Virus record (IMG/VR): IMGVR_UViG_3300025000_003491
Location: 1 to 39,823 of that record
Reading direction: 5' to 3' (one strand)
Length of the DNA: 39,823 bases
Source of the DNA: a virus
The notes below the pieces were generated by a model. It was not told where the DNA came from. It made no database searches and was given only the letters and a program-made list of their open reading frames with translations. The translations under genes were made by a program, and so were the position numbers. This document shows positions 1-39,823 of the stretch, in pieces; positions within the stretch are counted from its first letter, which is position 1, and each line of letters starts with the position of its first letter.

Positions 1-168
1 TTATATGTCCTTTATAGCGTCTAAAACACAATCAATCTGTAAAAAACTATCAAGCACAGATTTTATATAATTTTCATCTTGAAAACTATTATAAATAGTC
101 ATTAAAGCATTGCCATACCATTTAACGCCCTTAATATAATAAGAAAAAGCTACACTAATTCTTTTCAT
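1..168 (-). CDS. Hypothetical 55-aa protein
   Basis: A complete small frame runs from ATG at 168 to TAA at 1-3. It abuts the upstream lipoprotein gene with no gap, so the two are probably co-transcribed. The product begins MKRISVAFSYYIKG and ends CVLDAIKDI. It has no clear membrane segment or motif and I do not recognise it. The SD is weak, so it is supported mainly by its tight position in a run of minus-strand genes. Function unknown. Confidence 0.5.
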   Translation of the reverse strand: MKRISVAFSYYIKGVKWYGNALMTIYNSFQDENYIKSVLDSFLQIDCVLDAIKDI

Positions 169-381
169 TTATTCATCTTCTACATAAATATAATAATAAA
201 GACCAGTACTAGAAATATTTTTAGCATTTGGAAATTGTTTCTTTATTCCTTCCAAGCCTATACCAGCTTTAACAATATAAATTTTCCCTGCACCCTCATC
301 GGAATAAAGTCTACGCATACCGACAATCTGACAACTAGAAAATAACATAGCCACTAAAACAATAAAAATAAACCCTTTCAT
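169..381 (-). CDS. Small predicted lipoprotein (70 aa)
   Basis: The N-terminus MKGFIFIVLVAMLFSSC is a signal peptide with a lipobox-like end. Cys17 would be the lipidated residue after cleavage, which predicts a membrane-anchored lipoprotein. The remaining ~53 residues have no recognised domain. An in-frame start lies 18 bases further upstream, but ATG at 381 is preferred: a strong SD (GGGAGGAAAT) lies directly before it and it overlaps the stop of the preceding gene by ATGA. Phage lipoproteins sometimes act in superinfection exclusion; that role here is only a possibility. Confidence 0.7.
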   Translation of the reverse strand: MKGFIFIVLVAMLFSSCQIVGMRRLYSDEGAGKIYIVKAGIGLEGIKKQFPNAKNISSTGLYYYIYVEDE

Positions 382-617
382 ATTTCCTCCCAATCGCATA
401 GAGCTTGTAATTTAGAAACTAGCTTTTCTTTTTTCTGGTTACATTTTTGCAAACTATCCCTATATTCTTTCATCTTTTCATCTATCCCATCTATATCTAT
501 TTCATAATCTTTTTTTACTTGTTCTTCAATTTTAGCCTTGGCGCCTTCCGCCCTGGCCTTATTTGTTTTAGCAGCTTCGATCTTTTCGCGTAATGCGGTA
601 AATTCTTTAACTGTCAT
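378..617 (-). CDS. Small charged coiled-coil protein (79 aa)
   Basis: The product is almost entirely Lys/Glu/Asp-rich helix (for example REKIEAAKTNKARAEGAKAK) and should form a coiled coil. There is no signal peptide or membrane segment, so it is likely cytoplasmic. It overlaps both neighbours by four bases (ATGA), which implies translational coupling in one operon with the membrane protein upstream and the lipoprotein downstream. I recognise no family and cannot assign a function. Confidence 0.65.
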   Translation of the reverse strand: MTVKEFTALREKIEAAKTNKARAEGAKAKIEEQVKKDYEIDIDGIDEKMKEYRDSLQKCNQKKEKLVSKLQALCDWEEI

Positions 618-1015
618 TTGTTTTCCGCCAAATACGACTCAACTTCCGGCATATATTGTTCCCAATCTTCTTTTTCAATTCTCCCGTTAATACCATCATA
701 CGTAATCACTTTATCTCGAATATTAGCTTTATTTATAGTTTTTTTATCCGTGTACTCGTCATTTAAATGACTAAAATCAAAAATGTAATCGCCGATACTG
801 TAACAACCAAATAAAACTAAACCTAATATTCCGTATAAAAAAGGAAGTATTAATATAAAATTGAATATATATCTACCAACTAATGGAAGATCGCTGCATA
901 AAAAAGGCGTGTTTATTGTAAATAAATGAGTAATAATAAAGTGCAAACTTATACCCGTTAATACTAATAATACATTACCCATACGCAATAATATACCTTT
1001 AATACGCAACCGCAT
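614..1015 (-). CDS. Predicted two-pass membrane protein (133 aa)
   Basis: Two hydrophobic segments (about residues 12-32 and 48-72) are separated by a short polar loop. A ~60-residue charged C-terminal region follows, ending EVESYLAENK. The ATG at 1015 has a good SD (GGAGAATAATT) that overlaps the end of the sbcD-like gene two bases upstream. Its 3' end overlaps the coiled-coil gene by ATGA. The order membrane protein, coiled coil, lipoprotein in one coupled run could mean an envelope-associated complex, but no member is recognised. Confidence 0.65.
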   Translation of the reverse strand: MRLRIKGILLRMGNVLLVLTGISLHFIITHLFTINTPFLCSDLPLVGRYIFNFILILPFLYGILGLVLFGCYSIGDYIFDFSHLNDEYTDKKTINKANIRDKVITYDGINGRIEKEDWEQYMPEVESYLAENK

Positions 1016-1017
1016 AA

Positions 1018-1902
1018 TTATTCTCCTTCTACCAAAGATCGAATCATTTTGATAGTATCTTCATCCAAGGTTTTCTTGTTTTTCTTTATCGCACGTTCAA
1101 TGTTATCAATAATGGATAAGCTAATATTTGTACTTTTCTTGATTCCTTCCACAAATGCAGTTATTCTATTATCCCTTTCCTCTTCTTTTTTTAAATATGC
1201 GTCATCAATCATTTCTATATTATCATCCAAATATATTCTTTCTACTATTTCTTTTTCGGTATCGACATAAAAAACAGAAGGCTTATATTCTTTTTCATCG
1301 GAACTTTGGCGAATAGTACATCCACCATTAATTACATGACGGCCGTCTTTTTCGTAATGGAAGCACTTGTGATTATCACCTGTAAAAATGTATTTATAAT
1401 CAGGGTACTTTTCTAATAATTGACTAGCCGTTATTCCGTCGCAATTAGGCGGAATACCTTTCAAGGCCTTAAACACTAATTGATGAATAAATAAAACGTC
1501 ATCTAATGGCCCGCTTACTTCGGTATTAAAATCTACCCATGCGCCAAATTCAGACATCCCATGAACTATTTTATTATGCTTTTTCGATAAACTAAAAAAT
1601 ACTCCGATAGAACTATTATTTACATTTTCCATAGAATGGAATTGCAAATCGTGGTTACCGGCTAAAATATGAACCTTCTTATTTATATTTGAAAATTCCT
1701 CTATCAGCATTATCATCAAATATTCCGGTACGGTTCCTTTATTGAATAAATCACCAACTATACATAAAGGAACATTATATTTATTGGCGATGGAAACTAT
1801 ATTCCTGATCATCAATCTTTGCGTTTCATCCCAATCATTATCCGTTCGACAGCGAGGCAAATCGGGCCGGATATGCAGATCGGAGCAGCTAATTATTTTC
1901 AA
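1018..1902 (-). CDS. sbcD-like: SbcD/Mre11-like metallophosphoesterase (phage gp47-type nuclease)
   Basis: The 294-aa product has the calcineurin-type metal-binding series in order: SDLHIRP near residue 6, VGDLFN near 49, AGNHDLQ near 81, and GDNHKCF near 175 in place of the usual GHxH. This is the Mre11/SbcD/T4 gp47 nuclease core, which makes and trims DNA ends with an SbcC/Rad50 ATPase. It is shorter than bacterial SbcD (~400 aa), as phage versions often are. The gene is coupled by ATGA to a 169-aa unknown and, through that, to the SbcC-like gene, matching the usual partner order. Confidence 0.9.
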   Translation of the reverse strand: MKIISCSDLHIRPDLPRCRTDNDWDETQRLMIRNIVSIANKYNVPLCIVGDLFNKGTVPEYLMIMLIEEFSNINKKVHILAGNHDLQFHSMENVNNSSIGVFFSLSKKHNKIVHGMSEFGAWVDFNTEVSGPLDDVLFIHQLVFKALKGIPPNCDGITASQLLEKYPDYKYIFTGDNHKCFHYEKDGRHVINGGCTIRQSSDEKEYKPSVFYVDTEKEIVERIYLDDNIEMIDDAYLKKEEERDNRITAFVEGIKKSTNISLSIIDNIERAIKKNKKTLDEDTIKMIRSLVEGE

Positions 1903-2408
1903 TTATGTATCCTTATTCCCATTTCGTGCCTAGATTCAAAAATATCGGCTATTTTTTCTGTTTCCATCAACATTTCAGCAGTAATACTTTCGACAATGTT
2001 ATTTAAATTACTATAAAAAAAATTTAGATACACCTCATTACCAATCGAATAATATTTTTGATTCCTACTTGAAAATATACTATCATCATGTCTTAATTCA
2101 GCAATATATTTTTTATTTTTATTATAAATATATTTTTTAATGCCATGTAAATATTGCGGATAATTATATAATTTTATATCCAACTTTTCAGTGTAATATA
2201 TATTATTGTACGTTACTAACAACATATATTTATTATTTTTAAATGATTTTTCCTCAACTGACCACCCAAATTTGTACCATAAATCATGAAACAATATAAA
2301 TACATTTTTTATCTTATCCTCTTCTTCTTTTTCAGATAAAGAAATTCGTTTTAATGCTATATCAATACTATTTAACATTATAGCCGTATCACCATTATTT
2401 GTAATCAT
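1899..2408 (-). CDS. Hypothetical protein between SbcC- and SbcD-like genes (169 aa)
   Basis: The gene is linked by four-base ATGA overlaps to the SbcC-like gene upstream and the SbcD-like gene downstream, so all three are probably made in proportion. The protein is rich in Tyr, Asn, Ile and Lys. I see no Walker B, ABC signature or Cys motif, so it does not supply the missing C-terminal ATPase lobe of SbcC. No membrane segment is evident. A third subunit or accessory factor of the nuclease complex is a reasonable guess from position only. Confidence 0.7.
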   Translation of the reverse strand: MITNNGDTAIMLNSIDIALKRISLSEKEEEDKIKNVFILFHDLWYKFGWSVEEKSFKNNKYMLLVTYNNIYYTEKLDIKLYNYPQYLHGIKKYIYNKNKKYIAELRHDDSIFSSRNQKYYSIGNEVYLNFFYSNLNNIVESITAEMLMETEKIADIFESRHEMGIRIHN

Positions 2409-3325
2409 AGTTTACCACCACAAATTGGACAAGTATCTGGCATTTGTTTTTCCAGCTTTTCTATCAATGCGCTATTCTCTTTTATCTTTTGTACCTCGGC
2501 ATTATAATTTTCCAGGCAATCATTCAAGTTTTCTATATTATCCAATAATTCTTTTTCTTCTTTTTTTATTTCATCCAATTGTTCTATTGTTTCTTCAATA
2601 TTTTTAAATGGTATTTTTAAATGATTTTGTATTATTTTTACATATTTTTTATAATCGACATTCAATGTTTCCAGCCCGTCAATTTTATCTTCGATGGATT
2701 CCGCCAATATTTCAACTTCATTTAATTGATTGTTCAGCCTTTCAGCTTCATCCAGAATAACAAATGTTTCCAGTTCCTTTTCTATGGAAATTATTTCGGC
2801 CTCATATTGTTTTATGTCCTGATTATATTTTCTTCTTTTGCTTTCGGCGTTGTTTAATATTTTGTCGATAAGATCCAGGCGGATTTCTTTGTTCAGGAAT
2901 CTGGCAACCTCGGAAGCCGATTCAGATAAAAGAAAAGGCGCATCCATTTGACGCTGGATATTCACTTCGCCGATATTCAATATTTTTTCTACTTGTTCGG
3001 GAACATCCATCCCGATAGCTTCCAAAGTAATATCGTCATTTATTTTATAGCCGTTAAGATCAGGATTGCGTATTCTTTTAATCGAATTATTTTCGTTGGT
3101 AATTTGTGCGGAAGTGGATTTAAGCGGATTACCTTTCTTGTCCCGATTCCAGTAAGAAATAAATGACAGGCCGGAAGGACGGTTATAAATAGCCCAGAAC
3201 AATCCACGAAGGATCGCCGTCTTGCCGGAATTGGAATGGCCGATTATTGCATTGACGTTGGGAGAAAAGTTCAGGGTACTTTTTTTATGGCTTTGGAAAT
3301 TACGAAGAATTAGACTTGAAATCAT
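2405..3325 (-). CDS. sbcC-like: Half-length SbcC/Rad50-like ATPase with C-terminal CPxC hook
   Basis: The N-terminus has the SMC/Rad50 pattern: FQSHKKSTLNF, then Walker A GHSNSGKT near residue 29. A Q-loop-like stretch and about 150 residues of coiled coil (roughly 160-295) follow. The protein ends CPICGGKL, the zinc-hook motif. A full SbcC or Rad50 continues through a returning coil to a signature and Walker B lobe; here the frame stops at the hook (306 aa). No signature or Walker B is visible in the downstream gene. It may dimerise through the hook or pair with a host lobe; both are speculation. It is coupled by overlap to genes on both sides. Confidence 0.85.
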   Translation of the reverse strand: MISSLILRNFQSHKKSTLNFSPNVNAIIGHSNSGKTAILRGLFWAIYNRPSGLSFISYWNRDKKGNPLKSTSAQITNENNSIKRIRNPDLNGYKINDDITLEAIGMDVPEQVEKILNIGEVNIQRQMDAPFLLSESASEVARFLNKEIRLDLIDKILNNAESKRRKYNQDIKQYEAEIISIEKELETFVILDEAERLNNQLNEVEILAESIEDKIDGLETLNVDYKKYVKIIQNHLKIPFKNIEETIEQLDEIKKEEKELLDNIENLNDCLENYNAEVQKIKENSALIEKLEKQMPDTCPICGGKL

Positions 3326-3552
3326 TTAATATCCTCTAATTCTATATCTTTAGAGGTTACTATTTCAAATTCAAAAATACGTCGGACAATTTGGTCTATA
3401 GTAACTTTTTTTTGTCTTATCTCGCCGGTTTCCTGATTTACTAAATTAATAGTCACAGTATCCATGCCATGAATAGTTATAATACAATTACCATAAGCTA
3501 TTTCTAATATAGATATCCAAGGTTTCGCAATTCGTTTCTTTTGTTTCGCCAT
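3322..3552 (-). CDS. Hypothetical small protein (76 aa)
   Basis: The ATG at 3552 follows a good SD (AAGGAGAATAAAAG). The gene overlaps the SbcC-like gene by four bases and so leads the sbcC/sbcD operon. The product begins basic (MAKQKKRIAKPW), then has a beta-rich middle (CIITIHGMDTVTINLV) and an acidic end. A TATAAT-type promoter lies 40-70 bases upstream (3593-3620). I recognise no family. Confidence 0.7.
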   Translation of the reverse strand: MAKQKKRIAKPWISILEIAYGNCIITIHGMDTVTINLVNQETGEIRQKKVTIDQIVRRIFEFEIVTSKDIELEDIK

Positions 3553-3592
3553 CTTTTATTCTCCTTCGGTTTACCGATCGGACGTCATCTAT

Positions 3593-3620
3593 ATTATAGC
3601 ATATCGACGAAGAAAATAAA
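3593..3620 (-). promoter_or_regulatory. Promoter of the TCTATAAT family (variant GCTATAATATAG)
   Basis: Read on the minus strand, TATAAT (3593-3598) is preceded by GC and followed by ATAG. The -35 position 16 bp upstream reads TTTATT, the same as at the 34815 promoter. It is well placed to start the operon beginning at 3552. Confidence 0.5.
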
Positions 3621-3724
3621 AGCGGGCCGAAAAGGCAGGTACGGTATCCAGTCGGCAATCGAGCAATTACCGGCTTTCCCATGTTCCTTTTGCTTTCCTT
3701 ACCTTTTCTCCAGTCCGCAATAAT

Positions 3725-3752
3725 ATTATAGATTCAGATCCCACAATTTATC
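3725..3752 (-). promoter_or_regulatory. Promoter of the GATAAA-N16-TATAAT family
   Basis: On the minus strand GATAAA (3747-3752) and TATAAT (3725-3730) are 16 bp apart, with TC before and AT after the -10. It overlaps the stop of the HExxH gene and faces the ~170-bp gap before the 3552 gene. With the 3593 site it forms a tandem promoter pair ahead of the sbcCD-like operon. The gap itself (3553-3724) holds a CGGTAAT/ATTGCCG hairpin and no convincing gene. Confidence 0.6.
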
Positions 3753-4127
3753 CAGCATAATATCCGATAATGCCGCTAAATGAACCGCCGCGAATTCCTC
3801 ATGCTCGAACATATCCCGGATTTTCAAAGATTTACACAAGGTAAAAATAACATGATTGCATTCATGCATTATTATATATCGGTTAAGTTTATCTTTTGAA
3901 AATCGCAATGTTCCGTATATACTCCTTCTATTGGTATGATTATATTTCCGGTTAGGCGAAAACATTGCCCGGCTTGCAGTATAAATAGGATCATTGCTGA
4001 ATGACTTTACTATGCAATCTTCGTGGTATTCTTTTGCGGTATCGTAAATATCGATTTCCAGCCTGATTATATGATCCCTTTGCTTATACTGGGCCGAATA
4101 ATTCAGGAAACGGATTTCTTTGGACAA
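3726..4127 (-). CDS. HExxH zincin-like protein (133 aa)
   Basis: IIMHECNHVIF carries an HExxH zinc motif (HECNH, residues 88-92). Acidic residues about 18 positions later (FEHEEFAAVHLA) could give the third ligand, as in zincin metallopeptidases. The start is TTG at 4127, with a run of six G as SD. There is no signal peptide, so it should act in the cytoplasm. Small phage proteins with an H-E-C-x-H helix are common but uncharacterised. Peptidase activity is inferred from the motif alone. Confidence 0.7.
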   Translation of the reverse strand: MSKEIRFLNYSAQYKQRDHIIRLEIDIYDTAKEYHEDCIVKSFSNDPIYTASRAMFSPNRKYNHTNRRSIYGTLRFSKDKLNRYIIMHECNHVIFTLCKSLKIRDMFEHEEFAAVHLAALSDIMLDKLWDLNL

Positions 4128-4154
4128 TTATGAATCCCCCCTTTTGTTAAAAAT

Positions 4155-4184
4155 ATTATAGATTCAAACTATCAATGTTTTATT
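4155..4184 (-). promoter_or_regulatory. Promoter of the TCTATAATAT family
   Basis: On the minus strand AATCTATAATATTTTT lies just upstream of the HExxH gene (TTG start at 4127), with TATAAT at 4155-4160. The -35 is loose: AATAAA/ATAAAA at 17-18 bp spacing. It overlaps the end of the preceding membrane zinc-ribbon gene. Confidence 0.55.
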
Positions 4185-4465
4185 GTTTCGCAATATTCGC
4201 AGATATTATATTTCTTTTCACTCATTTTATGACAATGCGGGCATTCCTCTTCTTTTTCCGTAATTCTCAATTCAGTTGACGAAACAGGTTTATTTGGTTC
4301 AACGGGTATTTTCTTCTTTTTCTTTATTGCGCCGTATATTGTTATACCCAGAAATGCCGCAAAGAAAATAGGCGCAGGAATTGTTCCGTAAGAACAGATT
4401 GAAAGTATCAGCGCAATACCGTACAAAAGAATCAGAATAATCGGAAGGAAGAAAACATATACCAT
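4172..4465 (-). CDS. Membrane protein with C-terminal zinc ribbon (97 aa)
   Basis: Two hydrophobic helices (about residues 2-24 and 29-47) are followed by a KKKKK stop-transfer patch. A cytoplasmic-type tail carries CPHCHKMSEKKYNICEYC, a four-cysteine zinc ribbon. The start at 4465 has a strong SD (AAAGGAGAATTATC). The layout resembles bacterial zinc-ribbon membrane proteins of unknown function. I recognise no specific phage family. Confidence 0.7.
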   Translation of the reverse strand: MVYVFFLPIILILLYGIALILSICSYGTIPAPIFFAAFLGITIYGAIKKKKKIPVEPNKPVSSTELRITEKEEECPHCHKMSEKKYNICEYCETIKH

Positions 4466-4477
4466 GATAATTCTCCT

Positions 4478-5383
4478 TTAAATATTAGCTTTCAATATAG
4501 CGCTAATTGATCTTGCATCCTTTTCCCCTTTCGATAAAGATAACAATTCTTTATAGATAGCTTTCAAATTATCTAAGGCGATAGTATCCTGCTTTAATTG
4601 TTCTTCACGAAGATCAATCATATGCTTTAATTGAATTAAACTTGCCCTTTCAAACGGAATACGCAAATATTCAGTATTACCGTTATATTCATCTTGATAA
4701 GTTACAAATCTAGGTGCTTGCCTTTCTCCTATCGTATCTATTTTACACTTTAATATCGCAGTCCTACATATTTCATTTACTCCGTTTTTATACTCACTAA
4801 TAACATTTTTATAATCTTTATTTCCACCACTAACAATATCAATTAGTTCATCCCCAACTTTATCAATAGTAAAAGGCTTATTACGTGTAGATAAATCATC
4901 AATTATAACTTTCATCGCCTCTTGAACTGAATAATAATGGCCTTTAGAATCCACTGATCGCGCCACGTAATCTTGGGCACCCATACCCGTATTAATACCT
5001 AATTGTTTTGCTTGTTTCAACGCCAAATCAGTTATATGTTTATTATATATTTGTTTAGCGGTTATGCAGTCAGGATATTTATTAAGGTACAACAAAACAT
5101 CTTCACCATTTTCAATAAAGAAATTACCCATTCCTTTTTGAAAACCTTTAGTTTCTTTATCTATTTCAAATAAACGAATAATACACGTTATTTCCAATTG
5201 TAATAACTCTATTCTCATTTTATAAATGTATCCCATAGTCTTCCAATATTGGCGCATTGCTTTTATTTTAGTTAAAAATACTTTAAGCGCCTCAGTACTG
5301 GAAATGGCCTTTATTTCTTTTGTCATTTCTCCCAATTGAGAATAAATATCTGATATGCCCGATAGAACCAATTCATTAGTCAT
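4478..5383 (-). CDS. Hypothetical protein (301 aa)
   Basis: The start at 5383 has an SD of GGGGGATTT. The protein is soluble, helical and charged, with a long predicted helix at the N-terminus (residues 10-75) and another near 245-290 (LREEQLKQDTIALDNLKAIY). It shows no catalytic motif or zinc site. It lies 19 bases downstream of the zinc-finger gene that begins the operon. Function unknown. Confidence 0.75.
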   Translation of the reverse strand: MTNELVLSGISDIYSQLGEMTKEIKAISSTEALKVFLTKIKAMRQYWKTMGYIYKMRIELLQLEITCIIRLFEIDKETKGFQKGMGNFFIENGEDVLLYLNKYPDCITAKQIYNKHITDLALKQAKQLGINTGMGAQDYVARSVDSKGHYYSVQEAMKVIIDDLSTRNKPFTIDKVGDELIDIVSGGNKDYKNVISEYKNGVNEICRTAILKCKIDTIGERQAPRFVTYQDEYNGNTEYLRIPFERASLIQLKHMIDLREEQLKQDTIALDNLKAIYKELLSLSKGEKDARSISAILKANI

Positions 5384-5402
5384 AAATCCCCCTATACAGA
5401 AA

Positions 5403-6365
5403 TTAAAATCCCCACTCTTTCTTGATGACGCCTAATTTATTTTTTTTATCTTCTATCCTCTGTAATTTATTTTTTTCTTTTTCACTGGCCTTATAATTCA
5501 AAATTATAGATTTAGAACTATCACAAGTATGTTTTTTGTTTAATTTCTGTAAACTACCACATTCAAAGCACCAATAATAGCCAGATTTAAACAGCGCCGA
5601 ACTAAAAAGATCATCGCAATAACCGCAAATATTTATTTTTGTGTCTTTAAAAAAAGGAACAGTGTCGTAATCTGTCACTTCAATTTGCGATTGACGATGA
5701 AAACGGCCTGATCCTTCATAATATCTTCCGCAAATTAAGCAATAATCATTACGTTGATAGTCATTCCTCATATAAGGCATTTTACGGCCTTTGTCATACA
5801 TATAACGAAATTGAATTAATTTACTTATCTTGTGTCGTATTCTAGGCACAAAATAATGTTTTCCGTCTAACATTTCTAACATAATACGATTATCATCGTA
5901 AAAACTTCTTTTAATATTAAAGGCATTATTTATATGGAATTCATTAGCATGATCATTGTAATTATGATCATCGTTTATTAAATAATGATTCGACTTTTTA
6001 GCTAATAAATCCCCATAAAATTCATATGATAAATGTTCTAATTTTTCTTTAATAGTACCATTTTTATATTTATTATAAGTATCAGTAGTGACTCTTCTAT
6101 TTATTTCCTTTTCTTCATATCCACGCCGTAAACTTCTTTTTATATGATTAGAATAATAGTACATTAATTTATTAATATTATATATTGAGTGAATACCCCG
6201 TATTTTATCATACACACTTTCAATAAATTCATTTTCTTTATTTTCTTTTTCCTCTGGAGAACGGGTCGAACCCAATCCCCAATGCATTATCGCTTTTCGC
6301 ATTTCAATATGATCTAAATATGTAAGAACATCTCCAAGTTTAGCGAACAATTTTTCAGCTTTCAC
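5403..6365 (-). CDS. Multi-zinc-ribbon protein (320 aa), first gene of the leftward operon
   Basis: The start is GTG at 6365 with SD AAGGGTGG. The N-terminal two thirds is basic and Tyr/Asn-rich. The last third holds several Cys pairs: CLICG near residue 211, CGYCDD near 250, CFECG near 269 and a single Cys near 282. These could form two zinc ribbons, the second as CxxC-CxxC typical of nucleic-acid-binding proteins. It is the first gene behind the leftward promoter at 6410. I recognise no family; binding DNA or RNA is plausible. Confidence 0.75.
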   Translation of the reverse strand: MKAEKLFAKLGDVLTYLDHIEMRKAIMHWGLGSTRSPEEKENKENEFIESVYDKIRGIHSIYNINKLMYYYSNHIKRSLRRGYEEKEINRRVTTDTYNKYKNGTIKEKLEHLSYEFYGDLLAKKSNHYLINDDHNYNDHANEFHINNAFNIKRSFYDDNRIMLEMLDGKHYFVPRIRHKISKLIQFRYMYDKGRKMPYMRNDYQRNDYCLICGRYYEGSGRFHRQSQIEVTDYDTVPFFKDTKINICGYCDDLFSSALFKSGYYWCFECGSLQKLNKKHTCDSSKSIILNYKASEKEKNKLQRIEDKKNKLGVIKKEWGF

Positions 6366-6386
6366 TATAAACCACCCTTAAAATAT

Positions 6387-6403
6387 GTAAGTTAACTACT
6401 TAC
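6387..6403. promoter_or_regulatory. Inverted repeat at the leftward transcription start (possible operator)
   Basis: GTAAGT, five bases, ACTTAC is a perfect 6-bp dyad. It covers the predicted start of the leftward transcript, between the -10 and the GTG start at 6365. Its position suits a repressor site; the regulator is not identified. Confidence 0.35.
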
Positions 6404-6409
6404 AGTTGT

Positions 6410-6437
6410 ATTATAGACGAAAAACATTCTTTTTATC
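6410..6437 (-). promoter_or_regulatory. Leftward divergent promoter (GATAAA-N16-TATAAT)
   Basis: On the minus strand GATAAA (6432-6437), a 16-bp spacer ending TC, and TATAAT (6410-6415) match the recurring promoter family. The expected start near 6403 falls in an inverted repeat GTAAGT/ACTTAC (6387-6403) that could be an operator. It should transcribe the 6365 gene and the leftward cluster. Confidence 0.65.
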
Positions 6438-6572
6438 ATTTCAAAACAATTATTCCGCATAAAGTCCAAAAGTTTTTGAACGTGTTTCTATATATTTATT
6501 TTAATATATTGGAAGCGGTTTTATTGTTTTGGGTGACGTATATAGAAGAAAACATTGATTTTGAAAAAAGGA

Positions 6573-6616
6573 GCGTATACTATAGTATATGGTACCAGCG
6601 TATACAGGAGTATATG
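6573..6616. repeat. Two tandem 19-bp operator-like sites
   Basis: Two copies of GCGTATACnnnAGTATATG lie at 6573-6591 and 6598-6616, 25 bp apart. They differ only in the three central bases (TAT and AGG). Each copy is itself an imperfect dyad (CGTATAC against CATATAC). They lie between the two divergent promoters. Tandem dyads in such a position are typical of phage repressor operators. No repressor gene can be assigned in this window. Confidence 0.55.
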
Positions 6617-6740
6617 CTTATATATAAGAAATAGACTAATCTCAAGAAATAAGTTATCTCTAAAGAGATAATAAGAACCTTGCGGTTCATCAATCCCTTT
6701 TAAAAACCTTTTATAGCCTATAGCAAAAAACCAGAACATC
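6617..6740. other. Gene-free part of the divergent control region
   Basis: No convincing coding frame is seen here. There is an 8-bp dyad TTATCTCT-aa-AGAGATAA (6654-6671), followed by a small hairpin GAACC-ttgc-GGTTC (6675-6688). Neither is followed by a T-tract on the plus strand, so neither is a clear terminator. They could be protein-binding sites. Confidence 0.35.
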
Positions 6741-6749
6741 GTCTATAAT
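6722..6749 (+). promoter_or_regulatory. Rightward divergent promoter of the TCTATAATAT family
   Basis: AGCAAA (6722-6727), a 16-bp spacer ending TC, and TATAAT (6744-6749) followed by AT match the family seen elsewhere in the window. A start near 6756 would give a leader of about 150 nt before the TTG at 6908. Confidence 0.6.
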
Positions 6750-6823
6750 ATGAAGTATAGGAAAGCAAGCGACCTTTGGCCGGGTTTCTTGCACGATCTT
6801 TTCTAAACGGGTCCAGATTCGAC

Positions 6824-6904
6824 AAGCCCCTTTGGGCGGCTCGCTGATTCTGGTATTGAGGACCAAATACTGGAAGAGGGGCCACGAGCCACCCAAAGGG
6901 GTTT
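6824..6904 (+). promoter_or_regulatory. Long structured leader hairpin covering the SD of the 6908 gene
   Basis: The left arm 6827-6843 (CCCCTTTGGGCGGCTCG) pairs with 6885-6901 (CGAGCCACCCAAAGGGG) with a single mismatch, and can extend by three more pairs. An inner stem pairs 6849-6857 with 6866-6874. The right arm contains AAAGGGG, the SD for the TTG at 6908, so folding should hide the ribosome site. The stem is followed by TTTTATTT, so it could also terminate transcription. It may be a riboregulator, thermometer or attenuator; the sequence does not say which. Confidence 0.6.
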
Positions 6905-6907
6905 TAT

Positions 6908-8221
6908 TTGAATGATTTAATATCTATTAAAAAACAAATACTATTAAATACGTATAGAAAAGAAATATGGGATTTTTATAATTTTTCTATAATAGAATTA
7001 TTTATATTTGACCGCTTTTTCAATTGGGCTTCTACGGGGCAAATGATTTTTATTATGCACGATGGCAAGAAATTCTTTTTGATTGATTATTTTTATATTG
7101 CCCCTTCTTGGGGAATGTCGGAGATTTATTTGAAAAAGATAATGCTGGGATTATCCGGCTCAATGCCCAAAAACGTTTCTACTAATCTTAAATATCCGTT
7201 GATAAGACTTACCCAAAAAGATGAATATAAAAAATGGAAGTCTTATTATGGGTTTGAAATCGGCACAATGAACACTTTGATTTCTTGGGATAGTCTAAGT
7301 CTGAAAAGAAAAGCATTCCTAGAGGAGTTTATAAATATGGACGGCCTGTTTACCGAATTGCCCATCCAGCCGAAACAAATAATAAAAGACAAGGATTTCC
7401 ATAAAGTCCCCGCCCATTCAGTTTGCCTTGATCTTTACAAATCACTTTTACAAATAAATACAAATAACGGAAAGCGTTTATTTGTAAACCATATCATACC
7501 CGCCGATGCCCATCATTACAACGCCACCTATGCGCATTTCCAGGACGCAATCTTTTGTCTTTATGAAGGTAAATTCCTTACTACCTACAATTCCGATAAA
7601 ATGGTCGAATGGTTCCGAATCAAATATAAATATTATTTAAATAATGAATCTATAAAAGAAAAAATACGATCCTGTAAACATGACTGGAATAAAATAAAAG
7701 AAATAGTATTGGAAGCCGGGAACAATTACGCTTTATGGTTTGATGTCAATTCCGAACAATATGATAAAGATGCATTACCTAGATCCATCGTAGATTGGAT
7801 ATATTCCGCTCATACGGAGACTTCAATGTTCTATGTTTCATTATTGCAACCGCCGACATCCGCACGGGAAGCCGAGGCGGAAAGATTGTTCAACAGGATC
7901 AACCCGAAATACCGGAAAATATTCTATTCATTGAAACAGGAAAGTTTCGACGGCTACACATTCTGGAATAAAATAAATGACCTGATAAAATGGTATGATA
8001 AATATTGGGGAAGATTGACCAGACAGGATATTAATTGTGCTTATTGGCTGGATGGAATAACGGCTAATTTCCTGAATAACTATAAAGAATGGCTTATGGC
8101 TTTCACCGATGAAAAACCCTTCCTTAAAAATATCGGAATAAATAATAATACCTTCGATTTATATATCAAACAGAAAATAAAAGATCACGGTATCGAAATC
8201 GAAATCCCAAGGAGTTTGTAA
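6908..8221 (+). CDS. Hypothetical protein (437 aa)
   Basis: The start is TTG at 6908, six bases after AAAGGGG, which is buried in the leader hairpin. The soluble protein is rich in Trp, Tyr and Phe (for example FFLIDYFYIAPSWGMSE) and has no signal peptide, Walker motif or zinc site. A His-containing stretch, NHIIPADAHHYNATYAHFQD, lies near residue 196. It is the first gene of the rightward run and is under both a family promoter and a structured leader, so it is probably tightly controlled. I do not recognise it. Confidence 0.75.
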   Translation: MNDLISIKKQILLNTYRKEIWDFYNFSIIELFIFDRFFNWASTGQMIFIMHDGKKFFLIDYFYIAPSWGMSEIYLKKIMLGLSGSMPKNVSTNLKYPLIRLTQKDEYKKWKSYYGFEIGTMNTLISWDSLSLKRKAFLEEFINMDGLFTELPIQPKQIIKDKDFHKVPAHSVCLDLYKSLLQINTNNGKRLFVNHIIPADAHHYNATYAHFQDAIFCLYEGKFLTTYNSDKMVEWFRIKYKYYLNNESIKEKIRSCKHDWNKIKEIVLEAGNNYALWFDVNSEQYDKDALPRSIVDWIYSAHTETSMFYVSLLQPPTSAREAEAERLFNRINPKYRKIFYSLKQESFDGYTFWNKINDLIKWYDKYWGRLTRQDINCAYWLDGITANFLNNYKEWLMAFTDEKPFLKNIGINNNTFDLYIKQKIKDHGIEIEIPRSL

Positions 8222-8512
8222 ATGGATAAATTATTGGAATTGATATCTAAATGCAAGTGCCATATTTCTTTGGAAATAAATGAGCATAGAAATTATTACG
8301 CTACAGTGAAGGAAACATTGGATGAATTAAATTCATTGGAATGCCCGCCTAGTTATGATGAAGAAATAAAAAATAAAATGATAAAATGGGATACAATAAT
8401 ATCATTGCAATTCTATCCTATTACCCCGATTGGTTTTTATAGTTTGTTAGATTCTGATTTGGACAGCATTTTAACCAGGGCTTTGAATTGTCTAAAGGAG
8501 GAAAATAAATGA
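8222..8512 (+). CDS. Hypothetical protein (96 aa)
   Basis: The ATG follows the previous stop directly, with SD CAAGGAG inside the upstream gene. The acidic, helical protein starts MDKLLELISKCKCHISLEI and ends LKEENK. There are no motifs beyond a C-K-C near the N-terminus. The stop overlaps the next start (ATGA). Function unknown. Confidence 0.65.
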   Translation: MDKLLELISKCKCHISLEINEHRNYYATVKETLDELNSLECPPSYDEEIKNKMIKWDTIISLQFYPITPIGFYSLLDSDLDSILTRALNCLKEENK

Positions 8513-8796
8513 TTTTGAAACCCGGAACAACAGGATGGAAATGGTCCGATGATATCAAAAATAAAATCCGTGCAACCTGCCTGAAAATTGACCGAACAAA
8601 AGAATGGCGCGAAAAGCGGATAAATGCATCGAACGAAGTCTGCAACAAAAAAGTAATTTGCATCGAAACCGGAAAAGAATATAAATCGGAATCTGCCGCC
8701 GCAAAAGAATTGAAAGTAAAACCGATCCAGATATCGCGGGTTGTCCGAGGCGAGCGGCATACGGTGCATGGTTTAAGTTTTAGGTTTATCGTATGA
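8509..8796 (+). CDS. Orphan NUMOD1/IENR1-type DNA-binding protein (95 aa)
   Basis: The second half reads KVICIETGKEYKSESAAAKEL and continues through a helical ISRVVRGERHTVHGLSFRF. This is the NUMOD1/IENR1 pattern, a helix-turn-helix DNA-binding module usually attached to HNH or GIY-YIG homing nucleases. No nuclease motif is present in this frame or its neighbours. It could be a remnant of a homing endonuclease or a free-standing DNA-binding protein. The start has an ideal SD (AAAGGAGGAAAATAA) and couples by ATGA to the gene before it. Confidence 0.7.
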   Translation: MILKPGTTGWKWSDDIKNKIRATCLKIDRTKEWREKRINASNEVCNKKVICIETGKEYKSESAAAKELKVKPIQISRVVRGERHTVHGLSFRFIV

Positions 8797-9188
8797 AAAT
8801 GTACGATTGTCCGAAATTCAATATTTGTTCAGCTCCGTTATGCCCGCTGAATAAAAACAGTTTGAAAAATGGTGAATGGTATCCGAATGATGAAATATGC
8901 CATAAAGTTTCGGAACGGAAAAACAAACGCTGGATAAAAATACAGCGACGTATCCAGAAAAAGACAAACGGCAATCCAGATATCGGAGAATTCAATTTTG
9001 CAATGCTCGAAAGGATCAAGGCAGTAGGTTCAAAAATCCACGGCTTGGGTGATATCCGCAAACCACCGCTTTTGCGTACATGGCTCCAGAATCATCCGCC
9101 TATCGATACTAAATCCATGACAGTAATCAAACGGCACTGGGAAGCAGGTAAACGACTTGCTGAGTACAGGGTTAAATCGAATGTCTGA
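8793..9188 (+). CDS. Conserved-type Cys-motif protein (131 aa)
   Basis: The N-terminus MYDCPKFNICSAPLCPLN followed by WYPNDEIC is a compact Cys/Pro motif (four Cys) that I associate with small uncharacterised phage and prophage proteins. The rest is basic and ends with a helix. The start overlaps the previous stop by four bases. A nucleic-acid or zinc-binding role is plausible but unproven. Confidence 0.65.
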   Translation: MKMYDCPKFNICSAPLCPLNKNSLKNGEWYPNDEICHKVSERKNKRWIKIQRRIQKKTNGNPDIGEFNFAMLERIKAVGSKIHGLGDIRKPPLLRTWLQNHPPIDTKSMTVIKRHWEAGKRLAEYRVKSNV

Positions 9189-9348
9189 CGCCAAAAAGTA
9201 CCGGTTTTCCTTACGGAATTTGACCAAGCTTGTGTTTGACGTATCTTTCCTAGTCCGAGGGTTTGGGTATCTTTTTTCATCGCATTTCAGCGGTTATGGA
9301 TCGCGTCCTCGGAACGATACCCAGTATAAGTTCAAGGATCGTACGTAA
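9181..9348 (+). CDS. Doubtful small basic protein (55 aa)
   Basis: A frame opens at ATG 9181, overlapping the end of the previous gene by eight bases, and runs to TAA at 9346. The product is basic and aromatic (MSDAKKYRFSLRNLTKLVFD) with no recognised motif. The SD is poor. It fills what would otherwise be a 370-base gap, but its reality is uncertain. Confidence 0.35.
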   Translation: MSDAKKYRFSLRNLTKLVFDVSFLVRGFGYLFSSHFSGYGSRPRNDTQYKFKDRT

Positions 9349-9501
9349 AACGGGTTAATTGTTTAATTCTATATAGTGTAAGGGGTTATTTTATCATGAT
9401 TAGTGCCATTTACCTTCAAAAACAAATAAAAATATTTTTACGATTTTTTATAACTCTATATACTATATACATTTATAAATGTTTTATAAGTGCGTTTTTT
9501 G

Positions 9502-9531
9502 TTTACAAAATTAGAAAACCCGTGATATACT
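9502..9531 (+). promoter_or_regulatory. Canonical sigma-70-type promoter with extended -10
   Basis: TTTACA (9502-9507), an 18-bp spacer and TATACT (9526-9531), with TGA just before the -10 (extended -10). It has a proper -35, unlike the TCTATAAT family, so it looks like a site for the host polymerase. It precedes the 9557 gene, whose SD is AAGGAG. The rest of 9349-9556 is AT-rich and shows no gene. Confidence 0.65.
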
Positions 9532-9556
9532 ATAGATAGTTAGTAAGGAGAGCAGT

Positions 9557-9754
9557 ATGGAAATGACGGCAGCGGTAAAAGATAAGGTGACTGGAGAAAA
9601 ATCCTCTATAACCCGCGACTGGGATATGACTAAAAAAGAATTTAGAGTCGAGCTTAATCGAAATGGCTATACGGTTATTGGTAGGATTTTTACTGAGGAG
9701 GATATGAGCACTCGTCGTGGTCGTCTTTATTGGTGCCATGGGGTAAAAATTTAA
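9557..9754 (+). CDS. Hypothetical small protein (65 aa)
   Basis: The ATG follows AAGGAGAGCAGT and is the first gene behind the canonical promoter, so it may be made very early. The product (MEMTAAVKDKVTGEKSSITR at the start, RGRLYWCHGVKI at the end) looks like a small folded alpha/beta protein. I recognise no family. Early phage proteins of this size often target host enzymes; that is only a possibility here. Confidence 0.6.
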   Translation: MEMTAAVKDKVTGEKSSITRDWDMTKKEFRVELNRNGYTVIGRIFTEEDMSTRRGRLYWCHGVKI

Positions 9755-9763
9755 TCGTAGATA

Positions 9764-9815
9764 GCCGCCTACGGGCGGTAATGCGGCGAGCCGGTCCAAA
9801 GCCCGGCAAAGGAGC
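9764..9815 (+). promoter_or_regulatory. Two-hairpin leader element before the 9821 gene
   Basis: GCCGCC-TACG-GGCGGT (9764-9779) forms a tight hairpin, and GCCGG with CCGGC (9790-9807) forms a second one. The SD AAAGGAG follows at once. A similar arrangement (GCCGC, GCGGCGA, CCGG, CCGG) recurs before the 10859 gene, so this looks like a repeated RNA element. Confidence 0.45.
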
Positions 9816-9820
9816 TTTTT

Positions 9821-10012
9821 ATGAAAGCATTGATGGCTGATTCGGTTTATGGCGTTTACGAAGTAGACGGGTTCATCGGCGATTACGTAAATCAGGATGG
9901 CGATTTCTATTTCGCCCTTAAAACTCTAGGCGACGATACGATCATCGCAGCGTGGGTTTCCGAAGAAATATTCGCCAAGATCGATGCGGAATACGGGATC
10001 AAAAAATTATGA
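9821..10012 (+). CDS. Hypothetical small acidic protein (63 aa)
   Basis: The start has SD AAAGGAG six bases upstream, right after a double hairpin. The product is acidic and rich in Gly, Asp and Val (YGVYEVDGFIGDYVNQDGDF), consistent with a small beta-barrel-like fold. It is coupled by ATGA to the next gene. Function unknown. Confidence 0.6.
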   Translation: MKALMADSVYGVYEVDGFIGDYVNQDGDFYFALKTLGDDTIIAAWVSEEIFAKIDAEYGIKKL

Positions 10013-10197
10013 AAATCAAAAAAGAATGCGAACGCCGAAGCCTTCGCGGATGCGCCGGATGCCCGGCCCTTCATTCACTCTGCGACAAGGAAAAAGTCCC
10101 GTCAAAAAGAAAAACCCAAAATGATAAAATGTCCCTTGAAATGGCAAAGGAAGCCGAAGAGGCTTTCAAGTTTTCTTTTATTCAGGAGGGTAATTGA
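10009..10197 (+). CDS. Small Cys-rich protein (62 aa)
   Basis: The start at 10009 is chosen over an upstream in-frame ATG because it overlaps the previous stop (ATGA). The N-terminus holds CERRSLRGCAGCPALHSLC, four cysteines in 19 residues, which suggests a zinc or metal site. A charged helix follows (MSLEMAKEAEEAFKFSF). Not recognised. Confidence 0.55.
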   Translation: MKIKKECERRSLRGCAGCPALHSLCDKEKVPSKRKTQNDKMSLEMAKEAEEAFKFSFIQEGN

Positions 10198-10198
10198 A

Positions 10199-10357
10199 AT
10201 GGTAGTAGTTATTGAAATAGACGACGGTTCTTTTTCTACGGGCGAATTGTATGGCGATAAAATAGAAGAAAAAATAACAATAAAAAATAAGGATGAAAAT
10301 GGGATGCCATTTTATCAAAGCGGAAAATTCGTAGAAATACTTGAAGGGGGAAATTAA
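10199..10357 (+). CDS. Hypothetical small acidic protein (52 aa)
   Basis: The ATG at 10199 follows SD GGAGGG and lies next to the previous stop. The product begins MVVVIEIDDGSFSTGELYGD and is acidic and probably beta-rich. It is too short for a domain call. It belongs to the run of tiny genes behind the 9502 promoter. Confidence 0.55.
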   Translation: MVVVIEIDDGSFSTGELYGDKIEEKITIKNKDENGMPFYQSGKFVEILEGGN

Positions 10358-10507
10358 ATGGCGGCTAACGTAGAAACCTGTTTCCTTTATCGACGGGAAC
10401 AAACTTCTCAAATCGGCGCAGGAAGCAATCGAAAAAGTAGCGGCTTGAATTTGGATTATATGGCGCGGACGACAAAGGGCGTCGGCCATAAAGGGGGCTT
10501 GACATGA
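10358..10507 (+). CDS. Possible tiny protein (49 aa)
   Basis: The frame opens at ATG 10358 directly after the previous stop, with SD AGGGGG, and ends at TGA 10505-10507, overlapping the next start. The product begins MAANVETCFLYRREQ and ends GHKGGLT. Composition is not very protein-like, so the call rests on its RBS and coupling. Confidence 0.4.
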   Translation: MAANVETCFLYRREQTSQIGAGSNRKSSGLNLDYMARTTKGVGHKGGLT

Positions 10508-10629
10508 AATATAAGAAGCGGATGGAAAATCTTGAAGCGCGGCGCAAGGAATATGAAAAGATGAAGGCGGAAGGGAAGGACGTGCATAATTATTCCGGCT
10601 TCAAAATGCCCGGAAGCAACAAAAAGTAA
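10504..10629 (+). CDS. Tiny basic protein (41 aa)
   Basis: The ATG at 10504 follows SD AAAGGGGG and overlaps the previous stop. The product is a Lys/Glu-rich helix (MKYKKRMENLEARRKEYEKM) ending PGSNKK. Unknown function; nucleic acid or protein binding is possible from its charge. Confidence 0.5.
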   Translation: MKYKKRMENLEARRKEYEKMKAEGKDVHNYSGFKMPGSNKK

Positions 10630-10640
10630 AGGGGAATATC

Positions 10641-10799
10641 ATGCAGATGAAGAAATGGAACAGGAAGAACGGCGGATACAAGGCGAAATCGCAGGCCGAG
10701 TGGTTTTATTTTTACATGAGGACATCCGGCGAGGATAAAGCCCAAAAATATCTGGAAAAGATCCAGACTGAAAAAATGACCGCACTGATGAGCCGCTGA
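10641..10799 (+). CDS. Tiny basic protein (52 aa)
   Basis: The start has SD AAGGGGAATATC. The product begins MQMKKWNRKNGGYKAKSQAE and continues with an aromatic stretch (WFYFYMR) and a charged helix ending ALMSR. No family is recognised. It is followed by a hairpin-rich 60-base leader to the pentapeptide-type gene. Confidence 0.5.
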   Translation: MQMKKWNRKNGGYKAKSQAEWFYFYMRTSGEDKAQKYLEKIQTEKMTALMSR

Positions 10800-10827
10800 A
10801 ATTGCGGCGAAACCGGCTCCTGCCGGT
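10792..10827 (+). promoter_or_regulatory. Second copy of the two-hairpin leader element
   Basis: GCCGC-tgaaatt-GCGGC (10792-10808) and ACCGGC-tcct-GCCGGT (10812-10827) form two hairpins upstream of the SD (AAAGGAG) of the 10859 gene. The order of blocks matches the element at 9764-9807. Confidence 0.4.
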
Positions 10828-10858
10828 ATGCGGGAAATATTGATTGAAAGGAGTCAAG

Positions 10859-11782
10859 ATGAAAGCGTATAAAGTTTTTGATTCAGAATGGAAATGCCGG
10901 GGATTCCAGTATAAAGTTGGCGAAACGTATGAGATGAAAGAAAAACCGATTTTATGTGAACAGGGATTTCATGCCTGCAAAAAAGTAAGCGATTGTTTCA
11001 ATTACCAAGAATTCAATCCAAAAAACAAAGTTGCCGAAGTTGACTTGATCGGGGATATCGTTGGCGCAGACGGCGATAAACAGGCAACGAATAAAATAAA
11101 TATAATAAAAGAAATCAGCTGGGGCGAGATGCTTGAATTAGCAAATTCCGGTTTGGGGAATAGTGGCTACTGTAATAGTGGCGACTGGAATAGTGGCGAC
11201 CGGAATAGTGGCCACCGGAATAGTGGCGACCGGAATAGTGGCGACCGGAATAGTGGCGACCGGAATAGTGGCCTATTTAATAGTGGCGACCGGAATAGTG
11301 GCCACCGGAATAGTGGCGACCGGAATAGTGGCTACTGTAATAGTGGCTACTGTAATAGTGGCGACCGGAATAGTGGCCACCGGAATAGTGGCCACCGGAA
11401 TAGTGGCGACTGGAATAGTGGCGACCGGAATAGTGGCCTATTTAATAGTGGCGACTGGAATAGTGGCCTATTTAATACCGATGAACCTTTTATACGGATG
11501 TTTAACCGTGATACTGCATTTAAAAGAAAGGAAATAAATATTCCACAATGCTTCTATTTTGATTTAACTTCCTGGATCGGGCATGATACGGCTACGGATG
11601 AAGAAAAAGAAACTTATAAAAAAGAAATAGAAGTATGCGGCGGCTTCCTGAAAACTATTTCTTATAAAGACGCATTCAAACGTGCATGGGAAAATGCGAG
11701 TGAGTCGGAAAAAGAAGAAGTGAAAGAGCTTCCTAATTTTGATACTGATATATTTTTTGAAATATCAGGTATCCGCATTTAA
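10859..11782 (+). CDS. Pentapeptide-type repeat protein with N-terminal phage domain (307 aa)
   Basis: Residues 1-90 (MKAYKVFDSEWKCRGFQYKV, then YEMKEKPILCEQGFHAC) match a domain I know from many phage proteins, often joined to pentapeptide-like repeats (DUF7666-type, from memory). Residues 96-205 are 22 units of NSGxx, where xx is mostly DR, HR, DW, YC or LF. The remaining ~100 residues are a charged globular tail. A regular NSGxx coil should fold as a right-handed beta-helix. The start has SD AAAGGAG. Function unknown; DNA mimicry is known for some pentapeptide proteins, but these repeats lack the usual A(D/N)LxX core. Confidence 0.8.
   Translation: MKAYKVFDSEWKCRGFQYKVGETYEMKEKPILCEQGFHACKKVSDCFNYQEFNPKNKVAEVDLIGDIVGADGDKQATNKINIIKEISWGEMLELANSGLGNSGYCNSGDWNSGDRNSGHRNSGDRNSGDRNSGDRNSGLFNSGDRNSGHRNSGDRNSGYCNSGYCNSGDRNSGHRNSGHRNSGDWNSGDRNSGLFNSGDWNSGLFNTDEPFIRMFNRDTAFKRKEINIPQCFYFDLTSWIGHDTATDEEKETYKKEIEVCGGFLKTISYKDAFKRAWENASESEKEEVKELPNFDTDIFFEISGIRI
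11144..11473 (+). repeat. 15-bp coding minisatellite, 22 units
   Basis: The unit AATAGTGGC plus two variable codons repeats 22 times in frame. The first nine bases are identical in all but the first unit, even at third codon positions, while the last six switch between five variants. DNA-level identity this high points to recent expansion by slippage or recombination. Confidence 0.9.
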
Positions 11783-11796
11783 TCAAAGGAATTAAT

Positions 11797-11973
11797 ATGA
11801 TAAATGAAAATGTATATATTTTATGTTTTGACAGAGTAAAATATATATTCGACCGGGAAAACAACAAATATAAAAAGCAGACTTCGTTTCCCGGCAAATG
11901 TGGATTGATCGAAGATTCCAGCAAGGAAGAATTCGACAAGGCAATAAAACAATCCCAGGAGGTGTCGGTATGA
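11797..11973 (+). CDS. Hypothetical small protein (58 aa)
   Basis: The ATG at 11797 follows AAAGGAATTAAT. The product starts MINENVYILCFDRVKYIFDR and ends AIKQSQEVSV. It has mixed charge and no motif. Its stop overlaps the next start (ATGA), and the AGGAGG before that start lies inside this gene. Confidence 0.55.
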   Translation: MINENVYILCFDRVKYIFDRENNKYKKQTSFPGKCGLIEDSSKEEFDKAIKQSQEVSV

Positions 11974-12284
11974 CACTCGCGGAAGATTTGGATCGGCGTA
12001 GCAATCTGTTGCTTTCGCCGACTTCGCGGAAATGTTCCATGGATTGTATCAAACTATGGATCAAAAAATACAATGAACTTAAAACTTTCAAGTGGCAAAT
12101 GAGCATCGAAGAATTGGAACATCCGGCAGATGAACGTGAAAAAAAGAAACTTGATTCCATGGGCATAAATATAAAAATATTGGGCGGGAACAATCTCCAT
12201 GTCTACAAGGAAGTCCACGACAACAAAACCGGAAAGCGGTTGACTTGGGCGGAATTGATCGAACGCGCGAAAGGGAGGAAATAA
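11970..12284 (+). CDS. Hypothetical protein (104 aa)
   Basis: The start at 11970 is chosen because CAGGAGG lies eight bases upstream and it overlaps the previous stop. An in-frame ATG further upstream lacks an SD. The product is charged and helical, with one basic stretch (ADEREKKKLDSMGINIKIL), and ends RAKGRK. Not recognised. Confidence 0.6.
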   Translation: MTLAEDLDRRSNLLLSPTSRKCSMDCIKLWIKKYNELKTFKWQMSIEELEHPADEREKKKLDSMGINIKILGGNNLHVYKEVHDNKTGKRLTWAELIERAKGRK

Positions 12285-12285
12285 A

Positions 12286-12681
12286 ATGAGTATTATTGAT
12301 TTAGGCGACGATACCATAACAATTATGGTTAAAATGGCAAAAGGAAATCCTGGCGCGGTAACGGCTTTGATTGTATTATTTGACAATACTACTGAAATTG
12401 ATCCTGATAATGCATTTGGCCCATTCGGCGGAATTATTCTTCTTGATACATTCGGGATTTATGGAACGGATATCTATGTTTTATATAATGACATTTGCGC
12501 TAGACAAATTCATTTGATGCTTGCCGTACTGCGTGCCGGACAATTGGGTATCATTTCTTCTTCGGTAATCAAGGACGCGGCTTCACGGCAGGATCGAACC
12601 GGGAAAACTTTGATTAATGCTCAAGGGCTTTACGATAAAGTAAAGGAACAATTACCGAATTTTGATTCAGGGAGAAAATGA
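12286..12681 (+). CDS. Conserved phage hypothetical protein (131 aa)
   Basis: The protein contains AKGNPGAVTALIVLF, then GIYGTDIYVLYNDICARQ, and ends VKEQLPNFDSGRK. I have seen this pattern in uncharacterised proteins of many unrelated phages. It is soluble, with mixed helix and strand. The start has SD GGGAGGAAATAAA. No biochemical role is known to me. Confidence 0.75.
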   Translation: MSIIDLGDDTITIMVKMAKGNPGAVTALIVLFDNTTEIDPDNAFGPFGGIILLDTFGIYGTDIYVLYNDICARQIHLMLAVLRAGQLGIISSSVIKDAASRQDRTGKTLINAQGLYDKVKEQLPNFDSGRK

Positions 12682-12682
12682 A

Positions 12683-13003
12683 ATGACGCATCCACAATTC
12701 ACTTCGCAGGCGGCTTATGACAAGACGCACCAAAGAATCAAGGAATTGAAAAAGGCGTATCTTTCAAAAGAATTAAAAGAAAATGATATCAAGGATATTT
12801 TGCGAAGCGAGCTTGGCTACAGCGATTGGGGCGCAAACCATTTCATCCAGAACATAAAAGATGAAACGGAAGCGAACAAAAAGCGCATGGCCGAAATAAA
12901 GAAAACGAAAAAGCTGATAAAAGAAAGCAAGAATCCTGATGAAATCCAGGAAATGAAAAGCCGGATCAAGTACCTGGAAATGATGATTCAGGAAACCAAA
13001 TAA
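12683..13003 (+). CDS. Charged helical protein (106 aa)
   Basis: The ATG at 12683 follows CAGGGAG inside the end of the previous gene. The product is Lys/Glu-rich and helical throughout (SRIKYLEMMIQETK at the end), with likely coiled coil from residue 60 on. No motif. It belongs to the same closely packed gene run. Confidence 0.6.
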   Translation: MTHPQFTSQAAYDKTHQRIKELKKAYLSKELKENDIKDILRSELGYSDWGANHFIQNIKDETEANKKRMAEIKKTKKLIKESKNPDEIQEMKSRIKYLEMMIQETK

Positions 13004-13015
13004 AGGAGTACGAAA

Positions 13016-13207
13016 ATGGATAATTTTTTAATTGGAAAAAAGGTAAAAATATTGGTAGATAATATTTATAAAAATAGAACTGGAATTATTCAAATGATTT
13101 ATCCGCGAGGTTTATTTACAGATCGCACTATTTATCAAATAAAACTAAATGAACATCTATCTGGACAGTATACTGATACCCAATTTGAATTATTGGAAAA
13201 TCAATAA
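13016..13207 (+). CDS. Small KOW-like protein (63 aa)
   Basis: The start follows AAAGGAGTACGAAA. The sequence IGKKVKILVDNIYKNRTGII, followed by strands ending FELLENQ, resembles a small SH3/KOW-type barrel in which a conserved Gly follows a charged turn. Such modules bind RNA or proteins. The likeness is only by eye. Confidence 0.55.
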   Translation: MDNFLIGKKVKILVDNIYKNRTGIIQMIYPRGLFTDRTIYQIKLNEHLSGQYTDTQFELLENQ

Positions 13208-13480
13208 ATGGGTAGGCTGAAAGGCGCCAAATTGACTTCCGAACAAAAAGAAGGGATGGCGCTGAAAAGAGCGTCAAAAGCCAAGAAACTGGAATCGCAA
13301 GTAAATATCCCGATCATAAAAAAGAAAACAAATGAAGTATTGGTGGCGGCTTATGGCTATACGGAAAATGATACCCACCCGATACCAATATTTTCATCAG
13401 AAATAAATAGCTTTAAAGGTAAAATGTTCAAGACGTTGGAAAAGGCTTGTAGAAAATTTGAAGAAGAAAGGAGTAATTAA
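13208..13480 (+). CDS. Hypothetical basic protein (90 aa)
   Basis: The ATG directly follows the previous stop. The basic N-terminus (MGRLKGAKLTSEQKEGMALK) suggests nucleic-acid contact. A middle part, VLVAAYGYTENDTHPIPIF, and a charged helix follow. No known family. A weak SD is consistent with translational coupling. Confidence 0.55.
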   Translation: MGRLKGAKLTSEQKEGMALKRASKAKKLESQVNIPIIKKKTNEVLVAAYGYTENDTHPIPIFSSEINSFKGKMFKTLEKACRKFEEERSN

Positions 13481-13645
13481 ATGTACACACATGAAGCCGA
13501 TGGGAAAGATGATTATAACTATTGGAGAAAAGAAAGATTGGATTATTTAAATAAACTAATAGAAAATGGGGCTGACGACATCGAAGATTATACAGAAGCT
13601 AATTTTCTTTTAAATGAAATAAAAAAAGAGAATGAAAAGAAATGA
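13481..13645 (+). CDS. Hypothetical small acidic protein (54 aa)
   Basis: The ATG at 13481 has SD AAAGGAGTAATTAA. The product begins MYTHEADGKDDYNYWRKERL and ends IKKENEKK. It is helical and acidic. Its stop overlaps the start of the sigma-like gene by ATGA, so the two are probably translated together. Confidence 0.6.
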   Translation: MYTHEADGKDDYNYWRKERLDYLNKLIENGADDIEDYTEANFLLNEIKKENEKK

Positions 13646-14280
13646 TTGATGCAACCGAAGCATTCAAACAATACCAGCCTTTAATAGAAGGCTTTACCTG
13701 GAAGGCCACAAAAAGATATCGTTATCTGGAACATGAAGATATCAAGCAACAGGCGTATTTAATTTTCTGCGAAGCTATTGAAAGATTTGATCCTAGTATG
13801 GCTTATGAAGGAAAGGAATCAAAACTATTTTGCACGTTTTTATATAATAGGCTTCGGACGCTGAATGATTATTGCAACTATAATACCAAATATAAATTAA
13901 CATATAGTATAGATAATGGAAGCGTAATAAAATGGAACGATAAATCTCCTTATTTAAAAATAAATAGCAAAAGATGCGGCGAAGAATTATTTATAGATTA
14001 TGATAAACAAGAAATTGAAGATGCACGTTTTGAACAATTTGAAGCGGCGATGGACAGGCTGGAAAGTTGTCTGGATCTTTCCGATGATGCGCAGGAACTT
14101 ATTGATTTTCTGATAAGCCGGGAATGGGAAATACCGGGAATCGGAAGGGTGCCACATTTATCTTCGGCGAAAAAGTATTGCCGATACTGGAAAGGCTGGG
14201 CGCATAAACGGACGGAAGCGGCATGGAACGAGGCAAAGGATTGGTGGCAATCCGGCAATCATTTTTTACAAGGAGCTTAA
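13642..14280 (+). CDS. Probable phage RNA polymerase sigma factor (region 2 type)
   Basis: Residues ~10-75 (FKQYQPLIEGFTWKATKRY, then HEDIKQQAYLIFCEAIERFD, then FCTFLYNRLRTLNDY) follow the sigma-70 region 2 pattern. That region binds core polymerase and melts the -10. The C-terminal part (residues ~145-212) is helical and basic with several Trp, and could be a diverged region 4. At 212 aa it is in the size range of small phage or ECF sigma factors. It lies in the gene run headed by the canonical promoter at 9502. It is a candidate reader of the TCTATAAT sites, which is inference. Confidence 0.65.
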   Translation: MIDATEAFKQYQPLIEGFTWKATKRYRYLEHEDIKQQAYLIFCEAIERFDPSMAYEGKESKLFCTFLYNRLRTLNDYCNYNTKYKLTYSIDNGSVIKWNDKSPYLKINSKRCGEELFIDYDKQEIEDARFEQFEAAMDRLESCLDLSDDAQELIDFLISREWEIPGIGRVPHLSSAKKYCRYWKGWAHKRTEAAWNEAKDWWQSGNHFLQGA

Positions 14281-14282
14281 AA

Positions 14283-14408
14283 ATGCTTAACTATCCAGAC
14301 GATGAAGAAAAAGATTATTATTATAATAATGAGTTTGATGATTATATCGATTCGGATAAGCCAATAAAAGATTGGGTTATCGAACAAGTATTAAGGTATT
14401 ACATTTAA
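14283..14408 (+). CDS. Tiny acidic protein (41 aa)
   Basis: The ATG at 14283 follows CAAGGAGCTTAAAA. The product MLNYPDDEEKDYYYNNEFDD continues with acidic residues and ends WVIEQVLRYYI. It is directly behind the sigma-like gene and strongly acidic, so an anti-sigma or DNA-mimic role is conceivable but unsupported. Confidence 0.5.
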   Translation: MLNYPDDEEKDYYYNNEFDDYIDSDKPIKDWVIEQVLRYYI

Positions 14409-14490
14409 AAGTAATTCAATTATTTATCAGAATGGGTAAAGCTATTTGGTTTACGTTGATCGATATTGACAGAAAATATAAAAATAAAGA

Positions 14491-14518
14491 CGTAAATAAG
14501 TGATCCATTGTCTATAAT
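14491..14518 (+). promoter_or_regulatory. Promoter CGTAAA-N16-TATAAT
   Basis: CGTAAA (14491-14496), a 16-bp spacer ending TC, and TATAAT (14513-14518) followed by AT match the family. It precedes the Ala-rich repeat gene. The rest of 14409-14490 shows only a 23-codon frame without an SD, which I do not call. Confidence 0.65.
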
Positions 14519-14568
14519 ATTATAAAGCGCTTAGGACGCTTTTAAGTTCTTGTTCGGAGGGTAAAATC

Positions 14569-15267
14569 ATTTGTGATTTTGTAAGTTGGATTACGGCTGG
14601 AAGAAAACTTTATTGGCTTGAAGATGATATTATTGAAACAGCCGGATTAGATTTTGAAAATGCCATCGGACATTCGGCTATCGAGGATTATTATAAAATA
14701 AAAGGCGTCCATCATGAGAACTGGCAAAAAGTCCCGATTCAAATCGCCAAAAGAATAAATTCCGGCAATATGGATAAAATGGCTAAAACTTTTGGCGTTG
14801 CCGGTGTACGATATGACGCCAAAGGCTATTGCAAAAATGAATGGTGGTTGAATGCCCAAAAATTTATAAACGGCATAGCGAATGTAAAATGGTTTGATAA
14901 TCATGTGGAAGTAAAAGAAAACTGGAAAGTATTCGATACTTATTCCGCCGCATGGTCCGCCGCATGGTCCGCCGCAAGGTCCGCCGCAAGGTCCGCCGCA
15001 TGGTCCGCCGCAAGGTCCGCCGCAAGGTCCGCCGCATGGTCCGCCGCATGGTCCGCCGCAGAGTCCGCCGCATGGTCCGCCGCAGAGTCCGCCGCAAGGT
15101 CCGCCGCAAGGTCCGCCGCAAGGTCCGCCGCATGGTCCGCAGCCGCTATTATTTCCGAAGATCCGATTGCAATTGATTATTTCAATAAAGTTTGGGAAAT
15201 CTGGAAAGCGGGCTACGGCTATATGTGGGATAAAGATGGTATTTTTTATGTTTATAAAGACTTTTAA
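14569..15267 (+). CDS. Phage protein with SAAx repeats, apparently ATT-initiated (232 aa)
   Basis: The open frame extends well upstream of the first ATG (14770). The extra 67 codons (CDFVSWITAGRKLYWLEDD, then GHSAIEDYYKI) match the start of a phage family I know as MCDFxSW. No ATG, GTG or TTG lies in frame there. The perfect SD GGAGGG (14556-14561) is seven bases before ATT at 14569, so ATT is the likeliest start. After ~125 residues come 16 units of SAA(W/R/E), then a globular tail. The repeat should form a long Ala-rich helix. Function unknown. Confidence 0.7.
   Translation: MCDFVSWITAGRKLYWLEDDIIETAGLDFENAIGHSAIEDYYKIKGVHHENWQKVPIQIAKRINSGNMDKMAKTFGVAGVRYDAKGYCKNEWWLNAQKFINGIANVKWFDNHVEVKENWKVFDTYSAAWSAAWSAARSAARSAAWSAARSAARSAAWSAAWSAAESAAWSAAESAARSAARSAARSAAWSAAAIISEDPIAIDYFNKVWEIWKAGYGYMWDKDGIFYVYKDF
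14944..15135 (+). repeat. 12-bp coding minisatellite, 16 units
   Basis: TCCGCCGCA plus a variable codon (TGG, AGG or GAG) repeats 16 times in frame, encoding SAAW, SAAR or SAAE. The first nine bases do not vary. It has the same design as the 15-bp array at 11144: fixed block plus a switching codon. It is GC-rich against an AT-rich genome. Confidence 0.9.
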
Positions 15268-15287
15268 TATTTTATAAGGAGATGAAA

Positions 15288-15503
15288 ATGAGTAATACAG
15301 AGAAAAACAAAATAGAATTAATGAAACAACTAGCTAAAAGCAGAAATAAGTATAGTTGTCCTTTCGATGATTTAAATATAATATTTGCTTACGGTAAATC
15401 ACATAATAGACAAGCAACTATAAACGTAATGTTATATGTACTTAGATTAGAAACTGCTTTGGCAGAAACTGCTCTGACAGAAATTGGCCTAATAAATTTT
15501 TAA
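15288..15503 (+). CDS. Hypothetical protein (71 aa)
   Basis: Two ATGs are close together; 15288 is preferred because GGAG lies seven bases before it and directly abuts the earlier one. The product is basic at the N-terminus (MSNTEKNKIELMKQLAKSRN) with a helical, Leu-rich second half. Not recognised. Confidence 0.6.
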   Translation: MSNTEKNKIELMKQLAKSRNKYSCPFDDLNIIFAYGKSHNRQATINVMLYVLRLETALAETALTEIGLINF

Positions 15504-15513
15504 GGAGATAAAA

Positions 15514-15894
15514 ATGGATCAAGAACGGAATCACAAGATTTTCAGTTATGTAACAGAGCGGGAATTCTATGACGGCCTGAATGAAGCGAAAAGGGAAAAT
15601 CTTTTTGTTGACGAAAAAGGCCGTGTTGATATCGGCGAATTGCTTGCCGGTATGTGGTTGGCATTCGGGGAAGGCCGGATGGTTGTCGTTCCGCGCGGAG
15701 GATTCAAGCCGCCTGAAAAGAAAGAAGAAATAAAACAGGAAGCCATAGAAAATAAGCCAATTAGTACCATGGATTTAGGCACGATATATCCTGCAGCAAA
15801 TGCGCTTGAGGAATTTATTGAAGAAGTTCCGAAAAAGAAGCGACCTTCAAGAGCCAAAGCGAAAAAGGAAATTGCCGAACCTGCGGCAGAATAA
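15514..15894 (+). CDS. Hypothetical protein with low-complexity tail (126 aa)
   Basis: SD AAGGAGATAAAA precedes the ATG. Residues 1-65 look folded (VTEREFYDGLNEAKRENLF, then GELLAGMWLAFGEGRMVVV). The rest is Lys/Glu/Pro/Ala-rich and probably disordered. It lies immediately before the primase gene. The folded half resembles small phage proteins near replication genes, but no function is known. Confidence 0.65.
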   Translation: MDQERNHKIFSYVTEREFYDGLNEAKRENLFVDEKGRVDIGELLAGMWLAFGEGRMVVVPRGGFKPPEKKEEIKQEAIENKPISTMDLGTIYPAANALEEFIEEVPKKKRPSRAKAKKEIAEPAAE

Positions 15895-15896
15895 TA

Positions 15897-16796
15897 ATGA
15901 TAGATTTCATCCAGCTTTGCCGGGATTATGGAATTGATTACCGCATTGATGTGCAAGGTTGGACGAATGTGTTTTGCCCGTACCATTCAAATGGGGATCG
16001 CGGATATAAAGGCGGCTTAAATAATAAAGGCGGCTATTTTCACTGTTGGCAGTGCGGCGGCCAGGATGTAAAAAAAGTATTATCGGATATTCTTGAAATA
16101 TCGTATCATGAAGCCGGTTCTTTGCTCGAACAATATTCAACGGATATTTCTGTTAGAACCAAACTGAATAAAAAGAAAATATCGGCATCGAAAATAGATT
16201 TGCCGATGGCTGAATTGGATACCCGTTGCAAGAAGTATTTGGCAGGCCGGAATTTTGATTCTGATTATTTACAGGAAAAATATAAATTATGCGGGGCAAC
16301 CTTGGCAGGTGAATGGGCCGGGCGATTGATCATTCCTATTTACTATAAAAATAAATTAGTGGCATTCCAAGGCAGAAGTTTATTAAGCAAAGAACGTTGC
16401 AAAGAATTGGGAGTATTGCGGTATAAGACATCAAGCAAGGAAAGATCCATTATTGATCCTAAAAGTATTTTATATGGGTTGGATGATTGCAAGGAAAAAT
16501 ATATAATAGTAGTTGAAGGTGCGCCGGATAAATGGCGCTTTGGAGATAATTGCGCCGCGACATTAGGAACTTCAGTAACGGATGAACAAAAGAATATTAT
16601 GCTGAAATATGATAGAATAATAATCATATTCGATCCTGAAAAAGAAGCGCAGGAACGGGCATTGAAATTGGGGAATGAATTGAATCTGATAGATAGTAAA
16701 AAGAAAGTAGAAATAATTGATATGGAAAAGAATTATGATATCGGGGACTCTTCGGAAAAAGAAATCAGATGTTTGAAAAAGGAGTTAGGATTATGA
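15897..16796 (+). CDS. DNA primase, CHC2 zinc finger plus TOPRIM
   Basis: CHC2-type zinc ligands are Cys27, His30, Cys50 and Cys53 (CPYH and CWQC). A TOPRIM core follows: IIVVEGAPDKWRF with Glu207, then IIIIFDPEKEAQ with Asp246. At 299 aa it lacks the DnaG C-terminal helicase-interaction domain. It should make RNA primers for lagging-strand synthesis with the DnaB-type helicase encoded at 21139. The TOPRIM DxD appears as DPE, a common variation. It is coupled by ATGA to the next small gene. Confidence 0.9.
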   Translation: MIDFIQLCRDYGIDYRIDVQGWTNVFCPYHSNGDRGYKGGLNNKGGYFHCWQCGGQDVKKVLSDILEISYHEAGSLLEQYSTDISVRTKLNKKKISASKIDLPMAELDTRCKKYLAGRNFDSDYLQEKYKLCGATLAGEWAGRLIIPIYYKNKLVAFQGRSLLSKERCKELGVLRYKTSSKERSIIDPKSILYGLDDCKEKYIIVVEGAPDKWRFGDNCAATLGTSVTDEQKNIMLKYDRIIIIFDPEKEAQERALKLGNELNLIDSKKKVEIIDMEKNYDIGDSSEKEIRCLKKELGL

Positions 16797-17029
16797 AAAA
16801 TATACACACTGAAGTTAAACACTCATTATCAAAAGACGCTTGGAATATTATAGGAACAGAATTAGGCGAAAAATATAAAATTGCTAGAATACCTTATTTT
16901 GTTGTTAAAGATAGTGAAATACTTACTACTCAAAATAAAAATGAAGCCCTAGAACACGCTTTATTTATTAGTAGATGCTTTAATAATGAATACTATAGAA
17001 TACATAATTTAAATCATTTATCTGATTAA
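16793..17029 (+). CDS. Hypothetical small protein (78 aa)
   Basis: The start at 16793 overlaps the primase stop and has AAAGGAG upstream. The product (MKNIHTEVKHSLSKDAWNII, ending IHNLNHLSD) has no motif. Position between primase and helicase suggests a replication accessory at most. Confidence 0.6.
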   Translation: MKNIHTEVKHSLSKDAWNIIGTELGEKYKIARIPYFVVKDSEILTTQNKNEALEHALFISRCFNNEYYRIHNLNHLSD

Positions 17030-17035
17030 TAATAA

Positions 17036-18511
17036 ATGCCCAAACTAAAGCCCTATTCTTTTCAGCGCGAAGCGGTTAGATTTATAGAATCTCCGCGTTA
17101 TCCGGTTCAGCCCGGCTATGGAATCATTGCAGACGATTGCGGCTTAGGAAAAACAATTGATACTTGTTTAATATCCTACGCCCATTTGGATGAAGGTTCA
17201 TTTTTAATTGTTTGTACAGCATCCATGAAACTTAAATGGGCACGAGAAATTTTTAAATGGACAGAGCAAGATTCATATATTATTTACGGAGAAAAAGAAT
17301 ATAAATTACCGAAAGCAAAATACTATATTATCAATTATCATATCTTAGGTAGAGAAAATAAACTCGATAAGAAAAAAGAGAATAAACGTAAATTATCTTT
17401 TAAACGAAAGGAAGAAAAAAGACAACGTGAATGCAGAATGAACGGAACTATATTCAAAAAATCTCGATATAAAAAAGGAAATATTAGATTAGAAGGATGG
17501 ATTACTGAACTAGCGAAAAAGGATATTATCGGAATATTCCCGGACGAATGTCACCGACTTGCGAATGATGAAACTTGTACATGGACTAAGTGTTTTATGA
17601 AACTAGTAAAAGATATTAACCCTAAAATATTAGTTCCATTATCAGGAACATTAACAAGGAAAAGAACAAAGAATTTATTTCCAATAATAAACATGGTAGC
17701 GCCTAAAGTATTTCCGAGTAAATATAGATTTTATTGGCGATACTGCAATCCAACTCGCGGATATGCTGGATGGGAATATAATGGATCTACTAATGAAGCT
17801 GAACTAAATAAAAAATTACAAAAAGTAATGATCCGTCGTTTAAAATCCGATGTATTAAAAGAATTACCGCCTAGAACATTCTCAGTTATTCCCATGGAAT
17901 TGACAAAATTAGAAGCTAGAAATTATTCATCATTGGATAATGAATATAAAAAACTAATAAATAAACAATCATTACGGGCTAAAAATACTTATTCAGAATT
18001 AAAATTATTGGCATATTTGGCAAAAAGAAACAGTTGTTTCAATTGGATAGACGAATATTTGGAAGATCATGATAAATTGATAATAGCCGCATGGCATAAA
18101 AAAGTAATAAATGATCTTTACGATAAATATAAACATATAGGATTAAAAATAGATGGAAGCGTTCCTAGCACCAAAAGGCAGGAAATAGAAGATAAATTTC
18201 AAACTGATGATAAAATAAAAGTGATTATTTTGCAGATAGACGCGGGAGGAGAAGGAATAACATTAACGGCCAGTAACGCCATAGCGATTATTGAAATGCC
18301 GGATACACCGGGGCAATTAATCCAAGTAAGCGACCGGGGGCATAGAATCGGATTGAAGTCAGATACATTTACCATTTATTTTCCTTTTGCGGATGGAACC
18401 ATTGAAAATAAAATAGCCGATGAAATAGAAAATAGTTATAAGTCATTGGAAGAAATAATTGACGGAAAAAAAGGTTCCGGGCTATTCAAATACAAGTTCA
18501 AGAATCTATAA
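17036..18511 (+). CDS. SNF2-family DNA helicase/translocase (491 aa)
   Basis: SF2/SNF2 motifs are in order: SFQREAV (Q-like), Walker A DDCGLGKT (Lys39), DECH at 170-173, LSGT (motif III), RRLKSDVLKELPPR (a typical SNF2 block), DAGGEGITL (motif V) and DRGHRIG (motif VI). It resembles the SMARCAL1/HARP-like phage helicases that remodel forks or anneal strands. An unusually basic insert (KKKENKRKLSFKRKEEKRQ) lies near residue 115. It sits between primase and the helicase-methyltransferase. Confidence 0.9.
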   Translation: MPKLKPYSFQREAVRFIESPRYPVQPGYGIIADDCGLGKTIDTCLISYAHLDEGSFLIVCTASMKLKWAREIFKWTEQDSYIIYGEKEYKLPKAKYYIINYHILGRENKLDKKKENKRKLSFKRKEEKRQRECRMNGTIFKKSRYKKGNIRLEGWITELAKKDIIGIFPDECHRLANDETCTWTKCFMKLVKDINPKILVPLSGTLTRKRTKNLFPIINMVAPKVFPSKYRFYWRYCNPTRGYAGWEYNGSTNEAELNKKLQKVMIRRLKSDVLKELPPRTFSVIPMELTKLEARNYSSLDNEYKKLINKQSLRAKNTYSELKLLAYLAKRNSCFNWIDEYLEDHDKLIIAAWHKKVINDLYDKYKHIGLKIDGSVPSTKRQEIEDKFQTDDKIKVIILQIDAGGEGITLTASNAIAIIEMPDTPGQLIQVSDRGHRIGLKSDTFTIYFPFADGTIENKIADEIENSYKSLEEIIDGKKGSGLFKYKFKNL

Positions 18512-18529
18512 TAATAGTAAGGAGATAAT

Positions 18530-18727
18530 ATGATATCCGATGAATTGCGGAATAAATGGAATAAAAAAGTTAATGCCATAAAGGAGGCAATAGAAAATAA
18601 ATCCATAGATTTAAATGATTGGGAAATATCTTTTATAGATTCCATCGATATTCAACTGAATAGTAAAAAAGATATATCATTCAAACAATCATCTATTCTA
18701 TCAAAAATATATGATAAAATCGAATAA
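18530..18727 (+). CDS. Small helical phage protein (65 aa)
   Basis: SD AAGGAGATAAT precedes the ATG. The C-terminal half (WEISFIDSIDIQLNSKKDIS, then FKQSSILSKIYDKIE) follows the pattern W-E-x-x-F-x-x-S-I, then K-Q-x-x-I-L-x-K-I, that I know from small phage proteins near helicases. A helicase- or polymerase-binding peptide is possible. Unknown function. Confidence 0.65.
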   Translation: MISDELRNKWNKKVNAIKEAIENKSIDLNDWEISFIDSIDIQLNSKKDISFKQSSILSKIYDKIE

Positions 18728-18917
18728 TACTTATATTGTTTTTACCAAACATGATTGTTGGGATTCTCGATTTGAAGTATACGTTCAAAAAGTAATCTCA
18801 TATAAAAATAATAAATGGAAAGTGACTTTACTTAATGAAAAAGCGTTTAAATATAAACAAGAAAGTTCAGCAATCAAAGCCGCGCAATTATGCAACGGAG
18901 AAATAAAGATTATATGA
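18711..18917 (+). CDS. Hypothetical small protein (68 aa)
   Basis: The gene overlaps the previous one by 17 bases and the next by ATGA. The product is basic and aromatic (NNTYIVFTKHDCWDSRFEVY), probably a small beta-sheet fold. No strong SD is visible, so it may depend on coupling. Function unknown. Confidence 0.55.
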   Translation: MIKSNNTYIVFTKHDCWDSRFEVYVQKVISYKNNKWKVTLLNEKAFKYKQESSAIKAAQLCNGEIKII

Positions 18918-21136
18918 ATGATTATGTAAAGTTTCTCGAATCAAAAAGTAATGAATTTATCGGCGTAGGTTTTAATCCTGAAAAATTAAATAAATATCTT
19001 TTCCCGTTTCAAAAAGTAATAGTTGAATGGGCATTACAAAAAGGCCGAGCGGCTATATTTTCAGATTGCGGAACAGGAAAAACAATCATGGAATTAGCAT
19101 GGGCCGATGCGATAATAAAAAAAACAGGCGGAAATGTTTTAATTGTTACACCATTATCAGTATCGTATCAAACATTACGCGAGGGAGAAAAGTTTCATTT
19201 CCAACATGAAAAACAATCACGCGATGGAACAATAAAAGATAAAATAACGATAACCAATTATGAAATGTTGGATAAATTTAACCCCGATGATTTTATCGGA
19301 ATTGTTATTGATGAAAGTTCAATAATTAAATCTTTTGATGGAAAAACTAGAAATATAATTATCAGTAAATTTAGTACGGTAAAATATAAACTAGCCTGTA
19401 CTGCCACTCCTTCCCCAAATGATTATATGGAGCTTGGGAACCACTCGGAATTTCTAGGTATAATGACTTATGTTGAAATGCTATCTAAGTATTTTTATCA
19501 CGACGCTTCAAATACTTCACAATGGAAATTAAAAGGCCATGCTGAAAATGATTTCTGGAAATGGATTTGTTCATGGGCGGTAATGATTCGGAAACCTTCA
19601 GATATAGGTTTTTCCGATGAAGGCTATAATTTACCTAAACTGAATACAAAACAAATAATAATCCCAAGTGGAATATTACTAAATGCCGATAAAAATAAAT
19701 TATTTTCTTATAAGGCTAGTACGCTTGAAGATCAAAGGCAAGTAAAAAAAGAAACGATGATTCCTAGAATAGAAGCATGTGCGAAACTGGTAAATGCTTC
19801 CAAAGAACAATGGATAGTTTGGTGCGGATTAAATACTGAGGGTGATTTACTTGAAAAAATGATTGATGGTGCCATTCAAGTTGCCGGTAAAGATTCTATT
19901 GAAGATAAAGAAGAAAGATTAAATGGGTTTATTGAAGGAAAATATAGGGTACTGGTAACTAAAAAAAAGATAGGCGCATTCGGATTGAATCTTCAAAATT
20001 GCCATAATATGGTTTTTGTTTTTACCGATCATAGTTATGAATTGACATATCAGGCGATAAGAAGGGAATGGCGTTTCGGGCAATTGCATGAAGTAAATGT
20101 TTATTTTATTTCTGCCGATATCGAAGGTCCAATCTTGCAAAATCTGATGCGTAAGGAAAAAGCCGCGCAGAAAATGCAAGATGGGATGTTGAAGTATATG
20201 AAAATATATCAAGATGTATTTAAAACTGAAAATATAAAAGATAACTATAAAGAAGGAAATCAAATGGGCAAAGATTGGGAAATGAAACTAGGCGATTGCG
20301 TAGAAAAAACAAAAGAAATAGATGGTAACTCAATTCATTATTCTATATTTAGTCCGCCATTCGCATCTCTTTATACTTATTCCAATTCAATTAGGGATAT
20401 GGGAAATTGCAAAGATATAAATCAATTCGCTAAACATTTTAAGTTTCTAACCAAAGAATTATTGCGCATAACTATTCCGGGTAGATTACTTTCATTTCAT
20501 TGTATGAATCTCCCTACTAGTAAAACGCGAAATGGATATATTGGCCTTGCTGATTTTCGCGGAATACTTATCCAAATGTTTATCGATGCGGGATGGATTT
20601 ATCATTCTGAAGTTGTAATCTGGAAAGATCCAGTTACAGCAATGCAACGTACAAAAGCATTGGGCTTGCTTCATAAACAAATAAAAAAAGACTCTACGAT
20701 GTGCCGTCAGGGTATACCAGATTATTTAATAACTATGCGAAAACCTGGAGATAATCCAGAACGTGTAAAACATACCGGAGAATCATTTCCCGTTGATGTT
20801 TGGCAGAATTATGCCAGCCCTATATGGATGGATATTAACCCATCTAATACTTTACAACGCACTTCGGTTAGAGAAGAAAAGGATGAGCGGCATATTTGCC
20901 CATTACAATTACAAGTAATAGAACGAGGAATACAATTATGGACTAATCCGGGAGATATAGTTTTTGATCCATTTACTGGAATAGGATCGACTGGATATGT
21001 TTCATTATTGCAAGAAAGAAGATTTATTGGGATAGAATTAAAAGAAGTTTACTATAATCAAGCCGTTGCAAATTTGAAAATGGCAAATAAAAAGAAAGGA
21101 ATGAGTTTAATCGGAACATCATTATTTAACGAGTAA
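18914..21136 (+). CDS. SF2 helicase fused to a DNA methyltransferase (740 aa)
   Basis: The N-terminal half is an SF2 helicase: FPFQKVIVEWA, Walker A SDCGTGKT (residues 50-57), VIDESS (motif II), CTATP (motif III) and AIRREWRFGQ (motif VI). From residue ~451 a beta-class amino-methyltransferase follows: SPPF (480-483, motif IV) and FDPFTGIGSTG with Asp685 (motif I). SPPF is typical of N4-cytosine and some N6-adenine enzymes. The start at 18914 is chosen for its ATGA overlap. No restriction enzyme is near, so it probably protects or marks phage DNA. An SD (AAGGA) precedes Met451 exactly at the domain junction. Confidence 0.88.
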   Translation: MNDYVKFLESKSNEFIGVGFNPEKLNKYLFPFQKVIVEWALQKGRAAIFSDCGTGKTIMELAWADAIIKKTGGNVLIVTPLSVSYQTLREGEKFHFQHEKQSRDGTIKDKITITNYEMLDKFNPDDFIGIVIDESSIIKSFDGKTRNIIISKFSTVKYKLACTATPSPNDYMELGNHSEFLGIMTYVEMLSKYFYHDASNTSQWKLKGHAENDFWKWICSWAVMIRKPSDIGFSDEGYNLPKLNTKQIIIPSGILLNADKNKLFSYKASTLEDQRQVKKETMIPRIEACAKLVNASKEQWIVWCGLNTEGDLLEKMIDGAIQVAGKDSIEDKEERLNGFIEGKYRVLVTKKKIGAFGLNLQNCHNMVFVFTDHSYELTYQAIRREWRFGQLHEVNVYFISADIEGPILQNLMRKEKAAQKMQDGMLKYMKIYQDVFKTENIKDNYKEGNQMGKDWEMKLGDCVEKTKEIDGNSIHYSIFSPPFASLYTYSNSIRDMGNCKDINQFAKHFKFLTKELLRITIPGRLLSFHCMNLPTSKTRNGYIGLADFRGILIQMFIDAGWIYHSEVVIWKDPVTAMQRTKALGLLHKQIKKDSTMCRQGIPDYLITMRKPGDNPERVKHTGESFPVDVWQNYASPIWMDINPSNTLQRTSVREEKDERHICPLQLQVIERGIQLWTNPGDIVFDPFTGIGSTGYVSLLQERRFIGIELKEVYYNQAVANLKMANKKKGMSLIGTSLFNE

Positions 21137-21138
21137 AC

Positions 21139-22575
21139 ATGAAAATAACTAAACCCTCAAATGACTCCGAAAGGCGTTTCATCATAAACCTAATAACGGA
21201 TGATCGATTCTGTAAAGAATTGATTCCGCTTATAAATAAAAAATATTTCTCATCGATATACGCCAGGGAAATTAGTTCTTGGTGCGTGGAATACTACGAT
21301 CAATTTCAACGTGCGCCTGGAAAAGATATCCAGGATATTTATTATTCTAAAAAGCAAAATATTGAAGATGAAGAAACCGTTGACTTATTAAAAAAATTCC
21401 TTTCATCGATAAGCAAAGAATATTCAGAGTCACATATCAATAATATCGAGTATGAGATAAAAAATGCCGTAAAGTTTTTAAAACTTAGATCATTGGAAGT
21501 ATTAAAGAATTCCATTATCGATTCTATAGATGATAAAGAACCAAGTAAAGGCGAATCGGCTTTAGCTAATTTCAAAAGAGTAGAAAAATTAAATGGCGAA
21601 GGAATAGATATATTAAAAGATAGCAGAAAAATAATAGAAGCTTTAACAAAAGAACATAACGAAATAATAACTTTTCCAGGGGCGGTTGGAAAAATAATAC
21701 CGCCGATATGTCGTGGTGATTTTATGTCTTTTTTCGGCCCGGCTAAACGTGGTAAATCTTTTTGGTTGTGGTATACGGCTCAACTGGCAATGTCCCAAGG
21801 AAACAAAGTTATTTATATACCTCTTGAAATGAATGAAACTGCGATAATAAAAAGATGTTGGCCGTCAATTATGGGCCAACCGCTATATAAAAAAACAGTA
21901 AATTCGGCTCATTTTGAAATGGATGAAGAATCACAAAAGTATAGAATTATTCAAGATTCGGAGGAAAGGGAAGGAATTGATTTAACGTCAATAGAAACCA
22001 TCCAAAAAAGATTAAGGCGATTGTATAGAAAAGGCAAAGTAAGAATAATTCCAATGGTTTCCGCCACAAATGAAATGATAAAATCCGTTTGTGATAATCT
22101 GGAATATTACGATAATTTTATTCCCGATGTTATTGTTATTGATTACGCCGATTATATGGAAGCGGGAAAAAAGTATACTGATAACAGAGATAAAATAAAT
22201 ACTGTGTGGAAAGGAATACGAGACTTTGCCAATGAACGCGATATTGCCATGATTACGGCAAGTCATACGGAAAAACATACCTTTGAATCAGATATAAAAA
22301 CTTCACAAGCATCCGAAGATATAAGGAAAATAAATCATGTGACTTTGGCGGTGGCACTTAATGCGACGAAAAAAGAGAATGAAAATAATATAATAAGATT
22401 AGGCATGATGGAAATAAGGGAGGGCAGGCATATAACCGATCAAGCCGTAGTATTACAATGTTTGGATATTGGGCGACCGTGTATAGATAGCCGTCTAAAA
22501 AATGATGTAATATTAACTAAAATAGATAATACGGAAGATGATGAAGAAGAAAATGATTATAAAAGGAAAAAATGA
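21139..22575 (+). CDS. DnaB-type replicative helicase (478 aa)
   Basis: Residues 1-150 look like the helical DnaB N-terminal region (ISSWCVEYYDQFQRAPGKD). The RecA-like motor begins near 180, with Walker A GPAKRGKS (200-207), IYIPLEMNE (the H1a region) and Walker B VIVIDYADYM near 331. The C-terminus is acidic and basic low-complexity. It should be the hexameric fork helicase working with the 15897 primase. It begins two bases after the methyltransferase stop. Confidence 0.88.
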   Translation: MKITKPSNDSERRFIINLITDDRFCKELIPLINKKYFSSIYAREISSWCVEYYDQFQRAPGKDIQDIYYSKKQNIEDEETVDLLKKFLSSISKEYSESHINNIEYEIKNAVKFLKLRSLEVLKNSIIDSIDDKEPSKGESALANFKRVEKLNGEGIDILKDSRKIIEALTKEHNEIITFPGAVGKIIPPICRGDFMSFFGPAKRGKSFWLWYTAQLAMSQGNKVIYIPLEMNETAIIKRCWPSIMGQPLYKKTVNSAHFEMDEESQKYRIIQDSEEREGIDLTSIETIQKRLRRLYRKGKVRIIPMVSATNEMIKSVCDNLEYYDNFIPDVIVIDYADYMEAGKKYTDNRDKINTVWKGIRDFANERDIAMITASHTEKHTFESDIKTSQASEDIRKINHVTLAVALNATKKENENNIIRLGMMEIREGRHITDQAVVLQCLDIGRPCIDSRLKNDVILTKIDNTEDDEEENDYKRKK

Positions 22576-22593
22576 TCATTATTTATCTATAAT
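22566..22593 (+). promoter_or_regulatory. Promoter of the TCTATAATAT family before the first clamp gene
   Basis: TATAAT (22588-22593) is preceded by TC and followed by AT. The -35 position reads GAAAAA. A perfect palindrome AATGATCATT (22571-22580) lies in the spacer. A start near 22600 leaves a short leader with SD GGGGGAT before ATG 22613. Confidence 0.55.
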
Positions 22594-22612
22594 ATTATTG
22601 GGGGATTAAGTT

Positions 22613-23725
22613 ATGCTAAATATATTCGATGAAGAAATCAAACATGGGCATATAAAAACTGAAAAAATAATCGATCCACTGCATGTTTTTTTTGAAGTCG
22701 CCGATAAAGTGATAGGAACAAAAAATGAAATGTCTGTATTAAGTGCGATATATAAGCACAATTCAACACTGATTGTGTCAAATGTTAAAGAATTTCTAAT
22801 AAAAAATTATAGCGGCCATGAAGAGGATAGTTTATATAATTACATTCATAGTAAGGCGTATAATAAATTAATTAAATCATCTTTAAATAAAGATGCATTT
22901 CCGGCAATTCCAATTAATGAAATTGATATCACTTGGGTTAATATAAATAAAGTTCAAGCTGGATTAATGCTGAATGCTTTCAAGTTCATAAGCGACGATG
23001 AAACCCGTTATTTCATGAATGGTATTTATTTTGACTCAGGAAATGCAGTTTCTACAGATGGAAAGCGCATGTTTTATTCTTCCGGGTTTGATAATTTTCC
23101 GGCTATAATTCTTCCTGTTTCAAAGTGTATTTCTTTTATTCTGCAAAAAGGAACAAATATAAAATATGGCATATCCGTAAAATATTCTGTATTTCAATTT
23201 GCGTATAAAAATGAAGCTTTCACATACTATCTATTCAATATTGAAGGGCAATTTCCTAACTGGGCAAAAATCATACCAGAAAAACAAACATATAGTATCG
23301 GCATTCCAGATATAGAAAAATGGAAATCAATATATAATATAATAAATCAAATAAAAGTTAAAAAGGGAATATCCCGAATAATTATAAAACCGGAAACGGA
23401 ATCCAAAGTAGTCAATGTGTATTTAGATCACGAAATTGGAAAAGAATTAATATTTATCGGTTCAATATTATGGAATGGTTTTTATGATGAGGGCAGGATA
23501 AAAAAAGACAAGGAATTGTATGATGAATTAAATAAAGATAATCCCGTTAAAAAAGAGTATGAATCAAAAGAGCTTATTGAATTGGCAATAAACCCAATAT
23601 ACCTGAATGATGCGTTGACATTAAAGCCTTTAAAAGAAATACAGTTTACAAGTTTCAGGAAAGTAATTACATTTGTATATACTGATGGAAGTTTCAATTT
23701 AACCATGCCCATGGAATTAATATAA
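22613..23725 (+). CDS. Sliding-clamp-like protein A (DnaN-type, 370 aa)
   Basis: Several DnaN landmarks are visible: RYFMNGIYFDSGNAVSTDGK (as R-x-x-L-N-G-V ... A-T-D-G-H-R-L), then IEGQFPNWAKIIPE, and an end VYTDGSFNLTMPME that matches the clamp C-terminus. NPIYLNDAL corresponds to the third-domain N-x-x-Y-L block. It should be a polymerase processivity clamp. The first ~100 residues are poorly conserved. It is directly followed by a second clamp-like gene, which is unusual. Confidence 0.75.
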   Translation: MLNIFDEEIKHGHIKTEKIIDPLHVFFEVADKVIGTKNEMSVLSAIYKHNSTLIVSNVKEFLIKNYSGHEEDSLYNYIHSKAYNKLIKSSLNKDAFPAIPINEIDITWVNINKVQAGLMLNAFKFISDDETRYFMNGIYFDSGNAVSTDGKRMFYSSGFDNFPAIILPVSKCISFILQKGTNIKYGISVKYSVFQFAYKNEAFTYYLFNIEGQFPNWAKIIPEKQTYSIGIPDIEKWKSIYNIINQIKVKKGISRIIIKPETESKVVNVYLDHEIGKELIFIGSILWNGFYDEGRIKKDKELYDELNKDNPVKKEYESKELIELAINPIYLNDALTLKPLKEIQFTSFRKVITFVYTDGSFNLTMPMELI

Positions 23726-23738
23726 ATAGGAGAACCAT

Positions 23739-24821
23739 ATGAAAATTAATCGTATCAAATTTTTAAGCGTCCTGAAACAAGTAATGCCCGGTATTGAATC
23801 TGATTCTGTCCTTTTGGAAGGATCGGATACATTCATTTTCCACGATGGATTTATCCATACTTATAATGATAATATTTCCGTTTCCATTCCTTTTCCCATC
23901 CTTGATAAAAGCAATAATCCGGTTTCAGGTGCTATCAAGGCAAAAGATTTTTATAATCTTTTGAATCGGTATTCAGGCGATACAATTACTTTGATTCCCA
24001 AACTGGATAAATGGCTATTGAAATCCGAAAATGCCGTAGCTGAATTAACTTTGCTCGAAAATACCTTGATCGATAAAGTAAAAGGCTTGTCCGATACCAA
24101 AAATAAATATATAAATATTCCCGAAAAGTTTATAGAAGGTATTTCCATTTGTTTATTCTCAAGCAATAAATCAGTATTGGCTGGTATATTTGTAGAGAAT
24201 GAAATTATATCCAGTACCGATGAAATTAGGATCAATTGGTATAATATGGTAACTTCTATAAATAATTCTTTTTGGATTACCGATGAAGCCTGCAAGGAAT
24301 TGGTGAAGCTGAACAATCTTAAATCCATTTCTATTTCCGATTCCTGGGTACATTTTAAAACGGAAGATAAAACTATTTTTAGTTGTAAAAGACTGAATCA
24401 AGAAAACTACCCCATTAAAATGATTAAAGAATTGGTTGAAAGGAACCAAAAAGAAAAAACCGATATCAGTAATAGATTGCCCGAAGGATTGATGGCGGCA
24501 ATAAATAGGGCGGCGGCATTATCAACAAATATAGAATCATTCGATACTATCAAGTTGACTTTCAGCAATGAAAATATCGAAGTTTATAGCGAGCGGACAA
24601 GCGGAAAATATACTGAAACAGTAGCATGGGAAAAGCCTTTGAAAAGGGAAATTGAACCGATAAGTATTTTTGTGGATTATGCCATGATTGAAAATGGAAT
24701 TAAGTATAGTAAATCATTTTATTTAAAAAAGACTAAGGATCAAAAAAAGGAAAGTATGAAAATTATATTTTCCAACCCTAACGGAATACAGTTGATAAAG
24801 ACTTTTGAAGGAGGAGAATAA
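23739..24821 (+). CDS. Sliding-clamp-like protein B (DnaN-type, 360 aa)
   Basis: The protein starts MKINRIKFLSVLKQVMPGIE. Around residues 245-300 it has PEGLMAAINRAAALS, then IKLTFSNENIEVYSE, which matches DnaN domain 3 (a helix with R-A-A-x-L-S followed by strands). Two earlier domains of similar layout can be traced, for example IKAKDFYNLLNRYSGDTITL. The terminal M-P-M-R-L-like block of clamp A is absent. It may form a second ring, a heteromeric ring with clamp A, or have lost clamp function. SD AGGAGAACCAT. Confidence 0.7.
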   Translation: MKINRIKFLSVLKQVMPGIESDSVLLEGSDTFIFHDGFIHTYNDNISVSIPFPILDKSNNPVSGAIKAKDFYNLLNRYSGDTITLIPKLDKWLLKSENAVAELTLLENTLIDKVKGLSDTKNKYINIPEKFIEGISICLFSSNKSVLAGIFVENEIISSTDEIRINWYNMVTSINNSFWITDEACKELVKLNNLKSISISDSWVHFKTEDKTIFSCKRLNQENYPIKMIKELVERNQKEKTDISNRLPEGLMAAINRAAALSTNIESFDTIKLTFSNENIEVYSERTSGKYTETVAWEKPLKREIEPISIFVDYAMIENGIKYSKSFYLKKTKDQKKESMKIIFSNPNGIQLIKTFEGGE

Positions 24822-25174
24822 TGAATTGTGATATAGAAACGAAAAACGCCAAAATTGAAAGTACAATGCTTGGATATGAAGATCACGGAATATTTTCTTT
24901 TTATATACATCTTAATTATGACGGATCAGGTCAAAGTGCCGGAGGATATGCCTTAGATAATTATATTAAGGAAAAGGATAAAAGAATTGGAACTGCACTT
25001 GGAATGCAACTAATAATTGAAATATTAAAAGTATTAAATATAGAATCGTGGGAAAAACTAAAAGGAACATATATCAGAGTGCGAGCGGGTTACGGAAAAG
25101 TATATGCAATCGGGCATTTAATAAAAAATCAATGGTTAGAATTTGATACATTTTTTAAGGAAAATCGAGAATAA
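24821..25174 (+). CDS. Conserved phage hypothetical protein (117 aa)
   Basis: The protein begins with NCDIETKNAKIESTMLGYED then HGIFSFYIHL, and holds GGYALD and RVRAGYGKVYAIGHLIKN. These blocks are familiar from a widespread small phage protein (LGxEDHGI...GGYALD...AIGH) with no known function, often near replication genes. The ATG overlaps the clamp B stop by one base and has SD GGAGGAGAATA. Confidence 0.75.
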   Translation: MNCDIETKNAKIESTMLGYEDHGIFSFYIHLNYDGSGQSAGGYALDNYIKEKDKRIGTALGMQLIIEILKVLNIESWEKLKGTYIRVRAGYGKVYAIGHLIKNQWLEFDTFFKENRE

Positions 25175-25175
25175 T

Positions 25176-27809
25176 ATGCAACTAGGATTTTTTGAAGAAG
25201 AAGTAAAAATAATAGAATCTAAAACAGTACTAAAGCCCAGAATAAAAAAAGAACCGGTTTTCAATTGTACCAAATGCGGATTATCCCAAAGTTGTAAATC
25301 TCCTCAAATGGCTGTACACGGAAAAGGTAAATTATCTATTCTAATCATCGGAGAATATCCAGGCCAAAGTGACGATAAAAATAATAAACAATTTACCGGA
25401 GAAGTTGGAAGATTACTAAAAGAAATAATCAATGAATTAGGATACGATTTATACCAAGATTTTTATACCACTAATGCCGTTCGATGTTTTCCAGGCCTGG
25501 ATAAAGACAAAGTAAAATTACCAAAACCGATACAAATCGCCTCATGCCGTAAGTTTCTATTAAAAGATATTGAAGAAACAAACCCCAAAGTTATTATTCC
25601 TTTAGGAAAACTGGCCGTTGACGGATTGATCGGTCATCGGTTATCGGGACGAATTTCAAACACTACTATTACAGATTGGGCTGGATTGAATATACCTGAT
25701 CAAGAATTGAAAAGATATATTTGCCCTTCCTGGAATCTGCAAATGATTTTGCGCGGGAATAATCAAACCGATGTTGTACTTTATAAACAATTAAAGGCAC
25801 ATATTAAAAAGGCCATTGAATTGGCAGAAAAGCCTTTTTATATTTCCAATTACGGTTCCGAAATAATATCCATTACTGCCGTAAAAGAAGCAACTGATAT
25901 AGTAAAAAGAATTACTGAAAATAAAGTTAATGAAGCGATAGCATTTGACTATGAAGCTACCGGAATAAAACCGTATAGAAAAGGCCATGAAATAGTTTGC
26001 GCGTCTGTATCAGATGGACTATTCGCGTACTCATTCCCATTTTTTAATGATGAAGAATTTAGAACTGCCTGGAAAGAATTAATGCAATCTGACGTAAATA
26101 AAATAATTCATAATAGTAAATATGAAAATATATGGACTAAGATACGATCAGGATTCAATAATAAAGGAAGCTCCTGGATAAAGAATATAATTTCCGATAC
26201 AATGCTGGATGCTCATATTATCCATAATCAAAAGAAAGTCAATTTAAAGTTTTGGGTATACGCGAAATTCGGTGTATTAGGGTATGATTCTGAAATTGAT
26301 CCGTATCTTGAATGCAGTAAGGAAGAAAAAGATAAATACGGCGCAAACGGATTCAATCGAATAAAAGAATTCCCTATTGAAAAATTATTGACTTATAACG
26401 GGCTTGATTCCTTTTTTACTTATAAATTGTGGGAAATCCAACAAACAGAATTAAATAATTTGACTAGGCAAGGATCGGAATTCTTTTTGGAAAGTTCCTT
26501 TGAATTAAGCAAAGCTGAAAATAATGGGATGTTACTAGATACTGAAAATGCCAAATTAGAATTTAAAAGATTAACGCGTAAACTAAATAAAATAGAATCG
26601 GGCGTAAGGAAATCTGAAGAAATAAAAAAATGGGATAAAACAAAAAATGGCAAGCCGGTTGAATTTGCTTTATCCAACACAAATCACTTGACACATTTAC
26701 TTTTCAATTGCATGAAAGTAAAATACGATAAAAATAATATCACTTCTACTGGAAGGCCAAAAGGCGATATCGAAGCATTGGGAAAATATGATGATCAAAT
26801 AGTAAAAGATGTTTTATTATGGCGTAAATATAAAAAAGTGCGTGATACAAATTTAAATGGTTTTATTAAAGAAGGGACTGATAGCATCATTCATACGTCA
26901 TTAAACTTACACGTAGCAAATACCTATAGAAGTTCATCAAATGACCCAAACCTTCAAAACGTGCCCGTGCGCGAAATAGAAACTATGCAACTTTTACGAA
27001 AATTGATAATAGCACGTCCAGGGCATAAATTAGGCGAATACGACTATAAGGCCATGGAAGCGGTAATCAACGCAATATATAATAAAGATCCAAATTGGAT
27101 CAGGTATGTTACCGATGCGTCAACTGATATGCATAGGGATATGGCCGCTAAAATATATATAAGAAAAAAAGCCGAAGTATTAAAATCAGAAAGACAAACG
27201 GCCAAAAGTAATTTTGTATTTGCTACTGTTTACGGTTCTTATTGGAAAAATACTGCCGTAAATCTTTGGAACGAATGCGACGAAGAAACCAGAGTACATT
27301 TAAAGTCAAAAGGCGTCAGAAATATAAATGATATGCGGGAACATATGAAAAAAGTAGAGGCGTGGTTCTGGGAACAATTTCCTGTTGGCTATGAGTATAA
27401 AGAAAAAACATTGCGGGATTATGAAAAGAAAGGATATATTGATTTATTGACCGGCTTCCGTTGCTATGGACCGATGACCAGAAACAAAATCTTGAATTAT
27501 CGTGTACAAGGAACGGCTTCACATTGTAAATTATGGGCGTTGAAAAATATCAGTCAATTAATGCAGAAAAAGAAAATGAATAGTAAGATATTATTAGAAA
27601 TTCATGATAGTATTTTACCCGATATCGATCCTGCCGAGGAAGATTATTTAGATTATCAAATGTGGTTATATGGAACGCAAAAGATTAGAGAAAATTTTGA
27701 ATGGTTAATCGTGCCATTATTCATAGAGAAAAAGGTTAGTAAGTTGAATGGGAATTGGGCTGAGATGGAAAATAAAGGGTTACTTACAGGAGAATATTTC
27801 AATGCTTGA
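25176..27809 (+). CDS. Uracil-DNA glycosylase / 3'-5' exonuclease / family A DNA polymerase fusion (877 aa)
   Basis: Residues 30-200 form a family 4-like UDG: Cys31, Cys34, Cys104 and Cys124 fit the 4Fe-4S ligands, with IIGEYPGQSDD as active-site loop. A DnaQ-like exonuclease follows: DYEATG (Asp258, Glu260), HNSKYE and YNGLDS. The polymerase has motif A EYDYKAME (Asp623), motif B RQTAKSNFVFATVYG (Arg673, Lys677, Tyr686) and motif C IHDS (His810-Ser812). It is the replicase. The glycosylase may remove uracil at the fork or read it. The ATG at 25176 is chosen just after the previous stop. Confidence 0.92.
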   Translation: MQLGFFEEEVKIIESKTVLKPRIKKEPVFNCTKCGLSQSCKSPQMAVHGKGKLSILIIGEYPGQSDDKNNKQFTGEVGRLLKEIINELGYDLYQDFYTTNAVRCFPGLDKDKVKLPKPIQIASCRKFLLKDIEETNPKVIIPLGKLAVDGLIGHRLSGRISNTTITDWAGLNIPDQELKRYICPSWNLQMILRGNNQTDVVLYKQLKAHIKKAIELAEKPFYISNYGSEIISITAVKEATDIVKRITENKVNEAIAFDYEATGIKPYRKGHEIVCASVSDGLFAYSFPFFNDEEFRTAWKELMQSDVNKIIHNSKYENIWTKIRSGFNNKGSSWIKNIISDTMLDAHIIHNQKKVNLKFWVYAKFGVLGYDSEIDPYLECSKEEKDKYGANGFNRIKEFPIEKLLTYNGLDSFFTYKLWEIQQTELNNLTRQGSEFFLESSFELSKAENNGMLLDTENAKLEFKRLTRKLNKIESGVRKSEEIKKWDKTKNGKPVEFALSNTNHLTHLLFNCMKVKYDKNNITSTGRPKGDIEALGKYDDQIVKDVLLWRKYKKVRDTNLNGFIKEGTDSIIHTSLNLHVANTYRSSSNDPNLQNVPVREIETMQLLRKLIIARPGHKLGEYDYKAMEAVINAIYNKDPNWIRYVTDASTDMHRDMAAKIYIRKKAEVLKSERQTAKSNFVFATVYGSYWKNTAVNLWNECDEETRVHLKSKGVRNINDMREHMKKVEAWFWEQFPVGYEYKEKTLRDYEKKGYIDLLTGFRCYGPMTRNKILNYRVQGTASHCKLWALKNISQLMQKKKMNSKILLEIHDSILPDIDPAEEDYLDYQMWLYGTQKIRENFEWLIVPLFIEKKVSKLNGNWAEMENKGLLTGEYFNA

Positions 27810-27900
27810 ATACGATAATGAAATATTGAAAATTACCGAAGAAACACAAATGGATTGGCCAAATGAGGTAATACGGTGTACGGAAACTGTTATAGCGTAA
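27802..27900 (+). CDS. Tiny acidic protein (32 aa), tentative
   Basis: The ATG at 27802 overlaps the polymerase end and has CAGGAG nine bases upstream. It encodes MLEYDNEILKITEETQMDWP and 12 more residues. The SD is good but the length is minimal. It could be a short accessory peptide or chance. Confidence 0.35.
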   Translation: MLEYDNEILKITEETQMDWPNEVIRCTETVIA

Positions 27901-27915
27901 AAGCGCCATTATTAA

Positions 27916-27943
27916 AAGAAATAAAAGAACAACGATCTATAAT
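27916..27943 (+). promoter_or_regulatory. Promoter of the TCTATAATAT family before the 27964 gene
   Basis: TATAAT (27938-27943) has TC before and AT after; the -35 position reads AAGAAA. Expected start near 27950, followed by SD TAAGGAGAAAACA and ATG 27964. Confidence 0.55.
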
Positions 27944-27963
27944 ATTATCGTAAGGAGAAAACA

Positions 27964-28188
27964 ATGAAATTTAGTTTATTGGAATTTCGGTATGCCAAAA
28001 GGGAATATACGTATCTTATTATTTTTGGTATTTACACTGAATATAGTTATGATAAAGTGCTTTTAGGTATTAGTATAAACCTTGATCCAGATTATAAAAA
28101 GAATAAAAGGACTAAAATAATAGACTGGGATTTTTTATTTTTGCATTATTTACATAAGCGGTTTATTTCCAAAGAGGAAATATTATAA
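27964..28188 (+). CDS. Hypothetical small protein (74 aa)
   Basis: A strong SD and an own promoter precede it. The product MKFSLLEFRYAKREYTYLII is aromatic and hydrophobic at the start, and ends RFISKEEIL. It is coupled by a TAATG overlap to the clamp-loader gene. Not recognised. Confidence 0.6.
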   Translation: MKFSLLEFRYAKREYTYLIIFGIYTEYSYDKVLLGISINLDPDYKKNKRTKIIDWDFLFLHYLHKRFISKEEIL

Positions 28189-29117
28189 TGGCAACTTTAT
28201 ATCAGAAGTACAGACCGAAAACATTTGAAGACGTAATCGGAAATGAATCGTCAATAGCCGCGCTGGAAAAGGCGTTGACCAAAAAGAATCATTCCCATGT
28301 CTATCTTTTATCCGGCCCGCCTGGAACCGGGAAAACCACCATTGCAAGAATAGCCGCCAATAAACTAGGCGCTACGGAAATGGATTTAAGAGAAATCAAT
28401 TCCGCGAATGCCAGAGGAATAGAAACGGCTAGAGAAATTATTCAATCAATCCGTTATAACCCGCAAGGTGAAGCTATTGTTTATATACTAGATGAATGCC
28501 AAAAATTCACAGGAGAGATGCAATCAGCACTATTAAAACCTTTAGAAGATACGCCCGAATCGGTTTACTTTTTTCTATGCACTACTGACCCAAGTAAGTT
28601 ACTAAAAGCGATTAAATCCCGCTGTACAGAGATAAAAACCACTGTTTTACCTATCGAAAAAATAGTATCGATCATTAGACGGGTAAACAAGCTGGAGGAG
28701 CTTGGTATATCAAAAAACGTACTGGAATCCATAGCAAACAAGGCTGAGGGAAGCCCCAGAAACGCATTGGTGATGCTCGAACAGATATCCAATGCCGATT
28801 CCGACGAAGCTATAGAAAAAATACTTGATTCCAAAGGTAATGAGGATGATGCCGAAGTAATAGAATTGGCTAGGGCTTTATTGAACAGTAAAAATAACTG
28901 GAAAGATATAGCTATTATTCTTAGAAAATTAAAAGATAACGGGAAGCTAGACGATACCGAAACTATTCGTTATATTGTTTTAGGGTATATGAACGCAGTA
29001 ATAATGAATGGAAGTTTAATGCCTCGTGCCGTAGCCGCCTTGGAAGCTTTCAGTGAGCCAACATATAACACCGGAAAAGCCGGAATAACTTTGGCATGTT
29101 TGCAAACAATAAGTTGA
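28188..29117 (+). CDS. Clamp-loader ATPase (DnaX/RFC-type, 309 aa)
   Basis: AAA+ motifs: YQKYRPKTFEDVIGNE at the N-terminus, Walker A SGPPGTGKTT (43-50), Walker B VYILDECQKF (Asp102), sensor 1 LCTTDP and the SRC arginine-finger motif (144-146). It lacks the zinc cysteines found in bacterial DnaX. Its length is close to RFC small subunits and T4 gp44. It should load the clamp(s) encoded at 22613 and 23739. No separate delta-like subunit is seen, so a homomeric loader or host subunits are likely. Confidence 0.9.
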   Translation: MATLYQKYRPKTFEDVIGNESSIAALEKALTKKNHSHVYLLSGPPGTGKTTIARIAANKLGATEMDLREINSANARGIETAREIIQSIRYNPQGEAIVYILDECQKFTGEMQSALLKPLEDTPESVYFFLCTTDPSKLLKAIKSRCTEIKTTVLPIEKIVSIIRRVNKLEELGISKNVLESIANKAEGSPRNALVMLEQISNADSDEAIEKILDSKGNEDDAEVIELARALLNSKNNWKDIAIILRKLKDNGKLDDTETIRYIVLGYMNAVIMNGSLMPRAVAALEAFSEPTYNTGKAGITLACLQTIS

Positions 29118-29123
29118 TTTTAT

Positions 29124-29151
29124 GATAAAAAAGAAAGTTTTGATCTATAAT
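29124..29151 (+). promoter_or_regulatory. Promoter GATAAA-N16-TATAAT
   Basis: GATAAA (29124-29129), a 16-bp spacer ending TC, and TATAAT (29146-29151) with AT after. It is a near-perfect family member. It drives the 29173 membrane gene, with SD AAGGAGATTTTAA. Confidence 0.7.
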
Positions 29152-29172
29152 ATAAGTATAAGGAGATTTTAA

Positions 29173-29340
29173 ATGAAGTATCTGGCAATCATATTGGTTA
29201 TTATTAATGCTATACTTTTGATACTTATTACTATTTTATTTTGTATGAAAAGGCTTAAATTGGAAAATAAATGGTATTTTATCCCTTGGGCAAGTATAAA
29301 TTTTATTTGCAGTGTTATTTTAGTATCAAGTTATAAATAA
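29173..29340 (+). CDS. Small two-pass membrane protein (55 aa)
   Basis: The first hydrophobic helix (MKYLAIILVIINAILLILIT) is followed by a basic turn (KRLKLENKW) and a second hydrophobic segment ending VILVSSYK. The start has a good SD and its own promoter. Size and topology would suit a holin-like or immunity protein, but nothing links it to lysis. Function unknown. Confidence 0.6.
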   Translation: MKYLAIILVIINAILLILITILFCMKRLKLENKWYFIPWASINFICSVILVSSYK

Positions 29341-29384
29341 TGGGTCTTAGGAATCCATTAAAATATTTTTCGGAGGATTAGAAA

Positions 29385-29945
29385 ATGGCTACTTGTAAGG
29401 AAATCGCTGAAAGTTCTGGTATTGACATCGCGTTTGTGAGGATCGCGGCAAAAAACAAGGGTTTTGAACTTCCGCGTGGCAGGAATCCCATGAATTTCAA
29501 GCCCAAGGATACTATTTCCATTACGTCCGAAGCCAAGAAGATTGCTGCTGCTGATGTCAAGGCAAAGGCCGCGAAGAAGGCTACCAAGGCTGAAAAGGTC
29601 GTTCCCAAGAAGGTTGAAAAGGTCGTCGTCGTCAAGAAGGGCAAGAAGGAAGAGCCGAAGCCCGAACCGAAAAAGGTCGCGAAGAAGGCGGTTGAAGAGG
29701 CTTCAGCGAAGAAGGCCGAAAAGCCCGCGCCCAAGAAGGTTGAAAAGGCTCCGGCAAAGAAAGCTGAAAAGCCTGCTCCGAAGGTCGCCAAGAAGACGGT
29801 ACGGGAAAAGGTCCAGGATGATGAGCCTGAACTTGATATCGATGATGATCTTGATGACGAAGATGACGACGTGGAAGATGATCTGGAAGACGATGACGAT
29901 GAAGATTTGGGCGATGATGACGAGGACGAGGAAGACGACGAATGA
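29385..29945 (+). CDS. Histone H1-like basic/acidic protein (186 aa)
   Basis: Residues 1-50 look like a small helix-turn-helix (CKEIAESSGIDIAFVRIAAK). Residues ~50-140 are Lys/Ala/Pro-rich with repeated KKVEK, KKAEKPAP and APKKVEK blocks, like histone H1 or AlgP tails. The last ~45 residues are almost all Asp/Glu. Lys is coded mainly by AAG and the gene is GC-richer than its neighbours. A DNA-compacting or nucleoid-binding protein with an acidic autoregulatory tail is the natural reading. SD GGAGGATTAGAAA. Confidence 0.65.
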   Translation: MATCKEIAESSGIDIAFVRIAAKNKGFELPRGRNPMNFKPKDTISITSEAKKIAAADVKAKAAKKATKAEKVVPKKVEKVVVVKKGKKEEPKPEPKKVAKKAVEEASAKKAEKPAPKKVEKAPAKKAEKPAPKVAKKTVREKVQDDEPELDIDDDLDDEDDDVEDDLEDDDDEDLGDDDEDEEDDE

Positions 29946-29950
29946 ACTTT

Positions 29951-29987
29951 ATCCCGCTTGTCAATAAAATGACCGGCGGGATTTTTT
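29951..29987 (+). terminator. Rho-independent terminator
   Basis: ATCCCGC (29951-29957) pairs with GCGGGAT (29976-29982), an inner GTCA/TGAC adds four pairs, and five T follow. It ends the 29385 gene six bases after its stop. The next family promoter begins at 29989. Confidence 0.8.
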
Positions 29988-29988
29988 A

Positions 29989-30016
29989 CGTAAAAAGCCA
30001 AACCAAAATCTATAAT
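29989..30016 (+). promoter_or_regulatory. Promoter CGTAAA-N16-TATAAT
   Basis: CGTAAA (29989-29994), spacer ending TC, TATAAT (30011-30016) followed by AT. It begins right after the terminator T-run and starts the operon of 30037-32412, with SD AAGGAG. Confidence 0.7.
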
Positions 30017-30036
30017 ATCAATAAGGAGTAAATATA

Positions 30037-30516
30037 ATGGCTAAAGAAGAGCGTCTATTTTCCGAAGATGTCAGAATAAATAAATATAAGCTTGAAATTG
30101 AATGTGAAAAACAGGCAAGTATTTATTTTTATTGGGCTGAAAAGCTTGCCGATGCAAAGAATAAGTTGAATGAAAAAGAAGATGCGCTGAAATTGATAAC
30201 CGCCCAAAAAGATTTGGAAATCAGAAAAAATTGGGAGGCGGAATATCTTGCGGTAAATGGAAAACAAACCGAGGCCGGGATAAAAGCGATATTGGAAAGT
30301 GAAATACAATCAGCAAGGGAAAATATCCGCGATGCACAATCTGAGGTTAATTATTTGATCGCGGCGGTATCGGCAATGGATCATCGTAAATCAGAATTGG
30401 ATAATTTAACTACGTTATTGGTAAAAGGATTTTATGCAGCGCCGAATGGGGGGAAGCGTGAAGGGCCGGTTGAATTGACACAACGGGATATCAGAAAGAA
30501 ACTGAGGAAGGAATAA
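30037..30516 (+). CDS. Coiled-coil phage protein of the recombination operon (159 aa)
   Basis: The protein is helical with likely coiled coil over residues 15-120 (YWAEKLADAKNKLNEKEDAL), then DHRKSELDNLTTLLVKGFYA near the end. I know this layout from uncharacterised phage proteins encoded close to SSB and RecA genes. A recombination-mediator or SSB-partner role is a guess from position. No signal or metal motif. Confidence 0.7.
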   Translation: MAKEERLFSEDVRINKYKLEIECEKQASIYFYWAEKLADAKNKLNEKEDALKLITAQKDLEIRKNWEAEYLAVNGKQTEAGIKAILESEIQSARENIRDAQSEVNYLIAAVSAMDHRKSELDNLTTLLVKGFYAAPNGGKREGPVELTQRDIRKKLRKE

Positions 30517-30517
30517 A

Positions 30518-30805
30518 ATGAAAGGGTTGGCAATCATAGGTATTATTTTTATGTTAATATTGTCCGTTATTATTGACGGGATGATTCTTGTTATTTTATG
30601 GAACTGGTTTATTGTTTCGTTGTTTAGTTTACCTGCATTGACTATTCCTTATGCAATCGGAATAAGTTCTATAATTTCTTATTTACGGCCATATACTAAA
30701 AGTGATAGTAATAAAAAAAGTAGTATAACTGAATTAATTGGCGTAACAATAGCCAAGTCGGTTTTATTTTTACTATTCGGATATATTATCCATTTATTTA
30801 TTTAA
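30518..30805 (+). CDS. Small membrane protein (95 aa)
   Basis: Three hydrophobic helices (about residues 5-28, 33-55 and 73-94) are separated by a charged loop (RPYTKSDSNKKSS). The block ALTIPYAIGISSI resembles small phage membrane proteins seen in replication or recombination operons. It starts two bases after the previous stop. Possible role in membrane anchoring; unknown. Confidence 0.65.
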   Translation: MKGLAIIGIIFMLILSVIIDGMILVILWNWFIVSLFSLPALTIPYAIGISSIISYLRPYTKSDSNKKSSITELIGVTIAKSVLFLLFGYIIHLFI

Positions 30806-30815
30806 GGAAGGAAAA

Positions 30816-31088
30816 ATGAATAAAATTCGCAGAGGGCAGATTCAGGAAGCGATTGATCTGTTGGAAAATGCCAAAGGAATTATTGAAAGTTGTAAAGATG
30901 AAGAACAGGAATATATTGATAATATGCCTGAACCGCTTCAAAATAGTGAAAGGGCCCAAAATGCTGAAAATGCTGTAAGTAATTTGGATGAAGCTGAGTA
31001 TAATATTTCTGATATTATTGAAACTTTGGAGGACGCGGTTTCCAATATTGATAATGCTATAAATAGTGCCGAGCAGGCCAAAGAATGA
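30816..31088 (+). CDS. Acidic coiled-coil protein (90 aa)
   Basis: MNKIRRGQIQEAIDLLENAK is followed by a conserved-looking DEEQEYIDNMPEPLQNSERA block and two more heptad helices. The block with N-x-P-E-x-L-Q-x-S-E-R is familiar from small phage proteins of unknown role. SD AAGGAAGGAAAA. Likely a helical hairpin that dimerises. Confidence 0.7.
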   Translation: MNKIRRGQIQEAIDLLENAKGIIESCKDEEQEYIDNMPEPLQNSERAQNAENAVSNLDEAEYNISDIIETLEDAVSNIDNAINSAEQAKE

Positions 31089-31282
31089 AAGTACCGCCTG
31101 AAGTAACATTAAAAGTAAATATAACGGAGGTTCATTTTACCCGTAAATTCAATTTTGGCAATTATGAAACAATGGATATTGGGTATGTTGCAACAGTAGC
31201 GCCGAATCAAAAGCCGGAGGACGTAATCAAAGCGTTGGATTTAGAAACAATCAAATACAGAAAATGGAGAACAGAAAAGTGA
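31085..31282 (+). CDS. Hypothetical small beta-rich protein (65 aa)
   Basis: The gene overlaps the previous one by ATGA. The sequence FTRKFNFGNYETMDIGYVAT resembles a motif in small phage and archaeal proteins next to SSB genes (KFNLGNYE then alternating hydrophobics). It is probably a single beta-sheet domain. Its stop overlaps the GTG start of the SSB gene. A role with SSB is inferred from position only. Confidence 0.65.
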   Translation: MKVPPEVTLKVNITEVHFTRKFNFGNYETMDIGYVATVAPNQKPEDVIKALDLETIKYRKWRTEK

Positions 31283-32412
31283 AAAAGAAAAGCAAAAGCA
31301 ACAGTTTGAAGAATAGAATGAAAAGAAGCTATGAAAATCGGGAAGGCCGCAGTAGATCATCCGCTTTAGATTTCAGTAAACTTGACGATATTAAATTTTT
31401 TGAACCAAAGCTAGATAAAAATTATATTGACATTGTTCCATATATAATTACTACAAAGAATGATCCTCTTATCCATTCAGGGGACGCTGAACTTAATGAC
31501 CCATCATATATGCTTGAATTGTATTTGCATACATTTATTGGCCCTACCCATGCGGAAATAATCTGCCCGAAATCCAATTTTTTTAAAGAATGCCCGATAT
31601 GCAAACAAGCACAAGAATTAAAAGATGCTGGGAAAAAAGATGACGCTGGTGAATTATGGCCTTCTTTGTTCTGTTATTATAATGTAATAGATAAAACTAA
31701 ACCGGAAGAAGGTTTGAAAGTATTCAAGATAAAATTCAATAAATTTGAAAAACAATTGGTAACAGCCGCAAGGGTGGCAGCAACAATTGCAAATGATGAT
31801 GAAGATGACAAACCAAGCAATAGCGCGGAAAATTATATTGATTTTAGCAGTATTGATGACGGTCAATCAATCAAGTTTTGGGGAGAAAATGTAACAAAAG
31901 CAATAAAAGGCAGACAATCAACATATCTTGAATTTTCAAATTTTACTTTTACAAAACGAAAAACTGCATTGGATGAATCTTTGATGGATGAAGCGGTAAA
32001 GTTTGATACTTTGATGAAGATTCAAACTCCCAAACAAATAGAAACCTTGCTATATGGCGAAGATAAAGAATCCGATGATGAAGATGAAAAGCCCAAGAAA
32101 GGCACTTCCAAAAAGAAACCCGATATTGATGACGATGATGAGGACGAACCGCCCAAGAAAACTTCAAAGAAACCTCCGGCCAAAAAGAAGCCGATTGAAG
32201 AGGACGACGATGAAAAAGATGACGAGGACGATGAAGAAGAGGATACTGATGAAGATGCGGATGAGTCCGATGATGATACGGATGAGGAAGATGAAGCGGA
32301 GGAGGATAACGAGGATGAGACTGACGATGATGAAGATGATGAGCCGCCCCCGGTAAAGAAAGGGAAAACCGTAATCGGGAAAAAGCCAGTGCCTCTAAAA
32401 AAAAAGAAGTAG
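31279..32412 (+). CDS. gp32-like single-stranded DNA-binding protein, zero-frame product (377 aa)
   Basis: Ligands His84, Cys96, Cys105 and Cys108 (ICPKSNFFKECPICK) give the spacing of the T4 gp32 zinc site, H-x11-C-x8-C-x2-C against H-x12-C-x9-C-x2-C. The N-terminal basic arm (KNRMKRSYENREGR) and DIVPYIITT block also fit. The tail from ~residue 265 is a very long Asp/Glu run broken by Lys/Pro blocks. GTG at 31279 is chosen over an ATG 15 bases upstream because GGAG lies nine bases before it and GTGA overlaps the previous stop. A -1 shift near the end would add 43 residues. Confidence 0.85.
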   Translation: MKKKSKSNSLKNRMKRSYENREGRSRSSALDFSKLDDIKFFEPKLDKNYIDIVPYIITTKNDPLIHSGDAELNDPSYMLELYLHTFIGPTHAEIICPKSNFFKECPICKQAQELKDAGKKDDAGELWPSLFCYYNVIDKTKPEEGLKVFKIKFNKFEKQLVTAARVAATIANDDEDDKPSNSAENYIDFSSIDDGQSIKFWGENVTKAIKGRQSTYLEFSNFTFTKRKTALDESLMDEAVKFDTLMKIQTPKQIETLLYGEDKESDDEDEKPKKGTSKKKPDIDDDDEDEPPKKTSKKPPAKKKPIEEDDDEKDDEDDEEEDTDEDADESDDDTDEEDEAEEDNEDETDDDEDDEPPPVKKGKTVIGKKPVPLKKKK

Positions 32413-32537
32413 AAAAAAATAAATGTCCGGCAGGGCATAAATTCGGATTAGATCATGACAAGTTCAAGGAGGATTGCGAAGAATGCGATATATGGGCTGA
32501 ATGTATGAGACGAAAAAATCAGTTGAAGAATAAATAA
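32395..32537 (+). other. Probable -1 programmed frameshift site and C-terminal extension of the SSB
   Basis: Nine A then G (32397-32406) contain the heptamer A_AAA_AAG in the SSB frame, the slippery site of E. coli dnaX. The SSB frame stops six bases later (TAG 32410-32412). In the -1 frame, translation continues for 43 codons: KCPAGHKFGLDHDKFKEDCE is followed by EC, a Trp and another Cys, and the frame ends at TAA 32535. I recall similar CPxGHxFG-C-C-C tails ending other phage gp32-like SSBs. The -1 frame has no start codon before the motif. A homopolymer sequencing error is the alternative. Confidence 0.65.
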
Positions 32538-32557
32538 ACGCATATGGCGTCTATAAT
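32529..32557 (+). promoter_or_regulatory. recA promoter of the TCTATAATAT family
   Basis: TATAAT (32552-32557) is preceded by TC and followed by AT, with AATAAA 17 bp upstream. The -10 lies inside the stem and loop of the inverted repeat 32542-32574. SD AAGGATGATACC precedes ATG 32593. Confidence 0.6.
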
Positions 32558-32580
32558 ATAAGTAGACGCCATATTTTTAT
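32542..32580 (+). terminator. Terminator hairpin overlapping the recA promoter
   Basis: ATATGGCGTCTA (32542-32553) pairs perfectly with TAGACGCCATAT (32563-32574) around a nine-base loop, followed by TTTTAT. It would end the SSB operon. The recA promoter -10 is inside the same sequence, so a transcript starting there (~32564) lacks the left arm and cannot form the hairpin. Confidence 0.7.
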
Positions 32581-32592
32581 AAGGATGATACC

Positions 32593-33681
32593 ATGACCAA
32601 AAAAGCATCGATGGATATAGAAAAAACTATTTTGCATAAAGAAAAGGAAAGTAAATCGCGTATATGTTTTCCGACCGGATCGGATTTGATGGATATCCAG
32701 GTTGGCGGCGGTGTAACAAAGGGATATCCGGCTGGAAGGATAATAAATATAGTTGGCGATAAATCCAGCGGAAAAACATTCATGGCGATTGAAGTTATCG
32801 TTGCCGCGTATTATAAATATAAAGAACGTATGAAATGGGTATACGATGATTGCGAATCCGGTTTTTCTTTTGATACCAAAAAACTATACGGCGTGGAAAT
32901 AATGCCGTTGGATCAAAAGAAAAGGACAAAATCAAAAACAGTCGAATCCGCATATTGTAATATACGATTATTTCTTGAATCATTAAAAGATAATGAACTT
33001 GGTATTTACGTCATAGATTCTTTGGATTCGCTTAACGACAAGGAAGGCGAAAAAATAGCAGACGAGCAGTTCACAAAATTCAAGAAAAGGAAATTATCAC
33101 CGCAGGAAAAAGAGGACAAAGAAAAAGGTTCTTACCGCATGGCGAAACCCAAATATTTGTCCAATACTTTTTTCCCTTCATTGTCTGATTTGATTGAAAA
33201 GAAAAATGCATTATTGATTATCATATCTCAAGTCAGATGCAATCTTGATCCGATGAGTTTTGAAAAATATACGCGGGCTGGAGGAAAGGCAATGGATTTT
33301 TATTGCCATACGGTTTTATGGCTTGCGAGTGTAGAAGATATAATAAAAAAAGGCATTCCGGTTGGAGCGGTTACAAAAGCAAAAAATGCGAAAAGCAAAA
33401 CACCAAGGCCGAGGCGAAGCGTATTTGTAAAACTTTTATTCGATTATGGAATAGACAATATCCAAAGCAATGTAGATTATTTATATGATATTTTGACGCC
33501 AAGAGGGAAATTGATAAAGAATCCATCCGGGGAATGGGATGGGGAAAATATGTCCCGGTTGAATCTTATAAAATATATCGAAGAACATAAACTTGAAAAA
33601 GAATTGAAAAAAAGGACGGCTGAAAAATGGGAAGCGATAGAGGAAAGCGTGAAGAGCAAACGGACTCCAAAATACCAATGA
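32593..33681 (+). CDS. recA-like: RecA-like recombinase (362 aa)
   Basis: The product has Walker A VGDKSSGKT (55-62), Walker B IYVIDSLDSL near residue 137, an L2-region block ISQVRCNLDPMSFEKYTRAG then GKAMDFYCHTVLWL, and a basic helical C-terminus. It matches phage RecA/UvsX-type strand-exchange proteins. It should form filaments on ssDNA and cooperate with the SSB just upstream and the SbcCD-like pair. It has its own promoter placed within a terminator. Confidence 0.9.
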   Translation: MTKKASMDIEKTILHKEKESKSRICFPTGSDLMDIQVGGGVTKGYPAGRIINIVGDKSSGKTFMAIEVIVAAYYKYKERMKWVYDDCESGFSFDTKKLYGVEIMPLDQKKRTKSKTVESAYCNIRLFLESLKDNELGIYVIDSLDSLNDKEGEKIADEQFTKFKKRKLSPQEKEDKEKGSYRMAKPKYLSNTFFPSLSDLIEKKNALLIIISQVRCNLDPMSFEKYTRAGGKAMDFYCHTVLWLASVEDIIKKGIPVGAVTKAKNAKSKTPRPRRSVFVKLLFDYGIDNIQSNVDYLYDILTPRGKLIKNPSGEWDGENMSRLNLIKYIEEHKLEKELKKRTAEKWEAIEESVKSKRTPKYQ

Positions 33682-33911
33682 AACTACATGAAGAAATGGG
33701 AATAACAAAAACAGAAGCGTATGAGTTATGGCGAGATTATCAGTTATTGATACGAGTAAATAAAAATAGAAAAGATATAATACATTTTTTAAGTAAAAAT
33801 TATAGCGTTATTGCCTATTTTGCGGCATTGGCCCTAGAAATTGTTACGGTTGATTTAACTACAAAAGCGATAATTGAAGGAATTAAAATTGATAAAGAAA
33901 CCCAAGCGTAA
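33678..33911 (+). CDS. Hypothetical protein (77 aa)
   Basis: The start at 33678 overlaps the recA stop (ATGA). An upstream in-frame ATG inside recA is possible but its SD is too far away. The product (MKLHEEMGITKTEAYELWRD) begins with a helix-turn-helix-like stretch, then FLSKNYSVIAYFAALALEIV, a hydrophobic helix that may be buried or membrane-bound. Not recognised. Confidence 0.55.
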   Translation: MKLHEEMGITKTEAYELWRDYQLLIRVNKNRKDIIHFLSKNYSVIAYFAALALEIVTVDLTTKAIIEGIKIDKETQA

Positions 33912-34278
33912 AAAATTACCATCCATAAAAAGATTGCGGAACAAAATTGATCAATTGTTCAATAAATATATTCGGGAACGGGATAAAGCTTGTATTATAA
34001 CCGGTGAAACAAATGCATTATCCTGTTCACATTATTATGATAAAAAGAATAATCCTTTTCTTCGATGGGATGAACGGAATGCCCACGCAATGACAATAAA
34101 AATGCATTGGCTCCATCATCACGGAAGAGCGCCTGATTACGCCTTATGGATGTTTGAAAACAATTCCATGGAATTCATGAAGCAATTAGCTATTGATTCA
34201 AAAAAGCTGGTAAAATTGAACAGGAAAAATTATAATGATTTATTGAAATATTATCAGGATAAATTGGATAGCCTATGA
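33889..34278 (+). CDS. NinG/Rap-like recombination endonuclease (129 aa)
   Basis: The sequence RERDKACIITGE, then LSCSHYYDKKNNPFLRWDER, then NAHAMTIKMHWLHHHGRAP follows the NinG/Rap layout (C-x-x-C-G ... GH ... R-F-x-x-x-N-x-H-x-Q-C). It acts on Holliday junctions and D-loops in lambda. Here several zinc cysteines are replaced. TTG at 33889 is chosen over an in-frame TTG 15 bases upstream because AAGGA lies eight bases before it. It is placed behind recA, as expected for recombination intermediates. Confidence 0.7.
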   Translation: MIKKPKRKKLPSIKRLRNKIDQLFNKYIRERDKACIITGETNALSCSHYYDKKNNPFLRWDERNAHAMTIKMHWLHHHGRAPDYALWMFENNSMEFMKQLAIDSKKLVKLNRKNYNDLLKYYQDKLDSL

Positions 34279-34784
34279 AAATATGGATAAGTTTGGTTTT
34301 GTTTTTTATTGCAGTATCATCGGGACCAAGCTCAACAAGCATTCCGGTGATAGAACCCAGAATAATAAAACATTATCAGACTTATTCCATACCCGAAAAA
34401 TATCATTATATTGTCATAAATAGCGCAAGCAAAAACGGAATACCGATATGGTTATTCTCAAGGTTGATAGAAAAAGAATCAAGCTGGAACCCAAAGGCGT
34501 ACAGGAAAAATAAAAATGGATCGAAGGATATCGGGATTGCTCAATTCAATAATAAATATATTGCTGATTATATCTGGTTTGATAATGATGGCAAAAAGTT
34601 TGATCCATGGAACGCCTTTGAATCCATTCCGGTAATGGCCAGATATCTGAAAAGATTATACGACGCTACAAGCGATTGGAGTTTGGCGGTATTGGCTTAC
34701 AATGCCGGATTAAGCCGGGTGCTTGAAAACAAAGTACCGAAAAGCAGTATGGAGCATATGGAAATTATTATGAAAATATATTGA
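34275..34784 (+). CDS. Lytic transglycosylase, SLT type (169 aa)
   Basis: A signal peptide (MKIWISLVLFFIAVSSGP) is followed by an SLT domain: FSRLIEKESSWNPKAYR with catalytic Glu68, KDIGIAQFNNKYI and LAVLAYNAG. It should cleave peptidoglycan glycan strands outside the cytoplasmic membrane, during lysis or entry. It overlaps the NinG-like gene by ATGA and lies far from the main lysis genes on the opposite strand. Confidence 0.88.
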   Translation: MKIWISLVLFFIAVSSGPSSTSIPVIEPRIIKHYQTYSIPEKYHYIVINSASKNGIPIWLFSRLIEKESSWNPKAYRKNKNGSKDIGIAQFNNKYIADYIWFDNDGKKFDPWNAFESIPVMARYLKRLYDATSDWSLAVLAYNAGLSRVLENKVPKSSMEHMEIIMKIY

Positions 34785-34792
34785 AATTTTCC

Positions 34793-34820
34793 TTTATTTT
34801 TTGATTAAATGTTCTATAAT
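34793..34820 (+). promoter_or_regulatory. Promoter giving a probably leaderless transcript
   Basis: TATAAT (34815-34820) is preceded by TC and followed by AT; the -35 position reads TTTATT, as at 3615. The ATG of the lipoprotein is only six bases downstream (34827), so transcription should begin at or within a base or two of the start codon. Confidence 0.6.
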
Positions 34821-34826
34821 ATAAGT

Positions 34827-35270
34827 ATGAAAACATTCAAATTATTTCTTGCGGCTTTGGTTCTTTCGGGTTGTTCGCCTTTTTATCTGAATACCGAAGG
34901 GTATTCTGTCAAGGACGGCGATCTTGAAGAATCGTGGAAAAAAACGGCATCTTATACTTATATATGGGAAGAGCTGGATGCTGAACAATATATAAAATCC
35001 CCGCATGAATTTGAAGATGACGGCGGCGGCGATTGTGAAGATTTCGCTGTTTATTTAATGTACCTTTTGGGGAAGAAATCTGAATTGGCAGGCGTACTAT
35101 TAAACGGAACAACTTTATTCCATGCGCTTGTAATATATAATGGAAAATATCTTGATCCACAAGTTTACGGTAAATACTATACTAAAGATGAATTTATATT
35201 GATAAAAACATATAATTATGATTATATGATGTTTGCGGCTACAAATGGCGGAACAAAAAATATATGGTAA
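34827..35270 (+). CDS. Lipoprotein with transglutaminase-like cysteine protease fold (147 aa)
   Basis: A lipobox signal (MKTFKLFLAALVLSGC, Cys16 lipidated) leads into a domain with GGGDCEDFAVYLMYLLG (Cys70), TLFHALVIYNG (His99) and LDPQVYG (Asp110). This is the Cys-His-Asp order of transglutaminase-like and related bacterial cysteine proteases. It should sit on the membrane facing the periplasm and could cut or cross-link proteins or peptidoglycan peptides. ATG 34827 is used because the upstream ATG lies before the promoter -10; no SD is present. Confidence 0.75.
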   Translation: MKTFKLFLAALVLSGCSPFYLNTEGYSVKDGDLEESWKKTASYTYIWEELDAEQYIKSPHEFEDDGGGDCEDFAVYLMYLLGKKSELAGVLLNGTTLFHALVIYNGKYLDPQVYGKYYTKDEFILIKTYNYDYMMFAATNGGTKNIW

Positions 35271-35482
35271 ATATATTACGAACCAAGAAACCGGTTGAAT
35301 GTGAAATGTGGCTAAAAGATCCAAAAACCGGGATGCTTACCAAATGTAAAAATAAAATTGATTTTATATGGACAAGATCGGGTGGATTTCTTTGCGCCAA
35401 ATGCACAAACAGAATGCATAAAAGATATCCAAATTACGGCAAGTTTATCGACGCCAAAAAATATTTAAGCAAAATAAAGTAA
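35264..35482 (+). CDS. Small zinc-finger protein (72 aa)
   Basis: The gene overlaps the lipoprotein gene by seven bases. Four Cys (Cys13, Cys28, and CAKC near 44-47) with basic flanks suggest a zinc ribbon, for example GFLCAKCTNRMHKRYPNY. It probably binds nucleic acid. It is the last gene of the rightward run and faces the leftward lysis genes. Not recognised. Confidence 0.65.
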   Translation: MVNILRTKKPVECEMWLKDPKTGMLTKCKNKIDFIWTRSGGFLCAKCTNRMHKRYPNYGKFIDAKKYLSKIK

Positions 35483-35570
35483 CCGGGTGCCCCTTGCCCG
35501 AATTGAACGGACGGCCTCATCATCCGGTATGGATTCACACCTGATAGCCGGGGCATTTATTTATCCGGTT
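35481..35570. other. Inverted repeat with tRNA-like features between convergent genes
   Basis: AACCGG-g-TGCCCC (35481-35493) is complementary to GGGGCA (35550-35555) and CCGGTT (35565-35570). On the minus strand the inside reads like part of a tRNA: a T-arm GTCCG-TTCAATT-CGGGC with a perfect GTTCRANYC box (35500-35508), then AAGGGGCACC. A GCCCCGG 5' arm gives only five acceptor pairs, and I cannot fit a D-arm or a normal anticodon loop. It may be a decayed tRNA or a bidirectional terminator for the convergent runs. Confidence 0.35.
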
Positions 35571-36067
35571 ACTAATTCTTTTACATATAAAACCCATCCG
35601 GCAAATCCAACAACACCTATTCCGATACAGCCTATTTTCCAATATAGAATCTCATTCAGTTTATTGTTTATTTCCTTCTTCAATACGCCCAAGGACGTTT
35701 CCAAACTCAATACCGATTTCCCTGATTCTTTCGCTTGATCCTTTAGCACTACTATTTCCGATGATGAGCTTTCCAACTGCGTCGATACTATTGACAGTAT
35801 ATTTTTCGAGTCTGTTAAATCCTGTTTCAATATTTTTATATCTTCCTGAGAGAGATTCAATTGATTTCCCAATTCCGTCAATTGTATTTCCGAGGCCGTC
35901 AATTCCAGATTCAATTTTTCGTTGGTTATCATTAATTGATTTTGCAAGGATTTCAAGTTCAGAAACTCTATCTTTGATATTTTCATTGTTTCTTGACTGA
36001 ATAAACAAACCGGCAAGAAAGAAAACAATGCCGATGATAATATAAGGAATAATTTTCTTGAACACAT
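35561..36067 (-). CDS. Spanin-like coiled-coil protein with signal and C-terminal membrane segment (168 aa)
   Basis: The N-terminus MCSRKLFLILSSALFSFLPV is a signal-like segment. A ~95-residue coiled coil (QLMITNEKLNLELTASEIQL) and a hydrophobic helix near the C-terminus (GCIGIGVVGFAGWVLYVKEL) follow. Codon use is like the other genes. The ATG at 36067 is five bases from AAGGAG (36073-36078), which also ends the holin gene. A second frame lies inside it. Topology and place after holin and amidase suggest a role in outer-membrane disruption; this is inference. Confidence 0.65.
   Translation of the reverse strand: MCSRKLFLILSSALFSFLPVCLFSQETMKISKIEFLNLKSLQNQLMITNEKLNLELTASEIQLTELGNQLNLSQEDIKILKQDLTDSKNILSIVSTQLESSSSEIVVLKDQAKESGKSVLSLETSLGVLKKEINNKLNEILYWKIGCIGIGVVGFAGWVLYVKELVTG
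35661..36065 (-). CDS. Nested overlapping gene: N-terminal membrane anchor plus coiled coil (134 aa)
   Basis: The GTG at 36065 is seven bases from the same AAGGAG used by the 36067 gene. The frame lies wholly inside that gene. It encodes a clean anchor (FKKIIPYIIIGIVFFLAGLF) and a helical body (VSELEILAKSINDNQRKIES). A membrane-anchored coiled coil is the layout of an inner-membrane spanin (Rz), and Rz1 genes are known to lie within Rz. The arrangement suggests a similar two-for-one gene. One of the two frames may still be chance. Confidence 0.5.
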   Translation of the reverse strand: MFKKIIPYIIIGIVFFLAGLFIQSRNNENIKDRVSELEILAKSINDNQRKIESGIDGLGNTIDGIGKSIESLSGRYKNIETGFNRLEKYTVNSIDAVGKLIIGNSSAKGSSERIREIGIEFGNVLGRIEEGNKQ

Positions 36068-36069
36068 TG

Positions 36070-36357
36070 TCACTCCTTGGGCTTTCGTTTCAGGAGATTG
36101 GAATACAGGTTATATCCGTATGCACCAAGCGCCGCGTGGACAAGCGAATTTACCGCGTATGACGCCAAAACAAACGGCTTTTCAGTAGCAAAAAGCAACA
36201 AGGAAGCCAAAAGCGGGAATAGTACATACCCCTGCTTGAACCTGTTTTTTCTATCGAAGGATTTCAATAAAGCCGTAAGAAATACCACGCCGATCAAGAA
36301 TAAAGGATCGATCCCAAGTTCCTTGAACAATACCAAAGCCTGATTTATTGCTTCCAT
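36070..36357 (-). CDS. Putative holin (95 aa)
   Basis: Three hydrophobic segments (about residues 16-32, 44-58 and 62-82) with a basic tail (NLLKRKPKE) fit a class I holin. The layout FLIGVVFLTALLKSFDRKNR, then FKQGYVLFPLLASLLLF, resembles phage holin families I have seen beside amidases. The ATG overlaps the amidase stop by one base. It would form the membrane lesions that release or activate the amidase. Confidence 0.65.
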   Translation of the reverse strand: MEAINQALVLFKELGIDPLFLIGVVFLTALLKSFDRKNRFKQGYVLFPLLASLLLFATEKPFVLASYAVNSLVHAALGAYGYNLYSNLLKRKPKE

Positions 36358-36959
36358 TATTTTACTCCCCGTTTTATATCTTCGATAAACGCATTGAACA
36401 ATGTCGGTTTATTTACCCATAGACGTGGGCAATCTTTCCAGCCGACTACCATATTATGCGTACCCACGGAATCTTCCCTTATATTAAATTTTTTGCACAA
36501 TGAAATAACCAATTCAATTGCGGAAGAAATAGTAGCATCCCGGAATGTTCCCACAGAATCAATTGCGCACATTTCTATTCCGATGGTTACTTGATTCGGG
36601 GATGATTTTATTTTATTCGGATTATTGTATCTTTCGATATTGGCGTATTGGCCGAATTTTTCCCGTGCCCAATCAGTATAAATAACTTCGCTTTTCGGAT
36701 CGATCAAAGATGACCCGCAATGATACGCCATTTCAGTATCAGGTATGACATGAAATGTTTCTCCGGTAAAATCAATTATATAATGCGCAGATGAATAATG
36801 TTTTTCTTTTGGGCAATCATTCTCAAAATAATCCCATATTTGTTTTGTGGTATGCCCATAAGGCCCGGTCCAGTGCATTATAATTCCCGATACTTTTTTC
36901 AGATTCCTTCCGGGCCTCGTATATTCATTTATCGCAAGATATTTTTCGGTTAATGTCAT
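36357..36959 (-). CDS. N-acetylmuramoyl-L-alanine amidase endolysin (200 aa)
   Basis: Amidase_2-type zinc and catalytic blocks are in order: IIMHWTGPYGHT (His29), SSAHYIIDFTG, DTEMAYHCG and GTHNMVVGWKDCPR (late His and the K-x-C-P end). The family cuts the bond between muramic acid and L-alanine. It has no signal peptide, so it needs the adjacent holin for export. The domain fills the protein; no separate wall-binding domain is seen. Confidence 0.9.
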   Translation of the reverse strand: MTLTEKYLAINEYTRPGRNLKKVSGIIMHWTGPYGHTTKQIWDYFENDCPKEKHYSSAHYIIDFTGETFHVIPDTEMAYHCGSSLIDPKSEVIYTDWAREKFGQYANIERYNNPNKIKSSPNQVTIGIEMCAIDSVGTFRDATISSAIELVISLCKKFNIREDSVGTHNMVVGWKDCPRLWVNKPTLFNAFIEDIKRGVK

Positions 36960-36960
36960 A

Positions 36961-37341
36961 TTACATTTTCTTCATTATGACAGCAACCAATATAGCCGCA
37001 ATGAATTGCAGGGCATTCATAAGATATACGCCTTTCAGATTGATCTTGGCTATTGCCATTTCATTTATCTCCTTTTGCAGAATTGCTATTTTCTGGTTTA
37101 TGTCATTTATGCCAGAAAGCCCGAAACATTCTTCCCGCCGTCTTACATGCCATAAATTATTTACATGATCAACAAACTTTTCATATTTATCTATCAATAT
37201 GATGAGATTTCCCCTTATGCCGTTGTTCCTGTTCGGCAATGGTCCCATCAATACGGTTTGGATATCGCCTATTACGGCGGTATTTTCCTTGATATCATTT
37301 TCAATCAAGTTAAATCTTTGGTTAATTTCATCAATATCCAT
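36961..37341 (-). CDS. XhlA-like coiled-coil/membrane protein (126 aa)
   Basis: The product starts with a helical MDIDEINQRFNLIENDIKEN and ends with a hydrophobic helix (GVYLMNALQFIAAILVAVIM) and KKM. This N-terminal coil and C-terminal anchor layout is that of XhlA-type lysis-associated proteins, though XhlA is often shorter. SD AAGGGGTGCGCA precedes the ATG. It lies between the tail hub gene and the amidase. Confidence 0.6.
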   Translation of the reverse strand: MDIDEINQRFNLIENDIKENTAVIGDIQTVLMGPLPNRNNGIRGNLIILIDKYEKFVDHVNNLWHVRRREECFGLSGINDINQKIAILQKEINEMAIAKINLKGVYLMNALQFIAAILVAVIMKKM

Positions 37342-37351
37342 TGCGCACCCC

Positions 37352-39490
37352 TTATATGATTCTCAGATTGAATTTTATCATTGCGTTTTTTAGATCGTAT
37401 TCCTTTCCCAATACTTCACATTTCTTTGTTCCGAGGAATGAAGTTGTTTCCCGCCATATCTGGACATCAACGTTATCGCCGACATTTACGGCATAATATT
37501 TCATGGGAACAGTAATCGATAATTCACCATGCAAATCCTTGAAATAAACAATCAGATCCTCAGCCAATAAAACGGCATCAGAATTAAATATAAGTTTGGT
37601 ATTAAAATGCTTAAGGGTATCTATTCCGTATGAAGAATAAGTTGATGCCTTGTAAGTATTATTTAATGCCCAATTCATATTATCAGAATATTTTCCGATA
37701 TATAATTTTTCTTCGGTTGCTGTATAAGTTTTACCTACAAAAATATTGCCTTGGTATGGATCATAAAATAAAGTGCGCGATAATTTACTAGGTCCGATAT
37801 ATTCAAATCCAGATACCCCATTCTCATCTGGCGCATTTATGCTTTTCATTGCTGAATTTCCAAATCCACCAGAGGTATTCTCAAGCATATATAACATATC
37901 ATTTTCATCCACTATCATGTTATATATAAAACTTGCATTTATGCCCGTAATATCCGTTCTTTCATATACGGATATTACATCTATTCCAGTAGAATCAAGT
38001 TTTAATATCTGAGAATTCGTAACTTGACCGCTAAACGTCAATCCATCAGATGCCCTAAATGCTACAAATAAATCTCCGGTAGATATATGACATATTCCAG
38101 TAACATCAAATGCGGCAAAACCCGAAAATACCGCTGCGGTAGCATATACAGAACCAATACTTGAAGTAAATATAGTCATTGAAGTTCCGTAATCAGCCGT
38201 ACCAGATTCTCTTGCCAAAACATATACTCCGGTTCCAACCACCCATTCAGCGTATTCAAACAGATAAGAAGACACGGTTGTATACGCTGACCACGAACTT
38301 CCGTAATCCGTAGAACGCATAACTGAAAATGCGCTGGAAGAATTCATACCATAATACAATACTACGCCGGAGCCTTCATTTATTGCTTGCGTCAAAGGAA
38401 GAACAGTAGTAAATATGCTCCATGAACTTCCATAATCCTTTGATCTAAAAATTCTATCCGAGCAACAAATTAATATTTCCCCATTCTTTGGTGAAATTAT
38501 ATTTCTTACAACGCTTGAGGTAGAACTGATTTCCATTACAGAAAATGAAGAACAATAATCGCTAGTTTTTCGTATATTCATTCCGCCAGATAGTGGAACA
38601 TACTCAACAAATATCAATGAACCATTATCCATAGCTATTGGATATAATTGCCCCTTTGATTCAGTCGTTATAGTTCCTGCTTCAATTAAGGGAAATGGGG
38701 GGCTTTCTACGCTTGTGCTTCCCAATATATCTTTTTCGTCATAACTTATCGCTGTCGGATTTATTACGTCGTACCGGCTTATCACCGAGACCGAAGTAGC
38801 GTCGGTATCGATCATTTTATAGGAATACCGCCCATCTCCGGTTATGAAAAAGAATCCCATTGTACTTTTGACGCAATCTTCTATAGCTTTATTCACGGTA
38901 TCATTATCGGGATGCTTTCTATAAACGTCATACGCCAATGCTTTTGCGGCAGTCATCGCCGAAACATCGAAATACAGACTTCCGGCAGTTATAGCATAAT
39001 TTCCCAACAATATGTTTTCAACGCCCTGTACCGCATCCACGAATTCAAGATCAACGCTCGAACCTGTAGTCAGTCTTTTTCTTAAATCAGCGATACCGAA
39101 TATTGCGACATCTTCTTTTATTTCTATTTTTTCGATATAACCAGTATAGATATTCACATACTCGCTTATATCCAATTCCACATAGCCAATATAAACTTTT
39201 ATTGACGAGCCTATTACATTATAGTCATCCATCAAAGTATCAAATGCGCCGTCATTGTTTATAAGTTGGATTGACGATGCCCCGAATACCAATATTCCGA
39301 AAAAGGCGCTATCCCTTTTTATTGATATCCTGGGATCGTTTTTTAATCTTCCTTGGTATAAATCAGCTGATCCAATTGGAATAAATTCATCAAAAGAAAA
39401 TCTTCCGGCATAATTTCCATCTTTGGAATCGATATCGAGCAATACACGGAATGATGATACTGATTTATTTATTTCCGTCGAGAATGACAT
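37352..39490 (-). CDS. Tail hub/tip protein with inserted Asp-box beta-propeller (712 aa)
   Basis: Residues 1-270 resemble a tail hub or baseplate domain (FGASSIQLINNDGAFDTLMD, IYTGYIEKIEIKED). Residues ~275-635 hold Asp-box (BNR) repeats: TSDYCSSF (309), SKDYGSSWSIF (350), STDYGSSWSAY (393) and TADYGTSMTIF (431), the mark of sialidase-like propellers. Residues 640-712 return to a tail-like domain. The propeller may bind or cut host surface glycans; without sialidase active-site Arg residues in view, binding is safer. SD GAGGAAATGTAA. Confidence 0.75.
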   Translation of the reverse strand: MSFSTEINKSVSSFRVLLDIDSKDGNYAGRFSFDEFIPIGSADLYQGRLKNDPRISIKRDSAFFGILVFGASSIQLINNDGAFDTLMDDYNVIGSSIKVYIGYVELDISEYVNIYTGYIEKIEIKEDVAIFGIADLRKRLTTGSSVDLEFVDAVQGVENILLGNYAITAGSLYFDVSAMTAAKALAYDVYRKHPDNDTVNKAIEDCVKSTMGFFFITGDGRYSYKMIDTDATSVSVISRYDVINPTAISYDEKDILGSTSVESPPFPLIEAGTITTESKGQLYPIAMDNGSLIFVEYVPLSGGMNIRKTSDYCSSFSVMEISSTSSVVRNIISPKNGEILICCSDRIFRSKDYGSSWSIFTTVLPLTQAINEGSGVVLYYGMNSSSAFSVMRSTDYGSSWSAYTTVSSYLFEYAEWVVGTGVYVLARESGTADYGTSMTIFTSSIGSVYATAAVFSGFAAFDVTGICHISTGDLFVAFRASDGLTFSGQVTNSQILKLDSTGIDVISVYERTDITGINASFIYNMIVDENDMLYMLENTSGGFGNSAMKSINAPDENGVSGFEYIGPSKLSRTLFYDPYQGNIFVGKTYTATEEKLYIGKYSDNMNWALNNTYKASTYSSYGIDTLKHFNTKLIFNSDAVLLAEDLIVYFKDLHGELSITVPMKYYAVNVGDNVDVQIWRETTSFLGTKKCEVLGKEYDLKNAMIKFNLRII

Positions 39491-39823
39491 TTACATTTCC
39501 TCTTCCATATTCAAAGAATAAGCAAATTTCATTCTATCGGTATGATCAAAACCTATCGCACCATTGAAACTTACATAACAAGGTTCCACTAATTGATAAC
39601 TTCTAATTTGGTCGAAATTGCAAAAGATAAAAGAAGAATGATTTCCGACTTCATCATACATTTTGGAAAGTTCATATACCATTGTTTCTTCCGTAGGCGG
39701 AAACGTGATATTGAATTCCCGCCAACCAACCCCGACCGATGCCCATTTCTGCCTGTTTTTTCCGTGGATAACATTATCACTTCTTTTTTTTGCTACTTTG
39801 AAATCAAGCAGGGATGAAGGATC
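39491..39823 (-). CDS. Partial tail protein gene cut by the window end
   Basis: The frame stays open to the right window edge, giving at least 110 residues and a stop at 39491-39493. The visible part includes RQKWASVGVGWREFNITFPP and then ELSKMYDEVGNHSSFIFCNF. An internal Met at 39682 could be mistaken for a start, but the open frame upstream is convincing. Its position just upstream of the tail hub gene points to a tail or baseplate component. No family is recognised from this fragment. Confidence 0.65.
   Translation of the reverse strand, partial: DPSSLLDFKVAKKRSDNVIHGKNRQKWASVGVGWREFNITFPPTEETMVYELSKMYDEVGNHSSFIFCNFDQIRSYQLVEPCYVSFNGAIGFDHTDRMKFAYSLNMEEEM

Follow-up and report, generated by a model that had tools for sequence, protein, structure and literature searches.

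A conserved Cys/His tail lies in the -1 frame across an A9 run in a phage gp32-like SSB gene and may be reached by transcriptional slippage

Introduction

Length variants that arise by slippage have been described in dnaX, in secretion genes and in insertion sequences. In Citrobacter rodentium, transcriptional slippage on the A11 run of tssM1 makes a short form and a restored long form, and both are needed (PMC4256274). The phage SSB gene analysed here resembles tssM1 in that a poly-A run stands shortly ahead of an early stop and slippage would restore a C-terminal domain that is in frame in homologues (PMC4256274). The tssM1 homologue tssM3 of Yersinia has the reverse polarity, as phage SSBs with an in-frame A9 run may also have (PMC4256274). 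There is a difference in kind, however, because tssM1 is a bacterial secretion gene with an A11 run whose slippage was shown by experiment, whereas the A9 and A10 runs of the phage SSBs are known from sequence alone. The dnaX gene of Thermus thermophilus provides a second parallel, with an A9 run late in a replication gene and two C-termini (PMC1088944), but there the templated frame leads to the long form and in the phage SSB to the short one. The E. coli dnaX site shares with the phage site the A_AAA_AAG heptamer, the -1 direction and a replication protein as product. However, the shift shortens the dnaX product and would lengthen the SSB, and the phage SSB sites are without stimulators and have run length, not the heptamer, as their common feature.

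The protein itself is best compared with T4 gp32 (PF08804), with which the phage SSBs share the core fold, the His/Cys zinc ligands of the core, an acidic C-terminal part and a gene adjoining UvsX. They differ in carrying a further, C-terminal Cys/His module, which T4 gp32 is not known to possess. Slippage has been suggested earlier in one phage gene, a Campylobacter phage methyltransferase (PMC2853527), and searches of an open-access paper library returned no frameshifted phage SSB.

Results

An SSB gene with a split frame

The window, by which we mean the whole stretch of DNA that was analysed, is a complete 39.8 kb record of an uncultured virus. The SSB gene and its surroundings contain the following features:

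31264..32412, + strand: gp32-like SSB, 0-frame ORF of 382 aa, the predicted short form, ending ...PVPLKKKK (phrog_1192, family profile, PF08804 in relatives, 1gpc match of a relative's model)
32064..32396, + strand: acidic, Lys-rich linker, probably disordered, borders approximate (sequence; the corresponding part of a relative's model has low pLDDT)
32397..32405, + strand: A9 run, putatively slippery (sequence)
32400..32406, + strand: A_AAA_AAG heptamer in the SSB frame (sequence)
32410..32412, + strand: 0-frame stop TAG of the short form (sequence)
32406..32537, + strand: -1-frame tail and its stop, with the conserved C-x3-H...C-x2-C...C module, apparently accessible by slippage only (tail profile; no start codon)
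32542..32579, + strand: hairpin and T-run resembling an intrinsic terminator, within a few bases 3' of the tail stop (fold -18.7 kcal/mol, z -5.9)
32593..33681, + strand: UvsX/RecA-like recombinase, the next gene (phrog_97, E = 1e-39; PF00154, E = 6e-20)

The 0 frame of the SSB ends CTA AAA AAA AAG AAG TAG, with a G directly after the A9 run, and A_AAA_AAG does lie in this frame close to its stop, as the initial annotation had it. The -1 frame opens across A9 and continues for 43 codons (EVEKNKCPAGHKFGLDHDKFKEDCEECDIWAECMRRKNQLKNK) to a stop at 32535-32537. Translation and a start-codon check agree with the first description of this frame as 43 codons with CPAGHKFG and a C-x2-C...C pattern and as start-less before the motif: ahead of the first Cys it has no ATG, GTG or TTG, nor any ATT, ATC, ATA or CTG, all of which were looked for. 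The A9 run is the sole A/T run of at least nine in the whole window. A6G heptamers are abundant, with 43 on the + strand, and the heptamer alone is therefore uninformative; the weight of the evidence lies instead in the homology of the tail and in the recurrence of the same arrangement in other phages. In two-sequence searches, profiles built from relatives matched both the 0-frame protein (core profile; 171 bits, E = 3e-54) and the -1 frame (tail profile; 54 bits, E = 3e-18), and on these scores the homology of both parts to the SSB family is far above chance.

A tailed family of gp32-like SSBs

The initial assignment of the window protein as a gp32-like SSB is borne out by homology to the gp32 core. 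The protein matches phrog_1192 (E = 9e-5); PF08804 (gp32), though not matched by the window SSB, is matched in 27/56 relatives; and a structure model of the relative L354, which is not the window fusion protein and has a tail of middling confidence, matches 1gpc by fold comparison (E = 2e-6). Across 56 aligned relatives, the window itself not among them, H89, C101, C110 and C113 of the core are invariant, and we take these to be the zinc ligands of T4 gp32. The same alignment has invariant C280, C297, C300 and C306 in the tail, with H284 almost so, which suggests that the family has two metal sites, the second of them in the tail.

A DNA pattern for CPxGHxFGxDx(D/E)xF was run against IMG/VR, and the profiles were built from its matches; these comprised 109 stretches, with the motif nearly always at the C-terminus of an SSB. 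The initial annotation described tails of this kind as fused in frame in other phage SSBs, and the relatives confirm as much: the tail is in frame in 192/200 distinct SSBs that carry it, and is for this reason regarded as a real part of the SSB. It is likewise in frame in L346, the nearest relative of the window by UvsX, and tail-less SSBs are present in some UvsX-related phages. Pfam returned no meaningful match for the tail, and a search with the window SSB core returned no close relatives. The INPHARED phages gave one weak core match and nothing convincing for the tail (one tail query being a consensus-like sequence that we wrote ourselves).

Several minor features were seen in and around these genes. 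Zinc-knuckle-like CxxCxGTG repeats stand ahead of the tail in the SSB linkers of L010, L065, L077, L078, L094 and L110, and in L010 they are also present in the -1 frame. In L387 a TAA at 2323 interrupts a long poly-Glu stretch, which runs on in the same frame to KPKKKHGKKVKRK. A stand-alone small ORF in L044 (7330-7560) has the tail-like motif CPFGHRFGLDFD, with no SSB core on that stretch. In the window, a small ORF (31085-31282) overlaps the SSB start, and a similar-looking ORF comes after the SSB in L346.

The same break in other phages

The tail is out of frame in eight of the 200 distinct tailed SSBs with the core on the contig, and seven of these eight have A9 or A10 at the break, all seven with a -1 shift. 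Besides the window, seven further loci have the tail at -1 across such a run (L010, L032, L408, L420, L412, L415 and L422); the L422 contig is without the core and was counted by comparison with L412, with which it is grouped by its tail. An A9 or A10 run is found at the transition in 8/8 sites including the window, and in the broken loci the 0-frame stop comes a few codons past it. The CPxGH tail in the -1 arrangement is present in six lineages, to which the eight loci, window included, belong. A quick tree of the core places L408 close to L420 (0.06), whereas L032 is 0.96 substitutions/site from its nearest neighbours and the remaining broken genes are farther.

Where the longest A-run of the linker is at least nine, 7 genes are broken and 7 in frame, as against 1 broken and 185 in frame for shorter runs (Fisher 1e-8), a contrast that is overstated because some of these genes were retrieved with patterns demanding an A-run; five of the eight broken loci came solely from a pattern demanding A8G near the tail. 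In scans not selected for A-runs, and with the window left out, the corresponding counts are 2 broken and 5 in frame (runs of at least nine) vs 1 broken and 173 in frame (p = 0.004). A scan of 3.3 Mb of fetched loci flagged frame breaks at runs of at least nine at these SSB sites only.

Two pairs of loci allow a closer comparison. L412 and L422 keep A9-G-TAA though their surroundings have diverged (63% identity). Their tails differ by 8 synonymous and 12 non-synonymous codons in the tail frame, compared with 1 + 18 and 4 + 18 in the other frames, with dN 0.24 and dS 1.25; judged by these substitutions, the tail frame is under purifying selection. Around the site L408 and L420 are separated by substitutions and by no indel, with the tail at -1 in both, and their tails are too alike to inform on selection (dN 0.08, dS 0.15). 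A frame transition kept across homologues, with the new frame under selection, is one mark of programmed transcriptional slippage, and this combination is present here. The terminator-like hairpin and T-run past the tail stop, which in the window was identified by folding, was recognised by eye in L408, L420, L412 and L422.

Other breaks and matches were rejected. L177, the exception among the eight out-of-frame SSBs, is broken by +1 within an acidic repeat, and L096 and L382 have breaks inside the core; none of these is an A-run case and they are probably errors or damaged genes. A scan of genome_contigs with a loose pattern yielded largely chance matches, an A9G scan with a looser CPxGH motif added chance matches only, and an A-run/tail scan at longer spacing found nothing.

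Discussion

We consider it moderately probable that the window encodes a two-form SSB, of which the long, tailed form is made by RNA polymerase slippage on A9. Read as templated, with no slip, the gene would give the 382-residue SSB, stopping at the TAG just past the Lys run. In some transcripts the polymerase would slip on A9 and add one A, and on the resulting A10 mRNA ribosomes would continue in the -1 frame of the DNA into the conserved Cys/His tail of ~43 residues, the DNA thereby setting the ratio of tail-less to tailed SSB. We infer that both proteins are produced, two forms being the likely output, and the tail may act as a zinc module and adjust the binding of partners. The close relationship of L408 to L420 and the in-frame tail of L346 count against this reading. 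A recurrent case in gp32-like SSBs would bring a DNA-phage replication protein into the set of variants made by slippage. More tentatively, and with rather more doubt than belief, we propose that several phage lineages independently placed the SSB Cys/His module under a polymerase-slippage run, with the genome fixing the tailed:tail-less ratio and the in-frame A9 relatives doing the reverse; the stoichiometry of a phage replication protein would then be set by slippage. With such a case the role of the tail would become testable, because nature offers tailed, tail-less and apparently two-form versions of the SSB. As a warning, automatic annotation drops the tail in split-frame SSB genes.

A mis-called homopolymer had been raised at the outset as another explanation of the window. 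Long homopolymers are prone to error, and a true A10 that lost one A in sequencing or assembly would give exactly such a -1 break in a gene whose tail is simply in frame; direction alone is consequently no proof of reality, because one lost A would always give -1. However, the same error would be needed in seven further contigs, in one of them from A11, and the calls include not one in-frame A10, either across the SSB linkers or among the coding runs tallied over the 3.3 Mb. Moreover, seven SSBs have A9 called in frame, and L408 and L420 agree although they come from different samples. With independent contigs sharing the arrangement and in-frame A10 absent, a miscall at the window A9 is unlikely. 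Homopolymer runs also mutate through slippage, and tailed and tail-less SSBs both exist as fixed forms, as would suit a phase variation in which phage genomes switch between a tail-on (A10) and a tail-off (A9) state by replication slippage. Every broken locus is in the off state, however, and no A10 on-state was found, which makes such switching very unlikely. The least credible reading is that the tail is a separate small protein made by re-initiation, or else a decaying remnant. L032 does have an ATGA stop-start overlap and L044 its stand-alone tail-like ORF, but ATG, GTG and TTG are absent from 7/8 tail frames, the motifs of the tail are intact, and in L412/L422 dN falls well short of dS.

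Programmed -1 ribosomal frameshifting on A_AAA_AAA_AAG, in the manner of E. coli dnaX, would yield the tailed form with no change in the mRNA. The initial annotation read the window in this way, and its heptamer stands: A_AAA_AAG is in the 0 frame in the window, L010, L032, L408, L412 and L422, and directly past the A10 run in L420, such that most broken sites have the strong E. coli heptamer in phase. With lineages tallied by hand, it is present in 5/6 broken vs 2/8 in-frame A9G lineages (Fisher p 0.10), a non-significant contrast in favour of the ribosome. The shift is -1 in all six lineages, and by one published rule such a uniform direction is a sign of ribosomal frameshifting (PMC3711429). 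Other properties of a dnaX-type site did not hold up. At none of the eight sites was a well-placed SD-like element or a stable hairpin found (best z -1.8), and the L415 site is without A_AAA_AAG. In 178 in-frame linkers, heptamers within A6-A7 are plentiful and not avoided (44 seen vs 29.7 expected), and none marks a broken gene, whereas A-runs of at least eight number 8 vs 57.9 expected under synonymous shuffling (0/300 shuffles). This avoidance could alternatively reflect DNA replication slippage. We favour polymerase slippage because run length, and not always the heptamer, is common to the broken sites, because runs of at least eight are avoided in frame while the heptamer is not, because stimulators are absent, and because of the literature; frameshifting by the ribosome is possible but doubtful. 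Sliding of the ribosome along poly-A was discounted, since ~11 A are required (PMC4363877). In many bacteria a length of nine is often the point from which A/T runs are selected against, and Thermus dnaX slips at A9 (PMC1088944). At A7-A11, insertions have at least double the efficiency of deletions (PMC6260861), and such an excess would explain why all the breaks are -1.

Further A-runs were noted. In L100 a single SSB linker has two in-frame A9G runs, each reading AAA AAA AAA GTA GAA, and in L402 (4590-4610) an A7 run at a gene end has a -1 frame open for 62 codons, which we list as a candidate.

Follow-up and report, generated by a model that had tools for sequence, protein, structure and literature searches.

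On the minus strand of a 39.8-kb virus fragment (GC 35%), the whole of which is called the window here, one stretch of DNA at the end of a holin-endolysin cassette encodes two full-length proteins, A and B, behind a single ribosome-binding site, and these two proteins probably represent a two-component spanin of unusual topology (Table 1). This assignment is based on the dual coding and its conservation, the position in the cassette, and the fact that the two halves are homologous to single-chain relatives from the branch where B is a lipoprotein.

Table 1. Genes, signals and predicted membrane segments of the lysis region of the window
Feature	Position	Strand	Description and basis
ORF A	35561..36067	-	ATG start; 168 aa; signal-like N-terminus followed by a long coiled coil and, at the C-terminus, a membrane helix
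ORF B	35661..36065	-	GTG start; 134 aa; frame +2 relative to A; coiled coil behind an N-terminal membrane helix
C-terminal membrane helix of A, about residues 143-162	35582..35641	-	Sequence; AlphaFold2 helix 119-167
N-terminal membrane helix of B, residues 6-24, IIPYIIIGIVFFLAGLFI	35994..36050	-	Sequence; AlphaFold2 helix 6-24
AAGGAG, ribosome-binding site common to A and B	36073..36078	-	Sequence
Holin-like small membrane protein, 95 aa	36070..36357	-	Putative holin, from position and hydrophobicity
Endolysin, N-acetylmuramoyl-L-alanine amidase (Amidase_2)	36357..36959	-	Pfam PF01510 E=2.1e-18; PHROG endolysin E=5.4e-37

The AAGGAG motif is separated by 5 nt from the ATG of A (36067-36065) and by 7 nt from the GTG of B (36065-36063); the leader of this region reads AAGGAGTGACAATGTG. 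The two starts are 2 nt apart and the genes overlap over 402 nt. GTG is the sole start codon of ORF B, as the open frame extends 8 codons further upstream and none of these eight is a start. Neither an Rfam family nor a special fold (z=0.15) was found at the start site. The original prediction, according to which an ATG and a GTG behind one AAGGAG open two long frames, both encoding a hydrophobic N-terminus and a coiled coil and the longer one also a C-terminal membrane helix, is confirmed by the sequence.

Both frames are open far beyond chance. When protein A was kept and its synonymous codons were drawn from the usage of the phage, 9.5 +/- 2.6 stops appeared in the B frame, which was stop-free in none of 20,000 trials; the same randomisation with B kept gave 14.6 stops in the A frame, also with no stop-free sequence among 20,000. 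Shuffling of A's own codons left the B frame open with P=0.0004. No comparable out-of-frame run is present in the other genes of the window, the next longest (104 codons) being expected for its gene (P=0.23). The share of T at the third position of A codons is 14% in the overlap, versus 31% in the tail of A and 34% in the genes of the phage, as avoidance of stops in the B frame would produce. A spurious B frame was rejected as an explanation because stops are avoided in both directions.

Conservation in relatives points the same way. Among the 31 cassette pairs considered (window included), B always lies in the identical frame relative to A, and when either protein was randomised, no more than 0.7% of trials left the other frame free of stops. 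Both proteins are retained in seven related prophages (L183, L194, L230, L232, L235, L240 and L215), with no stops in either frame, while about two per pair are expected, and with every change of length preserving both frames. Substitution rates at A codon positions 1, 2 and 3 in these prophages are 0.25, 0.30 and 0.36 in the overlap and 0.38, 0.36 and 0.51 in the A tail. Among three closely related pairs, the 30 changes silent in A alone are balanced by 26 silent in B alone, and changes non-silent in both frames are fewer than expected (24 versus 35). These patterns, characteristic of overlapping genes, show selection on both frames.

The initial cassette pairs were picked for having both frames open; the later searches with A only are free of this bias, and their outcome was the same, with the exception of three loci in which A itself is broken (L263, L264 and L266), short fragments, and L302. 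In L265, the B frame is open over 111 aa. A frame broken by stops in relatives had been named beforehand as the result that would contradict dual coding: in more than 40 loci, L302 aside, no intact A is accompanied by a broken B, and the substitution patterns in the seven prophages and three close pairs indicate constraint in both frames. By randomisation, by the shared frame in relatives and by selection on both frames, the claim that two complete frames are real protein-coding genes is strongly supported. Codon usage, which is phage-like in A and not in B, hints that A is the older frame. The same difference is what would be seen if A were the sole gene and B a compositional accident, an explanation that is scarcely credible given the stop avoidance both ways, the same frame in more than 40 loci, the conserved B proteins with lipoboxes, and the B-like half within the single-chain forms described below.

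The pair is located in a cassette with a holin-like gene and an endolysin gene, as is typical for two-component spanins. The holin-like gene lies directly upstream of A and ends just ahead of A's start codon; its product gave no significant match to a family in Pfam or PHROG. Matches of A and B to PHROG spanin families are marginal (0.023 and 0.013, respectively). Dual-start holins with two closely placed starts are known, and the starts of A and B, two bases apart, resemble them; nevertheless, it is very unlikely that A and B are a holin/antiholin-like regulator of lysis timing, because a separate holin-like gene is present upstream, A and B are long coiled-coil proteins that carry one membrane segment or two, and B is a lipoprotein in many relatives.

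Several other features were noted in the window. Convergent with the lysis genes are a lipoprotein gene (LSGC lipobox; 34809-35270, plus strand) and an adjoining gene for an SLT transglycosylase (34275-34784, plus strand; Pfam 2.8e-15). The former encodes the only clear lipoprotein seen near the cassette, and its pattern GGGDCEDF...FHALV...LDP is reminiscent of transglutaminase-like proteins. Tandem arrays are present inside ORFs at 11097-11528 (15-nt units) and 14908-15171 (12-nt units, reading TCCGCCGCAWGG). A repeated motif near TGATCTATAATATAAGTATAAGGAG is located before or at gene starts at 27933, 29141 and 34810; perhaps it is a phage promoter with a ribosome site.

The N-terminus of A is signal-like, MCSRKLFLILSSALFSFLPVCLFSQE, with hydrophobic residues 6-25, and overlaps the region encoding the N-terminal membrane helix of B; the C-terminal helix of A, a hydrophobic stretch at about 144-162, is encoded wholly past the stop of B, outside the overlap. 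AlphaFold2 models contain helices 32-114 and 119-167 in A (pLDDT 86) and helices 6-24, 30-105 and 111-133 in B (pLDDT 82); local confidence is good and global confidence low, as would be expected of coiled coils modelled on their own. The predicted topology of A is type I, N-out/C-in. B, with its helix 6-24 followed by a coiled coil, is predicted to be an N-terminally anchored inner-membrane subunit with a periplasmic domain.

B of the window contains no cysteines and thus no lipobox, so that the pair lacks the outer-membrane lipoprotein subunit found in many relatives. The cysteines of A are at positions 2 and 21 in the signal region and 147 in the membrane helix; neither protein has a periplasmic cysteine of the type that links spanin homodimers by disulfides. 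No outer-membrane anchor was identified in the sequences of A and B. The lipobox rule for spirochaetes covers position -1 (PMC6529012), and A was rejected as a lipoprotein because its sole candidate lipobox, LPVC, breaks this rule. The proposal that A alone is a unimolecular spanin (u-spanin), with a lipid at Cys21 and the C-terminal helix, and B its accessory inner-membrane partner, draws on the position of Cys21 at the end of the hydrophobic stretch, a similarly placed cysteine in L093, and the existence of single-chain u-spanin-like relatives; it is unlikely, as LPVC and SFPC both deviate from the lipobox rule and such a cysteine is absent from most other A proteins.

Direct searches of IMG/VR with A, B, the holin-like protein, the tail protein and the polymerase revealed no relative, nor did searches of GenBank phages with A, B and the tail protein of the window or with A and B of L183. 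The helicase-methyltransferase led to an 83% relative (L013, a 12.6-kb contig), in which no endolysin match was found. The successful route to relatives, in viral contigs and bacterial genomes, was the endolysin alignment. Bacterial endolysin relatives include Treponema and other Spirochaetota, several of them labelled as horse, termite-gut or rumen isolates; judging by these spirochaete records, the host of the virus is probably a spirochaete.

Beside lysis genes, 30 further A/B pairs were found, with both frames open in the same relative frame as in the window. They consist of A, with signal, coiled coil and C-terminal helix, and an overlapping B, downstream of endolysin or holin-like genes. 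The starts are offset by 2 nt in 14 of the 31 cassette pairs (window, L093, L153, L183, L194, L230, L232, L235, L240, L255, L260, L272, L273 and L215); of these, L093 uses TTG at this position and in L215 A has no start codon there. The layout with AAGGAG and two starts is repeated in L153, L183, L194, L230, L232, L255, L260 and L272, and a single ribosome site with starts two bases apart also recurs in L235, L240, L273 and L093. In the remaining pairs the offset ranges from -178 to +53; a shared ribosome site is therefore common in relatives and not essential, and the suggestion that one ribosome site sets the ratio of A to B is no general rule of the family.

Two kinds of B were distinguished. 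A lipobox, for example CGGC (L183, L255) or FSSC (L113), is present in B of about half of the relatives (L094, L113, L117, L173, L183, L194, L221, L230, L232, L235, L255, L257, L258, L260, L261, L272 and L273), while a membrane-type B, with an N-terminal helix and no lipobox, is encoded in the window and in L093, L105, L123, L146, L152, L153, L156, L177 and L238. The lipoprotein-type pair of L183 and the membrane-type pair of L238 both follow holin-like genes, and since these are 73% identical, the two types of B swap at one place. The membrane-type and lipoprotein-type families show weak homology, part of which lies in the noise range of coiled coils; because reversed sequences score nearly as high, homology of the two types of A is not claimed. 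In L240 (minus strand, 1468-1863) the cysteine of the lipobox is replaced (CSGY instead of CGGC) with both frames still open, which is a possible step from a lipoprotein-type to a membrane-type B and may also be a sequencing error. In L096-L112, L119 and L176, an endolysin of the same family is followed by another kind of spanin-like pair, with the classical Rz/Rz1 layout, in which a lipoprotein gene overlaps that of a short N-anchored protein.

A search of 195 Treponema-family genomes with the A profile, blind to B, revealed four loci with a single ORF (L267, L268, L269 and L279), in which a lipobox at the N-terminus is followed by a B-like and an A-like part, with a helix at the C-terminus. 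They thus combine in one chain the lipobox and C-terminal membrane helix that define a unimolecular spanin. Of these two features, A of the window possesses the helix and no valid lipobox. The B profile matches the N-terminal halves (L268 2.7e-14, L267 2.6e-12, L269 1.3e-9, L279 2.3e-9) and the A profile the C-terminal halves (L267 3.7e-21, L268 1.3e-14, L279 1.9e-10, L269 4.3e-8), with shuffled controls reaching no better than 0.02. L267 also matches a PHROG 'spanin' family (9.4e-5). Small holin-like membrane genes precede the single chains of L267, L268 and L279; in L267 and L268 they are in turn preceded by genes of peptidases (C39_2, M15_4), which could be endolysins, and the holin-like genes of the fusion L279 and of the overlapping pair L273 are 79% identical. 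Given the lipid and C-terminal helix of the single chains, the pair of the lipoprotein branch looks like a u-spanin in two chains. Origin of the single chains via a simple frameshift was rejected, as their B and A parts jointly exceed the shared stretch, according to profile positions.

Relatives of the window's own, membrane-type branch were found in Treponema-family genomes. A of the window alone matches 16 of the 195 Treponema-family genomes (best E=7.2e-8). A profile built from six of these 16 matches recovers A of the window with E=1.7e-16 (residues 3-159), and the corresponding B profile recovers B with E=7e-5 (residues 11-131), a value equalled by none of 300 shuffles. Window-type pairs with both frames open in the same relative frame were identified at 13 loci; their B frames run for some 150 aa or more without a stop, and B starts with a membrane helix at all of them except L312. 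At L312, located in the same place as L287, a B-type membrane-helix head continues in frame into A's coiled coil and C-terminal helix; this may be a fusion, as if by frameshift, or a sequencing error. The six inspected loci (L280-L283, L286 and L287; surroundings L288-L293) are solitary pairs, each among different chromosomal genes, including era, lipB and genes of an ABC transporter and an aminotransferase. No lysis genes were in sight in these surroundings, and no phage genes were recognised within about 5 kb.

Accordingly, both frames could be genes of a spirochaete envelope module, such as a scaffold in the inner membrane or a regulator acting on the wall or membrane, which is carried by some phages beside their lysis genes and is not a lysis device. 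The 13 window-type pairs in Treponema-family genomes, with the six inspected ones standing alone, and the lack of an outer-membrane anchor in both A and B agree with this explanation. Against it, the membrane-type pair follows the endolysin, and the holin-like gene where seen, in the window, L093, L123, L153, L156 and L238, and behind the same holin it takes the place of the lipoprotein-type pair. An envelope module is a less probable explanation than a spanin. The solitary pairs may be lysis genes that stayed behind on the chromosome or were adopted by the host, or this branch may have another envelope role. The designation of A and B as lysis-type genes, made from the sequence before relatives were known, gains from the position beside holin and endolysin and from the lipoprotein-bearing and fused relatives; caution as to lysis is due mainly to the closest inspected relatives of the window pair, which are solitary pairs on Treponema-family chromosomes, outside lysis cassettes.

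For a spanin, the following sequence of events is proposed. A and B would be translated together from the single ribosome site; A would be exported by its N-terminal signal, which may be cleaved, and would then be held in the inner membrane through the helix at its C-terminus (N-out, C-in), while B would be anchored via its N-terminus. In the periplasm, the long helices of both proteins, predicted coiled coils, would pair with each other, and once the wall had been cut by the endolysin, the A/B complex would draw the membranes together and help to disrupt the outer membrane. In the lipoprotein-type relatives, the N-terminus of B would be at the outer membrane and the C-terminus of A in the inner membrane, which is the arrangement of a u-spanin divided between two chains. 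In the window, the membrane helix of B would replace the lipid anchor, and the membranes would be bridged only if another outer-membrane contact exists.

Two-component spanins with embedded, overlapped or separated genes are known, as well as u-spanins (Kongari et al. 2018, PMC6139136). Similar to lambda Rz/Rz1 and other embedded or overlapped spanins, A and B are encoded last in a holin-endolysin cassette, in overlapping frames, and are membrane-attached coiled-coil proteins; B of the window has a predicted N-terminal inner-membrane anchor, like an i-spanin of the Rz/Rz1 kind. Unlike Rz/Rz1, the window pair includes no lipoprotein and no periplasmic cysteine, and its longer protein begins with a signal-like sequence and ends in a membrane helix. 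The precedent of Rz/Rz1, cited in the original prediction, is therefore right in kind, whereas membership in that class does not hold, as the anchors differ, a lipobox is absent and the longer protein is anchored C-terminally. About 70% of embedded o-spanins start at 0.4-0.5 of the i-spanin (PMC6139136), whereas the shorter B starts where the longer A starts. Unimolecular spanins such as T1 gp11 are resembled in the C-terminal membrane helix of A, in the N-terminal lipid supplied by B of the lipoprotein branch, and in the four relatives that join both halves; unlike them, the window pair consists of two chains in two frames, is helical and not beta-rich, and has no lipobox. With neither lipoprotein, periplasmic cysteine nor u-spanin lipobox, the window pair is filed in neither spanin class, and most likely it works like a variant of the known ones.

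Kongari et al. (PMC6139136) mentioned that an i-spanin might also be an inner-membrane protein of type I, a kind which their criteria did not cover, which was not sought and for which no example was given, and stated that none of the u-spanins resembles an o-spanin. The predicted A, N-out and C-in with a C-terminal membrane helix, is like this hypothetical i-spanin and differs from it in being accompanied by an overlapping partner gene. The family offers candidates for both gaps: type I subunits with overlapping lipoproteins, and single chains whose halves are homologous to both overlapping proteins. No such A/B pair is described in the available portions of a Leptospira prophage survey that sought spanins (PMC8705779) and of a 2025 survey of lytic proteins (PMC12596118). 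It is possible, though not probable, that in spirochaete phages two-component spanins and unimolecular ones can be converted into each other, the pair being a u-spanin split into one N-anchored and one C-anchored chain on the same DNA, and that the lipid-free pair of the window would disrupt the outer membrane without a lipoprotein.

The A/B family is a conserved example of two full-length proteins encoded in different frames with starts two bases apart, and it can serve as a key when lysis genes are sought in spirochaete phages. Related viruses keep the double-coding pair, some of them as one chain, which suggests a two-part version of a machine that breaks the outer membrane.
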